This document shows, in pieces, positions 1 through 64,000 of a stretch of DNA of 64,000 bases. Both the position numbers and the translations under genes were made by a program. Below the pieces are notes generated by a model. That model was not told where the DNA came from. It made no database searches and saw only the letters and a program-made list of their open reading frames with translations. The DNA is from Earliella scabrosa. Taxonomy: Eukaryota; Basidiomycota; Agaricomycetes; Polyporales; Polyporaceae. The stretch covers positions 496,001-560,000 of the forward strand of contig JABYQQ010000024.1 of the NCBI GenBank assembly GCA_022605405.1, in the 5' to 3' direction. Every line of letters begins with the position of its first letter. Position 1 is the stretch's first letter.

Positions 1-1118
1 ATAACAACTAGATAGGTTGGGATGTGGTGGATGACTCGGAGTCGAACAGTAGAATTGGGCTGAGGTTGTTGACCCCAGTCCGTGGACAAGTGATTCAAAA
101 ATTGCAGTGAGCCTGTGGATCAGCACCCGATTTGTCAGCTGAACGGAGGCGATATCACTGTAGTCTGTGAGAGATGGTGAGAGGATGGCGTCAACGTGAA
201 GGTTCCACGTACCCGGCTACTGGTGGCACTAGTAGTCGAATCGTACCAATGTGGGGAGGGTTGTTGCAATTGGGCTACCTACAGCCACGCCCGAATCTGT
301 GTTCCCTGCGCATTGGCTCAGCACTCCCATAGGGATTGTCTGTGGGATACTAGGGCACATACCGAAGTATAGAGTGTGCCAAGCCGCAAATATGTTAAAC
401 CCCAATAAGATGCGCGACGCTGTAAGTACGGGGCGAGGGTCACCCTAGCAATGGCGTAAGTATGTTGCCAAGATCGCATTCACAGTACTGATCGAGTCAT
501 CTCGCGAGATCAGATCTCGATCGTGCCGGCGGTGAGTATCGTTTCGACATAGACGCCCGAAGCGCTTGAACTGTAACTCAACCACCACCTCCATAATACA
601 CAAGAATCCGTCGGTCCTCAACTCTAGATGGTCCATTCATTGGTTTTAGCGACTATTTCTGCTAGAGATGCACACAGTGGCATGAAAGAACAGTGACGCT
701 TAACGGTCCCTCCTTACTACACGGCGGTACAGTGGAGTGGCAACTTGAAGCCGACCGTAATTGCCACTCCACTTATCCCAGGCCATGCACGCGACGAGGA
801 GGAGATAGCCTTGCGCACTGTTGGTACGTACATGATTGCCTTTACAGCTATACTGGCAGTTCTCTCACTGGCTCAGCCCACCATGCTCCGCGATTGTCTG
901 TCCCTGCTGATAAGCACCCGGAAATAGTGCTGTCTGGCGGCACGAGGAATGCTCCCCGTGACAGGGACCTCCGGTACCTGCGGCACTACAGCGGCGGTAT
1001 TGTGTCAGTTCTGGGACTTTAAGGACACTCGAAGGGCAGAGCACGAGAGGATACACCTCTAGCCCTTCTTCCCTACCCTCAGGGACGTCGACAGAACTCG
1101 CGACCAGGCCCAATCAAG
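1..1118. other. 5' flank of DUR3; no convincing gene
   Basis: No recognisable protein is seen here. A 60-codon reading frame at 745-927 has one hydrophobic stretch but matches no family I know and sits directly upstream of DUR3, so it may only be leader or promoter sequence. Other short frames in the first 700 bases have no coding features. A gene whose main part lies left of the window cannot be excluded. Confidence 0.5.
908..913 (+). promoter_or_regulatory. Possible GATA-factor site upstream of DUR3
   Basis: The hexamer TGATAA fits the HGATAR site bound by fungal nitrogen-regulatory GATA factors (AreA/Nit2 type). It lies about 205 bp before the DUR3 start codon. Fungal urea permeases are commonly under nitrogen catabolite control, so the site is plausible. 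A single hexamer in about 1.1 kb is weak evidence. Confidence 0.25.
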
Positions 1119-4033
1119 ATGTCTGCAGGTGAACCAATACTGCCTCAAGCTGCTGGATACGGCGTAGGTATGTGGTTCGATTAGGCATACGGCTGCGAGT
1201 ATTCTGACGGTGTCTCGCACGACCTTCGCAACGTGGAGTCGTCGGTATGTATCCTATCACTTCTTCTATGGGAGTGTAGCATTTAACTCGATATCACTCA
1301 GGAATCGGTCTGTTCTTCAGCGCGCTGATGCTCTCTCTGAGTGCGATCCAAACGCGCTACACCGGACTGTCTTTGAAGAAGTCCGATGAATTCAATAGCG
1401 CGTCGCGCAGCGTCAAGCCAGGGCTTATCGCGTCTGGCATCGTCTCTGCGTGGACGTGGGCCGCATCTCTGGTAAGTGCTGTCACATCTGGACTGTTCAA
1501 AGAAATCATGCATCAACTATTCGATCTACATGGCAGCTGCAGTCCAGCGTGGTAGCATACAAGGATGGGATAGCGGGACCTTGGTGGTACGGCGCAGGGG
1601 CAACGGTGCAGGTTTTACTCTTCGCACAGGTAGGTCGCGTCTCTTCATTGCGCGTGCATGCTTAGTTTTGTCCTGCACAGCTCGCAGCGAAGTTGAAGCT
1701 CAATGCCCCTCACGCGCATACATGGCTCGAGATCGTTGCGGCTCGCTGGGGCACCGTCGCACACCTCGTCTTTATGTTCTTCGGGTTCGCAACCAACATC
1801 ATTGTCTCGGCTATGCTCGTCCTTGGAGGATCAGCCACTGTCACCGCCTTGACGGGCATGCACACCATCGCTGTGAGCATCCCGGAAGGACTCAAAGAGC
1901 GCATCGCTGAATATTGGTCTTCTATAGGCATGCTTCTTGATTCCGCTGGGAGTGGCCATTTATGTCGTAGTCGGCGGGATGCGCGCGACCTTGCTCTGCG
2001 ACTAGTGAGTCTTACTTCATCGCCCTGCGTGAACTGAAGTACTCACCCGAATCGCGCAGCACGCACACTGCAGTCCTATTCGCCGTCCTCCTGATGTTCA
2101 TCTTCACCGTCTACGCCACGAGCGAGAAGATCGGCAGCGTCAGCGCGATGCACGCGCTCCTCACCAAGGCCGCCGAGGAGCACCCCGTCGCGGGGAACGC
2201 GCAGGGCTCGTACATGACCATGCAATCCAAGAACGGCCTCATCTTTGGCGTCATCAACGTCATCGGCAACTTTGCCACTGTCTTCCAGGACCAGGCTGTA
2301 GGCTCTCCGATCCCTCTACCCAAGATATCCTTCTAATCTCGTTTGCGGCAGTACTGGCAGCGCGCGATCGCAAGCCGCCCCGCGACGTGCGTCAAGGCCT
2401 ACCTCCTCGGCGGGCTCGCATGGTTCGCGATTCCGTTCATGATGTCCACAACGCTCGGACTCTCCGCCGTCGCGCTCCGCGGGGATCCGGACATGCGCGT
2501 CCTCACTCCCGAAGACGTCTCCGCTGGGCTCCCCGCATCCGCCGCTGCCGCTGCTATACTCGGAAAGACAGGCGCAGCGGCACTGCTGGTCGTGCTGTTC
2601 CTGGCCGTTACGTCTGCGACGTCCGCAGAGCTGATTGCGGTATCCTCTCTGTTGACCTATGATGTGTATAAGGTGCGTGCGTGCTTGTTTTGGATGCTGG
2701 TCGAGGTGATAACGTTTGATGATGGCGCATGATAGAGGTACTTCAATCCAATGGCAACGGAAGCTCAGATATTGAAGATGTCTCATGCCATGGTATGTCC
2801 GTCCAATCCGCTATGTCTCGGCATATTACTGTGAAGCTCAACGCGCCTCTGATGCGCGCACACAGGTCGCATGCTTCGCCATCGTCATGGGGTTCTTGGG
2901 ATTGATCTTGTTCTACATCGGCATCTCCATGGGCTGGCTCTATGTACGTGATGAAGTTCATGGCACCACCCGCGTCTTTGACGGACTCTCTTCCTAGGAA
3001 TTCATGGGCGTCGCTTTGGGATCTGCAGTTGTCCCGATCGCCATGTGCATCACCTGGAGCAAGGCGAACAAGTGGGGGTGTATTTGGGGCGCCATTGGTG
3101 GTTTCTGTGCCGGCTTGATCGCGTGGCTCGTCACTACCGCCAGGCTTAATCAAGGAGAATTATCTGTCGCTGTGAGCCACACACATATACCGCCGCAAAA
3201 TGTGCGCTGGCTGATGGACTGACAACCGTGCAGACGACTGGCGGTGACTTGGAGATGCTAGCAGGTAATCTCGCCTCCATAGGAGTCGGTGGAATCGTGA
3301 CAATTGTTACCTCAATCATAGTGAGCGTTTCCTTGACTTGACTCCCAATTAGTCTGGTGTCATTTGCTGACGTCCTCGCAGCGGCCGGATAGTTTTGACT
3401 TCGAAGCTACACGCGCCCTGAACAAACCGTCTGCTACTACGCACGAGAACGCCGCGGTAGCCTCTTTCAATGGGTCCGAAAGCGAGAAGACGCGTCACTC
3501 CGCGGATGTAACGCTCCAGCCCGTGTCTTCCGCAGCTGCGGAGGAGCAAGATTTGAAAGAACTCGACCCTGTCGCGCTGAACGAGTCATTCAGGATAGCC
3601 GCTTGGGCGTCAGTTGCTCTGGTAGGTTCAATTCATCCTCGGGCAGGGAAATTTGATGACATTGTCTCCGGGACAGACACTCGTGATGCTCGTCATCATC
3701 CCGCTGCCGCTCTTCTTCGCGCAGACGGTGTATGGCGTGGGCGGACTCACGGCGTGGGTTGTCATCGGCATGCTATGGGCGTTCTGCTCCGCCATAGCGG
3801 TTGTTCTGTATCCTTTGTATGAAAGTCGTGCTGCGCTGATGCTGATTGCAAGGGGAATCATCAAGGTAAGTCGGTATGTGTCAAGCACTGCCCAACCGCC
3901 AGATGCGCGCCCGCGCTGACCGATGGCTCGTCTTGTGTAGGATCTATTCCTCCAAGTCCGAAACAGTGGGGAGACTTGGAGGCATGAAGAAGAATCGAGT
4001 CATGCAGAAGCCGCAGTTGACAGTTCACTTTGA
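1119..4033 (+). CDS. dur3: Urea/polyamine symporter DUR3 (SSS family)
   Basis: Plasma-membrane active urea transporter of the sodium:solute symporter superfamily. Fourteen exons join to 2,058 nt, giving 685 residues: 1119-1167, 1302-1471, 1537-1629, 1681-1872, 1928-2004, 2060-2297, 2352-2672, 2736-2792, 2866-2943, 2998-3171, 3234-3320, 3382-3621, 3677-3865, 3941-4033. Family hallmarks include [12 protein letters not shown] near the third helix, [17 protein letters not shown] in the middle, [18 protein letters not shown], and [20 protein letters not shown], with about 15 hydrophobic segments. Every splice phase is consistent and nothing is broken, so the gene should be functional. The start at 1119 gives a short hydrophilic N-terminus ([10 protein letters not shown]) that runs straight into the conserved first helix. 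The intron at 1873-1927 is open in one frame and could be mistaken for coding sequence. Close family members also carry spermidine and putrescine, so the exact substrate is inferred. Confidence 0.93.
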
Positions 4034-4592
4034 CTGTGGCAGTCTGACTACTTACTAGTAGTAGGGGTGGGCCGTGGCTAGCCCAGTGAAACCTGTTTTG
4101 GTCGACGGCTATACAATTTGATCGTCTTTGGTCCAAGTTAGCATCCAGCCTGACAGGCTCGGAGATCGAGTAGCTATGTACATACCCGCCGCTCGTACGT
4201 ACCGAACCAGCTGGTTCTTTGACGATTACAAGCAAGACCCGAATTCCGTTGCTGACGCCGCTGCATTACACCACAGATACGGCGCATGCCGAGGCTCCGA
4301 GCGCCCAATCAGAATTGAACTGAACCGGATCGATTTGTACTCCTGATGGGCCGAATTTGGCAGTTGATGTGAAATCGGCGTTGGCTGATTGGCCCCCTGG
4401 AGGCAGACGCCCGTCTGGAAATCGGACGGGAGCGACTGTCGATGGGGGTGTGAGCCTCCTCGGCCGAACCTCGATTTGCCGCGTCAGTGCAGGGCACGCA
4501 GGTCATCCCAATATAACCGCCATGGATCCCTGCCACGGTCTGCAGCTTCCCCCGTTCCACTCCGACCTTGTATCGTCGGCCAACCTTCCGCG
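4034..4592. other. Intergenic region between DUR3 and the ABC transporter
   Basis: This stretch should hold the DUR3 terminator and the promoter of the ABC transporter. Short frames are present (for example 4357-4800), but none shows family features or intron-consistent extension. I see no repeat or RNA gene. Confidence 0.5.
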
Positions 4593-10800
<6,208 letters not shown>

Positions 10801-13588
10801 TAGCGCGCTCAACGAGTTCCCTCCACTCAAGTTGCCTCGACGACTCACGACGACGAGTTGAATACACGCACACGTCGCAACGACTCCATCGTACACTAAT
10901 GCTCATAACATGACATGTAGATTCACCGGGGTCCTGTGTATCACTTTACTAGAAACATCCCTAATGGAGACATCACTACACCTGCCTCGCCCGTGGGCCG
11001 TTCTAGCGTCCGCGCGGTACTGCACCTTCCTCCACAACTTCGACCTGCACAAGACCGCACGACATGGACGGTTCGGGCTCATGACCGTACTCGTGCGGCC
11101 AGCGCTGAAGCTGCTGACGGTGGGGCTCGTCCACCGCGCCGCGCATTGCGAGATCGTGGGGCACCAGGCCCATCGACTCCGAGGATTCTATCGAAGGATA
11201 TCGAAGTTGAAGCTTCAAACGCAACCATTAACAAGCAGAGACAGGCGGCCGCGCTCCCTGCCGGGCTCTCCACACTCAATGACAATAAGTATTCAAGAGA
11301 GAGGGAGCTAGAGAGGCCGGCGGACGATCCGGCACGCGAAGGTTCCGCTCTCGACAACCATACACGCGGGTGGTTCGCGAATCCGAAGGCGGGCACAAGT
11401 GGGCCAGAAGCACGAGCTCCCCGCTCCCCGCGTGCCTCGTGCTCGTCCTAAAGCTTAGCTTCAACGTTCAGGCTCTCTCCGCTCCCCGCCAGCTGGGAAG
11501 CCGAAGCCACAGGAATCAGGAAGCTTAAGACACGGGGAGGTGCATGCAGTATCGCCTCAACTTGGTACGGTACTGGTCTCAGGCCCCGGGACCTGGGTCT
11601 GCACCCGCCGCACCCGCACCCGCCACCGCCCTCCGGGCCCCGTGCATCTCGGGCCGGGTAGCGGGGACGTCCGCCGTCCGGACTCCGTAGTAGCAAGGTT
11701 CTGAATCATATACACAGAGACCGGCCGCGGCGCTTCCTCTTGCGGCGACGAAGCTGTGAGATGGAGGAGAACGTCGACGTCGGCGGGTGCATCGGAAGCT
11801 CCGTGGCGGCGGCGCCGCAGTGCCGTATCGCCGTACCCGTGGACTCTTCAAGTTGCGCACGCCGCCGCCAGCTGACCGCATCTAGTCCTAGGCCTGGTCG
11901 AGACAGGCCAGACGGTGGAGGTGCCGGCACAGCGCCAATGCGATTCAGAGGTTGGCAAAGCCGGGAGCTTGAGGCCTAAGGTTGCCGTTGAACCTCGTTC
12001 AGAAGCGTAAGGTTGAAGGTTGAAGTGACTCAGCGAGACACGCTGGCATGTCTGGGCCCGAGTGGGCAAACGCCAAATTACTGATGAGTGCGGCTTAATT
12101 AGGAACGCGAACCTTGACAGAAGCTCGCGTCAGTCGAAGGCGCAAAGTTACACCTCTGAACATCTGAAGCGCCAGGGCGACTGACTGACTGACTGACTGA
12201 CTGACGGTACATTCAGAAAGCCGTCGCCGACGATATGACGTGAACCGGGACGCTCCTCAGTCAGGCCGAAAAAATAGACGTGACAGGCGCGCATCATGCA
12301 TCATGCACACACCGCCGCGGGCTCGACTTCGAACTGGAGTCCCGACTCTCGAGCATGCAGCGCGCCGAGCGCGACGCTCGACGTGCGGGATCTCAACGAA
12401 CGTCCGCGCGCTCTCTCGTCGGGCGGGACGCCAGACGCGGCCTCGGAATTCGGAAGGAGGCACGTATAAACGACAGCAGCAGCTCGTACGTGAGGCCGAC
12501 CGGCTGGTCTGGGTTAGTCTGGAGGACCTGACGAAGGCGCGCGCTCTGTTGTTGACGCGTTGACGTTGCGTGCGCAACAAACACTAAGGCTCGTCCTCGT
12601 CCGACGTGTGCATGTGCCGTGCATTGCGTCATGGCCCTAGCTGCATCGATGCGCGCTGTATGTCACGGCGTGGTTCAGCATAGTCTGGCCATCCGTGTCG
12701 GGGACGTACGTAGGACGTGTTTCGACCGTCGCTGAAACTCGCGTGCGGCGGGCTAACGCGATGTGTTCAGCACTGGAGAGATGGCCCTCGTATGCGCCTG
12801 ACAGCGCCGAGGTTCGATTCCCTGCGTGGCCGCCCTCGGACGAGAGATGATCGATGATAGGCTGACAATCGAGCGCGCCCGTTATGACCCGTCGAAGAGA
12901 ACGAGCGAGGATCACGCACCGAAGCAGCGAGCGTGGCCACACCTCGGCCCATAGCCACGGCTGTCTGTATCTCGGTATCTTGGTATCTCGCTCATGCATC
13001 ATGTCAGCACCCATCGGGAGATCGCACTCTTCGTGACAGAATGCACAGTCCAGATCTCGCCCGGTGCACCCTACGTATGCAGATGGGAATATTGGCGCAC
13101 GCCGCACAGACTAGCACCTCGCTGTGACGCCTCATCAAATTCACAACGCTGTCTGACACGGGCGCAGGACACGGCAGAACGGCCGTAAGTATGTGCGCCA
13201 CGCGGATCGTGCGGGGAGCACTCGTTCCGGGGAGATCGTCCGCCGGGTATGCACCCCCGCCGTGCTTCTTCCTCCGCTCCCTCCGTCTCGTCCGCACGCG
13301 CTGGTTCCGAACAGCGAGGATGGGAAGGCCCCCTCCCCCCAACCCAATTGAATGTTGATTGAATATTGATGGGGTGACGTCGTCTATGCGCATCCCCCAC
13401 GTACGTCCACACGCTGGCTTCTGTTTCGCTTCGCATTCAATCGAAATCAGCGGACAGGCAGCGTCAACGAGCGAGCAGATGCGCACCTCTCGCGAGTCTT
13501 CGAATCTTCCTCCGAGACGCGATCCGCAACAGATCCTGCCCAACGCCCAGCGCTCGACGCTCGACGCTGACGCGGACGATGCAGTCGG
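10801..13588. other. 2.8-kb region without a recognised gene
   Basis: This follows the ABC transporter stop and reaches the 3' end of the AIM32-like gene. Frames of 60-180 codons occur on both strands (for example 10936-11451 +, 13004-13543 -) but overlap one another, are rich in Arg and Pro as GC-rich noncoding DNA gives, and show no domain. A CTGA tetranucleotide run lies at 12179-12209. A lineage-specific or noncoding transcript cannot be excluded. Confidence 0.45.
12179..12209. repeat. CTGA tetranucleotide microsatellite
   Basis: About seven perfect tandem copies of CTGA/GACT lie in a non-coding stretch. It is a simple sequence repeat that is likely to vary between strains; no function is implied. 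Confidence 0.9.
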
Positions 13589-14723
13589 TCAAAAGATCTG
13601 CGATGCGAGCGCCAGCTGCTCGTCCTTGTCAAGGCCCATTCGGCCGCGCCAATATGGAGGACAGAGCGGCGGCAGCGAGCGAGCTGGCTGAGACCTCCTA
13701 CGCCGGTGCACGCCGTGCCAAGCAAGCACCTCGTCCAGCACCCGCGGCACGTCCACCTCTTGCACGGTGCCCAGCCTGTTTGCGGTTAGCGCGAGCACCA
13801 AAAACATTCAGTACGTCGACACCGGTGGAGGGACCGAAGCCGCACGCACCAGTCGCCATACGGAAACACTAGCACATTCGCGGCGTACCTGCGTCCAGCC
13901 CAGGCGGAATGAATCATGCACTTGTCAGTGACTAGTCACAGCAGCCGCCACGGCCGCCGTGTAGAGCTGAGCTGAGCTTGACGTACTTGTGACCTCCGAC
14001 GTGCGCGACCTCGCCGACGCACACCTCGTCGCCCACGCCGCGCTTGGCCACCTCGGTCCGCAAGGCACGCGCCACCTCCCCTCCCGTCTCTCCGCACCGG
14101 CAGTCGCGCGCGCCGTGCGTGCAGACGTACAGGAACAGCCTCCCGTCGAGCTCCAGTCCTGGACCTGGTTCCCCGCTCCGAATCCGAGTCCGACTCAGAG
14201 ACGGGTCGTCTGGATGATGATGATCATGACGAGCGAGGACGTGGGCGCGAATCTGCGCGTCAACCGCGTCCAGGTTCGCGAGCGAGACCAGAGGGAGGTG
14301 GAGGCGGCCCCGGCGCGAGGCAGCGAAGACAGATGCGACGTACGCTTCTTCTCCCGCACCCGCAGGCTCTTCAGATTCTGTCATCCCCTTCTCGTCCCCG
14401 TTCCCGTTCCCGTGCCCGTTCCCGCGGGGCTCGCCCAGCCCGCTGTAGCCGGCGTGCACCGGCAGGGCGGGCGACCACGCAAAGTTGACGAGCCCGCCCC
14501 ACGCGCGCGCCCTGAGCGTGAGCTGGCGCCAGAGGGGCGACTTGGAGCGCGCTGGGTACTCGGACGGCGGGGCGTGCGTGTGGAGGAGGACGTACGCGTC
14601 GTGACGCGCCACGGAGCCCGCCAGAGACAGGGTCGGCGGGGAGGACGAGAATCGGCGCAGGCGCAGGCAATAACGGGCGGAGTCGGGAATCAGCTTAATG
14701 GGCGTCCGGGAGAGCGGCAGCAT
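13589..14723 (-). CDS. AIM32: AIM32/Apd1-type thioredoxin-like [2Fe-2S] protein
   Basis: Sucrase/ferredoxin-like protein of 320 residues in three exons (14723-13987, 13888-13850, 13775-13589; 963 nt in frame). It keeps the cluster signature CTHGARDCRC, in which the first and last Cys are nine apart, and the downstream HVGGH, giving the two-Cys, two-His non-Rieske [2Fe-2S] site known for yeast Apd1 and Aim32. The N-terminus (MLPLSRTPIKLIPDSARYCL) is basic and Ser/Arg-rich like a mitochondrial presequence, favouring the mitochondrial Aim32 branch over cytosolic Apd1. The C-terminus ends with the family's WRGRMGL block. Exon 2 is only 39 nt and carries the YAANVLVFPYGDW segment. Aim32 is linked to mitochondrial redox and thiol quality control. 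The gene is divergent from the P450 with a 0.95-kb shared upstream region. A His/Asp/Gly-rich insert in the middle is poorly conserved. Confidence 0.86.
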
Positions 14724-15677
14724 CGGCGGAGGTGTGTGTAGTCAAAGTCAGGGCTGGGGTATGTAGTCGAGGGCGAGACACGGAGGGAGGGGGCGGTGCG
14801 CAGGCTTTTGAGCTCATCGTCACGGTCGTCGTCGCGCTGACGAGTGCGCGCGGCGGGGCGGCCGGCGTCGGGCTGAGTCGGGACCCGGGACGTGCGTTTT
14901 GCCTCCGCGAGAGCTCCCCGGCGTCTTACCGCGGGGCTATAATTGCACAGGGACTGAATGGGGAGGGCAATTGCCAATCGGGGGAGGCGTTTTCGATCAG
15001 ACGGAGGAGGGTCGCATTCTGCCGGATGTGGCAAGGAGGAACGAGTGGGTGGCTTGGGGAGGGGGGTGCGCCAGCGAGAGGCCATCCCATATCCATCCTT
15101 GCCTTGTACTTGCCTCCTCGTCCGCCCGCGCGCTCTCTCCGCCGACGCCGCGGTTGCCAACGACGACGGTCGACGCAGGGAGTCGCGCTGCTGCCTGGGT
15201 GCGGCCCAGCCCAGAGACAGGGAGTGTGTATTCAATGCACGCCGCCCGCGCGTCGGGTGACAGACAGGCGAGCGACGCGGGAGACGCGCTCGCGAGGGTG
15301 GGACGCGCGCACTGGCACTGGGCTTCGTCGAGAAGCTTGGGCGGAGGCGAAAACAACTCCCACCGCTTGTCCCTCCGCGGACGGAGAATTCAGATCGCAT
15401 CATCTCTTGATTCCTCTCCAGCCAGCCAGCCAGCCAGGGATTCTGTCAGAGCCCTGCGACTCTCGCGCACCTGCTTCGCCAATTAAAGTTTGTCAGAGCC
15501 GAGCCCTCCCCCGCTCGCTGCATATATGCGCACGTAGGGCCCGCCTGCTTCTCGCAATCTTTCCCCTGCCTTCCCTGCCTCCCCACCTCCCCCACCTCCC
15601 CTTCCTCCCCCCCTCCTCCGACATCTAACTCTTACCCTTTGGGCGCGCGCGCCGTGGATCCGTGACTGCTCTCCGGA
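14724..15677. promoter_or_regulatory. Divergent promoter region, AIM32-like / P450
   Basis: The two genes start 954 bp apart and point away from each other, so both promoters lie here. The P450 side ends in a strong C/T-rich tract (about 15550-15625), a common feature just upstream of highly expressed fungal genes. Long frames through the region (14732-15628 +, 14690-15403 -) are Arg/Pro/Ser-rich with no domain and are treated as chance frames of GC-rich DNA. Confidence 0.5.
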
Positions 15678-17970
15678 ATGTCTGCCATAGCCTGGGCTGC
15701 TGCCCTTGTCGCCGTCTACTTCGTCTGGCTCGGCCTCCAGCAGAAGACGAGGAGACTCGCCCTCCCGCCTGGTCCCAAGGGCCTCCCGCTCATCGGGAAC
15801 CTGCGCGACATGAAGCTCACAGGTCTATGGTTCGAGGCCCGCAAGTGGGCCAAACAGCACGGTTAGCACCCCCCCTTCTCCGCGATCTCGCTCTCTTTCG
15901 CGCGCCACCTCCGTCATTCGTATAGTCGCGTCCGATGCTGACCCGACTCTTTGCGCGCGCAGGCGAGCTCGTCTACCTGAACATATTCGGACAGGGATTG
16001 CTGTTTGTAAATAGCTATGAAGCGGCGGTCGACCTGCTCGAGAAGCGCGGCGCGATCTATTCGGACAAGCCCAAGATGGTCATGGCTGGCGAGCTGTGAG
16101 TCCGACCTCTTCGCTCTATGCGCCGCACGTGCCTAGGCTCTGACCGTACCGTTTCGCGTGCAGTTGTGGCTGCGACAACATGGTGCGCACTTCTGCTCCT
16201 GCTGGTAGCGTCCGGACGCGACTGACGCGACGTCGATGCAGATCGGGCTCACTCCGTATGGCGAGCGGCTTCGCAGGCAGCGGAAACTGATGCTACAGGC
16301 TCTCGGTGCTAACCGGATACACGCCTACCACCCTCTTTTGGAAATCCAAACTCACAACCTCCTCCAAGGCATGCTCAACTCTCCCGACGACTCGACGAAC
16401 ATCATCAGGAGGTACGCCTCGCGCCCCCACTTCCCAGTAGTTCGCGCCCGACCACTCACTCACTCACCTTGCGCGCGCGCTGACGCAGATACACGGGCGG
16501 CCTCACCCTCCTCATCGTCTACGGCTACCGCGTCGTGTCCAACACGGACAGGCTGCTCGAGATGGCGGACGAGAGCCTCGAGCTCCTCTCGAACCATATC
16601 GCCGCTGCCGGCAAGGTCTGGATCGTCGATCTCTTCCCACCGCGTACGTCCTCTCCCCCCGTTGCCATCTTGCCGTAAAGACCGCTGACCACACGTGCCG
16701 TCCCCCTTCATCTCCGACAGTCAAATACGTTCCCTCGTGGTTCCCGGGCGCGCAGTTTAAGCGTGACGCGGCGCTGTGGAAGGGCAAGATGGAAGCGTTT
16801 GTCAACGAGCCGTACGACTACACCAAGCAGCAGATGGTGCGTACATCTCCGTCGTTGCTTGCGGCTTGTGCCGGTGTGCTGATGCCGTACATTGCGCGTG
16901 TTTGCAGAAGCAAGGCACCGCCGTCCCTTGCTACGTCTCCATGCTCCTCGACGACGCGGCGCTCGAGAGCAAGGACCAGTCTGTGGACAACCAGCGCGAT
17001 TTCGACATCCGGTGGACGGCCAACTCTCTCTATGCTGGTAAGTTTGCTCTCATGCGCTCTCTGCGTGCTGTGTTCTCAGTGCTGACTCACGGCCGGTCTA
17101 TCTCAGCTAGCTTTGACACCGTAAGTTTAACACCGTGCACGTTGCGCGCACAAAACCCACCGGGCTGACATGCGGTGCGGCTTTGGCTTTGGCTTCGCAG
17201 ACGATCTCGGCCATCGCGCACTTTACGCTCGCGATGATCCAGCACCCGGAAATTTTGAAGAAGGCGCAGAAGGAGATTGACGCGGTCGTCGGCAACTCCC
17301 GTCTGCCCACCTTCAGCGACCGCCCGAACCTGCCGTACGTGAACGCGGTCGTGAACGAGGCGCTCCGGATTTCGTCGCCCGTCCCTCTTGGTGCGTTGTT
17401 GAGCGCTACCGCTGGGGAGGTTGCCTGATTGTGTTGTGTGTGGGCTCGATGTGCAGGTCTCCCGCGTCGCATCACCGAGGACAACGTGTACAAGGACATG
17501 TACATCCCCAAGGGCACGCTCGTCTTCGGCAACAACCAGTGAGCCTCTCCCCCTCTCTCTCGTTCCCCGTGCGTTTGCGTTGCTCACACTGTCCCTTTCC
17601 CTTCAGCAACATGGTCCGCGACCCGTCTATCTTCCCGAACCCGGACGCGTTCGACCCGGAGCGGTACCTCGAGGAAGTCGATGAGGCGACGGCGAAGCTG
17701 CGGGACGTGCGCAACTACGTGTTCGGGTTCGGGCGGCGGCGGTGCCCGGGGTCGTTCATGATCGACGCGTCGCTCTGGATCGCGATCGCGTCGATCATCG
17801 CGAGCTTCGACATCACAAAGGCCGTCGACGAGCACGGGCGCGTCGTCGAGCCCGAGGTCGTGTATGACAACTCGGTGTTCACGACGCTGCGGCCGTTTAG
17901 GTACGATATTCGCCCGCGCTCGGCGCAGGCGGTCAAGGTCATTCGCGAGGCGAAGGGCTTGTCGGACTGA
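15678..17970 (+). CDS. Cytochrome P450 monooxygenase
   Basis: Membrane-anchored microsomal P450 of 518 residues. Eleven exons join in frame to 1,557 nt: 15678-15861, 15963-16095, 16164-16182, 16242-16411, 16489-16643, 16721-16836, 16908-17037, 17107-17120, 17201-17390, 17457-17538, 17607-17970. Residues 1-20 form a hydrophobic anchor, followed by the proline hinge LPPGPKGLPLIGNL. The I-helix reads ASFDTT (oxygen-activation Thr present), the K-helix ExxR is EALR in VVNEALRISSPV, the PERF-like motif is FDPERYL, and the heme loop is FGFGRRRCPG with the thiolate Cys. It resembles the large CYP64/O-methylsterigmatocystin-oxidoreductase-like group expanded in wood-decay basidiomycetes. Substrate cannot be told from sequence: secondary metabolism or xenobiotic detoxification are both possible. 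Two exons are only 19 and 14 nt. All motifs are intact. Confidence 0.93.
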
Positions 17971-19499
17971 TTTTCGTTTCTTTATTGCGTCTTGTTTTCT
18001 TTTTTTTCTTGTGTGTTTGGTTGTTGCCAGTGAGTTTTGGTCTCTGGCATTTGGAATGGACGATTCCGTGGCTCGGCCGCACCCACCCCGCAGGTTATTT
18101 GCGCTCTCGCTCACACCTACTACTACTACCTACGCTGACACCCCCACCCATCATCCCCCCCTCCCCCTCCCCCGTTCCTCACACCACCCCCCACCCGCGC
18201 GACGACGTAGTGCACGCAAGTCGCGGCGGATGTACTGTACTTAGTCTTAGTTGCCATGCGGCGGCCGGCCGGCCTCGGACTCTTCCTCCCCCCCTCCCCC
18301 TTCCAGACGTCCAGACTCCAGACTTCCAGACTCCAGAGTCTCGTCCCCCACGCTCCTTCTTGAAGCTCGAATCCCCAATCAACTCTTGCGCGCGATACGA
18401 TACGATCGTATGGCCCGGTGCTTAGTAGTGTAGATCAACGTTCCGGCTTGTATACTAGTAGGCTTAATCTTGCTCTTTTTCCCTCGTCTCCCGGGACGTC
18501 TCCTCTTGCGCAGTCACGGCGCGCGCTGCATGCGTCGCTCTTGCAATTGAGCTCGATGTGGGTCATTCGACCTGGAATCACCTGAGGACGCGCTGCCACT
18601 GTTGCTTACGGGTTAGCTAGCAGGGTTTCCGATTTCGGGGCCGCGACATGTTAACGTTGTCTTCGTGATTCGGAACCGCAGCGAGGCGCGACGGCCCAAG
18701 TACTGCCCAACAATCGAATCGCTGTATTGAGATTAGCCATCGCGATCGTAACCAAAGTTCAGGCTGTTCTTGTTCTTGTCGTGGCTAGTGCTTACTACCG
18801 TTGTAGCATATATGTCGCTTGCTACCGACTCGGAAAACAATGTTGCCAGCCTGCCAAATGCGGTACTAAGGCCTCTCAATTCTTAGCGTCAGTTCAAACT
18901 GTTTAGTTCAGAACGCTCCGTCTTCCCCAGCGGCCGAGTGATGATGGGTGCCAGCGGTGGCTTTCCTAACTCAGCCTGGCACGATTCCTTCCTTCCTACT
19001 CCGGGTGTTCAGAGCTCAGATCCTGGCGGATGTCTTCCAGATGACACTCAGTCATAGCAGAGACAGTCTGCTACTCAGGGAAATACTGTGTGCAAAGGTT
19101 GGAAGATGGGTTGAAAGGGACGGGAGGAGAGGATTGGTGTTGGACGCGAACTCGAAGAATTAGAGGCCCTACTTTGATTTGTTCCCGTCGTAGGGGCCTA
19201 GCGTACTACTCGGATTCGGAGCTGTGTGCCTGCGCACTCTGACAACCCTGGTACGCCTGTTCCGGTGAGGATACCTCTCGTAGTGGGGTGAGACCATGAG
19301 TCTGAATAGCTATCGAGTCCCGGTATACGAATCGTGACGGTACGGACGAACTTCTCTCTTCCCTTGGAGCCTTCAAGTGCGAGACAGTGACGCCCAAGAT
19401 CTGGATTACCGATTGGACTCCGACGGTCCGAACTCGGGACGGAGCGAACTCTGCCACTGCGTCAACTTTGTAGTACTTACCACTACTAGGCTACCCACC
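17971..19499. other. Intergenic region after the P450
   Basis: It begins with a T-rich stretch downstream of the P450 stop (17980-18015), a likely 3' UTR, then a C-rich low-complexity tract (18140-18200) and a second pyrimidine-rich run near 18290-18330. No domain-bearing frame is visible. The last few hundred bases should include the promoter of the first F-box gene. Confidence 0.45.
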
Positions 19500-21458
19500 A
19501 TGGGACTCAGCTCTTTTCCCGAACTGCCCCCTGAACTCTGGATCAACATCCTCAAGCACGCATCTCGCGACGTCCAGCGCAATTGTCTCCTTGTTTCTCT
19601 TACGCTCCACGACCTTGCTGTGCCCTTTGTCTTCTCCCGCGTCGTCGTTCAAAACTGCGAGATCTGGGATGGACTGTCACCTTGGAGCGATGAGGACTTG
19701 CGCCAGTATCGTGCCATGAAGGAGAGGTCATGGAACACGGTGCAGGAGTTCCTTCGACACATCATCGCGACCCCGATGATTGCCCACGCGATCAGATCCT
19801 TCTGGATGCAGTGGAACAACGACGAGATGCTTGAGAGCAAGGACGCCCAGAGCGAGAGTACATTTCAGGCTCAGGGTATGTGGTCCAACTCTCTTCCTAC
19901 GTCTCGCAATGTCCACTTGTCACTCGTCGTAACTTCTGATCATGAACATGACTCACAGAGGAGTTGGTCCAAGAGTGCATCATGGCCATGCCCAATCTTC
20001 ATGAATTCCAGCTAGCACATCACGACTTTGCCCCACGCCTATCTGACGGCTTCGTTCGAGCGCTGCTCACGCGTTCGAACCTGAAGGTTTTCAGTCTCCC
20101 GTGAGTAGAGTCAGTCGATGGATACACCACATACTCACGTTGCACTCGTCAGGATCTTAAGGATTGTGGAGTCTGAAGAAGTGTCGCGACTCAAAGGTCT
20201 CACCAGTCTGTTGCTGCCCCTCCGATTCTGCGAAGGTAACTATTTTCTCAATGGGGACAATGCCGACCTCTACATTGCCAGGATCGGCGGAGTAGTCGCG
20301 TCCAATGCAGCGACTCTGCGGCGACTGCTTGTAGTCGGGTATGCTCCATGGGACTGCCCGCTTCAGGAGCTCGAAGATCTCTCCTTCATAGGTGTACTCG
20401 ACATCAACGAGAAGGTGTACCACACGCTAGCTCAACACTCAACAAACCTGACCAGTCTCGCGATCACCGGGTACGACGAGCTGTTGCCCATTCTCTCCGC
20501 GCTAGAAGCTGCGCCAGACGCTTTCCCGCTCCTCTCCTCGTTCAAATTCCTGTACTACGTAGACACGGCGGGAGACGATTGTCTGCGTATCACGCAAGCC
20601 ACTGCCCTGTTCATCAAGCACAAGACGTTCCTTCGTCGGCTGTATGTCAGCTATGCCCCCGTTGAGACGGACAGAGAAGCTCTTTACTACCAGAAACCGA
20701 TTCTCGAAGCCCTTCCGGGGTTGCCGCGACTCAAGGTTCTTGGCCTTGACATTGAGGGCATCGGGTTTGACGAGTCGGATTTGCTGTACCTCGAGCAGCA
20801 CCTACCAGCAAATCTCACGGACCTTCTCTTCTGTATCTACTTCCAGGGGCCCATCGCCGTGGACAGTCATTCATTCGCTTCATTGGTAGGTGGTCCCACT
20901 GCATGACTTGGAGCTGAACTCGGAAGCTGACATGCCTCGGCCGCCCCCCATCTAGTTTACAAACCAGCTCTCGCTCAGAACAATTGATCTCTACAACTCC
21001 GATTACGAAGAAAGTTATAGAGTCATACGCAAGGCCGCACGGTTCGTGCACCGCAAACCCCCTCCACACTTGGAACACGTAGTCTTCAACGGCAGGGTCC
21101 GGCCTGTCTGCCACTGTCATCGTCCACATGCAACCACGCGGAACGCTCCAGCTCTGTCTTTGTACGATCCCGCCGATACGGTACGATCCCTCGACGAATA
21201 CGACCTCGATGATTGGGTCTGGCTGCGCAAATTCAATCTTGACGAAGATTATCGTGAGTGTCGATATGCTGGTACAGCCGACTTTGCTGGGTAGGACTGA
21301 ACTTCTATTTGCCAGATGAGCTTGAATTCTTGAAATCGAAGTGCCGTTCATGTGGTGCTCGAAGGCTGTCACTGCGGAAGCTGGCCGATGTCGTTGACCT
21401 CCGGTGCATGGATGGTTTTGAAGCTCATCCGCCGCCGCCGCCGCCAAAGAGGGATTGA
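19500..21458 (+). CDS. F-box protein, tandem copy 1
   Basis: Predicted 563-residue F-box protein in five exons (19500-19875, 19959-20100, 20153-20885, 20956-21253, 21316-21458; 1,692 nt in frame). The N-terminal F-box begins at LPPELWINIL and runs to about residue 45 (HDLAVPFVFSRVVV). The rest is leucine-rich and resembles degenerate LRR-like solenoids of basidiomycete F-box proteins. The start has a good context (CCACCATGG). F-box proteins couple SCF ubiquitin ligases to targets; the target here is unknown. Near the C-terminus a CRSCGARRLSLRKLADVVDL block follows a CHCHRPHA segment, so a small metal site is possible. A close paralogue follows 381 bp downstream in the same direction, showing a tandem duplication. 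Confidence 0.85.
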
Positions 21459-21839
21459 TATCGCGATCCACAACGAAGTCGTCGCTTTCATCTTGACAGT
21501 GGTGCTGTACGAGTTCGAACTCCACGTGCCAACTCCAGATGGTTTTGACGTCAATCTCGTTCCCCTTGTTCTGTTCCCTTCGTGTTGGTCATTCCATTCT
21601 CAGTGATAGTGTCTACTGTCGACGGAGTCGCCCCGTGTCAATACACTCATAGGCTCAATCCGTGCTTGATAGGCATGCTGCATCGTACATCTCGACGAGG
21701 TAGATATAATAGCGATTGCGTTGAAGGGATATTTGTTATCTTATCTGATAGATAGAGTTCGCTGTCACTCTGCGCCAAGCTATGTAGCACTGTCTCCCAT
21801 CATCCACTACAGTAACGTTGTACCAATAGGCTACTGGTG
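21459..21839. other. Spacer between the F-box copies
   Basis: A 381-bp spacer holding the 3' end of copy 1 and the promoter of copy 2. It contains an AT-rich stretch (21690-21760). A short 3' extension of homology to copy 1 is possible. No gene is seen. Confidence 0.5.
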
Positions 21840-23779
21840 ATGGAACTTCGCCCTCCGTCTGAACTACCACCTGAACTCTGGATCAACATCCTCGAGCAGG
21901 CACCTCGGAACGTCCAGCGGAATTGCCTACGAGTCTCTCGTGCGCTCCATGACCTTGCTGTGCCGTTTGTCTTCTCCCGCGTCGTCGTTCAAAACTGCGA
22001 GATCTGGGATGGATATTGGGACGATAAGGCTATACTCGAATATCGCGCCATGAAGGAGAGATCATGGAACACGGCGCAGGAGTTCCTTCGACACATCATC
22101 GACACTCCGATGATTGCCAACGCGATCAGGACATTCAAAATGCAGTGGAACAACAAAGAATGCTTGGAGGACAACGATGCCCAGAGTGGGAGTACATTGC
22201 ATGCTCAGGGTACGTATCAGGTCTTTTTATGTCTCGCAACTCTTGGTCGCCGCGACTGAGATAGTGGTCTGACAATTGACATGACTCACAGAGGAGTTGG
22301 TCCAAGAGTGCATCATGGCCATGCCAAATCTTCATGAATTCCAGCTAGCACATCACGACTTCGCCCGGCCACGCCTATCTGACGGTTTCGTTCGAGCGCT
22401 GCTCACGCGTTCGAACCTGAAGGCTTTCAGTCTCCCGTTAGTACAGTGAGTCGATGGATACATCATGTACTCATCGTTACACTCGTCGGGATCTTAAGGA
22501 TTGTGGAGTCTAAAGAAATGTCGCGACTCAAAGGCCTCACCAGTCTGTTGCTGCCCCTCCGTTTCTGCGAAGTTTGCTATGATCTCAGAAAGCACGGTGC
22601 CGACCTCTACATCGACGGGATCGGCGGAGTAGTAGCGTCCAACGCAGCGACTCTGCGGCGACTGCATGTAGCCGGGTATGCTCCATGGGACTGCCCGCTT
22701 CAGGAGCTCGAAGATCTCTCCTTCATAGGTGTACTCGACGTCAACGAGAAGGTGTACCACACGCTAGCTCGACACTCGACAAACCTGACCAGTCTCACGA
22801 TCACCGGGTACGACGAGTTATTGCCTATTCTCTCCCCTCTAGAAGCTGCGCCAGACGCTTTCCCGCTCCTCTCCTCGTTCAAATTCCTGCACTACGTAGA
22901 CACGGCGGGAGACGATTGTCTGCGGATCACGCAAGCCATTGCCCAGTTTATCAAGAACAAGATGTTTCTTCGTCGTCTGCATGCCAGCTACTCCCCCATT
23001 GAGACGGACTCTAGAGAAGCTCTTTACTACCAGAAGCCGATTCTCGAAGCTCTTCCGGGATTGCCGCGGCTCAAGGTTCTTGGCCTTGAGGTCGAGGGCA
23101 TCGGGTTCGACGAGTCGGATTTGCGATACCTCGAGCAACACCTGCCTGCAAATCTTACGGACCTTCTCTTCTGTATCCACTTCCCGGGGCCCATCGCGGT
23201 GGACAGTCATGCATTTGCCTCGTGGGTGAGTGGTGATTTCACTCCATGACAGCCGCATTTTACATTGTACCTTCATCTAGTTCACAAGCCAACTCTCGCT
23301 CAGAACATTCGATCTCTGCGACTCCTACGAAGACGATTGTACTAGAGCCATACGCAAGGCCGCACGATTCGTGCACCGCAACCCTCCCCTACACTTGCAC
23401 CTCGTCGTCATAAATGGCAGGGTGCAGCCTGTCTGCCACTGTCATCGTCCACATGCAGCTACACGGAACGCTCCAGCTCTGTCTTTGTACAATCCCGCCC
23501 ACACGATAATCTCGATCGAGGAATACGACCTCGAAGACTGGGTATGGTTGCGCAGATTTAATCTTAGTGGAGACCTTCGTGAGTGTTGATCTGCTATACA
23601 GCCGACCTTGCTCTTGCTGCATAGGACTGAACTTCTATTTGCTAGACGAGCTTGAATTCATGAAATCGAAGTGCCGTTCATGTGGCGCTCGAGGGGTGTC
23701 ACTACGGAACCTGGCTGATGTCGTCGACCTCCGGTGCATCGACGGATTTGAAGCTCTTCGCCCGCTGACCCTAGCCTAG
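21840..23779 (+). CDS. F-box protein, tandem copy 2
   Basis: Paralogue of the preceding gene with the same five-exon layout. With the model 21840-22209, 22292-22436, 22499-23225, 23281-23578, 23646-23779 the sum is 1,674 nt, or 557 residues. The F-box (LPPELWINILEQAPRNVQRN) and the C-terminal CRSCGARGVSLRNLADVVDL block are kept. The acceptor of intron 2 differs: the CAG of copy 1 is CGG here (base change at 22488). The next AG (22497-22498) lies nine bases downstream and keeps the frame at the cost of three residues, so the gene may still be functional; the alternative is intron retention and a truncated protein. Divergence from copy 1 is modest and mostly substitutions. Confidence 0.8.
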
Positions 23780-24219
23780 AGGAGTTGATATCTCGCACCG
23801 CATCCTAGTCGTAGTTATTCTTTGGAATCCTCGTTTATTGCCATCGAGGGCCGAGCCCTATGGTAAGCAGAACCAGTCGTAGTTGGTTACCAGAGTGGCG
23901 CTGTACAAGTTTGAACTCCACATGCCTCCTTGTCCTTGTCCTTGACTCCAATCTCGTTCCTCGGATTTTACCTTTCCTTCGTGTTGGTTCGTATGAGCGG
24001 TGCCTACTGTCGGAATCGTAGGGGTATGACTTATGCTCATACGGCTCAGACGCTGCTAAAGAACACCCCCGCATGGTGTGATGGAAGGTTTTCTCGAGGA
24101 TTCAGTCAATACTTGCACCCGACAAAAGCACAACCGGGCATCCGTGATACCATCATACAACATCACAACGAGGTAGGGATACACACAACGTAACGGTGAT
24201 AACAGTATTGGGAAAGGGC
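23780..24219. other. Convergent intergenic region
   Basis: The F-box gene and eIF3l converge here, so both terminators lie in this 440-bp stretch. No conserved frame is visible; 23930-24193 (+) is open for 87 codons without features. Confidence 0.5.
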
Positions 24220-26602
24220 TCAAGCCGCCTTCGTGCTCCCCCATGCCACCTTTTTGCCACCAGCCGCTGGCGCAGATGCAGCGGGAGCATCCTTGCCTGC
24301 TTCCTGACTGGCGGCCTTCTGCGCGACGGGCAACGGCGCAGCACGCAGGGTGTCGAGGACGCGCTGCGCATGCTCGGTGTTGCGGATGAACCAGCCGGCG
24401 TACCGCCTGCCAACGGTCGACTCTGCGATGTGGACCATGTTCTGCAACGGACAGCGATCAGCTTATCTTCGTCTCACGAAGTCCGCAAGTCAATGACGTA
24501 CCCCATTGATCACAAAGTCGAGATCACTGGTTGAGATCATCTGCCCATCCAAGAGGCCCTTCTCGTTGTCGACGCGGCTCACACTGCGGCTCGCCTGCTT
24601 CATCACCATGAGTTGCTGCACCATCTCCTCCTCGTCCGCGTCAAGGAAGCCCGCGAGCTTGTTTGCGTCCAGACTGGTGTATAGCTTCAGGAAGCTGCGG
24701 AGGGTGGGTACAGGCGCCTGCGCGCGGACCTCAGAAAGGAAGAGGGAGAGGTGTCGCTGAGCGGGCTCTACAGGCGGATCCTCGAGGTAGGTAGAGAGCA
24801 GGTCGGTGTCGTCGTACGGAGGAGGGTTCGCGGAGATGAACTTCGGGCACGCGTAGAGGAAGAGCTCCTCGAACGCAGGAATACCCTCCTCTCTGCGATA
24901 CACATGAACAACACGATAGCACGACAACAGATGTCACACGCACCCCCGAGACATCTTGGCAAACTGCTCGCCATAGCGCTCCTTGACGATGTTGGAGATG
25001 TTGTCGTCTACGCGGGTAGGCGAGAGGGCGTTGCAGATTGCGAACAGTGCGTACATTCGATCTGCAGTTTTGTTGATCTATCCATTCGCAGAGTCAGGTT
25101 ATTGTCAATTGTAAAGGAATACGACACCTACCTGGTCGTACTGATAACTTCGCGTGTGGTATTGCCTCATTCGCAGGATGAAGTTAAGAATGGAAACGAA
25201 GGTCCGAATGGCGTCAGGATATCTTCGCAGCATGATGTAGCAGAAGCCGACGTAGTAGTACGTCGTCACATGGCACGCAGTGACTCGCGTGAAGGGGGAC
25301 TGGTCAATAGGAGTTCATGTGGGCATGAGAGAATCACTGATATAGCGGCGGTGACTTACCTTCTGGTTCAGTTCGACGTTCTCCATCACCTTGAGAGCCA
25401 GCGTGAAATCACCAAGCAAACTGTGGACACGCAGCAAGCCGATGACACTGAAGTAGCCCAGAAGCTTGTATAGTGGCCGGGTGCCGTACTCGCCAACAAT
25501 CTCGCTGCACATACATGTTGCGTTAGACATATCAACGGGCAGTTTGTGACCGAACTCACGCGATCTCTTCTGCACTTTTGCCTTCCTGAAGGGCAATCAA
25601 GTGCTCATTGATTTTAGATTTTTGGATGAGAGAGTAGAGGACGTTGAGGACACTGTAAGAGCTCCACACCTACAGAAAGAGTGGTGGGGATTAACACTAA
25701 ACGAACGAATGGTCGATCATACCTGGCTCGCATCCGCCAAGAGGGACAGCTCTTCCTCGGTCTTTGACTTGACCTTTGATCGCCAGACACAGAAGGACTG
25801 GAACTGGTAGATGAATTCGTCGATGATGTCCCACAGCCATTGTTCCGGTAGTTCGAGAGGAACCGGTCCGTCGGAGTCTGGACATGAGATGTTCACGGCA
25901 TCCTCCCCTCCTGTTAAAGAAGATGGACATACTGAGGAGATAATTGAACAGCTCGCAGCTGTTCTCGTAGGAGTGGAACCGGTCGTCGATGTCGGGGTTC
26001 AGACGAGAGTAGACATGGCGGTAGTAGAGTTCACGATAGAGGATGAGGAAAATCTGGTCTACGAGACAACATCCGCGGAATTACGGTTCGAGAAATGTCT
26101 CACAAGGGAGATACGACTGGAAGACGCACCATCGTTCACCAATGGAGCGATAACCTCCGCCTCCGGCCATTCCGTCTTCGAGTAGAACTTCTCCGTCAAG
26201 CGGTTCCATCCGCTTTCATAAGCCACCGTAATTTCTGCAAGATTGTTGTCCAGAACGGCTTGATGGAAGTGGGCAATAAACTGTATACCCTTGAGTCGCA
26301 CTGCCGAGGTAGTAGGCTCTGTGTATGCGTACTCACGCGTTTGACGACATCGGGAATTGCTGCGAAGGCGACCTGCTGGGCCATCTGTTGCTGGACAGCA
26401 ATGAGTGTCGCTTCGTCTATCCTAGACTGCGCTGAGTGTTAAAGGTGGTCAATGATGGCCAATCCTATAGGAATACCGAGGCAGACGCACCATCATCGTA
26501 TTGACCATTCTGACCATAGTTGCCGATTGCAAAGTTGAGGTCAACGTCCTGAAGATCCTCATCCAAGTCGGCCTCCCAGAGGGCTTTGCGATGTTGAGCC
26601 AT
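24220..26602 (-). CDS. eif3l: Eukaryotic translation initiation factor 3 subunit L
   Basis: Subunit of the cytosolic eIF3 complex, which recruits the 40S ribosome and mRNA. The start at 26602 gives [20 protein letters not shown] and the chain ends at 24220. Conserved blocks appear in order: [17 protein letters not shown] and [13 protein letters not shown] (about 26200-26330), [20 protein letters not shown] (about 26000-26070), [20 protein letters not shown] and [18 protein letters not shown] (about 25360-25510), [13 protein letters not shown] (about 24840-24870), and the C-terminal PCI-like part with [16 protein letters not shown] and [19 protein letters not shown]. It has many short introns and is close to the usual 560-600 residues, with an Ala-rich basic tail. 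eIF3l is present in most fungi and animals but absent from Saccharomyces. It is a single-copy housekeeping gene with no sign of damage. Confidence 0.92.
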
Positions 26603-26960
26603 CTTGAAGTTGTAGGAGCGAGGACGATGCGAGCCGAGGTCAACAGGATAAGAGCAGGAAGGTGTAGACCGATATCTCGAGCCAAAAATTCAAGCGATGG
26701 GCCGGCGTCCGCGGCCACGTGGAGTAGACGCTGAGCGAACGATGGTTTCGCCGTCTCGCTGAGCGACGCTGACCACTGACCAGGGAGTCTTCCGTGTAAC
26801 TACATAGTCAAGCCCAGCTGAGACACACATATTCGAAGCTGTTCGCAGCAAGTAGACTGAATTCGCAACGGCCGCATGCACGCGAACAACAACCCAACGG
26901 TCGCTAGTACCCCGACCCAGCACACAAAGAACCAGACTGTACACGTCCACCTTCGCCGAA
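26603..26960. promoter_or_regulatory. Promoter of eIF3l / 3' flank of Nop4
   Basis: A 358-bp spacer between two genes on the minus strand. It should contain the eIF3l promoter next to 26603 and the Nop4 3' UTR next to 26961. I see no TATA-like element or repeat that I can call with confidence. Confidence 0.4.
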
Positions 26961-29900
26961 CTACTTTCCTCGACCCTTCTTCATCTTTCTTTCCTTTCGT
27001 TTACGACCAATGAGTGAGCCAATAGGATTTGCGTTCTTCGATGGTGACGATGCTTCCTTGGTTTTCTCCTTCAGGGGCTTAGAGGAGGCTTTGGGAGGAT
27101 CCGAAACCCGACGTTTCTTCGTGGGTCGCTCATCCGCATCCTCGCTTTTGATGTTGGGGAGAGATTGACGTCGTTGTCCCTTCTTGTCTCCGCCTCTGAC
27201 CTGGAGATAACCATGAAACGTTAGCCTAGGGTGCACCGTCGCAGTGCATCTTCGCAGCGTACCTTCTTGTGCTCCTTCGCTGCGCTCTTCTCGTCCTTTT
27301 CAATTCCAGGCCCCGTCTTCGCAGCGCGCCGCTGGACGACCTGGATATTCTCGATCGAAAACTCTACAATGAGAGTGCCACGGCTCTTCGGCGGGACGCC
27401 CTTCTCGATCTCGTCTCGGATTCGCTTCATCCGGGCCTCATCGCGCTTCCCCGTCTCCTTACGCTTCTCAGCCGCGATGAGGTCCTCGAGCTCCGCCTTC
27501 CACCACTCCTCGAACAACCGCCCTACCGCATGGTTGTTGTTCGCCCAGCGCAATACCCGAAGCGCGTCTGGGTGCGTGTCGAGCTCGAGGAAGCCATAGC
27601 CCTTGCTTCGTCCTTTGCCGGTGACGGGGTCGACGCGGTCCTGCTGGCGGACGATCTTCGCCTGCTTCACGCGCGTATTGCGTCCGTTTCCCGTGCCGTT
27701 GAGCCCTTTGCCCTTGCGATTCTGCTTCTGCTTCTTGGTGGACGCTTCGTCTTCCATTTTCACGTCCCCGTCCGCGTTCTCGTCGTCAGGACGCGTAGGT
27801 TCGGCGAGTTCGTCGCTGGTAAGCGGTTCACGCTTGCCGGCCTTGACTTCCGCTTCGAAGGTGCGCATGGCATGAATGGCAAGCCGCTTCAGCATGCGTT
27901 CGGTTACGAACAGTGGTAGCTGACGAATGCTGAGACGCGTGCGTGAAACGAAGAGAGAGGGGTTGGAGCGCAGCAAGGCCCGGCGGGCGTTGAAGGACTG
28001 TGTACGCTTCTCTACCTCTGCTGAGGGAAGCAACTCTGCCGCCGGGGTGTTTGGCATGATGACTGATGATTGCCGGTTAGTAGTGTGAAGAGATGTATAG
28101 GAGGTTAATACTCACTGCCCTCGCGAAGAAGATAGAGATTGCGCTTGTCCGCCTTCTCGCGTTGGCGTTCTCCAGCCTCCTTCAATTTGCTTGCCTCGTC
28201 TCGAGTGACAGCACGACTGACGTCGAGCGTGCGGCCATGGAGCACGAGGTTCTGTGCTATGGAAGCAGAAGGGTCAGGCGTGAGGAGCGACGGCAGCTTG
28301 AATGGATTCTTCTTGACCTGTGCCACAGTGATGAGATGGCTACGCAGTGATCGTGCAAGAAACTCACCACTACAGGCTCGTTGCCTACAGTCTCCGCGCG
28401 AAGAATGCTGCTCTGCTCGATGGCCTTGTCGGCATCTTCCTTGTTCCAGAAGCAGACGAACCCAGTGCCTCTTGACCTGCCAGTCGTAGCATCCATGGTG
28501 ATACGCGCATATCGCAAGGGTCCGAATGCTCGGAATCTCAACACATGCAGTCAGCACCAGCGCTGAAAGGGGAGCTAAGCCCATCCACTCACAATGTCCT
28601 CAGTTCGTCCTCGGTGGCTTCGAATGGCACGTTGCGAACGAAGACCGTTGTCCCAACTTCAGGTGCCGGTAGGGTTGGTTTAGCAGGTTTCTGGTCCTCG
28701 TCGCTTTCGTCTTCCGACTCATCCTCCGAATGAGAGTCATCCTCCTCTGAACCACTTTCGTCAGAGCCCTCTTCGTGCACACCAAGCTGCTCGTCTTCCG
28801 AATCGCTGTGGTCGTCAGCGCTGCCCTCGGTTTCGTCCTCTTCGCTCTCACTGCCGCCCTCCCGGTCTTCCTCATCCATCTCCACGTCGCTATCTGCGTG
28901 CGCCTCCATTTTCGCTTTCTCCGCCTCCCACTTGTCCTTGCTGAGCGCCCAGTCCACCGCGATGGTCCTTCGCCGCTTGCCACCTTCCTGCTCCAGCTCC
29001 TCTTCCTCCTCCGCAGCGCCACCCTCCTGCGCCTTCAGCTTCTTCTCCTCGCGGAGTTGTTTCTTCTTCTTCTGCTTGTCCGAAACTAGCTTCTCAGCCA
29101 TTCCCGCCTCGACCGTCATCCCGTTGCAGCCCTCCATCGCCTTCTCGGCATCGTTGCGGCTCAGGAACCATACGAAGGCAAATCCTTTCGACCGCTTCGC
29201 CGGCGTAGGTTTTGAGGAGTCACCTTGCTCCGACTTGACTTCCTCCTCGTTCTTCGCATCAGCCGCGAGGGGTATGTGGACGGAGTAGATGGGGCCATAG
29301 GGTAGGAAGATGGCGCGGAGGTCCTGCTCCGTGATGTCGAAGGGAAGGTTCCGCACGATGAGTCGACTTGCGCGGTTCGGGGCGGGCACGCGCTTCTGCT
29401 GTGAGACCTTCGCGGCGGGCTTGGTCTTCTTCGCTGCTGCTGCCTTCGCTAGTCCGTCCAGCCGCTTCTTCAACGTGGCAGAGAGTAGGGAGCCCTTGAA
29501 GACGTGTGCGTGCAGCTTGTTCACGGCGTCGGACGCGGTCGCGGGGGTCTCGAAGATGGCATGCGCTATGTATGCGAGATGCGTGAGGTCACAACGCGCT
29601 GGGTAGGAGAACAGAACGTACCAACGCTCGAGTCCTCGTCGCCTGACTCTACCTTGACAGGCCACTCGACCTTCTCTGCGCCCGCCAACTTCCTGACCTT
29701 CTTCCAGAGCGTTTTTGAGTCAATTCCGTTCGGCAGACCGGAAATCGCGACAGTGCGGATGGCGAGCGGGTCTGACGTTGCCGACGGTCTTGCAGGACGT
29801 GCAGCAGGGGTTTTGGCAACTTTGGCTTGAGGCTCTTCACCATGCTCGTGATCCTTGTTCTGTTCGTGTACTCGTATACCATGGTGCGGATACAGTCCGA

Positions 29901-30267
29901 ATGACTTGCGTACCTTACTACCAGCCCATTGCACTCTCAGACTACGACCATCCAATGTGATGCCCTCCTTGCTGATCTTGTCAATGGCCATGGCCGCATC
30001 CTCCCGGATGGCGAACGAGACGTAGCCAACGCCCTTGGAAACTCCGGATTCATGGTCGAGCACTACGAAAGCTTTCCGTACTGGTGCGATGTCGGAGAAC
30101 AGCGTGTTGAGATCGATCGATGTGGCAGTATATGGCAGGTTGGACACGAATAGTGTAGACCTGAGGACATCTCAGACGGACTCGGTTGGCAATGGAACTG
30201 TTCAGACGCACCCATGCGACTTCTCGTGCCCTTCTTCTCTCTCTTTCCTCTTTCCTAGCGTTGACAT
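26961..30267 (-). CDS. NOP4: Nucleolar RNA-binding protein Nop4/RBM28, four RRMs
   Basis: Ribosome biogenesis factor needed for 60S subunit maturation in the nucleolus. The start at 30267 gives MSTLGKRKEREEGHEKSHG, then a short intron and RRM1 with RNP2 TLFVSNLPY (about 30150-29900). RRM2 starts at RLIVRNLPFDITEQDL (about 29380-29100). An acidic Glu/Asp/Ser tract at about 28900-28690 separates it from RRM3 (TTVFVRNVPFEATEDELRTL, then GTGFVCFW; about 28670-28400). A fourth, divergent RRM (RLSIRQLPLFVTERMLKRLA, then GYGFLEL) spans about 27960-27540, and a Lys/Arg-rich nuclear or nucleolar localisation tail ends at 26961. The order RRM1-RRM2-acidic-RRM3-RRM4-basic tail is that of yeast Nop4 and human RBM28. 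Several introns are present; frames are consistent. No anomalies. Confidence 0.9.
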
Positions 30268-30466
30268 ATTGAAGCGGGTTACACAGCTCTTCAGGGTCGC
30301 GTCAAAGGTCGAAATTGATGTGTGAGATGAGCCTATGACAGGTAGAAGGTAGGGATCAAGCACTGTGAATCTCTAGACCAAGATTCAGAACGCTGGAGGT
30401 CGAAAATTCTGTAGACGCCCATTGTTGCAGACGGATCGCCGGCCCGGGCCGAACAGGACCGCCAAT

Positions 30467-30753
30467 CACAGGGGGCATCTTTCTATATTTCCCGAGACAA
30501 CATCAAGATAACATTGCAGTAAACTGAAAAAATGTTGATACAGTATCGCGGAGGAAAACATGGAGGAAACATGCTGAGAACATCGGCGATGATGGATGTT
30601 TCCTGCATGTTTCCTCAATGTTATCTCTTTTTCCCAATGTTCTTTCAATGTTCTTTCAATGTTGTAACATGAACAATGATGAGAACATTGTTTTCTGTTA
30701 TTACGGTGTTTCCAGAATATTACCCGAGGAAACATTGGATTATGCCCCCTGTG
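30467..30753. mobile_element. MITE-like element with 12-bp terminal inverted repeats
   Basis: A 287-bp segment starts with CACAGGGGGCAT and ends with its exact reverse complement ATGCCCCCTGTG. It is flanked on both sides by AAT, a possible 3-bp target-site duplication. The inside is AT-rich and partly palindromic: copies of AGGAAACATG in the left half face CATGTTTCCT in the right half, plus several AATGTT/AACATT copies. There is no coding capacity. This is the structure of a non-autonomous DNA transposon. CACAG-type ends with a 3-bp duplication recall the CACTA group, but that assignment is tentative. Confidence 0.72.
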
Positions 30754-30827
30754 AATGGCCATCCAGCTGCAGCTCTGCATCCCCTTCTCGTACACGCCCA
30801 GGTGTGCACCGGGCGCCCTGGGTATTT

Positions 30828-30979
30828 GGTCGGAAGTTATCTGCCAGCGCGGCCCTGGGTATCGAACAGATATTTTGCAGCCGGCGCTTAGACCTCGCTC
30901 CAATATCGGTTTGCTCGATATCTGTTCGATGTCTGGGGCACAACGCTCCAGTATGGAAGCGCCGGTCGGAAGTTATCTG
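30828..30979. repeat. Short direct and inverted repeat cluster
   Basis: The 16-mer GGTCGGAAGTTATCTG occurs at 30828-30843 and again at 30964-30979 in the same direction. Between them ATCGAACAGATAT (30861-30873) is matched by its perfect inverse at 30918-30930, which could form a 13-bp stem with a 44-nt loop. It lies about 75 bp right of the MITE and may be a remnant of another element. Confidence 0.6.
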
Positions 30980-33900
30980 ACGACCCAAAATTTCCAGATA
31001 TCGTAACCGACCCATGGCTCACCTGAGCGTGTAGACGTCAACTCTGACTTGTCATGGCCCGCGGTCGTGTCTGCAGGCGGCGCAACCATGACTTTCGCAC
31101 AAGCTTCGCCAGTGCATTTTGACCTCGTAATGTGCAGATCTGACGACCCTGGCAGTGGATCGCTGACGTCGACTGGCGACTCTTCTCCTGTTTCACGAAA
31201 CTCTGGCAGACACGACAATGCAGTGTTGGGTCTCCTATTCTCGGGTGCCCACGACGTTGTGCTCAGACCGGGGCGCAGCCTTGAGGTGAGCAACATGAAC
31301 CACCACGGGAAAGTGAGTATCGAATATGCATCGAGTTTGCTTTCCTACTGACACTAATACTAAACACTGCTAAGCCGTCCACATAAACACGTCACAGATT
31401 GGGGTAACCCCACCAGTAGAGCTCACAGCTATATCGAAATGCAGCCCTACATGCTCAAACGACTTGATCTCTTGATACGCCATCTTATCACATTGCACCG
31501 CCGATGTCGGAAGTCAGTCTAAGGCTTCGTGAGCTCAGTAAGGTTCACCATCATGCCGTTGCAAACCTAATCAACAAATTTGCTCTAGGGCAGGGGACGG
31601 AGAGTTTGGCACTTGCCTGCCATTAACTTGATGCATAGCACGAACGCCGCAGTGCAGTGAACCGTTCCCTCGAGAAGCTCACTATACTCGGCATATCGCT
31701 GCGTCGACGATCCCACCACCACCATGGTACTGCACTTGTACATGATGTCCTCTGCCTTCTATCCAAGCTGGCCACAGATAGAACGGAAGTAGATGAACCC
31801 CCTGCCCTAGAACGTTGGAAGAAGGTACGCTCTCCCAGACTTCCGCGGACTACCTGTTATATCTAGGTCTCGAAACCTGCAATAGACCACAAGACGTACT
31901 TCGAGAATTCATTCTCGTGCGAAGCTCCCAGCTTGCTCGAAATGACACCCTCATCTCGCGAGTGCATCGAGAATGCTGCCAGAGAACGTCTGACTGAGTC
32001 TGACTGTTCGAACCGAAGATTTCTTTGCAGACGCATGATGCCATCCCAAACGTGTCAAGGTGTGTGTTATACTTGATCCATCTCGAAGGGGCTGAAACCT
32101 CATCGGTCACTGCAGCGCCTCGCATTCGACCGCACCAATCACCGCAACAAGTAGAAGTTGATGGTGATTACCCGCGCAGTCCCAGACTAGCCTGAAGCTA
32201 GGAGTGGTCGTGCTGGTGAGAACGAGGTGAGCACCGATGTCGTACATATCCGCTTCCCACGCGTCTTTGCTCTCTCGCTATCTTACCGCATGGCCGCGCG
32301 GCGATACCTGCGCCCCTGCGTCGTCTGTATTCCCATTTCCAAGACTATTCCTCGTTCGATCAATCCCCGCCCGAAGGCCACAACGCAGCAACCTCGTGTG
32401 ACGGCGCGACCACATGTAACGCGCGGCAACATGTCGGATTGTGGCAATATTGTGGCGCGTTCAGGATCGCAGGACCCGGCGGGCTGGAGATGCGCACCCA
32501 ACTCTAATCGCTTCACTCGCGTACCCGCCTGCCGCGCCCCTCGTTGCTCGCTAGGTTCCCGGGCCCCACTCAAGTCGCGCGATAGTGGCAGGCGCGATGG
32601 CACGTTGTGTCTGCGCTCTGCCTCGAGGCTCGCGCCCTGATTATCGTCGTATCAACGGCGCGCGCGGCTTGCTCATCTCAACTCTTCGACGCGTCGCAAA
32701 AGTGGCTTTGCACACTCCCGGTGTGCTGTGATGAATGCTCGGGCTGTTCGCACGACTTCCCGTCAGACATTCACTTGGCGGTCGCGACCGGTGGATACTG
32801 GCAGCTCTATGCACCGGCAATGACGGAGGATGGGAAGACGAAACACATGTCGCACACCGTATCCATTAAGCTCTCCTCGCCGCTCGGGCTTCCCACCGTG
32901 TCTCACATCGTCATCTGCATCCCCAGGTCCTGATTCCTGATTCCTGCTCCCTGTTCCCCCGTCGCCGCCCTTCCCCAGCGTCCCGAACCTCGGAAGAATG
33001 TTGCATCCTGTCAGGCTCGCGCAATCGTTCCCGCCTCCGCCTTTCAACGCCGCGGCGAGATGCCTTCCTGTACATATGGCCAGCTCTCGCCCTCGCAGTG
33101 CCTGTATTCCAAGCGGCATGCTCACGCTCCCGCTCGGCGACTAGATTGCGTCGAGGGCGCGGAGAGCTCCGTAGTGCTCGGACGATGCCGACATGAACTG
33201 TACATCTGCTATACATCCCGCGTTCGCATCACGAACCTTCTTCTGCCAGCGCGATACACGACTCCCAGGAGCGGCGCCACGAGGCCCTTCGGTGTTTTGG
33301 CAATCACCCTTCCTCGGAGAGATGGCCCGCATCTCGGGCCCGACATCCGTGGCTTCTTCGCCCGCTTCGGGGGGCGCTTGACAGCAGGTACCGCGCGCCC
33401 TGTTGGCCGGCGAGCCCACCGTCGTCCGTGGCCTGCCTGCGTGCGGCGTGGCTGCGTATACGTACATCCCACTTCTCCTGCGTCTGTCTCGCGAGACGTA
33501 CCCCACGTGTGGGCTTATCATGGGGTTCTCTCCTCAGCCTTCCCCTCGTCGCGGATTGCGGCTGGTATCAGCGTTGGCGAGCAGGAAGGGGCCCACCGAC
33601 GCCGCTTTCAGCACGAGCTGCGCTGGCTAGCAAAGGGAAGACACGTAAAGGAAGCTGAAAGGAGATGTGATTAAACCGGTTGTGGAGAGGCTCCTCCCAG
33701 GGCCAGGAAGATTGCTGAAGCGCATGGAGGAATGCGTCGAGGACAAGCCGGGCACGCACCGCACCAGAAGATGAACCTAGAATCTGCTTCCGGACACCAG
33801 TTTGTCTCCGGGTGGCACAAACAAAGGCCAAGGTTAGCATGCCTCGAATGCTAGTCGGACCTAGAAGAACAACGCATCTCTGCACTCCGCCGCGCTCGGT

Positions 33901-36288
33901 TTTTGCGTCGGGGCAGTGTGCGGAAAATGGTAAGTCGTTTGAGGTTCGGTCGGGTCTGCGACTCCGAGCGTACTCCGAGAACGCGGCCGTTCGGGACTCG
34001 GGACGGACGTGCGAGGTTGGCGAGTGCGCGTGGGTGTGAGCTGCGCGATCGGCTGGCTGTGTTGTCCCGCTCCGAGGGAACGCGCAAGGGCACGCTGCGG
34101 CTCCGTACGCCGTCTGTCGTCATCCGTCGCTCATATGCGCAGTAACATCGGGCGGGAGCCCTGGGAGCCCGGTCGCCATGAGTGTGCGGGGCGCGAAGCC
34201 CCGAGGTTGTTCAGCTAAAGCTTAGGAGATGAGCTGGAGAAGCTGTCGATGGCGCTATGAACGCACAGATGTGCGCGCACCCGCGATCTGAACGCTGTCT
34301 GCTCCACCCAGGTCTGACATCCCGGGATCACAGTGCTGAGAAATCGAGCGCACATTTGTGTATTGACAAGGCACGCGAGCGTACTCGCGGGAAGCGATGC
34401 TTTGAGATCCAGCCGGGGACGCAGTGGCACAAGAGCTTCGACTTCTCATCTGGGAAGAAATACGGCGGCGGGATCCTCGCGACATCGCAAGACATTGGGC
34501 CTTTGCAGCGTATATGGAAGGCGCATCGTCGATCGCCGAGCCGATAACGGACCAACGCTTGAATGTCGATGCCTCGATGCATCGTCTTTGATCCAATGCC
34601 GGGTGCGCAGGCCGAGAACGTGCTCACGAGCGAGGTGTGCAGGGTGGGACCGCGGGGAGACATTCACAAGTGGGAGGAGCGGAGTGGACGAACGTTGGTG
34701 CTGCTATGTGCCACCCGGAGCGCGTCATAAGGTCTGGATCGTCGGATGCTAGATAATGGATGTGGGCGACAAGGTAGATAGATATGCGGATCTGGGCAGC
34801 GCACTGAGTATCGGGGGTGGACGAGCGGCTGGTCGTTGCCGGATGTAGTGCGGTACTCGATGGATGGATGGATTGCACTGAAAGGCGTTACTCGGCACTG
34901 GAGTAGCTATCAGGATGAATGGATCAGTACGGCATTGTGATAATCGCGGATGAAAGCTGGACGTACGAGCATGCAGCGTGTGTGATCTGGATGAGCGGAG
35001 TGTCGGTGAGAAATTAGTAAAAGGACGGCGCCTGAGGAATCGAACACGACGTACGGAGGAGCGCGGTTGCCGGTAATGGACCTTCTCCGCTTCATACGAG
35101 GGCAGGGGGCCAGATCCTGTCCCAAAATGGGATGCATTGAATAAGCGATCTGAGCATGGAACTGCGAGAGTCAGGCAAGGGCTGTCGTCGTGTGTGCAAG
35201 CGAGTTGCAGACTGTGCTGGCCTGCGGGGTTAAGCATGCCAGGCGGAGAGCTGCATCGGGTAAGAAGCCTGCTCTTTTCACAGGTAGATACTCGATCGCG
35301 CGAACCGCGAGGCGCGAAGCATTACGAGAAGGGTGCCGTACGAAGACGATCGTGGACGAGGCGGAATGAACGAGCATGCAGTTACAATAAGAATCCAATG
35401 CTCTTCTGGCCTCCACTTCGGTCGGCCACCGTGGTATTGCGAAACGAACCCCACAACAAATGTTCGACCTCTGTGTACCGGAGGGTCAGGCGGGCATTAC
35501 GGAGCACATAGTCAGCAGTCAGCTGTCGGTTTGTAACCCGCCCACGCAGGGATTGGATCAGCGAGCTCGCTGCCGACGCTGTCTAGAAGAGCAGAGACGA
35601 GTCACGACAAGACGAGAGCGTCCGGTCGCTGTGTAAGTCTTGTTCGCGGCGGCGGCGGCGTCATCGGGCGCTCCGGCGATGGGGGTGCGTGCGTGGGAAC
35701 GATCAACCCTAACCCAGACGCGCAATCAGGGCGGGGATAAAATCGTAGACGACGCGAATCCAAACTCCGTCGGTCCTCTTTTTTCATGTTTTGCTTCCGT
35801 TAGGCTTTGCTTCCTCGTACTCGGCCCTCCTCGCTGCTTTTTCCTGCCAGCCGTGAGCGTAACAAGGCGTATCATCACAGGTGCGTGTGCTCTCTGCCCG
35901 CTGGGAGACCTCAGTTTACCCACACCCGCCTCCGTGCCCACAGCTGCAAAATTTTTATGATTTTGCCGCCGATTCGCCGCCGAGATTCGAGTCGAAGCGC
36001 GGGTTGCTGCGTCTGAGGTGTGTAGGGTTGCGGACAGACGTCCGCGGTGGAGAGAAAACACAAAAACCACAGCAGGTGAGTCGAGTTTGCCTGCAGGACG
36101 GGGGGCTGCGACGGGGGCAAAGGGTTTTCGGGCGTTGACAGCCACGCGGCTGTGCGCCTTCCATTTCCGGAACCCAGGCACCTCGCTCCCCTCGTATTTA
36201 TTCCCCTGACTCATTGTTACCGGGCTGAGCTCAATGATCACCCTTTCCCCCCTTCAGTTCTACTACCATCCTCCAGAGGGTTTCCATT

Positions 36289-37766
36289 ATGATTACCCTT
36301 AGTCCCGGTTGTCTCTGCGACGTGTGCGCAGAGGAGTACGGTCCCCTCAACTTGCCACATTCTATTCCCTGCGGTGAGTAAATTTCGCTCGTCGTCGTCG
36401 TCTGTGAAAATTGTCTCATCCATGTACAGGACACGTACTCTGCCTGAACTGCTGCAACAACATCATCAAGAAAACACCTTCACGTCTTACGCCTGCCTGT
36501 CCTTTCTGTCGCGTCCAGTTCGCGAGCGACACCGTTCGCCTGATTCGCATTGACTTCGGCACCGGTTGGTCCACTCCCAAGCGCACTACTACCCCCGCCC
36601 AGGAGCCCGATGTTGGGGAAGACGACGTCTTGCTGTTCAAGCCGGGCACCACGAAGACCCGGGCCGAGGCCAGGAGGCTCGAGTCCAAGGTGGCCCAGGT
36701 TGCAGCAAAGAAGTGCTCTGTGGAGGAGGTGACGACATTGCACAAGGAGTTGCAGGATTGGTTGCAGTCGGACAAGCTGGACGATCAGGTGCGTCGTACG
36801 ACCCTTCTTGTGTGGTTTCTTCTGCTCATAGTCTCTCCAGTCGTCGTCTCTTCAGCTCAGTGCGGCTCTTCTCCGCGCCATCCTCGTCAACCACGTCGCC
36901 CACTCCGAGGCCACTCGCATCGCGAAGGCCGTCGAGTCACATCTCAGGGATCGGCTGGAGCAAGCCGAACTCGAAAAAGAAAAAATGGAGGCTGAGCTGC
37001 GCAGTCTGGTGAGTTGGCGTCTTCGGTGTTCGTTATAAATACCGTGCTGACTGAAGGAGAAACTCAGCGGTCGCAGTACTCGCAAAAGGCTCAGGAGTGC
37101 CAAACTCTCCGTGCCGACCTCAACCGCGCGAAGATCAAGTCCGTCGCGCCCTCATTGGGGGTTCCGGCGACGCCGCCTCCCAGTGCGGGTCCCACCATGC
37201 AACATTCTGGCTTGGTCACACCGCCTCGTCCTCAGTCTGTGTCCACGGCGTCTGCTGGTTCCCGCTCTGGTGCGACCTCGCCGATATCCCCGACTCGCAC
37301 CTCGTACACGCCGTCGTTCCAGTCTCCGCTTGTTCGGCCTCCCCCGTCCCTCCATTCCCGCACGACATCCCTTCATGTTGGCCAACGATCCATGACACCC
37401 TCGGTTCGGTCCGGGACCCCCGTTGTCAGCGGTGCTGACATCGCCCGTCCGTCCACTATACCCCCCAAGCCACGCCGGATGTCGATGTCGTCGACGCCGA
37501 CACCCACCAAAATGTCACGCTCCAGCTCTAGCTCGGACGAAAAAGAGAGAATGCGCGTCGATGACAAGCAGCGGGAGAAGGACGAACGGCGTGTCCAGCT
37601 AATCCAACGCTGGATCCCGTCCGTCGACGCCCTGTCGCGCAGCCCACCGACTGGACGGCCGGACAAATTCGAGTCCTCCATCCCCATCTCGTCGACGGCT
37701 GCACCTCGCCCGCAGATGCCGCACATCCTGCGGTACAAGACGCCTCTGTCCAACGCCTCGCCGTAA
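36289..37766 (+). CDS. C3HC4 RING-finger protein, probable E3 ubiquitin ligase
   Basis: Predicted 431-residue protein in four exons (36289-36373, 36430-36788, 36856-37008, 37068-37766; 1,296 nt in frame). The N-terminus is a RING domain: CDVC at residues 10-13, then CGHVLCLNC after an intron, and CPFC, giving the C3HC4 ligand order. A likely coiled coil follows (RAEARRLESKVAQVAAKK; HSEATRIAKAVESHLRDRLE and the Glu/Lys run after it). The C-terminal half is a Ser/Thr/Pro-rich, probably disordered tail with short Arg-containing patches. RING proteins of this design usually act as E3 ubiquitin ligases; the substrate is unknown. The start was chosen because it lies nine residues before the first RING Cys; an upstream exon is possible. 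Downstream is a T/C-rich 3' region. Confidence 0.85.
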
Positions 37767-40223
37767 TGGACAGCCGGACTCTACGCTCGGTTTGCTATCT
37801 ATATTTATCGATTCATCGGATCACTTATTTCCTCATCTGTGCTGCTCTCGTCGTCAGGATATACTACTACGATATACATAGTTGTGCTCACATCTTCCTA
37901 ATCTCTGTTTCTTCTTTTTCCTCTCTCGGATTGACTCCCGGATGCACATCTTTTCTTTGGCCTCCGTATATACTTATCTCCCTTTTATTTCACTGTACGT
38001 ATTGGGTTTTCCTGGTCCCGCACGCCGCGCTACCCTCCGCATCTTACGCGTCCTTTCTTTTATCTTCTCCTCCGATACCTGTTTCCGTTCCGTTTTGCTC
38101 TTCCCTGCTCTCTGTTTCCTCCTGTCCCGCTGCCCTCTGCCTCCATCTGACTCTGTTGTCTCGCTCGTCTCTTCGTCTCGTCCTCGTGGAGTTCGACTCT
38201 GACTCTAATCTCTCCATCCTCTCGAACGATCGATCTTACAGCTGATCTACTCCCTCTGTGTAGCAATGGTTGTTTATCCTTCTCTGTTACTCGCTTTCAC
38301 GACCCCTTACGGATAGAATGTCGTCACGATACCAATACGATATTTCATGACCTTTAGATTATAATATCTACGTGTGCTTATGGACTTCCTTCAACCTGTT
38401 CGAAGTCGCGAGTTGTTTCCGCGCTGTCAGGTAAGCACGACGTCGATTGTGGCAGGTTGGCCAGGTTCGACGTCCCACGCAATTTGGCCAATGCGCTGCG
38501 TCGCAGACTTCGGGTGCCTTCTCGCCTCCAGCTTCATTGAACCTAGAACCGTCTGGTATGTGTCTCTCTAGCTCACCTCTTGGTCCCCTCGATTTCTAAT
38601 TGCAACTTTGAATGGACATTCCGTTGGCAGAATCTACTCCGCACCCTGCATTCCGTCGACCGTTGGACAGGTCTAGCCCCAGAGTCGCCGACGCGGCAGT
38701 CCAGAATTCAGAACGGGAACGGGAACGGAGAACATGAAGCAGAACGGTCTTCGGCGAAGCGTGCTTGGGAGAAGACGCGGCTGGGCCATCGTGGCCGTGA
38801 ACTAGCGCAGCGGCGTTCTCGCCTTCGTGGCTTCACAGAATTCTGTGATTCTGCGGGTCCAGTGTGTGGCTGCGATGAGGTCTCCGCATACCCTCGCCGC
38901 TCGAGATCGTGGTGTGGTTGGCTCATGGGCGAAGGGGAGACTGACGCTCGATCGAACGCATCCGGAGCGCACTCGACTGCGGAACGGGAGACGCAGGCGG
39001 TTACGTGATAGGATACTGTGACTGCGTGTCCGGACCTTGGAACTTCAGCCATACCACGCAGGTCAGATGGCCCCGCAGGACCCTGTAGCATGGGCCTACA
39101 GCACATGGTGAGTGGCCTATCGCAGCAACACGACCTCCAGCTTCATGTGCGCCGCAGGACGCAGGAAGAAACCAGCTGGAGGCAACGACGTGGCGCACCA
39201 GCACGAACCTGCAGCGGACGTGATCGCGAACTTGCACCAACAACACCGCGTCCACGTTTGTGACGCCCGCCGTGACGGGGCGCCATCACTCAAATTCGTC
39301 CAAACGGGGCGGGGCTTGCCCGATGGGCAGGCGCGGCGTGGCGCGCCGCTGGGTTGCAACGGTCGGATCTTGAAATCATGAGGTGAGCAGGTTCGTTTCC
39401 ACGCATTTAGCTGGGGTCGAGGACGGCCGCAAGGAGAGGCGTGCGTATGTGAAAGTTAACGCCTCGACCGCGTGTCAGAGCGCCACTGGAGGTTCAAGAA
39501 GAAAGATGTTTGCCACATGTCGCATATGTCATGGCGGAACAGCATTGTGCCCTGGAACTCGTGCGTGGTGCCAGCGGAGACACAACCGGGGATCTGGAGG
39601 CCGATCGCACCGCGATTCCGTGTCCAACGAGAGTCACTCCTGTTACGGCTGTGGATCCTCCTACACGGGACGGGCATGTGAGTCACCATCCTGCTGCTGG
39701 TCGACACCCTCGAACTGACCTCTACTAACTTGCGTCAAGTGCTACTGCGCACTTGACATTGCACGTGCGTCATACGCACCTGTAATGCCGAGGGTACCTT
39801 CGAGAGGCTCAAGGATTGTGGAAAGAGGGCTTACAGGTTGAACTCACAGCTCCCGGCTTCGCGCGGCATTCGTGGCGTACATGAACGGGAGGAAGACATG
39901 CAGCACTTCGACGCTGTGACTCAGGGGAGTTCGGAAATGCCGCGGTTAAGATACAGGTCACCATGCTCCGATGCAGCAAACATAATGCAATTCAAGAGTA
40001 CAGGCGATACCAGACCGCGACAGCAACAGCATGGCCTAGGGATGATCAGCAATCGGCACACCAGAATTCAATGTATTCAACCAAGTGATTTCCAGACCAA
40101 GGCAGCACCAAACGCGTCTAAGCGCGGGCACCATGGTAGCTCAGCACGAGCTCGTGGCCCCCTTGAAGCCCGTGACGGATACATGCGAGACGGCGGACGG
40201 GTGAGTGGAGTTAGGAAAGCACA
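37767..40223. other. Gene-poor region after the RING gene
   Basis: The first 500 bases are T/C-rich with long polypyrimidine runs on the plus strand, probably the 3' UTR and terminator of the RING gene. From about 38400 on there are only short frames (longest 38580-39008, 142 codons) without domain features. No repeats or RNA genes were recognised. Confidence 0.4.
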
Positions 40224-42194
40224 TCAGTGAGTACGCACATTCCCATCGCAGGTCAGATAGTACGGGGCACTCACCATTGTACTGTTATTGGTGGCCTGCC
40301 TGCCAAGGCCGCCTGAGCCGGAATCGGAGGACGGCCACGGCAGGGTGACCGCGTCCGCGTCTGAGAGTTCCTCTCGGAGCGACTTGCGGGCGTTAAGTGA
40401 GGCGAGAAGCGCGTTCAGGAAGACTATGGGATTACGGGGTTGATACTGAGCAAGTCGGACGCGCTTGAGGGAGGGACTCACGCTTCGCGAGCGCGAAGAA
40501 GATCGCGATGAATATGAAGGTGTGTGGGGCGACAGCGAACTATTTCGCACATGTGAACTAGCGTCCGCGACATGCCTTGACGGAATAGTCTTACCACGAC
40601 AAGGGTTGCGAAGGTGCAGAGGCTGTCAAACGAGGTCACAGGGAAGAACAGCAATCGAAGACCGTCGGACGTACGCTGTGAGAGCTCCCGTGTTTATACT
40701 GTACATGATCAGCTTGCGAACCGTGGTATTAACCCTATATGTTCACGTACGTGTCAGCACTTCAGGACAGTTATCAGCGGTGTACTCACGCCATAGAGGG
40801 GCTAGTGCGCGTCGCAAGTACCCAACACATGGATACAGCAATGAGGGTATCGGAGATGACTCCCCCAGCCAGGTTGAAGTAGAACAACCACTGTACAGGC
40901 AAGCCTGTTAGCTTGACCACGGCGGCTGTGGTCGCCGATGACACTGACCGAGAAGTCGTCGAGCTCTTGATAGTACGAGATACCAAAGCTAATGGATCAA
41001 ACGACCGTAGGTCGTAGATCTCGTTGTCGGGATCTTGGATAATTACTCACCACTTCACTGTCATAGCTAATCATGAAACCTGAGCCGTTGTCGTCTGACG
41101 TAAGTCCATAGAGAAGAACCCACCCAAATTACTTCCTATTGTGCCAACACGGAAAGACATTCAACATAATGGTGAGTTGCTAGCAAGTCAACTACTCACC
41201 GGCCACGACACAGGCAGCACATGCCTTAATACCCGAAATCAGTTATAGTCAAGGACGAAGATGTTGTTCGTGCACTTGCATTGACGAAGAAGAGAGACCG
41301 ATTTCTATTGCTCACTGATATCTTTCGTCAGTAAAATGAGACACCTCATCGACAATTGGCACTCACAGATCCAAATTCGATAGCTGAAAATGCTGAGAGG
41401 CACAGGGTTCAGGAGCTGGTCGAGGACACTGGAGAATGCCTCAGACGGTGAAGGAATACTTACCCTCGGATGATACCGTCGCTGACTCCCTGTTCACCAT
41501 TCAGTAACATTTTATCTTTCGATCTCGCTATTGCCACTTACCGTCACGACAATATGAACCTAGTACCAGCGGAAGGAATTGCATGTCAACGAGCAAGAGG
41601 TGGCTAACGAGGACAGTTGGAACTGACCACAACGCTCCTGCAAGATCGATAGTATCAGCGATGGTTTGTTATTGGGTTACAGACAGGCAACGGCTACGAA
41701 CCAGGTCGGCTTCTGAAGCTCTACCGGGTTGCCAAAGTGGGTGACTGCATACTCGTATACGGTGTGTGAGATGAGTACAATATGGAGGGTATCCAAGACC
41801 CTGTTGAACACGGTCAACTAGATCCAGAAACCGCAGATCTACGTCTCTACGGCCTACGAACCATAGGATCGCTACCTGGATCACTACGTGAGTAGACGCG
41901 TGAGATACGAACGAGCCAGGCCCGTACCAGTGCTTTCAGCAAAGAATGGTCCTTCTCACTCCGATTATAATAGGTGTAGGTCTGCAGAGTTGTCAACCCG
42001 TACAGGCTAGCCCATCAAGATGTGAGCATCGCTTCGAGCCTCCAAAAATACTGAGCTCACGTTGCAGCGAAGATATTGCCTAATATGAAGGAATGGGAGT
42101 GTCAATATTGGTCACGTTTCACGAGCACTCCAAGAACGTATGCACCAATGAAGGCAGCTCCAAGTGTGTTGTCGAGGGTCTGTGCAATCGCCAT
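40224..42194 (-). CDS. DUF6534 multi-pass membrane protein, tandem copy 1
   Basis: Fungal integral membrane protein of the DUF6534 family, about seven helices, function unknown. The start at 42194 gives MAIAQTLDNTLGAAFIG, the intron-split NIFAAT follows, then YGLTTLQTYTYYNRS, LDTLHIVLISHTVYEYAVTH with FGNPVELQKPTW, FNLAGGVISDTLIAVSMCWV, and the family tail NALLASLNARKSLREELS. It has about ten short introns; not every boundary was fixed. The C-terminus is odd. In copy 2 the STM codons are followed by an intron and a further exon. Here that intron has a good donor (GTGAGT) but its acceptor AG is missing, so the chain probably reads through to a stop at 40224 with 15 different residues. The old tail (ending KGATSSC) still lies downstream, uncorrupted, near 40140-40200. 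Confidence 0.78.
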
Positions 42195-43128
42195 GACGAG
42201 TCCGTGAGTTCCAGGCGAGGGGAGGACGGCAGCGAGCGTTCCGACGTACCATTGGACCCTGGACTGTGGAATATAAGCACGGAGGGATTTTGCTGCGGTC
42301 CAAAGGATCACCGGGTATACCGTGTCAGCGGATCAGAGGCATTTCCCAGACGGCCTGCTGCATACTTCAATAGTCAGCGATTTCATCCGCCAGCGTTGAC
42401 GGCCGTGAGGTAGGGCTTGCGTTTTCCTGAACTTTATCACTACCAGAAGCGCCAGGGACACCATGGGTGATTCGAACAGTTGCGCACCACTGGCGGTAAC
42501 GGTGAGAGCTGGTGGTGAAAATGGGGCATCTGTCCATCCTCTTCCCTTCCTCAATATAATCAGTCCACAGGAAGGTGTGTCATGGGCTCAGCTGAGACGT
42601 ACGGCGCGCACAGGCATGCATAGATATCTGCAACATTCTTGTCGCAATCGGGATGCCTTCTACCTTCATAAGTTATTGGATGCATGGGCGGCCGCCGCGG
42701 ATTTTGAGGGTCCGGTATGCGATCAACATCTCTGAAAGCTCGTTTGACCACAATGCTACTGCTTGCCATAGCCCGAGCATATACCGGCATCATAGGGCCA
42801 GGAGAGAATACGATGGGGCCACGAACACAGAGGATTGAGAACGGGGATGTACCTTGACAGATAGAAGCAAGCACATCAGCGCCGGCGGGAGGAGTTGAAA
42901 CCTAATTAGACATGCGCACAAGGTTCGGGATTCCGAAGCTTGCGCAGATATGATGAAGAGATTACAACGCTACAGGAACACCATAATACAACACCACAAT
43001 AACACTACATGCGATACCAGATCGTTGGCGCCCTCATAGTACACCCCATCAGTATCAGCTTCAAGCTGGACACCGTTTCCCAGAGAAAAGCCAGCCGCTC
43101 AACCACGGAAGTCAACGCGCACAATCGT
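42195..43128. other. Spacer between the DUF6534 copies
   Basis: This 934-bp stretch holds the promoter of copy 1 and the 3' end of copy 2. A short block near 42850-42890 (CCTTGACAGATAGAAGC and following bases) also occurs near 45885-45920, upstream of copy 2, so the duplication includes flanking sequence or an unrecognised upstream exon. The longest frame, 42560-42874 (-), has no known domain. Confidence 0.45.
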
Positions 43129-45196
43129 TTAGAAAGAGCTCGTGGTCCCGGTCCCCTTGTAGTCAGTGACAGACACGTTCGAGACAGTGGACGGGTGCGC
43201 AAATTGCTGGAGGCGCGTGGGCAACGGGAAAGGACCGAGTCGATGAGACACGCGCACTCGTGTTGTAGAAACGGCTCACCATGGTGCTGTTGTTGGTGGC
43301 CTGCCTGCCGATGCCGCCCGAGCCAGGGTTAGAGGAAGTGAGTGGAAGGGTGACTGCGTCGGCGTTCGACAGCTGCTCCCGGAGGGACTTGCGTGCGTTG
43401 AGCGAGGCAAGTAGGGCGTTCAGGAGCACTGGCCGCGTGGAGTTGGGTTAACGTCGGAGACGATGCTGAGGGTAGAGTACTCACGCTTGGCTAGGGGGAA
43501 GAACGTGGCCATGAAAATGAAGGTGTGTGGAGCGACCGCGTACTAAATCACATAGGTTCGTGAGCTAGACCGGCAGCATCATCGATCATCTGCGCGGTGG
43601 ACACTCACCATGACCAATGTGGCGAAGGTGCAAATGCTGTAGTACGGGAGCACAGCGCGTGTCTGAGTCGGTTTCCACATTCAGATCAGACTGCAGACCT
43701 ACGTCGTAACAGCCCCCGTGTTGATACTGTACATGATAAGCGTGCGGATGGTATTATTTACCCTAGTTCGGGGTTCGTCAGTGTATGCCCACTAAGTATT
43801 CACCGGAGCAGGCTTACCTCATGACCGGGCTGGTGCGTGTCGCGAGCACCCAACACATCGAAGCGGCGATGAGGGCATCGGAGACGACCGCAGCAGACAA
43901 GTTGAAGTAGAACAGCCACTTCGCAAAAGATGGCGTCAGTTTCTCTCGACGTCGACGTCTGAAGCGAAGAAAACTTACGGAGAACTTGTCAAGCTCGCTA
44001 TAGTTCGAGATGCTGAAGCTGACCGCAATGACGGGGGTTAGACCGTTCATCTCGAGGTTTTGTACGACAGCGGTCGTTACTCACCATTTAACCGTCAAAG
44101 CTAGATGGAAGGAGTGTCTGAGTGTGCTAGCGCGAATACGGGGAGAAGTCCAGGACTGACCCAAGTTGTTTCCTGATACGACCAGCAATGGCTCGAATTA
44201 GGCGTATGTTCGTAAGGACGAGTCAAAATCATTCAGCTACGTACCAACCATAAGCAAAGAGGCGAATGCCTATGCAACAAGTGAGTACAGGACAGAGAGT
44301 GAATATGAATCGTTCGGGCTTACGTTGAAGATGAAGAGAATACGGTTTTGATTGCTCACTGACATATGTCGTCAGCGACATGGTTGTATGGTTCTTTCGG
44401 AGCATGACGCACGAATTAGGATCCTATAGCAGAAAATGCTAGTGGAAATAACGGGTGTCAAGGCGATGTATACTTGTGAATAAGAAGCAATACTGACCCC
44501 CGAATAATCCCGTCGCTCACGCCCTGCGAGCAATTGAGTGCGGTGCGTTAGATATCCTTGAGCTGTGGCGACGTACCGTCACGACTATATGAGCCTGTAC
44601 GTCAACGTGAGAGTTGTTACTAGTCGATGTGTGCTGAGAAGAACTCACCACTACGCTCCTGGAGTAAAGCAGGAAAGATAAGTCAACGATACGAAGACAT
44701 TAGGCAAATTACAGACCATGTAGGCTTCTGCAACTCTGCCTGATTGCCGAAGTGGGTGACTGAATAGGTGTACACGGTGTGCGAGATGAGGACGATATGG
44801 AGTGTATCCAGAATCCTGTAAAGCACCAGTCAATGGGAAGCCGGATCGGCTGCCATGTCTACCGACCAGAGGATCGCGACCTGAGTTTCAGGGTGAATGC
44901 CACGCTCCGTATGCGATCGAATGTGTATCGTACCAGTGATTTGAGCAATCTAGAATCTTTCCCACTCCGATTGTAATAGGTATAGGTCTGTAGCGTCGTC
45001 AGCCCGTATAGGCTGACATGAAGAACATGGAGAAGGGGTTAGCACAGGACCTCCCTGTAGCTTCCATGCTCACGTTGCAGCGAAGATATTGCCTGCCAAA
45101 TGCACCGTCACAGCTCAAGTTCACTGTCCAAACGTGTATGCACGCACCGACGAAGGCGGCCCCGAGGGTATTATCGAGTGTCTGTGCGATCGCCAT
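43129..45196 (-). CDS. DUF6534 multi-pass membrane protein, tandem copy 2
   Basis: Paralogue of the previous gene, same strand and exon layout. The start at 45196 gives MAIAQTLDNTLGAAFVG; further blocks are YGLTTLQTYTYYNRSGKD, LDTLHIVLISHTVYTYSVTH with FGNQAELQKPTW, FNLSAAVVSDALIAASMCWV and NALLASLNARKSLREQLS. After the codons for NNSTM an intron of about 90 bases ends at a CAG, and the last exon encodes QFAHPSTVSNVSVTDYKG and a few more residues before the stop at 43129. The family is strongly expanded in agaricomycetes and often found in tandem arrays; no biochemical role is established. The frames appear intact. A receptor- or sensor-like role is sometimes guessed from the seven-helix design, but nothing in the sequence proves it. 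Confidence 0.8.
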
Positions 45197-47604
45197 GACG
45201 CGTCCGTCAGTGTGCAGGTAAGGGGAGGACGGGTGTGAGAACGCTTTGCTGTACAGGCGACCCTAGATTGGCAGATATAAGAAAGCCCAGTCCACGGGAG
45301 ATGACCGGAAGAGCCGTGCATCAAGGTGGCTAGATATGTCAGACGTAAGGGACTTCATCAGCTGGAGATCCACCAAGCGCCGAGGACATGACAGCGGTGG
45401 GATATGGGGAGCTCTGTACGTCGTCCCAAACTCTAATTCATAGCGGAGAAGGAGGGGCATGCGGTATGATCGGTGATTCCAACATCAACGAGTAGAGGAA
45501 GTGTTGATAGGATGATGGGGGGCTTTGCTTGCGCCGCCTTCTCTCAATGTCCTTGAGCGGGAGAAGTCAAAGTAAGAGCTCCACTGAGACGGATATCTTT
45601 CGCACTGCATACATGACTGTGCGGACACCTGCCGTAATCCCGAGGCTTCGTGACTTGGGCGGACGCCGAGCATGATTGGGCAACAAGCATGTTTCCTGGG
45701 CGGCAGTTGGTACGAGACAGACTACTCTCGGTATCGTGCGTTGCAATGGAGGTGGTATGATTTGGATGTTACTGAAAGCTGTGGTACGCTACTAAGCTCT
45801 CTAGCTCCCGACTGGAGGGAGAGTGGTGAGGAGACGAGCACTCATGGAACTTGAAGGGAATCAACAGAGCCTAGACACACCTTGACAGATAGAAGCCGTC
45901 TCATCAGCGCCAGCGCGCGAAGTTATGCCTTCCTAGGGGTATATTGTTGGAAGTAAGTGAATCAGTGACTGAAAGCAAAGAACACAGTGGAATACCGCTG
46001 CGAGATCGGAACGATCCAAGGAGGGTGACATACCTATGACAAAGAACAATACTATATCTAGCAAGAATCCTGTGTGGGGAAGGAAGGGGAGGACTCGAAC
46101 GGCGGGCAACGAAACAAAAAGTGCACGGGACGTACTGACATCCAACGCGCCAGATATGTACTACAACTCGCCTCCGCTGTCCACGGATACTGTGCGTGAG
46201 GGCCGCTCGCTCGACGACGCGTTATCCGTCATTCGTTCGACGGGCGTCTAACAACAACGAATGTGCAAAGGCTTGATCTCTCCTCGGGGCTCGGAGAGAC
46301 AGTCAGTGTGCCTAGTCAGCTCCACTGTCGCTGTGCCACTCTGAGGATGTCGTCGGGCTTTCGGAACGGCAGGTGTGCGGGACAGGAAAGAGCGAGAAAG
46401 GGATGGAGGTGTCGTTCGACGACGTGCGCAGTTCGGCGAGAGTATTGAGTGCCAGAGTCGCTGTATGATTCGGGAGATCGCAGGGAGTTTGCAAGCTCAG
46501 CGCGGTCGCAGGTTGCAGAACGAGAGGGCGAGGGGGTCGCGTTCGCGCCGAGATTCGACGAGATGGTCGCGGTAGAGCTCGTTGCGCAGCTGAGCCGTAC
46601 GGAGAATGCTGTGCTGCGATGAGCGTCTAGGTATTCTACGTAACTACAGCCTTGGGGGGGACACTGGCAGTTATCAATTGAGACAATTACTACCATGGAG
46701 TCTGAACATGCCATGAAGATGACAACAGGGATATATTCATAGTCCAAAGTCAGTGGTGCAGGCTCAAGCCTCAAGGCTCAGTAAGTTGAAGTTCCCAGTT
46801 AGAGGTGTTTCCGGCACACCCCAGGCAGGGGGTCGGACCACCACTGAGACCCATTGACTGCACATGGGAATGTTGTCTCAAAGACCTCGTCCCCCTCGTA
46901 GCACCTCCCCCTGTAACCCAAACGCGGCATCCATGATGCATTCCGCTTTAATGATGATTTGTCCCCTTGTCGCCCGTAGTCACCGTGGAGCTCAGCTGGA
47001 TGAGCCGGCCGGACGTCCGCTGCGCTGACTGAGCCATCGTTTGCTTCGCAGACAAGACTTTGCACCTCCTCGAGGTCATCCCCGATGGTACTTCACCATG
47101 GACGTCGGGGAGAGACTTCCATGAAGACATCCGTCATCGGCTCAAAGGACGTCCTGCCTGTAAAGCTCTGCCTTCCAAGTTCCGCGGTAGTTCCAGACAG
47201 TGACATTGGACCCTAGAATGTCCAAGTCCGCTAGATGTCCTCCCCAGTTTTATGTTGCAGGACCGATGTCATCGTCTTGCTAATTCTTATGTCTTGCTTA
47301 CGTGCGCATGATCAGTATTCTGCGTATTCCGCTGTACAGCGCGATGCATAGATGCAGCAAGATGTGGTGATGACGCAAATATATTCGCATTACAACCGCA
47401 ATGCTTGATACAGATGGGGCATGAGTCGACAAGAAGACAGATTCATTAGTCGCGTGCGTAGTACTTTAGTCCGTAAGTGCGAGAGAGGGCAATCAGCTTA
47501 GAAACACTTGAGACAGCATCACAATGAACGTCATAATACAGAAGCCGAGAGAAAAACAGAAGGAAAGAGAAGGACCGACGAGACCGGGTGCAGGTACTAC
47601 TCGC
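45197..47604. other. Region upstream of DUF6534 copy 2, no recognised gene
   Basis: Only short frames are present. The first part repeats a little of the sequence upstream of copy 1. Around 46990-47170 a plus-strand frame looks weakly protein-like (includes LHLLEVIPDGTSPW) but is too short to assign and could be a relic exon. The right end is the 3' flank of the giant repeat gene. Confidence 0.35.
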
Positions 47605-50600
47605 CTACCGCATGCCATCCACGTCCTCCTGATCCGTGAGTCGACCGCTGTTTACCCCATGATTCTCCACGCGCTGCCTGGAAGTTGCGGGCGGCTGAGA
47701 GTTGCGCATAGCAGGCGGCGGAGCTGCAGCATTCGTCGTAGGCGCATGGAGGTTGTGGGGGTACGGTGGAGGCATGGGCTGATAATGTTGAGACGCATCG
47801 TGATGGAGCGGCGGAGGCGGATACATGGGAAACCTGTGGTGCATTCCTCCCGGATGGAATGCACCACTTGCTGCCGGGTAACCACCGCTCATTCCATACG
47901 GCGGAAGAGGCGGGAAGAACGGGAGACCTGGTGGAGGGTATCCGTATGGCATGCCGGAGTATGAACCATATCCCACCGGCGGTGCGTACGCTGTGTACGA
48001 CGGGCCGCTCGCCATTCCGTTGTTTCCTGTCAATACCAAGGATGGGTGAGGAGCTACTCGGAGACTCAGTAGACATGGCACTCACCGGGATGGCCAAGTT
48101 CGGCAGCCACAGGGATGTCCGAGCGATTATGCGCGCGCCCCTGCGGCGCCTGGCCAATCGTGGACGAATTGAGTTGAGGGACGGGAGCCGGCGTGGTCGG
48201 GACATGCGTGTGGGCGTGCAGGGCAGCGGGCGCGGGTACGGCATGGCGCGCATGTGCAGGAGCATCCGCTGGAGTGTCCGAAAGCACCACCTCAGATGGG
48301 ACCTCCGAGGGAATGTGCGAGGGAGCAGTCCCCGGAGCGTGCTGAGGGGCCTTGGATGAGACGTCGGAGGGGACGTGCGAGAGATCGGTTGGGGGGACGT
48401 GCGGCCGTTCCTGCGGTAGAGCATACGACGGGACGTCCGAAGGGACACGCGTTGGGACATGCGAGGGCACATGCGTCGGGACGTGCAAGGGGACCCGCAA
48501 CGCTTCGGATGGGACGTCCGGGTGGACGTGTGGCAGAGCGGTCTGAGGGGCACGCGACTGTGTCTGTGATGGGACGTCCGACGGGAGGTGCGAAGGGGCA
48601 TCCGACGGAGGGTCCGACACGATGTCCACATGCGTCGGGACATGCGAGGGGACCTCGGATGGGACGTCCGGGTGGATGTGTGGCAGAGCGGTCTGAGGGG
48701 CACGCGACTGTGTCTGTGATGGGACGTCCGACGGGAGGTGCGAAGGGGCATCCGACGGAGGGTCCGACACGATGTCCACATGCGTCGGGACATGCGAGGG
48801 GACCTCGGATGGGACGTCTGGGTGGACGTGTGGCGAAGCGGTCTGAGGGGCGCGCGATTGTGTCTGCGATGGGACGTCCGACGGGAGGTGCGAAGGGGCG
48901 TCCGACGAAAGGTCCGACAGGATGTCCGACGGGAGATCCGACGGGACGGCCGACGGGGGGTGCGACGGAAGGCTCAACGAGACCGGACGCTGGACCTCCG
49001 GCTGGACGTCAGCCTGCGGGACGTTCGACTGGACATGCGAACTGACGCCCCCCAGAACTTGACCGTTGCTGAGCCTGCGGAGCTTCGGAGGCGGTTCAAA
49101 CTGAGGAAGTTTGTAAAAGACAGGGCGAGCTTCGGAGGATGCAGACGTGCTCACCTTTGTCTTGGGACCCTCTGCGAGTGGGTGAGCGTCGGTCGTCGGA
49201 ACTACGCTGATGGCGCGGCCCTTCCCCTTATCGACCTTTCCAACCTGAAAAGCAGCCGATAATCCAGGCAGGTCGTTGTCGGAGTCCTCTACCTCCGTAA
49301 TCTTGCGCTTACGGGGCTTCGGCTGCGGCTTCGTCTTCGGGAGTGTCGAGGACGAAGGACCGGCGTTGGGTTGTCTGCTGGTGTCGGAGTCAAGCTCGTC
49401 GCTGCTGGGAAGGTCAATGACCTCGGCGCCGGGATCTGCGGCGGTCGTGGGCTGTTGCCTCACTGGCGTGTCTCTGATGGTAACGGGAACCCGCTTGATG
49501 AGCGAATCGTCCAGCCTTCGAGCGATTGGATTCGGGCGCAGCTGTGCCGTACCCTGAGTCGGACGCAGAGGACTTGGAGAGGGAGGAGCAGAAACGTTGT
49601 CCTCCACCTCTGAGCCCATCCCGTCTTGAGAGCAACCGTCATCGGCGGTGTCGCCGTCACCGTCCATGTCGCCATCCACGTCCATGTCGCTGCCGTTGTC
49701 GCTGTTGTTCGCAGAGGTGCTGGCGGTAATCTGCGCACCGGAAGAGCTTGCGCAAGCGTTGGAAGGGACCTGAGATTTTGCCTGTCCTCGGAGAGGAATC
49801 AGCGCAACCCGACCGTCTGCAAACTGGACCCGAGAGCCGGTCTGCGCCGACTCGGGCGGCGGGTCGTTTGCGAAGATTACAGGCACTCGGCCTTCCTGAA
49901 GCTCTGCATAGATGCGTCAATATCTGCACTGTAACATCGTCCAGGGCAGTACGATGCTCCTACCTCGTTTCGAACCCCCGTACCTCTTGATGCGCAGAGG
50001 ATTGGGGTTGTTACGGTTGAAGATTGCGTCCACCATTGTCTTCAGCGCAACGCCGCCCATGTCCTGCAGTCCTTTAGAACGTTTGCCGGTGCCGATGGGG
50101 TCAGGGAACGGGACGTTCCAAGGAAAGCCTTCACATTGAAGACCGCTGTTGGCCAGATTTGTCGTCATGTGTTTGAAGTGAAAGTTGTTTGTGTTCCATA
50201 GCGTCCTCGCGCAGTCGCCGTATGGCCCTGAGATAGGTCAGTCTAGCCCCGAAACTAAAGTCGTCAAGTCATAACTTACGGGCCATGTTCCGGAAGTGGT
50301 CGGCAATGAATCGCGCCCGATGAGCTGGCTTCGGAGGTGAAAGGTCCACCGGAAGCTGGTAATCTCGCACAGCCTCCGCAGGTACGACAGAGGCTCCCGG
50401 CTCAGGCATCCCAAGGTCAATCGTGGCGGTGTGGGCTATGGGCTTCGCATTAGGCACGGCCTTCCCCGGCGCCCTGGAAGCGAGCTGGGCGACACGCTCT
50501 CGGACTCCGTCCGGAGTGTCGGAGAACATCATGTCGCTGAGGGCCAGCGAGATCTTATGACTGTCGCGACAGAAGATATAGATTAGCACTTGCTCGTTCT

Positions 50601-53600
50601 ATCAACAGAGTAACACGCTCACTAGATGTGGGCCTTGAAGAAGCCTATGAGCGTGTCATCATTGGTGCGGAAACAGTCTTCGAAGAACTGGGACGCATTT
50701 GATTGGCACAAAATAGCGGCACGGAAATCGCTGAAGTCACGCACCGAGTGCGCGTCCGGCGTAACGAGAACTTTGGCCAGGCCGGCATCTGAATTCACCA
50801 CATTGCCGGCGATGAGCAAGACGCTCTCGAACCCGTACAGCGCTGCAAGTGACTTTGTCTAGTTGATGGCGACAGCAGCAGCTAGTTAGCGACTTGTCGC
50901 ACGGAAGTGAATGGACGCCACCTTACCAGTCGAGACAGTTCGCGCACACCTCGGTTGAACTCCTGCTTGCGGACACCGACAGTGGTTTTGCTTGCTCCGG
51001 CAATGGCTTGAAGAGAGCGATACTTCTCCAAGATTACAACTGCCTTCTTGCCGTATGTCGTCTTGAACGCGGCGTAGCACTTCCTCCGTAGCCGAACACC
51101 TGTAAACCCTGTCACGGCACAAGGAAGAGATACATGAGCCCCCATCTTAAGTGCGCAGCAATGGCGCTGAGCACTAGACAACTAACCTGATCGTTCTCCT
51201 GCAGGAGTCGAAGACAATTAGCACGAACAGGGTCACCCAGTGGAAACGACCGGCAACTCACGTAGCGGCACCCTCGCTAGCTCGTCCTGGTAGTGGTTCT
51301 TGAAGTATCGGCCGTAGGAGTTCCACATGTTTTTTTTCAGGTGCTTGCGTGTGCGCGTGGCGGTCCATTGGTCGAATACCTGGCCTGCTAGGAGACCAGT
51401 CTGCTTCGCGACACACTTGGCTATGGCGACAACTTCTTGGAAGGCCTCCTCAATGAGTGCGTGGGTGTCATTGGAGATACGCCCAGCAGGTCTCTTCTCA
51501 TCTTCCTCTTCGACTTCGTCCAGCCAATCGTCCTCGTCGCCCTCGCCCTCGCCCTCGCCCTCGCCCTCGCCCGCGCCCGCGCCCTCACTCTCGTCGCCGC
51601 CGCAGCCGTCCTCGTCGATACGGTCGTCAACATTCATGGTTCCGCCGTTGATGGTGTCGTCGAAGTCGGCAGGTCGGCTCACACTGCCGGACGGTTCCAT
51701 AGCCTAGTTACAAAGTGAACGTTAGCAAAGTATGTGACGCTTACAGAACGCGACAACATACCCTTTCTTTCCCTTTACCCACCAAGCGAGATTCCGGCGC
51801 AGAACCAGCATCAGTGACACGATCCGTCGCGGCAGCCAAGCTGAAGCTATCGTTGAGGAAAGGGTCGGAAAGGAGCGTATCATCTCGTCTCGCAGGGTTA
51901 ACATAACTGGGGCAGTAAAGAAATGCGTGAGCGGCGTGCGCGATGTACGAGACAGAGCTCAGCGCCGACATCAAAAGGTACGTACCGGGAAGTGTTGACT
52001 TGGCCAGAATCGGGGTTCCGGAGCCGGAGTCGGTCTGGAGGAAGGATGTCTGTAGGGACAGAGACGTCCGGAAGAGCCTCAACCTGAGCATGGGGCTGAT
52101 GCTCTGGGAGGACGGCGAAGCGGACGCTCTTTGGGACCTCCGTACGTACATGCGCCGGGACGTCCGTCGCGTGCTCTGCTTGGACATCCGGGCGGTTGTC
52201 CGGAGCGATGTTCCCCTTGAGGACGTCCTCTGATGCATGCGCCAAGACATCCCTTTGGCGATCCGACGAGGCGCGTTGCGGTATGTCCGGGCCTGTGTAA
52301 CCGGCGGGGAAATGCGTAGGGAGGTTGGATGGCGCGTCGGAGTCGCGCCGTCGGGTATCGGGCGCAGGCTGACCGAAACGGAGCTCAGACGGAGGGTAGC
52401 TCGAGGCACCTGCAATTGGCATGACACTTCCGGAATGAGGGTTGGAATACAGTCCCGGAGGCAGTACTTGTGATTGATCAAAGTTGTAAGAGTTGTACGG
52501 AAAGTCTGGGAACCGCCATTGCGGCTGATCTGCAAAGCTGGATTAGATAGATGTTTGTAAGACCTCCAATTACACGACGACCTACAGGAGTGCCAAGGGT
52601 GCTTTTGCTGCGAGTGGTGGTCGACATTCATTCCCTCCCAGCCATACGGAGCATTATTCACGTTAAGAGAACGCTGCCACCCTGCATCCTGAACGTACAT
52701 CGGAGCGTACTGCGGGATGCCCTGCGAAACGTCTGCAGGGACATCGGGAAGGCGCGGGGGAACATGTAACTGAGGACCTCCCTGAGAATCTGCCCGGGAC
52801 CCACCCGGGGCATCTACGGCGCTGTGCGTTGCGACGTCCATCAGGACGTCCGTTCCACCTTCAACGGCGACATCCGCCGGGACGTCGACTGTGACATCCA
52901 TCATGACATTTGTGAGGATGTCGTCCTCACGGCGGCCGGATGGCGGAGCGGCATTGGGAGCACTCGTGAGCATGTCTAGCGGGGCAGCCATGGGGGACTC
53001 GTCAATATGCATTGGAACATCCTCGCGGCGTGCCGGTACATTGGGAGGAGTCTGAGGGGAAACGTTCCAGCGTATGTTAGGGCGGATTTCGACATTTGTA
53101 GCAGTGCAAATGTCGTGCACGTACCTCAAAGGTCCTGTCACCAGCGCCATGGCTAACGCCTACTGCGGTAGCGCTGTCGAAGCGGATGTTGAGCGGAGCC
53201 TCAGTGCGGACAGGAACAACATCGGAGCCGACGGTAGGGCGCACGTCGGGAAGACTGTCAGAGTGAGCGCCAGCCTGAGGGCAGATGTCGGGGAGGTCGT
53301 GGGAGTGATCGTCGGAGGTACCAACCGGTCGAACATTCGCACCGGCGTCGAGGAACCTCTCGGGGAGACTGTTCAGGCCGCCGTTGGGGTGGGGGTCAGG
53401 ACGGTCATCGGAGGCGACGTTTCCCTGGACGGCAGGGCCGACATACATACGGATGTTGGGTATGCCCTCTGTGCGGACGCCTGGTAGGATGTCGGAACCG
53501 GCCTCAGGGCAGATGTCGAGCTGAACGTTCGGGGAGACGTCGGGGAGGACGTCGGGGAGGACGTCCGGGAGGTTCGGGCGGATGTCATCGCGTACGTCGG

Positions 53601-54808
53601 TGCGGACGTTGGCGTGGACGTCGGTGCGGATGTGGGCGGGGACGTCGGTGCGGACGTCGGTGCGGACGTCGGCGGGGACGTCGGTGCGGAGGTCGGCGGG
53701 GACGTCGGTGCGGACGTTGGCGGGGACGTTGGCGCGGATGTCATCGCGTACGTCGGTGCGGACGTTGGCGTGGACGTCGGTGCGGATGTGGGCGGGGACG
53801 TCGGTGCGGACGTCGGTGCGGAGGTCGGCGGGGACGTTGGCGGGGACGTTGGCGGGGACGTCGGCGCGGACGTCGGCGGGGACGTCGGTGCGGATGTGGG
53901 CGGGGACGTTGGCGCGGACGTCGGCGCGGACGTCAGTGCGGACGTTGGCGGGGACGTTGGCACGGACGTCGGGACGGACGTTGGCATGGACGTCGGTGCG
54001 GATGTGGGCGGGGACGTCGGTGCGGACGTCGGTGCGGACGTCGGCGGGGACGTCGGTGCGGACGTTGGCGGGGACGTTGGCACGGACGTCGGCGCGGATG
54101 TGAGCGGGGACGTCGGTGCGGACGTCGGCGCGGAGGTCGGCGGGGACGTCGGTGCGGACGTTGGCGGGGACGTCGGTGCGGATGTGGGCGGGGACGTCGG
54201 CGCGGACGTCGGTGCGGAAGTGGGCGGGGACGTCGGTGCGGACGTCGGTGTGGAGGTCGGCGCGGACGTCGGTGCGGACGTTGGCGGGGACGTTGGCGGG
54301 GACGTGGTCGCTGACGGAAGACGGGGGCGGGATGTCGCCGCGAACATCCACGTTCATTTTCTCGGAAACACTCTGCGGGCTGACAGGCGGGTATGTTGCT
54401 GAATGCTCCTGCGTGTGCTGAAAGTTGCTATGTGTGGCCTGGCCGCTCACTGCAAGCTGGGTAGCACCAGACACTCCATTGCCGGGGATCTCACGGGACG
54501 ACGTCTCAGGTGCATCTCCAGAGCGTGCGGCCGTCCCGTTTCCAACCCAGACCGCAGAGTGGGACGATACAGAACTATAATCGCTCGTCATGCCCTGGAC
54601 GCCAGGCATGCAAGCGGAGACAGAGTCTGATTCGGGGTTCTGGGCGAATGATTTTGCTCCATGTTCGGACCCTGTGGATGATGGGAAAGGTCACCGCCGT
54701 CAGAAGTATGGCAGGTCAACAGGAGCACTACGTACGGCGGGATGCACCTGTTCCTCCTTCATGACGCGTCGCAATCTGACGTTGCCGAGGGTTGGCACTG
54801 CGGGTCAT
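47605..54808 (-). CDS. Giant repeat-bearing orphan protein
   Basis: Multi-exon gene of roughly 2,100 codons. Junctions checked in phase: 54808-54748, 54671-53125, 53051-52586, 52529-51986, 51906-51762, 51703-51262, then several exons to 47605. It starts MTRSANPRQRQ. Exon 2 carries a long degenerate DVRTDVPA-type tetrapeptide array. After an acidic GEGEGEG tract comes the most protein-like part: RTRKHLKKNMWNSYGRYF, YAAFKTTYGKKAVVILEKY, ESVLLIAGNVVNSDAGLAKV, FFEDCFRTNDDTLIGFFKAH and SDMMFSDTPDGVRERVAQL (about 51450-50400). A second repeat zone (DVPSQTQSRAPQTALPHVHP-type, 150-bp units) and a Pro/Tyr/Gly-rich tail follow. I recognise the folded core only as a lineage-specific agaricomycete family of unknown function. 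KGKGR- and PRKRKI-like basic patches suggest a nuclear protein. It might be two genes, but the intron at 51704-51761 joins both halves in frame. Confidence 0.62.
48511..48935. repeat. 150-bp tandem repeat inside the giant gene
   Basis: Three units start at 48511, 48661 and 48811. The first two are almost identical and the third slightly diverged and incomplete. Each unit is 50 codons on the minus strand, so copy-number change keeps the reading frame. Within a unit there is an older PSDVPS/PSHVP tetrapeptide periodicity that extends beyond the array on both sides. Confidence 0.9.
51536..51590. repeat. Hexanucleotide GCCCTC microsatellite
   Basis: A run of GCCCTC and GCCCGC hexamers lies in an exon of the giant gene. 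On the minus strand it encodes alternating Gly and Glu just before an acidic tract, so it changes the length of an acidic linker without breaking the frame. Confidence 0.88.
53575..54310. repeat. 12-bp degenerate coding minisatellite
   Basis: About 60 tandem copies of a 12-bp unit, consensus near GACGTCGGTGCG with GACGTTGGCGGG variants. Sub-blocks repeat as longer near-identical segments (for example around 53582-53700 and 53725-53830), so segmental duplication was laid over unit duplication. On the minus strand it encodes tetrapeptides of the DVRT/DVPA/NVRA type. Because the unit has no stop in several frames, the array is open in up to four frames; only the minus frame of the surrounding gene is considered real. 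Confidence 0.92.
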
Positions 54809-55074
54809 GCTAGAGGTCTTACTGAGACCCTCTATGAAGCAGAACGCTCGTGAGCTACGAACGTACGGGTCCTGGAGAAGATCACAACATACGTGTAGTA
54901 TCCGAGGTTTTATCGCCGCTCGTGGCAGCCGTCCCATGGATGACTGCGGCGTGAGTGAGGAATTGTGTGGCGTCACAGCGAAGTATCTCATACCGTTTGC
55001 TCTGGCGGACGCTCGGGTTTGACGGTTCGAATCGAGCGGCCGTGAACTAGCTGCTAAGCCAGTGGGTGGAGCTT

Positions 55075-55957
55075 TTACTGCAGGACGGCATTAGTCGCTG
55101 TCTGCACCTGACTATCGGTGAGATCCATACCTAGCTTTTTCTCGCCTCGTGGGAGCCTAGGACGGGCGGTGGCCGAATCTGAATCGATGTCAAACGTAAC
55201 GGACGAGGCCGTTGACGAGGTATCTTGGATTGCCGAAGTAGTCAGACATGCAGCAGGCAGCCTTGAACACGGTTCATACCTGTGAGTGCTTGATTCTCCG
55301 GCTGAGCCGCCGCGGAAGCTTTCTGCAAGGCCGGGGATGAAGCGGCTGTGGAGAGAGACGGATAAGATCTCCGATGTGTAACGCCAATGGGAGAACATAC
55401 CGCGGTCGGTCTTGACCGTTTTTCGGGCACGCTTCGCACGAGCTGTGGCGGGGGGTTCATCGACGACAGCGGAAGGCAGTTGCGCAGCTTCTCCGGCTAC
55501 AAGGAGTGCATTGATATGAGTGCACTTCTCGGGATCATAGGGTCGTATGGTAGGAAGACTTACCCGCCACCACAAGCGTCGCTCGCTCACTTGCAGCGTC
55601 TTTCATAAACTTCGCTGCATTGGCCGTCACAACCACCCGGCGACCGGAGCGGCGCGCTGTCGGAGTGAGAGGAGGGGGTATTGTGATGCTGTCTAGCGTA
55701 GACGACTGAATCGGGGTCCCTCCACGCTCAGATGGCAAGGTTGTAGGCAGAGCGTTGGTCATCGCGGCTGCCGACGGAGTAGCGGACGCGTCAGTAGACT
55801 CGCCGACCATTGCGCTGGACGACAAGCCCGCCATCGCGTTTTGGGGTGCGCTTGTGGAGGCTGCAGTCGACGCATCGGTCAACGACGCGTTCAACGACGC
55901 GTCAGCCGTTGACGCGTCAGCCGTCGACGCGTTTTTGGACGCCGCAAGACGCGTCAT
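55075..55957 (-). CDS. Small low-complexity orphan protein
   Basis: Predicted protein of about 240 residues in four exons: 55957-55564, 55496-55401, a short exon near 55327-55260, and a last exon near 55230-55075. The N-terminus is an Ala/Ser/Thr/Asp repeat (ASTADASTADASLN), followed by a basic SGRRVVVTANAAKFMKDAA patch, an ARAKRARKTVKTDR basic stretch that could be a nuclear signal, and a Ser/Asp-rich tail ending TATNAVLQ. I do not recognise a family. It lies 266 bp upstream of the giant gene on the same strand and could be its 5' part in some transcript, but the stop at 55075 argues for a separate gene. An upstream exon is possible. Confidence 0.5.
55840..55940. repeat. GACGCGT-rich coding minisatellite
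   Basis: GACGCGT occurs about six times within roughly 100 bp, as irregular 12-15-bp repeats. On the minus strand they encode the Ala-Ser-Thr-Asp run of the small orphan protein. The units have mutated only lightly. Confidence 0.75.
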
Positions 55958-56500
55958 CCGAGGGGGCTGGAGGCAGTCAGCAATCAGCTACGGCAGTACA
56001 CAATGCATGGATGCTTACCATGGACATAGGAGCGGACAGGCGGCGAGGATGTCAAGGTCCAGTACAAGACTGTAGAGAGGTGGTGGTGGTGGTGGTGGTG
56101 GTGAACGAAGAAGAGAGGGCGAGGGAGAGTTAGCGAATGGAGCGCAAGCGTCACTTCTAGAGGCGTATGCATTGCCTGACAATGTCCTATCTGGAGAAGT
56201 GCAGCCGGGAGTCGCGCAGGTTGACATACCATGGATTTCCGGCCGCTAGGACTGCGGCGGGAGCTCCGCTCATGGAAGAACACACTCCCTAGGTGCCCGT
56301 TGGATGTCCGCAAGGATGTCCCCTGTACCGCGTACGGCAACACCTGAGTAAATCGGGTTAAGTGAGGGTGTCCTTCCGTCAAACTTGCGCCACAAGAAAG
56401 ACGTTGCGTCGCCATTATATCCGACGGGTTGTCGGTCTCGCGTACAGTCCCCTTGAACACAAGTTCTACATGGCAGCAGTCAAGCAAATGTACATGATGT
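55958..56500. other. Spacer with a GGT trinucleotide run
   Basis: Between the small orphan gene and the PIGERG-repeat gene, both on the minus strand. It holds a perfect GGT run at about 56079-56103. Minus-strand frames near 55984-56562 show no features. It should contain the promoter of the small orphan gene. Confidence 0.45.
56079..56103. repeat. GGT trinucleotide microsatellite
   Basis: About eight tandem GGT units in noncoding sequence; likely polymorphic. Confidence 0.9.
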
Positions 56501-57616
56501 TCAAATCTCATCGTCAGCGTGGTCTTCCCAAAGAGCCCAGAGGTTCGTACCCCGAGACCCAAGGCGACGGTTGTAGGCGGCCCAATACTCCGAGCGCCCT
56601 GAGATTCGCACCTCCGGGTTCTCTAGCAGATACTGGGATGCGCCCTGAAGGGAAGCCCGGTCATTCTCCAGCCAGGACAGGGCCTCTCGGCAGCGCTCGA
56701 GCTCTCTCTCCTCGGACGTCCGGGGGCTGAGAAGGTCAAAGTCCTCCGAGGACGCCTCGCACCCGTCGTCCCCACCGAGAAAGGCAGGATTCGGAATCGG
56801 ACTAGGTGAGCGGTCGCTGTTCAGCTGGGAAAAGTAGTGATGGATGGATACTATGTCTGGGGAAACCGGGGGAGCCTGCGCCGGCTGGTTACTGGTCTGC
56901 GAGGTTGCCTCCAAACCTAGGCATGAGGTCCAGGCGGGTCCATCGGCCTCGGTGTAATCGCCCTGCTCGCCCACCGGAGTACGCGGAGAAGGTGAGGTAG
57001 AGTCGAGCCGAAACCGTCCTCCCTCTCCGACAGTCGGGGATGGGGCAGCGCTGGGGGCAGGGAAGGGAAGAAGCTCGCCATTTTCTGCAAGCTGTTCGAC
57101 CGTAAATGGGTCGGTGCATTCAAGGGTTCCTCGTTCGCCAATAGGTCCCACGGAGCCATCGCGTTCAGTGGTTCCTTGCTCACCAATCGGCCCGAAGGAG
57201 TCGGTGCTCTCGGGGGTTCCGCGTTCACCTATCGGCCCAACAGAATCGGAGCTCCCGACCTCACCAATGGGTTGAGATGGCGACGGACTGCGGTCGCCCT
57301 CCTCGGGAGAGCTCGAGCAGAGCGAGCCGTTGCCGAGCGCAAGTCGGAAGTCGCGCAGTCGTGCCTCCGAATTTTGGGCCACCCGCTCATCTTGCATCGG
57401 CGGTAGCTGCTCGCATTCACCGATGGGAGCCTTGGGCGACATACACCTCGGCGACGGTGAGCACATGCGAGCGCGCCTAGAGGATTTCGGAGCTGGATAA
57501 AGGCCGCGGCACATTGTGTCAGTCCATGCGTTTATTAATGGAGCCGGTACAGTTAACTCACCAGGCCCAGGAGACTGAGACTTTGCCCTGCTGCGTTTGC
57601 GACCGCGTAAGTGCAT
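56501..57616 (-). CDS. Orphan protein with PIGERG-type repeats
   Basis: Predicted 348-residue protein in two exons (57616-57562 and 57492-56501, 1,047 nt in frame). The first exon is basic (MHLRGRKRSRAKSQSPGP), resembling a nuclear localisation signal. The middle has at least five PIGE[RQV]G repeats separated by acidic Ser/Thr-rich spacers (such as VGPIGERGTPEST), then Pro/Ser-rich sequence with SPSP motifs. The C-terminus is compact and charged (ELERCREALSWLENDRASLQ, SEYWAAYNRRLGSRGTNLWA) and probably helical. No known domain is recognised. The start codons of this gene and the Zn2Cys6-like gene face away from each other 214 bp apart, which suggests shared regulation. Confidence 0.65.
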   Translation of the reverse strand: MHLRGRKRSRAKSQSPGPGELTVPAPLINAWTDTMCRGLYPAPKSSRRARMCSPSPRCMSPKAPIGECEQLPPMQDERVAQNSEARLRDFRLALGNGSLCSSSPEEGDRSPSPSQPIGEVGSSDSVGPIGERGTPESTDSFGPIGEQGTTERDGSVGPIGERGTLECTDPFTVEQLAENGELLPFPAPSAAPSPTVGEGGRFRLDSTSPSPRTPVGEQGDYTEADGPAWTSCLGLEATSQTSNQPAQAPPVSPDIVSIHHYFSQLNSDRSPSPIPNPAFLGGDDGCEASSEDFDLLSPRTSEERELERCREALSWLENDRASLQGASQYLLENPEVRISGRSEYWAAYNRRLGSRGTNLWALWEDHADDEI

Positions 57617-57830
57617 GGGATATATCTAACACAAAATATAAGCATCATCAATACATGACAAACAAATGTTTGTGGACGCACGTCGTGGGATGGGTGCAAA
57701 AGACGGATCAACCACTTGGTGGTGGACTTGAGCAAGGTTGACCTGACACCTAAGCGCCCTTCCTCGCTTCTTCGGGCGCATCTTGTTCGGTCTCCTCGGC
57801 TGTGCACGCAAGTGTTCTGTCCCGTCTACC
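57617..57830. promoter_or_regulatory. Short divergent promoter, PIGERG gene / Zn2Cys6-like gene
   Basis: Only 214 bp separate the two divergent start codons, so a bidirectional promoter is likely. An AT-rich stretch near 57620-57665 is the only compositional feature. Confidence 0.5.
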
Positions 57831-60355
57831 ATGTCCCGACGACTCCCTAACCCGACGGCTGAGCAAATTCAACGTGCTTGTGACTTGAGTAGCCAGCTCT
57901 ACTATGCTTGGGTAGAACGCCCGCCGACTTCATCCCCGGTGCGCGGCAGCTGGGATCGTAATTTCACCAAGACGTGTAAAGACCTCATAAAAGTCATTGG
58001 CAACGCCCACTTCACAACCCTCCCTGCATTTGTTATCGGATGCATCTGGGAGTTCAACAATCATTGCCGTAGCAAGACCGAGATCGTGGACGCGGAAGCT
58101 ATCCGCCTGGCGTCGACTGACAACCACCCTGCGTTCGACCGTTCGTCAGCTCGGTCCTTATGCTACACACCCTCGGAAGAGGGTCCCGTAGTGCTACAGG
58201 AGAAGGTCAAGCCGTGCGATGTGGGGCCGGATGGTATCCGTACGTATCACTCTTGTTGCATGCTTGCTGGGGCCCATTCCCACTTCGAGACAGCGCGTAC
58301 AGGGGCGACCGCTACCCAACACTCCGAACAACCAATACACAACCCCCCGCTACCGTCTACGGAAGATTATGCGCCAGTCAATCCCCAGACGCGCAAGCGG
58401 GCTGCTTCTTCCTCGCTGCCCGACGGCGGAGAAGACTACCGAGCGGACCCAGGGAGAATGGATGGGGTTGGGGAGGACGAGCTTTGCGAGCAGGACGTTC
58501 CTGAGACCATCGTGTTTGTGAGTCATATTCATAGCTCCTGCAGCCCGGCATCCCTTTACATAGCTCTACAGAAGACCGGTTCTGGATGCGACAGCTGCTG
58601 CAAGGTCGACGCTGTTTGCGAAGTGGACACCTTCTCCGGGACTGTATGCAAGCACTGCAAGCATATCAAAGTCAAGTGTAGCTTCATGCAAATCAACCCG
58701 AAAATCCGCCGGTGCTTCCTTGTTTGGCGGTTCTGGAAGCTCGCCGCCAACGGGGACGATTCCCCATCCCTCATCCCGCCCCAATACACGTCGGAGTCCG
58801 TCGCGCTGCCGGCATGGTGGCACGCGCTTTTCTCGGCGAAGGGCCAGAGCGCTCGCAAGCGCGCCCGCACCTCAGAGGTACCCGCCGATGTGCGCCGGTC
58901 TCGCAGTGCTTCTCGAGCGCAGTCCATCGCTCCCAGCGGAGGGCCGTCTGCAAGCACCGCGCATGCGAATGCACGGTCCGCCCCCATCGAGACTCGGGCG
59001 AAATCAAAGCGCCGCGCTTCTGTTGCCTCTGAGGTCTTACGAAGTCCGACTGGGGCGGCCTCAATGGCTGGGAGAGCCAACGTCTCGGAATTGGACAGTA
59101 CTGCTGCAGGCGTCTCGAACACAGCGTTCTCTAACCCTCCGACCCTGCGTGTCACTCGCGCGAGTGTCGTACGTTCGGCCCCGGAACCTTCGTGCTCTGG
59201 GACTGGCGAGTCTGCGATGAATCCACCCCGTGCTGCGCGTAAGGGGCCAAGCCTGATTCTTCCTCCACCACTCTCAGGTACGCTCGTCCTTTGCGTCGCG
59301 TTGCTATCCTTGCATCATAACTTAGTGATATTGCAGGCTCATGGCGCGATCTTCCAACGATCGAACGAAGGCACCCTGCTCCACAAATCATCACCGGCAA
59401 CGCCGCTTTCTCTGCGCGAGACGACGACGCACCGCGAGCCGATAGCGCACCGCGAGATGACGACGCACCGCCGCGAGCACCGCCGCGAGACGACGACACA
59501 CCTGCGCGAGACGACGACGCACCCGCGCGAGACGACGACGCACCCGCGCGAGACGACGACGCACCCGCGCGAGACGACGACGCACCCGCGCGAGACGGCG
59601 ACTCACCCGCGCGAGACGGCGACGCACAGCGAGACGACGACGGCGCTCAAAACAGCCTTCGTTCGCTTCACGAGGAGCTGCATGCAATTGCCGGAAACCA
59701 GCAGGTCATTCTTGATCGGCTTGATCAAATTCCAGGCGAAGCGTTGTCTGCTGTGCAAGCCTTGCTCGCCAACATCCACCAGCAAGTTTCAAATGACCTC
59801 CGCGAACCTCTCATCGCCCTCGCTGTCTCGCTGGTTTCCACAGAGATGACTTCGGAAGCTCGCGATATGCTGCTTCGCTTGATCATTGGCTCTGTACGTC
59901 CCCCACACGACTCTCTCCCCAGCGATCAAAGTGGTTCTCGAGACGATCCTAATGTCACCTCCGACACGTCCGGGCGGTCATGTCTCTCCGCGGCGATCAA
60001 CCAGCTCCATGACCGCCTCAGTAGGGTTGAGGGCGGTGTTACCATGGGTGCGGATGTCACCGCAGGTGGGTCCGGCCCTCAGGCCATGTTGCAAGTGGAT
60101 GCCGCGGATATCCATCCTCATGGCGCCGCACCAGACGCCAACGTAGAGGCGCTTCAAAGTGTTGTCCGCCGGCTAGAAGCCCGCATCGAAAAGCTGGAGA
60201 CCACGCGAGAGTCCGAAATGAGTAGTATGCAGATGTATCTGGATGGACTAGGGCTTGACGTAGATACACTCCGCCGTCTTGCTATGTTGTTGTCAGCTCC
60301 GCGACAGCAGCAGTTCCCGCTCCCAGTATGGTCTTGGGGAGCCAGTAGCCAGTAG
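57831..60355 (+). CDS. Zn2Cys6-like, coiled-coil protein with ARDDDAP repeats
   Basis: Predicted protein of roughly 770 residues starting MSRRLPNPTAEQIQRACDLS. Introns are seen after GPDGI (about 58240), after PETIVF (58515 to about 58570) and at about 59278-59338. At 58586-58679 six cysteines follow C-x2-C-x6-C-x9-C-x2-C-x6-C, which fits the fungal Zn(II)2Cys6 binuclear cluster spacing; the loop between Cys 2 and 3 has only one Lys, so DNA contact is uncertain. A basic Ser/Arg/Ala-rich linker follows. After the third intron a run of ARDDDAP heptads (21-bp repeats) gives an acidic tract, then an amphipathic C-terminal coiled coil (NQLHDRLSRVEGG; LQSVVRRLEARIEKLETTRE). A transcription or chromatin adaptor role is an inference. 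The next gene starts 196 bp downstream on the same strand. Confidence 0.72.
59489..59632. repeat. 21-bp coding tandem repeat (ARDDDAP)
   Basis: Six to seven copies of a 21-bp unit, the central ones nearly identical, each encoding seven residues in the spliced frame. The unspliced frame of the exon before it is also open through the array, which can mislead gene models. Confidence 0.88.
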
Positions 60356-60551
60356 GCTCTTATTGGAACTCTGCGACTCTACGACTCCGACCGATAGACT
60401 TTGTTAGGTAGCAGTTATACTAGTGTTCATAGCGGTGAAGTCGTTACAATTCCCGGCGCCTGACATTTGATTGCCGGAACGTTCCAAGTGTTAAACGCGC
60501 CATTGTATCCCTCACATCTCCCGCCACCTGTCCACGTCACTGCTCTCAGAC
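60356..60551. promoter_or_regulatory. Promoter of the TET/JBP-like gene
   Basis: A 196-bp spacer between two genes on the same strand. It must contain the end of the upstream transcript and the start of the next. No clear TATA box or terminator is recognised. Confidence 0.4.
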
Positions 60552-61861
60552 ATGCCGGAGTCGCTCCCTACAAGTGAAAAGACCGAGCGTCGAGCAATGA
60601 CCGCATCCTACATTGTCGCCCTCTACCGCCACTTTCTAGCTCAGGACAGGGGTCCTCCTCAATCGTCGTCCTCATGTCTGCCGCCGGCCCCTACACATAT
60701 ATCGGCGAACTTGGCCAACGACTGCCGTAGCGTAGCTCGGGTGCTTGCAAATGCCGTGCAAAATCAGTGTACGTATCCGCATGGTCTTACAGTAGTCAAT
60801 CTAATGGCTGTGTCCAGTTATTGTGACCTGGGACGCGGTCGAATTTGCAGCGCACATCAAGCAGACGACCATCGGGACTGAGAAATATGAGAACAACCTT
60901 CTCCGCCGGTTTCCTCCTCTCATTCCCCTCAAAGAGGTTGTTAACCGGAGTACTCCCTTACCTGTCATCGAGGACCCCTGCGTCTTTGTAGACAGCAAGG
61001 AGCGACTGATCGGGTGGGCGCTACATTCTGTTCTTCCGGAGGGTCACCAGGTGCGCTCGACAACGATACTACAGCTCATCTGCTGACCGAATAGCTAGTT
61101 GAACATTAGAAGGGCAACGGCTGAGCTAGAGAGTCGCCTGCGACGCACTCACGGCGATGGGGATGACCGGAAATGGCGATCTGCCGAGGGATATTTCTCA
61201 GAGAGCCGAAATCTGAAGTCCGGCCAGGTCTTCATAGGTCCGGCATGGTTTGCTCAAGGACACCCGGTGCGTGCTTTGCAGTCCATGCGATTGCACAATC
61301 TGAGCACGCCGATAGCCTCCAAAGTTCAGTCCGATCGTTCTCGCCGAAACAAAATCCGTGGAAGCGTCTATGTGGATGGCAGAGCTTGAAGAGACAGGGG
61401 CTCTGCTCGACGGCATCCTTGCCGTTACGCACCCCGATCTCTACGACGCTGGCCGGAAGCTCATGAATAGCCTTTATGAACAGGGCTCCGCTGGTCGCGA
61501 ACTGGTCGACGCGTGGCCATCTGTCTATCATGCAGTGCACGTTATCGTCAATCGGGCCACCGTCTATCATCGGGATACCAATGGGTTGCCAGGGTGGTAT
61601 GATATGTTGGTGAGCGTGGGGGACTATGGGGAAAAGGGGGTCTTGTCTTTGAAAAGCCTGGGTGCCAGCATTCCGTATGATTCAGGCACGGTCGTTCTCA
61701 TCTGCTCCCGCATCATCTCGCATGGCGCGCCTGTGGTCCCGCCGGACCGCATCTGCTATGCTTGGTTGATGAAGGACGACGTACTTGCATACTATGACGT
61801 GGGTGATCCCGGCTGGTCCACTCTCATGGGTGTTGGGCTATCTGAGAACGCCGCGATGTAG
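60552..61861 (+). CDS. 2OG-Fe(II) dioxygenase, TET/JBP-like
   Basis: Predicted 384-residue protein in four exons (60552-60768, 60818-61050, 61099-61266, 61325-61861; 1,155 nt, all phases consistent). The last exon holds a double-stranded beta-helix dioxygenase core: HRD (His288, Asp290) in VNRATVYHRDTNGLPGWYD, then a Gly-rich turn and DSGTVVLICSRIISHGAP with the distal His339, and Arg348 (PDRICYAW) at the position that binds 2-oxoglutarate. The HxD...H...R spacing and the wording around it resemble the JBP1/TET oxygenase family expanded in mushroom-forming fungi, whose studied members oxidise 5-methylcytosine. The N-terminal 200 residues have no domain I can name; they include a Trp/Phe-rich stretch (FIVTWDAVEFAAHIKQ). 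All metal ligands are present, so catalysis is plausible. A different 2OG oxygenase subfamily is the main alternative. Confidence 0.72.
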
Positions 61862-62009
61862 ACACGGATCCTTGTTCCGCTTTTAAACGTTGTATTCAGC
61901 TTTTGCAGGTGTATTTATCCCGTAAATGTCTGACTTAGGGCCGTCGGATTGATCGTTGAGCTTGACGATTGAGCGACATGCACCGCCGACGCGCTTCACA
62001 GAGCGTGTG
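61862..62009. other. 3' flank of the dioxygenase gene
   Basis: A short stretch with a T-rich part (61880-61920), a likely 3' UTR, running directly into the first degenerate satellite unit. No gene is seen. Confidence 0.5.
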
Positions 62010-64000
62010 CCCAGGAACGACACGCAACGACTGCCGTGGACCCGGAAGCTGTCTCACAGGACGTCCTAGTAGCGTAAACTCTAAATTATAAGATTTATGG
62101 AGTGGAGGAAGCGGAGGGCGGGTCCTCCGGGAGGAGGGAGCGGTGGTCCGGCGTTCTCCATCGACGACCAAGACCGTGTGTCCAGGAACGACACGCAACG
62201 ACTGCCGTGGACCCGGACGCCGCCTCAAAGACCGCCGTAGTGAAAAAGGCTTTACTTCATAGTATTCACAGAGTCTACGCAGCGGAGGACGGGTCCTCCG
62301 GGAGGAGGGAGCGGTGGTCCGGCGTTCTCCATCGACGACCAAGACCGTGTGCCCAGGAACGACACGCAACGACTGCCGTGGAGCCGGACGCCGTCTCAAA
62401 GGCCGCCGTAGTAGAAAGGACTTTACTTCATAGTATTCACAGAGTCTACGCAGCGGAGGACGGGTCCTCCGGGAGGAGGGAGCGGTGGTCCGGCGTTCTC
62501 CATCGACGACCAAGACCGTGCGCCCAGGAACGACACGCAACGACTGCCGTGAACCCAGAAGCGGCCCACAGCAGCGTTCTTGTGCTGCTGGCTTGACATG
62601 CTGGTAGAAATAGCAGAGACCGAGCGCTCCGGAGGTTGGAGCGGTGGTCCGGCGTTCTCCATCGACGACCAAGACCGTGTGCCCAGGAACGACACGCAAC
62701 GACTGCCGTGGACCCGGACGCCGCCTCAAAAACCGCCGTAGTGAAAAAGGCTTTACTTCATAGTATTCACAGAGTCTACGCAGCGGAGGACGGGTCCTCC
62801 GGGAGGAGGGAGCGGTGGTCCGGCGTTCTCCATCGACGACCAAGACCGTGCGCCCAGGAACGACACGCAACGACTGCCGTGAGCCCAAAAGCGGCCCACA
62901 GCAGCGTTCCTGTGCTGCTGGCTTGACATGCCGGCAGAAATAGCAGAGACCGTGCGTCCCGGAGGTTGGAGCGGTGGTCCGGCGTTCTCCATCGACGACC
63001 AAGACCGTGTGCCCAGGAACGACATGCAGCGACTGCCGTGGACCCGGACGCCGTCTCAAAGGCCGCCGTAGTAAAAAGGACTTTACTTCATAGTATTCAC
63101 AGAGTCTACGCAGCGGAGGACGGGTCCTCCGGGAGGAGGGAGCGGTGGTCCGGCGTTCTCCATCGACGACCAAGACCGTGCGCCCAGGAACGACACGCAA
63201 CGACTGCCGTGAACCCAGAAGCGGCCCACAGCAGCGTTCTTGTGCTGCTGGCTTGACATGCTGGTAGAAATAGCAGAGACCGAGCGCTCCGGAGGTTGGA
63301 GCGGTGGTCCGGCGTTCTCCATCGACGACCAAGACCGTGTGCCCAGGAACGACACGCAACGACTGCCGTGGACCCGGACGCCGCCTCAAAAACCGCCGTA
63401 GTGAAAAAGGCTTTACTTCATAGTATTCACAGAGTCTACGCAGCGGAGGACGGGTCCTCCGGGAGGAGGGAGCGGTGGTCCGGCGTTCTCCATCGACGAC
63501 CAAGACCGTGCGCCCAGGAACGACACGCAACGACTGCCGTGAGCCCAAAAGCGGCCCACAGCAGCGTTCCTGTGCTGCTGGCTTGACATGCCGGCAGAAA
63601 TAGCAGAGACCCTGCGTCCCGGAGGTTGGAGCGGTGGTCCGGCGTTCTCCATCGACGACCAAGACCGTGTGCCCAGGAACGACACGCAGCGACTGCCGTG
63701 GACCCGGACGCCGTCTCAAAGGCCGCCGTAGTAAAAAGGACTTTACTTCATAGTATTCACAGAGTCTACGCAGCGGAGGACGGGTCCTCCGGGAGGAGGG
63801 AGCGGTGGTCCGGCGTTCTCCATCGACGACCAAGACCGTGCGCCCAGGAACGACACGCAGCGACTGCCGTGGACCCGGACGCCGTCTCAAAGGCCGCCGT
63901 AGTAGAAAGGACTTTACTTCATAGTATTCACAGAGTCTACGCAGCGGAGGACGGGTCCTCCGGGAGGAGGGAGCGGTGGTCCGGCGTTCTCCATCGACGA
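62010..64000. repeat. Higher-order satellite of alternating 171- and 159-bp units
   Basis: The core AGCGGTGGTCCGGCGTTCTC recurs at 62139, 62310, 62481, 62640, 62811, 62970, 63141, 63300, 63471, 63630, 63801 and 63972. The spacings are 171, 171, 159, 171, 159, 171, 159, 171, 159, 171, 171. The long unit contains the CGGGTCCTCCGGGAGGAGGG block; the short one carries a CAGCAGCGTT...GCTGGCTTGACATG segment instead. In the middle of the array the pair forms a 330-bp repeat, and two slightly different 330-bp versions alternate, giving a 660-bp period. The first unit, before 62139, is degenerate. The array continues past the window edge. All units are multiples of three, so the minus strand is open over 61935-63890. 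Confidence 0.95.

Follow-up and report, generated by a model that had tools for sequence, protein, structure and literature searches.

A TET/JBP dioxygenase gene beside a satellite array in Earliella scabrosa is part of a KDZ-group DNA transposon

The window analysed here, a stretch of 64,000 nucleotides from the polypore fungus Earliella scabrosa (C24:496001-560000, C24 being the contig that holds it; C1, C4, C16 and similar labels denote other contigs of the same genome), carries a TET/JBP dioxygenase gene that lies between a Zn2Cys6-like gene and a tandem array. Searches of the 51.67-Mb genome (48 contigs) placed these features within a mobile element that runs past the window end, and positions beyond 64000 are given as window equivalents. 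The features are as follows.

46809..46816, no strand: left 8-bp target-site duplication (TSD), TTCCGGCA, identical at 8/8 positions to its twin at window-equivalent 70799-70806
46817..64000, plus strand: KDZ transposon with TET, of which the left 17.2 kb lie in the window, recognized by termini, TSD and gene content
46817..46829, plus strand: left terminus, CACCCCAGGCAGG, an imperfect 13-bp inverted repeat (10/13) of the right end (CACCTAGGGCAGG)
49806..51484 (limits approximate), minus strand: conserved multi-exon gene, G1, found by tblastx to the C16 and C17 copies
53529..54316, no strand: internal 12/24/60-bp tandem array; several copies have arrays of similar period in their left part
55502..57510 (limits approximate), minus strand: weakly conserved possible gene, G2, from comparison of copies and dN/dS
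57831..60355, plus strand: Zn2Cys6-like accessory gene, G3 (models of 800-807 aa), with homologs upstream of other TET genes
60552..61861, plus strand: TET/JBP dioxygenase gene, exons 60552-60768, 60818-61050, 61099-61266 and 61325-61861, 384-aa model
61358..61753 (C24:557358-557753), plus strand: Tet_JBP catalytic core, 53.7 bits in the genome profile search
62000..64047 (64000 being the window end), no strand: 330-bp (171+159) higher-order tandem array inside the transposon, in the spacer between TET and G5
64260 to about 65040 (window-equivalent, beyond the window end), plus strand: small gene, G5
about 65.1-70.5 kb (window-equivalent), minus strand: Ulp1-like domain and KDZ transposase with CxC1-like segment, pointing towards TET

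Consistent with the family assignment made in an earlier note from the sequence alone, the exon-4 open reading frame matched the Pfam Tet_JBP profile with 53.8 bits (E 1.7e-14; cut-off used, 34.9 bits), and the HxD motif (H288, D290), distal histidine (H339) and 2OG-binding arginine (R348) named there were found exactly in the four-exon, 384-aa reading frame. The four-exon form fits the span and residue numbering of that note and is a predicted model, its exact splicing unproven; six splice models (384-392 aa) are possible, all with an identical core. A PDB search returned CcTet of Coprinopsis as the nearest solved structure and sole credible match (3.7e-17; next unrelated chain, 0.021). The catalytic core aligned with CcTet (7vpn, 7w5p, 8jkk) over query residues 12-151, including the catalytic triad and the positions of CcTet G331/D337, opposite which G293/D299 are placed; these two CcTet residues have been tied to 6mA and 5mC recognition (Kojima 2025 citing CcTet work, PMC12730594). 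All six catalytic or substrate residues (triad, Arg and the G/D pair) were retained in 17/17 sequences from 14 genomic places. AlphaFold models of G3 and TET were poor (mean pLDDT 41.8 and 40.7, respectively). Among public gene models, P0002 fuses TET with G5 and P0008 fuses G3 with TET, both probably annotation errors, and a Ganoderma TET (P0003) carries the name 'Sigma-70 region 2'.

Genome-wide, 39 Tet_JBP matches were detected, 29 of them above the cut-off. The link of TET/JBP genes to KDZ transposons that the earlier note drew holds in this genome: 28 of the 39 matches have a KDZ match no more than 15 kb away, where even scatter would give about 1.8, and the same is true of 23 of the 29 above the cut-off; these counts include near-identical duplicate loci and are not all independent (129 KDZ matches were listed). 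The ten matches below the cut-off, such as C16:514458-514715, are divergent TET-like frames, nine of which begin at profile position 69 or later, and they possibly represent a second TET type.

Upstream of TET, G3 carries the cysteine pattern C-x2-C-x6-C-x9-C-x2-C-x6-C at about 58578-58745, a spacing typical of fungal Zn2Cys6 clusters. Since the Zn_clus profile did not match, only a Zn2Cys6 likeness is claimed for this gene, and the earlier description of a Zn2Cys6-like neighbour stands as far as the cysteine spacing; no Pfam family reached E<=0.1 over the first 483 aa, and none matched G3 above a cut-off. The six cysteines are retained in proteins P0005-P0007, the P0008 model skips half or more of them, and the E. 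scabrosa protein P0004 is 97% identical to the G3 model of the window. Downstream, gene models of G5 were obtained for eight copies, and the seven outside the window share 38-44% identity with that of the window; G5 gave no Pfam match and no credible PDB match. A search for G3 and G5 in other species returned E. scabrosa proteins alone (5 and 2, respectively), a result that the database and word search may limit. At E<=0.001, G1 was detected at 12 loci, 11 within paired-end copies of the group and the 12th to the left of the C1 copy. It gave no Pfam or PDB match above cut-off (best Pfam hit of one copy, NPA with 20.9 bits versus a cut-off of 27; best PDB hit, 0.17), and no HMG-box similarity was found in either; the HMG-domain accessory protein of KDZ elements was reportedly described as divergent by Iyer 2014.

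The element that encloses these genes spans 23,982 bp (C24:542817-566798), with its right end at window-equivalent 70798, 6.8 kb past the window, and with termini CACCCCAGGCAGG on the left and CCTGCCCTAGGTG on the right. When copies are aligned, similarity breaks off abruptly at CACCCCAGGCAGG (left end) and at CCTGCC[CT]TAGGTG (right end). A genome search with the end pattern returned 41 matches (reversed control, 18), of which 13 of other spelling were dropped as chance, leaving 28 canonical ends, three of them without partner (C1:4076629, C1:5240496 and C23:537746). The remaining 25, together with the C17 right end taken from alignment, were matched by eye into 13 opposing pairs, each on one contig. 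A perfect 8-bp TSD flanked 12 of these 13 paired-end copies, the exception being C34; with C24, C17 and C16 excluded, whose TSDs were already known at the time the ends were defined, the independent score was 9/10. Uninterrupted TET-bearing copies (n = 6) measured 21.1-24.0 kb and the C11 copy 29.5 kb, and the pairs on C14 (57.7 kb), C6 (56.2 kb) and C26 (42.4 kb) span other insertions.

Besides that of the window, ten further TET-bearing loci belong to the same group (n = 11). Comparison of the window plus 20 kb downstream with eight other loci revealed an order and strand common to all nine: G1 (minus), G2 (minus, weak), G3 (plus), TET (plus), G5 (plus) and a transposase with Ulp1-like segment (minus). 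For G1 and the left end the direct comparison covered the C16 and C17 copies, the C1 copy is broken up by inserts, and the C14 transposase match ends at window-equivalent 68481. Given the paired ends and the comparison with eight other copies, a single transposon contains TET, the Zn2Cys6-like gene, the KDZ gene and the array. The copy closest to the window element, C1:5174428-5240508, is split by a 19-kb insert (5-bp overlap, window-equivalent 64816-64820); further inserts are probable on both sides. Three shorter copies were also found. A 17-kb copy at C23:237655-254653, with a perfect TSD, contains G1 and partial KDZ matches and no TET, G3 or G5 match. Derivatives at C6:2206405-2212246 (5.8 kb) and C9:811072-816215 (5.1 kb) share the ends of the group, are flanked by perfect 8-bp TSDs and show no TET, KDZ, G3 or G5 match inside. 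These gene-less derivatives suggest that the ends are enough for movement in trans.

The earlier statement that no KDZ transposase is visible is correct within the window, which stops at C24:560000; a KDZ match lies 3.8 kb further on, on the minus strand at C24:563767-564469 (1.3e-27). The same region contains a Peptidase_C48 match (6.9e-7), the Ulp1-like segment; genome-wide there were 20 such matches, eight of which sit at 8 of the 11 TET loci of the group, and the segment is retained in C14 and C34 at 54-56% identity. A CxC1 match accompanies the transposase at 10 of the 11 loci (C16 showed none), nine above the cut-off of 26.9 bits, and that of the window element slightly below it (C24:565591-565770, 25.8 bits, E 4.1e-4). 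No CxC2 match was found at the transposases of these 11 loci. As the CxC1 profile scores equally high at the CxC2 sites of six other loci (26.5-37.2 bits, versus 25.8-35.7 in the group), the group is, by these profile scores, marked by the absence of CxC2 and not by a strong CxC1.

TET-KDZ transposons are reportedly known since the founding paper of Iyer et al. 2014; the pairing itself is thus not new, and what we describe is a multi-gene version with an unusual transposase type. TET-positive Kyakuja transposons have been described in Agaricomycetes and, as far as that source reports, are the only TET-positive elements of Polyporales (Kojima 2025, PMC12730594). Like Kyakuja, the window element combines AG-type TET features (the equivalents of CcTet G331/D337) with a KDZ-family transposase and 5'-CA..TG-3' ends. 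For Kyakuja-1/2_LB the duplications are given as 7 bp and the ends as CA..TG, inverted repeats being absent (Kojima 2025, PMC12730594). By this description the window element departs from them on two counts: its TSD has 8 bp, and its termini form an imperfect inverted repeat of 13 bp. It further differs from TET-positive Kyakuja in its Ulp1-like segment, in G1, G3 and G5, and in its length of 21-24 kb in six uninterrupted copies; the main text of that paper does not contain 'tandem repeat', 'zinc finger', 'HMG' or 'accessory' (PMC12730594). The active KDZ1-3 of Cryptococcus neoformans resemble the window element in the KDZ core and, for KDZ1, in the 8-bp TSD (4-8 bp in KDZ2/3), and have CxC1, for which the match of the window element falls just below the cut-off, but are about 9-11 kb long with 139-241-bp inverted repeats and no TET gene described (PMC12810828). 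In Pleurotus, all intact KDZ elements were reported to carry CxC2 (PMC7641404). The literature searched yielded no paper on a KDZ or Zisupton transposase with Ulp1. With the present element, the transposons that carry AG-like TET genes come to include a KDZ lineage that bears Ulp1 and makes 8-bp duplications.

Relatives of G3, TET and G5 are shared with six loci of the same genome that carry a CxC2-type KDZ gene (C4, C9, C19, C11:0.64 Mb, C24:27 kb and C24:91 kb), which differ from the group of the window in their CxC2 match and in having the KDZ gene between TET and G5, on the same strand as both. At the one such locus read for comparison (C4:1048756-1062874), the window element was compared by seven segments from its transposase and Ulp1 parts, none of which matched at E<=1, and a looser tblastx gave at best 0.02, outside the C4 transposase, whereas TET exon 4 was 48% identical (6e-46), TET exon 2 42% and G5 exon 1 43%. 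Within the group (three copies), KDZ segments were 77-90% identical versus 51-69% for TET, with the N-terminal and Ulp1 segments at 54-85%. As the transposases do not match while TET, G3 and G5 do, and as the transposase is the more alike of the two within the group, these pairwise comparisons with the C4 locus suggest that the G3-TET-G5 module was transferred between KDZ lineages, whose transposase cores seem to have diverged long before the TET genes. An earlier survey saw no exchange of AG-type TET between superfamilies (Kojima 2025, PMC12730594). Our comparison suggests a new, Ulp1-bearing KDZ lineage with 8-bp duplications that has the same G3-TET-G5 module as CxC2-type elements, and a three-gene module common to two transposase types would help explain the spread of demethylases among fungal transposons. 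Further CxC2-type TET-KDZ loci at C26:346190-351619, C35:40560-45989 and C37:3905-9334 have equal TET, KDZ and CxC2 scores and are probably recent copies; the first sits within the span of the window-group copy C26:336203-378640.

Nei-Gojobori counts between the window element and the C1 copy gave low dN/dS for most genes: 0.08 for TET exon 4 and 0.15 for exon 2. Three KDZ segments ranged over 0.04-0.10 and a transposase N-terminal segment reached 0.21; Ulp1 gave 0.13, G3 0.09 and G5 0.11. The value for G2 was about 0.4-0.6 (0.38 versus C1), the part of the C1 copy that aligns with TET exon 2 contains one stop, and comparisons with C21 and C16 had mostly saturated synonymous sites. These low ratios between copies point to purifying selection, under which the genes of the element appear to have stayed functional in the lineages that moved. 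CpG observed/expected was 1.09 in the element (1.03 without arrays) and not depleted, 1.08 in a nested insert and slightly lower in the gene-less derivatives (0.89 and 0.97); CpG depletion was discarded as a trace of methylation, there being no usable contrast.

Overall, we consider it highly probable that the TET gene is a component of a complete KDZ-group DNA transposon, the satellite not being its cause, and likely that the product of the gene would demethylate the element that carries it. The enzyme would oxidise 5-methylcytosine on the DNA of its own element, and perhaps also act on 6mA as CcTet does; oxidation would then keep the element transcribed and mobile despite host methylation, offsetting silencing, and G3, with its DNA-binding-type cysteine spacing, may direct TET. 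A 5mC substrate is plausible because the genome contains C5-methyltransferase-type genes (four PF00145 matches in three places). We infer this anti-silencing role from sequence comparison, and the defined ends, long copies and TET-less derivatives would make self-demethylation by a transposon directly testable in one fungus. A tentative extension, possible at most, is that G3-TET-G5 constitutes an anti-silencing cassette moved between long-separated KDZ lineages, in which G3 would target, G5 would assist and any KDZ transposase could serve as motor.

The TET gene could also be passive cargo or act genome-wide, its many copies maintaining oxidised cytosines on behalf of the host, with the transposon serving only as vehicle, which would agree with 39 Tet_JBP matches in a single genome and with the oxidised 5mC that the discussion of Kojima 2025 (PMC12730594) also places on retrotransposons in Coprinopsis and Laccaria. 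We regard this as rather unlikely, however, given the low dN/dS among element-borne TET copies, the proximity of 28 of the 39 matches to KDZ and the preserved linkage of TET to G3 and G5. The close linkage of TET to the transposase might alternatively reflect an aid to transposition chemistry, for instance on the ends or the donor DNA, and not to transcription; this seems improbable. The TET-less C6 and C9 derivatives, with their shared ends and perfect TSDs, suggest no more than that TET is dispensable in cis. That TET is a host gene near repeats, encoding a chromatin enzyme that silenced satellite DNA recruited or captured, as the earlier note proposed and as its position beside a 2-kb tandem array might imply, is scarcely credible, because the array is a local expansion inside the element: it lies with TET, G3 and KDZ between one pair of TSDs, in a gene order repeated at other loci, its DNA is nearly confined to the window locus (8 of 13 genomic matches, the other five short), and in six of nine copies the TET-G5 spacer contains no array that scores above 50. 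What had appeared to be an isolated epigenetic gene by a satellite becomes a mobile element with defined limits, whose function can be tested.

The higher-order satellite noted beside the gene is itself real, and it is a local tandem expansion within one element lineage. Scores above 400 in the TET-G5 spacer were reached in three of the nine copies compared (C24, C1 and C21), that of C21 being built of different units, and the satellite was accordingly rejected as a general part of the element. Outside the window locus, three short matches to the array DNA lie behind TET of the C1 copy, and C11 and C8 hold one short match apiece. On the minus strand, a frame of 687 aa runs open across the satellite; a coding function was likewise rejected, as pN/pS among seven units of 171 bp and four of 159 bp showed no consistent minimum in the open frame (0.59 and 0.36, versus 0.42-1.10 in other frames). 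The element contains a further tandem array, of 150-bp period, at 48429-48972, which like that at 53529-54316 is open in long minus-strand frames; several copies show arrays of similar period in their left part. Repeats of 12-bp periodicity that resemble the array at 53.5 kb also occur inside the C6 and C9 derivatives.
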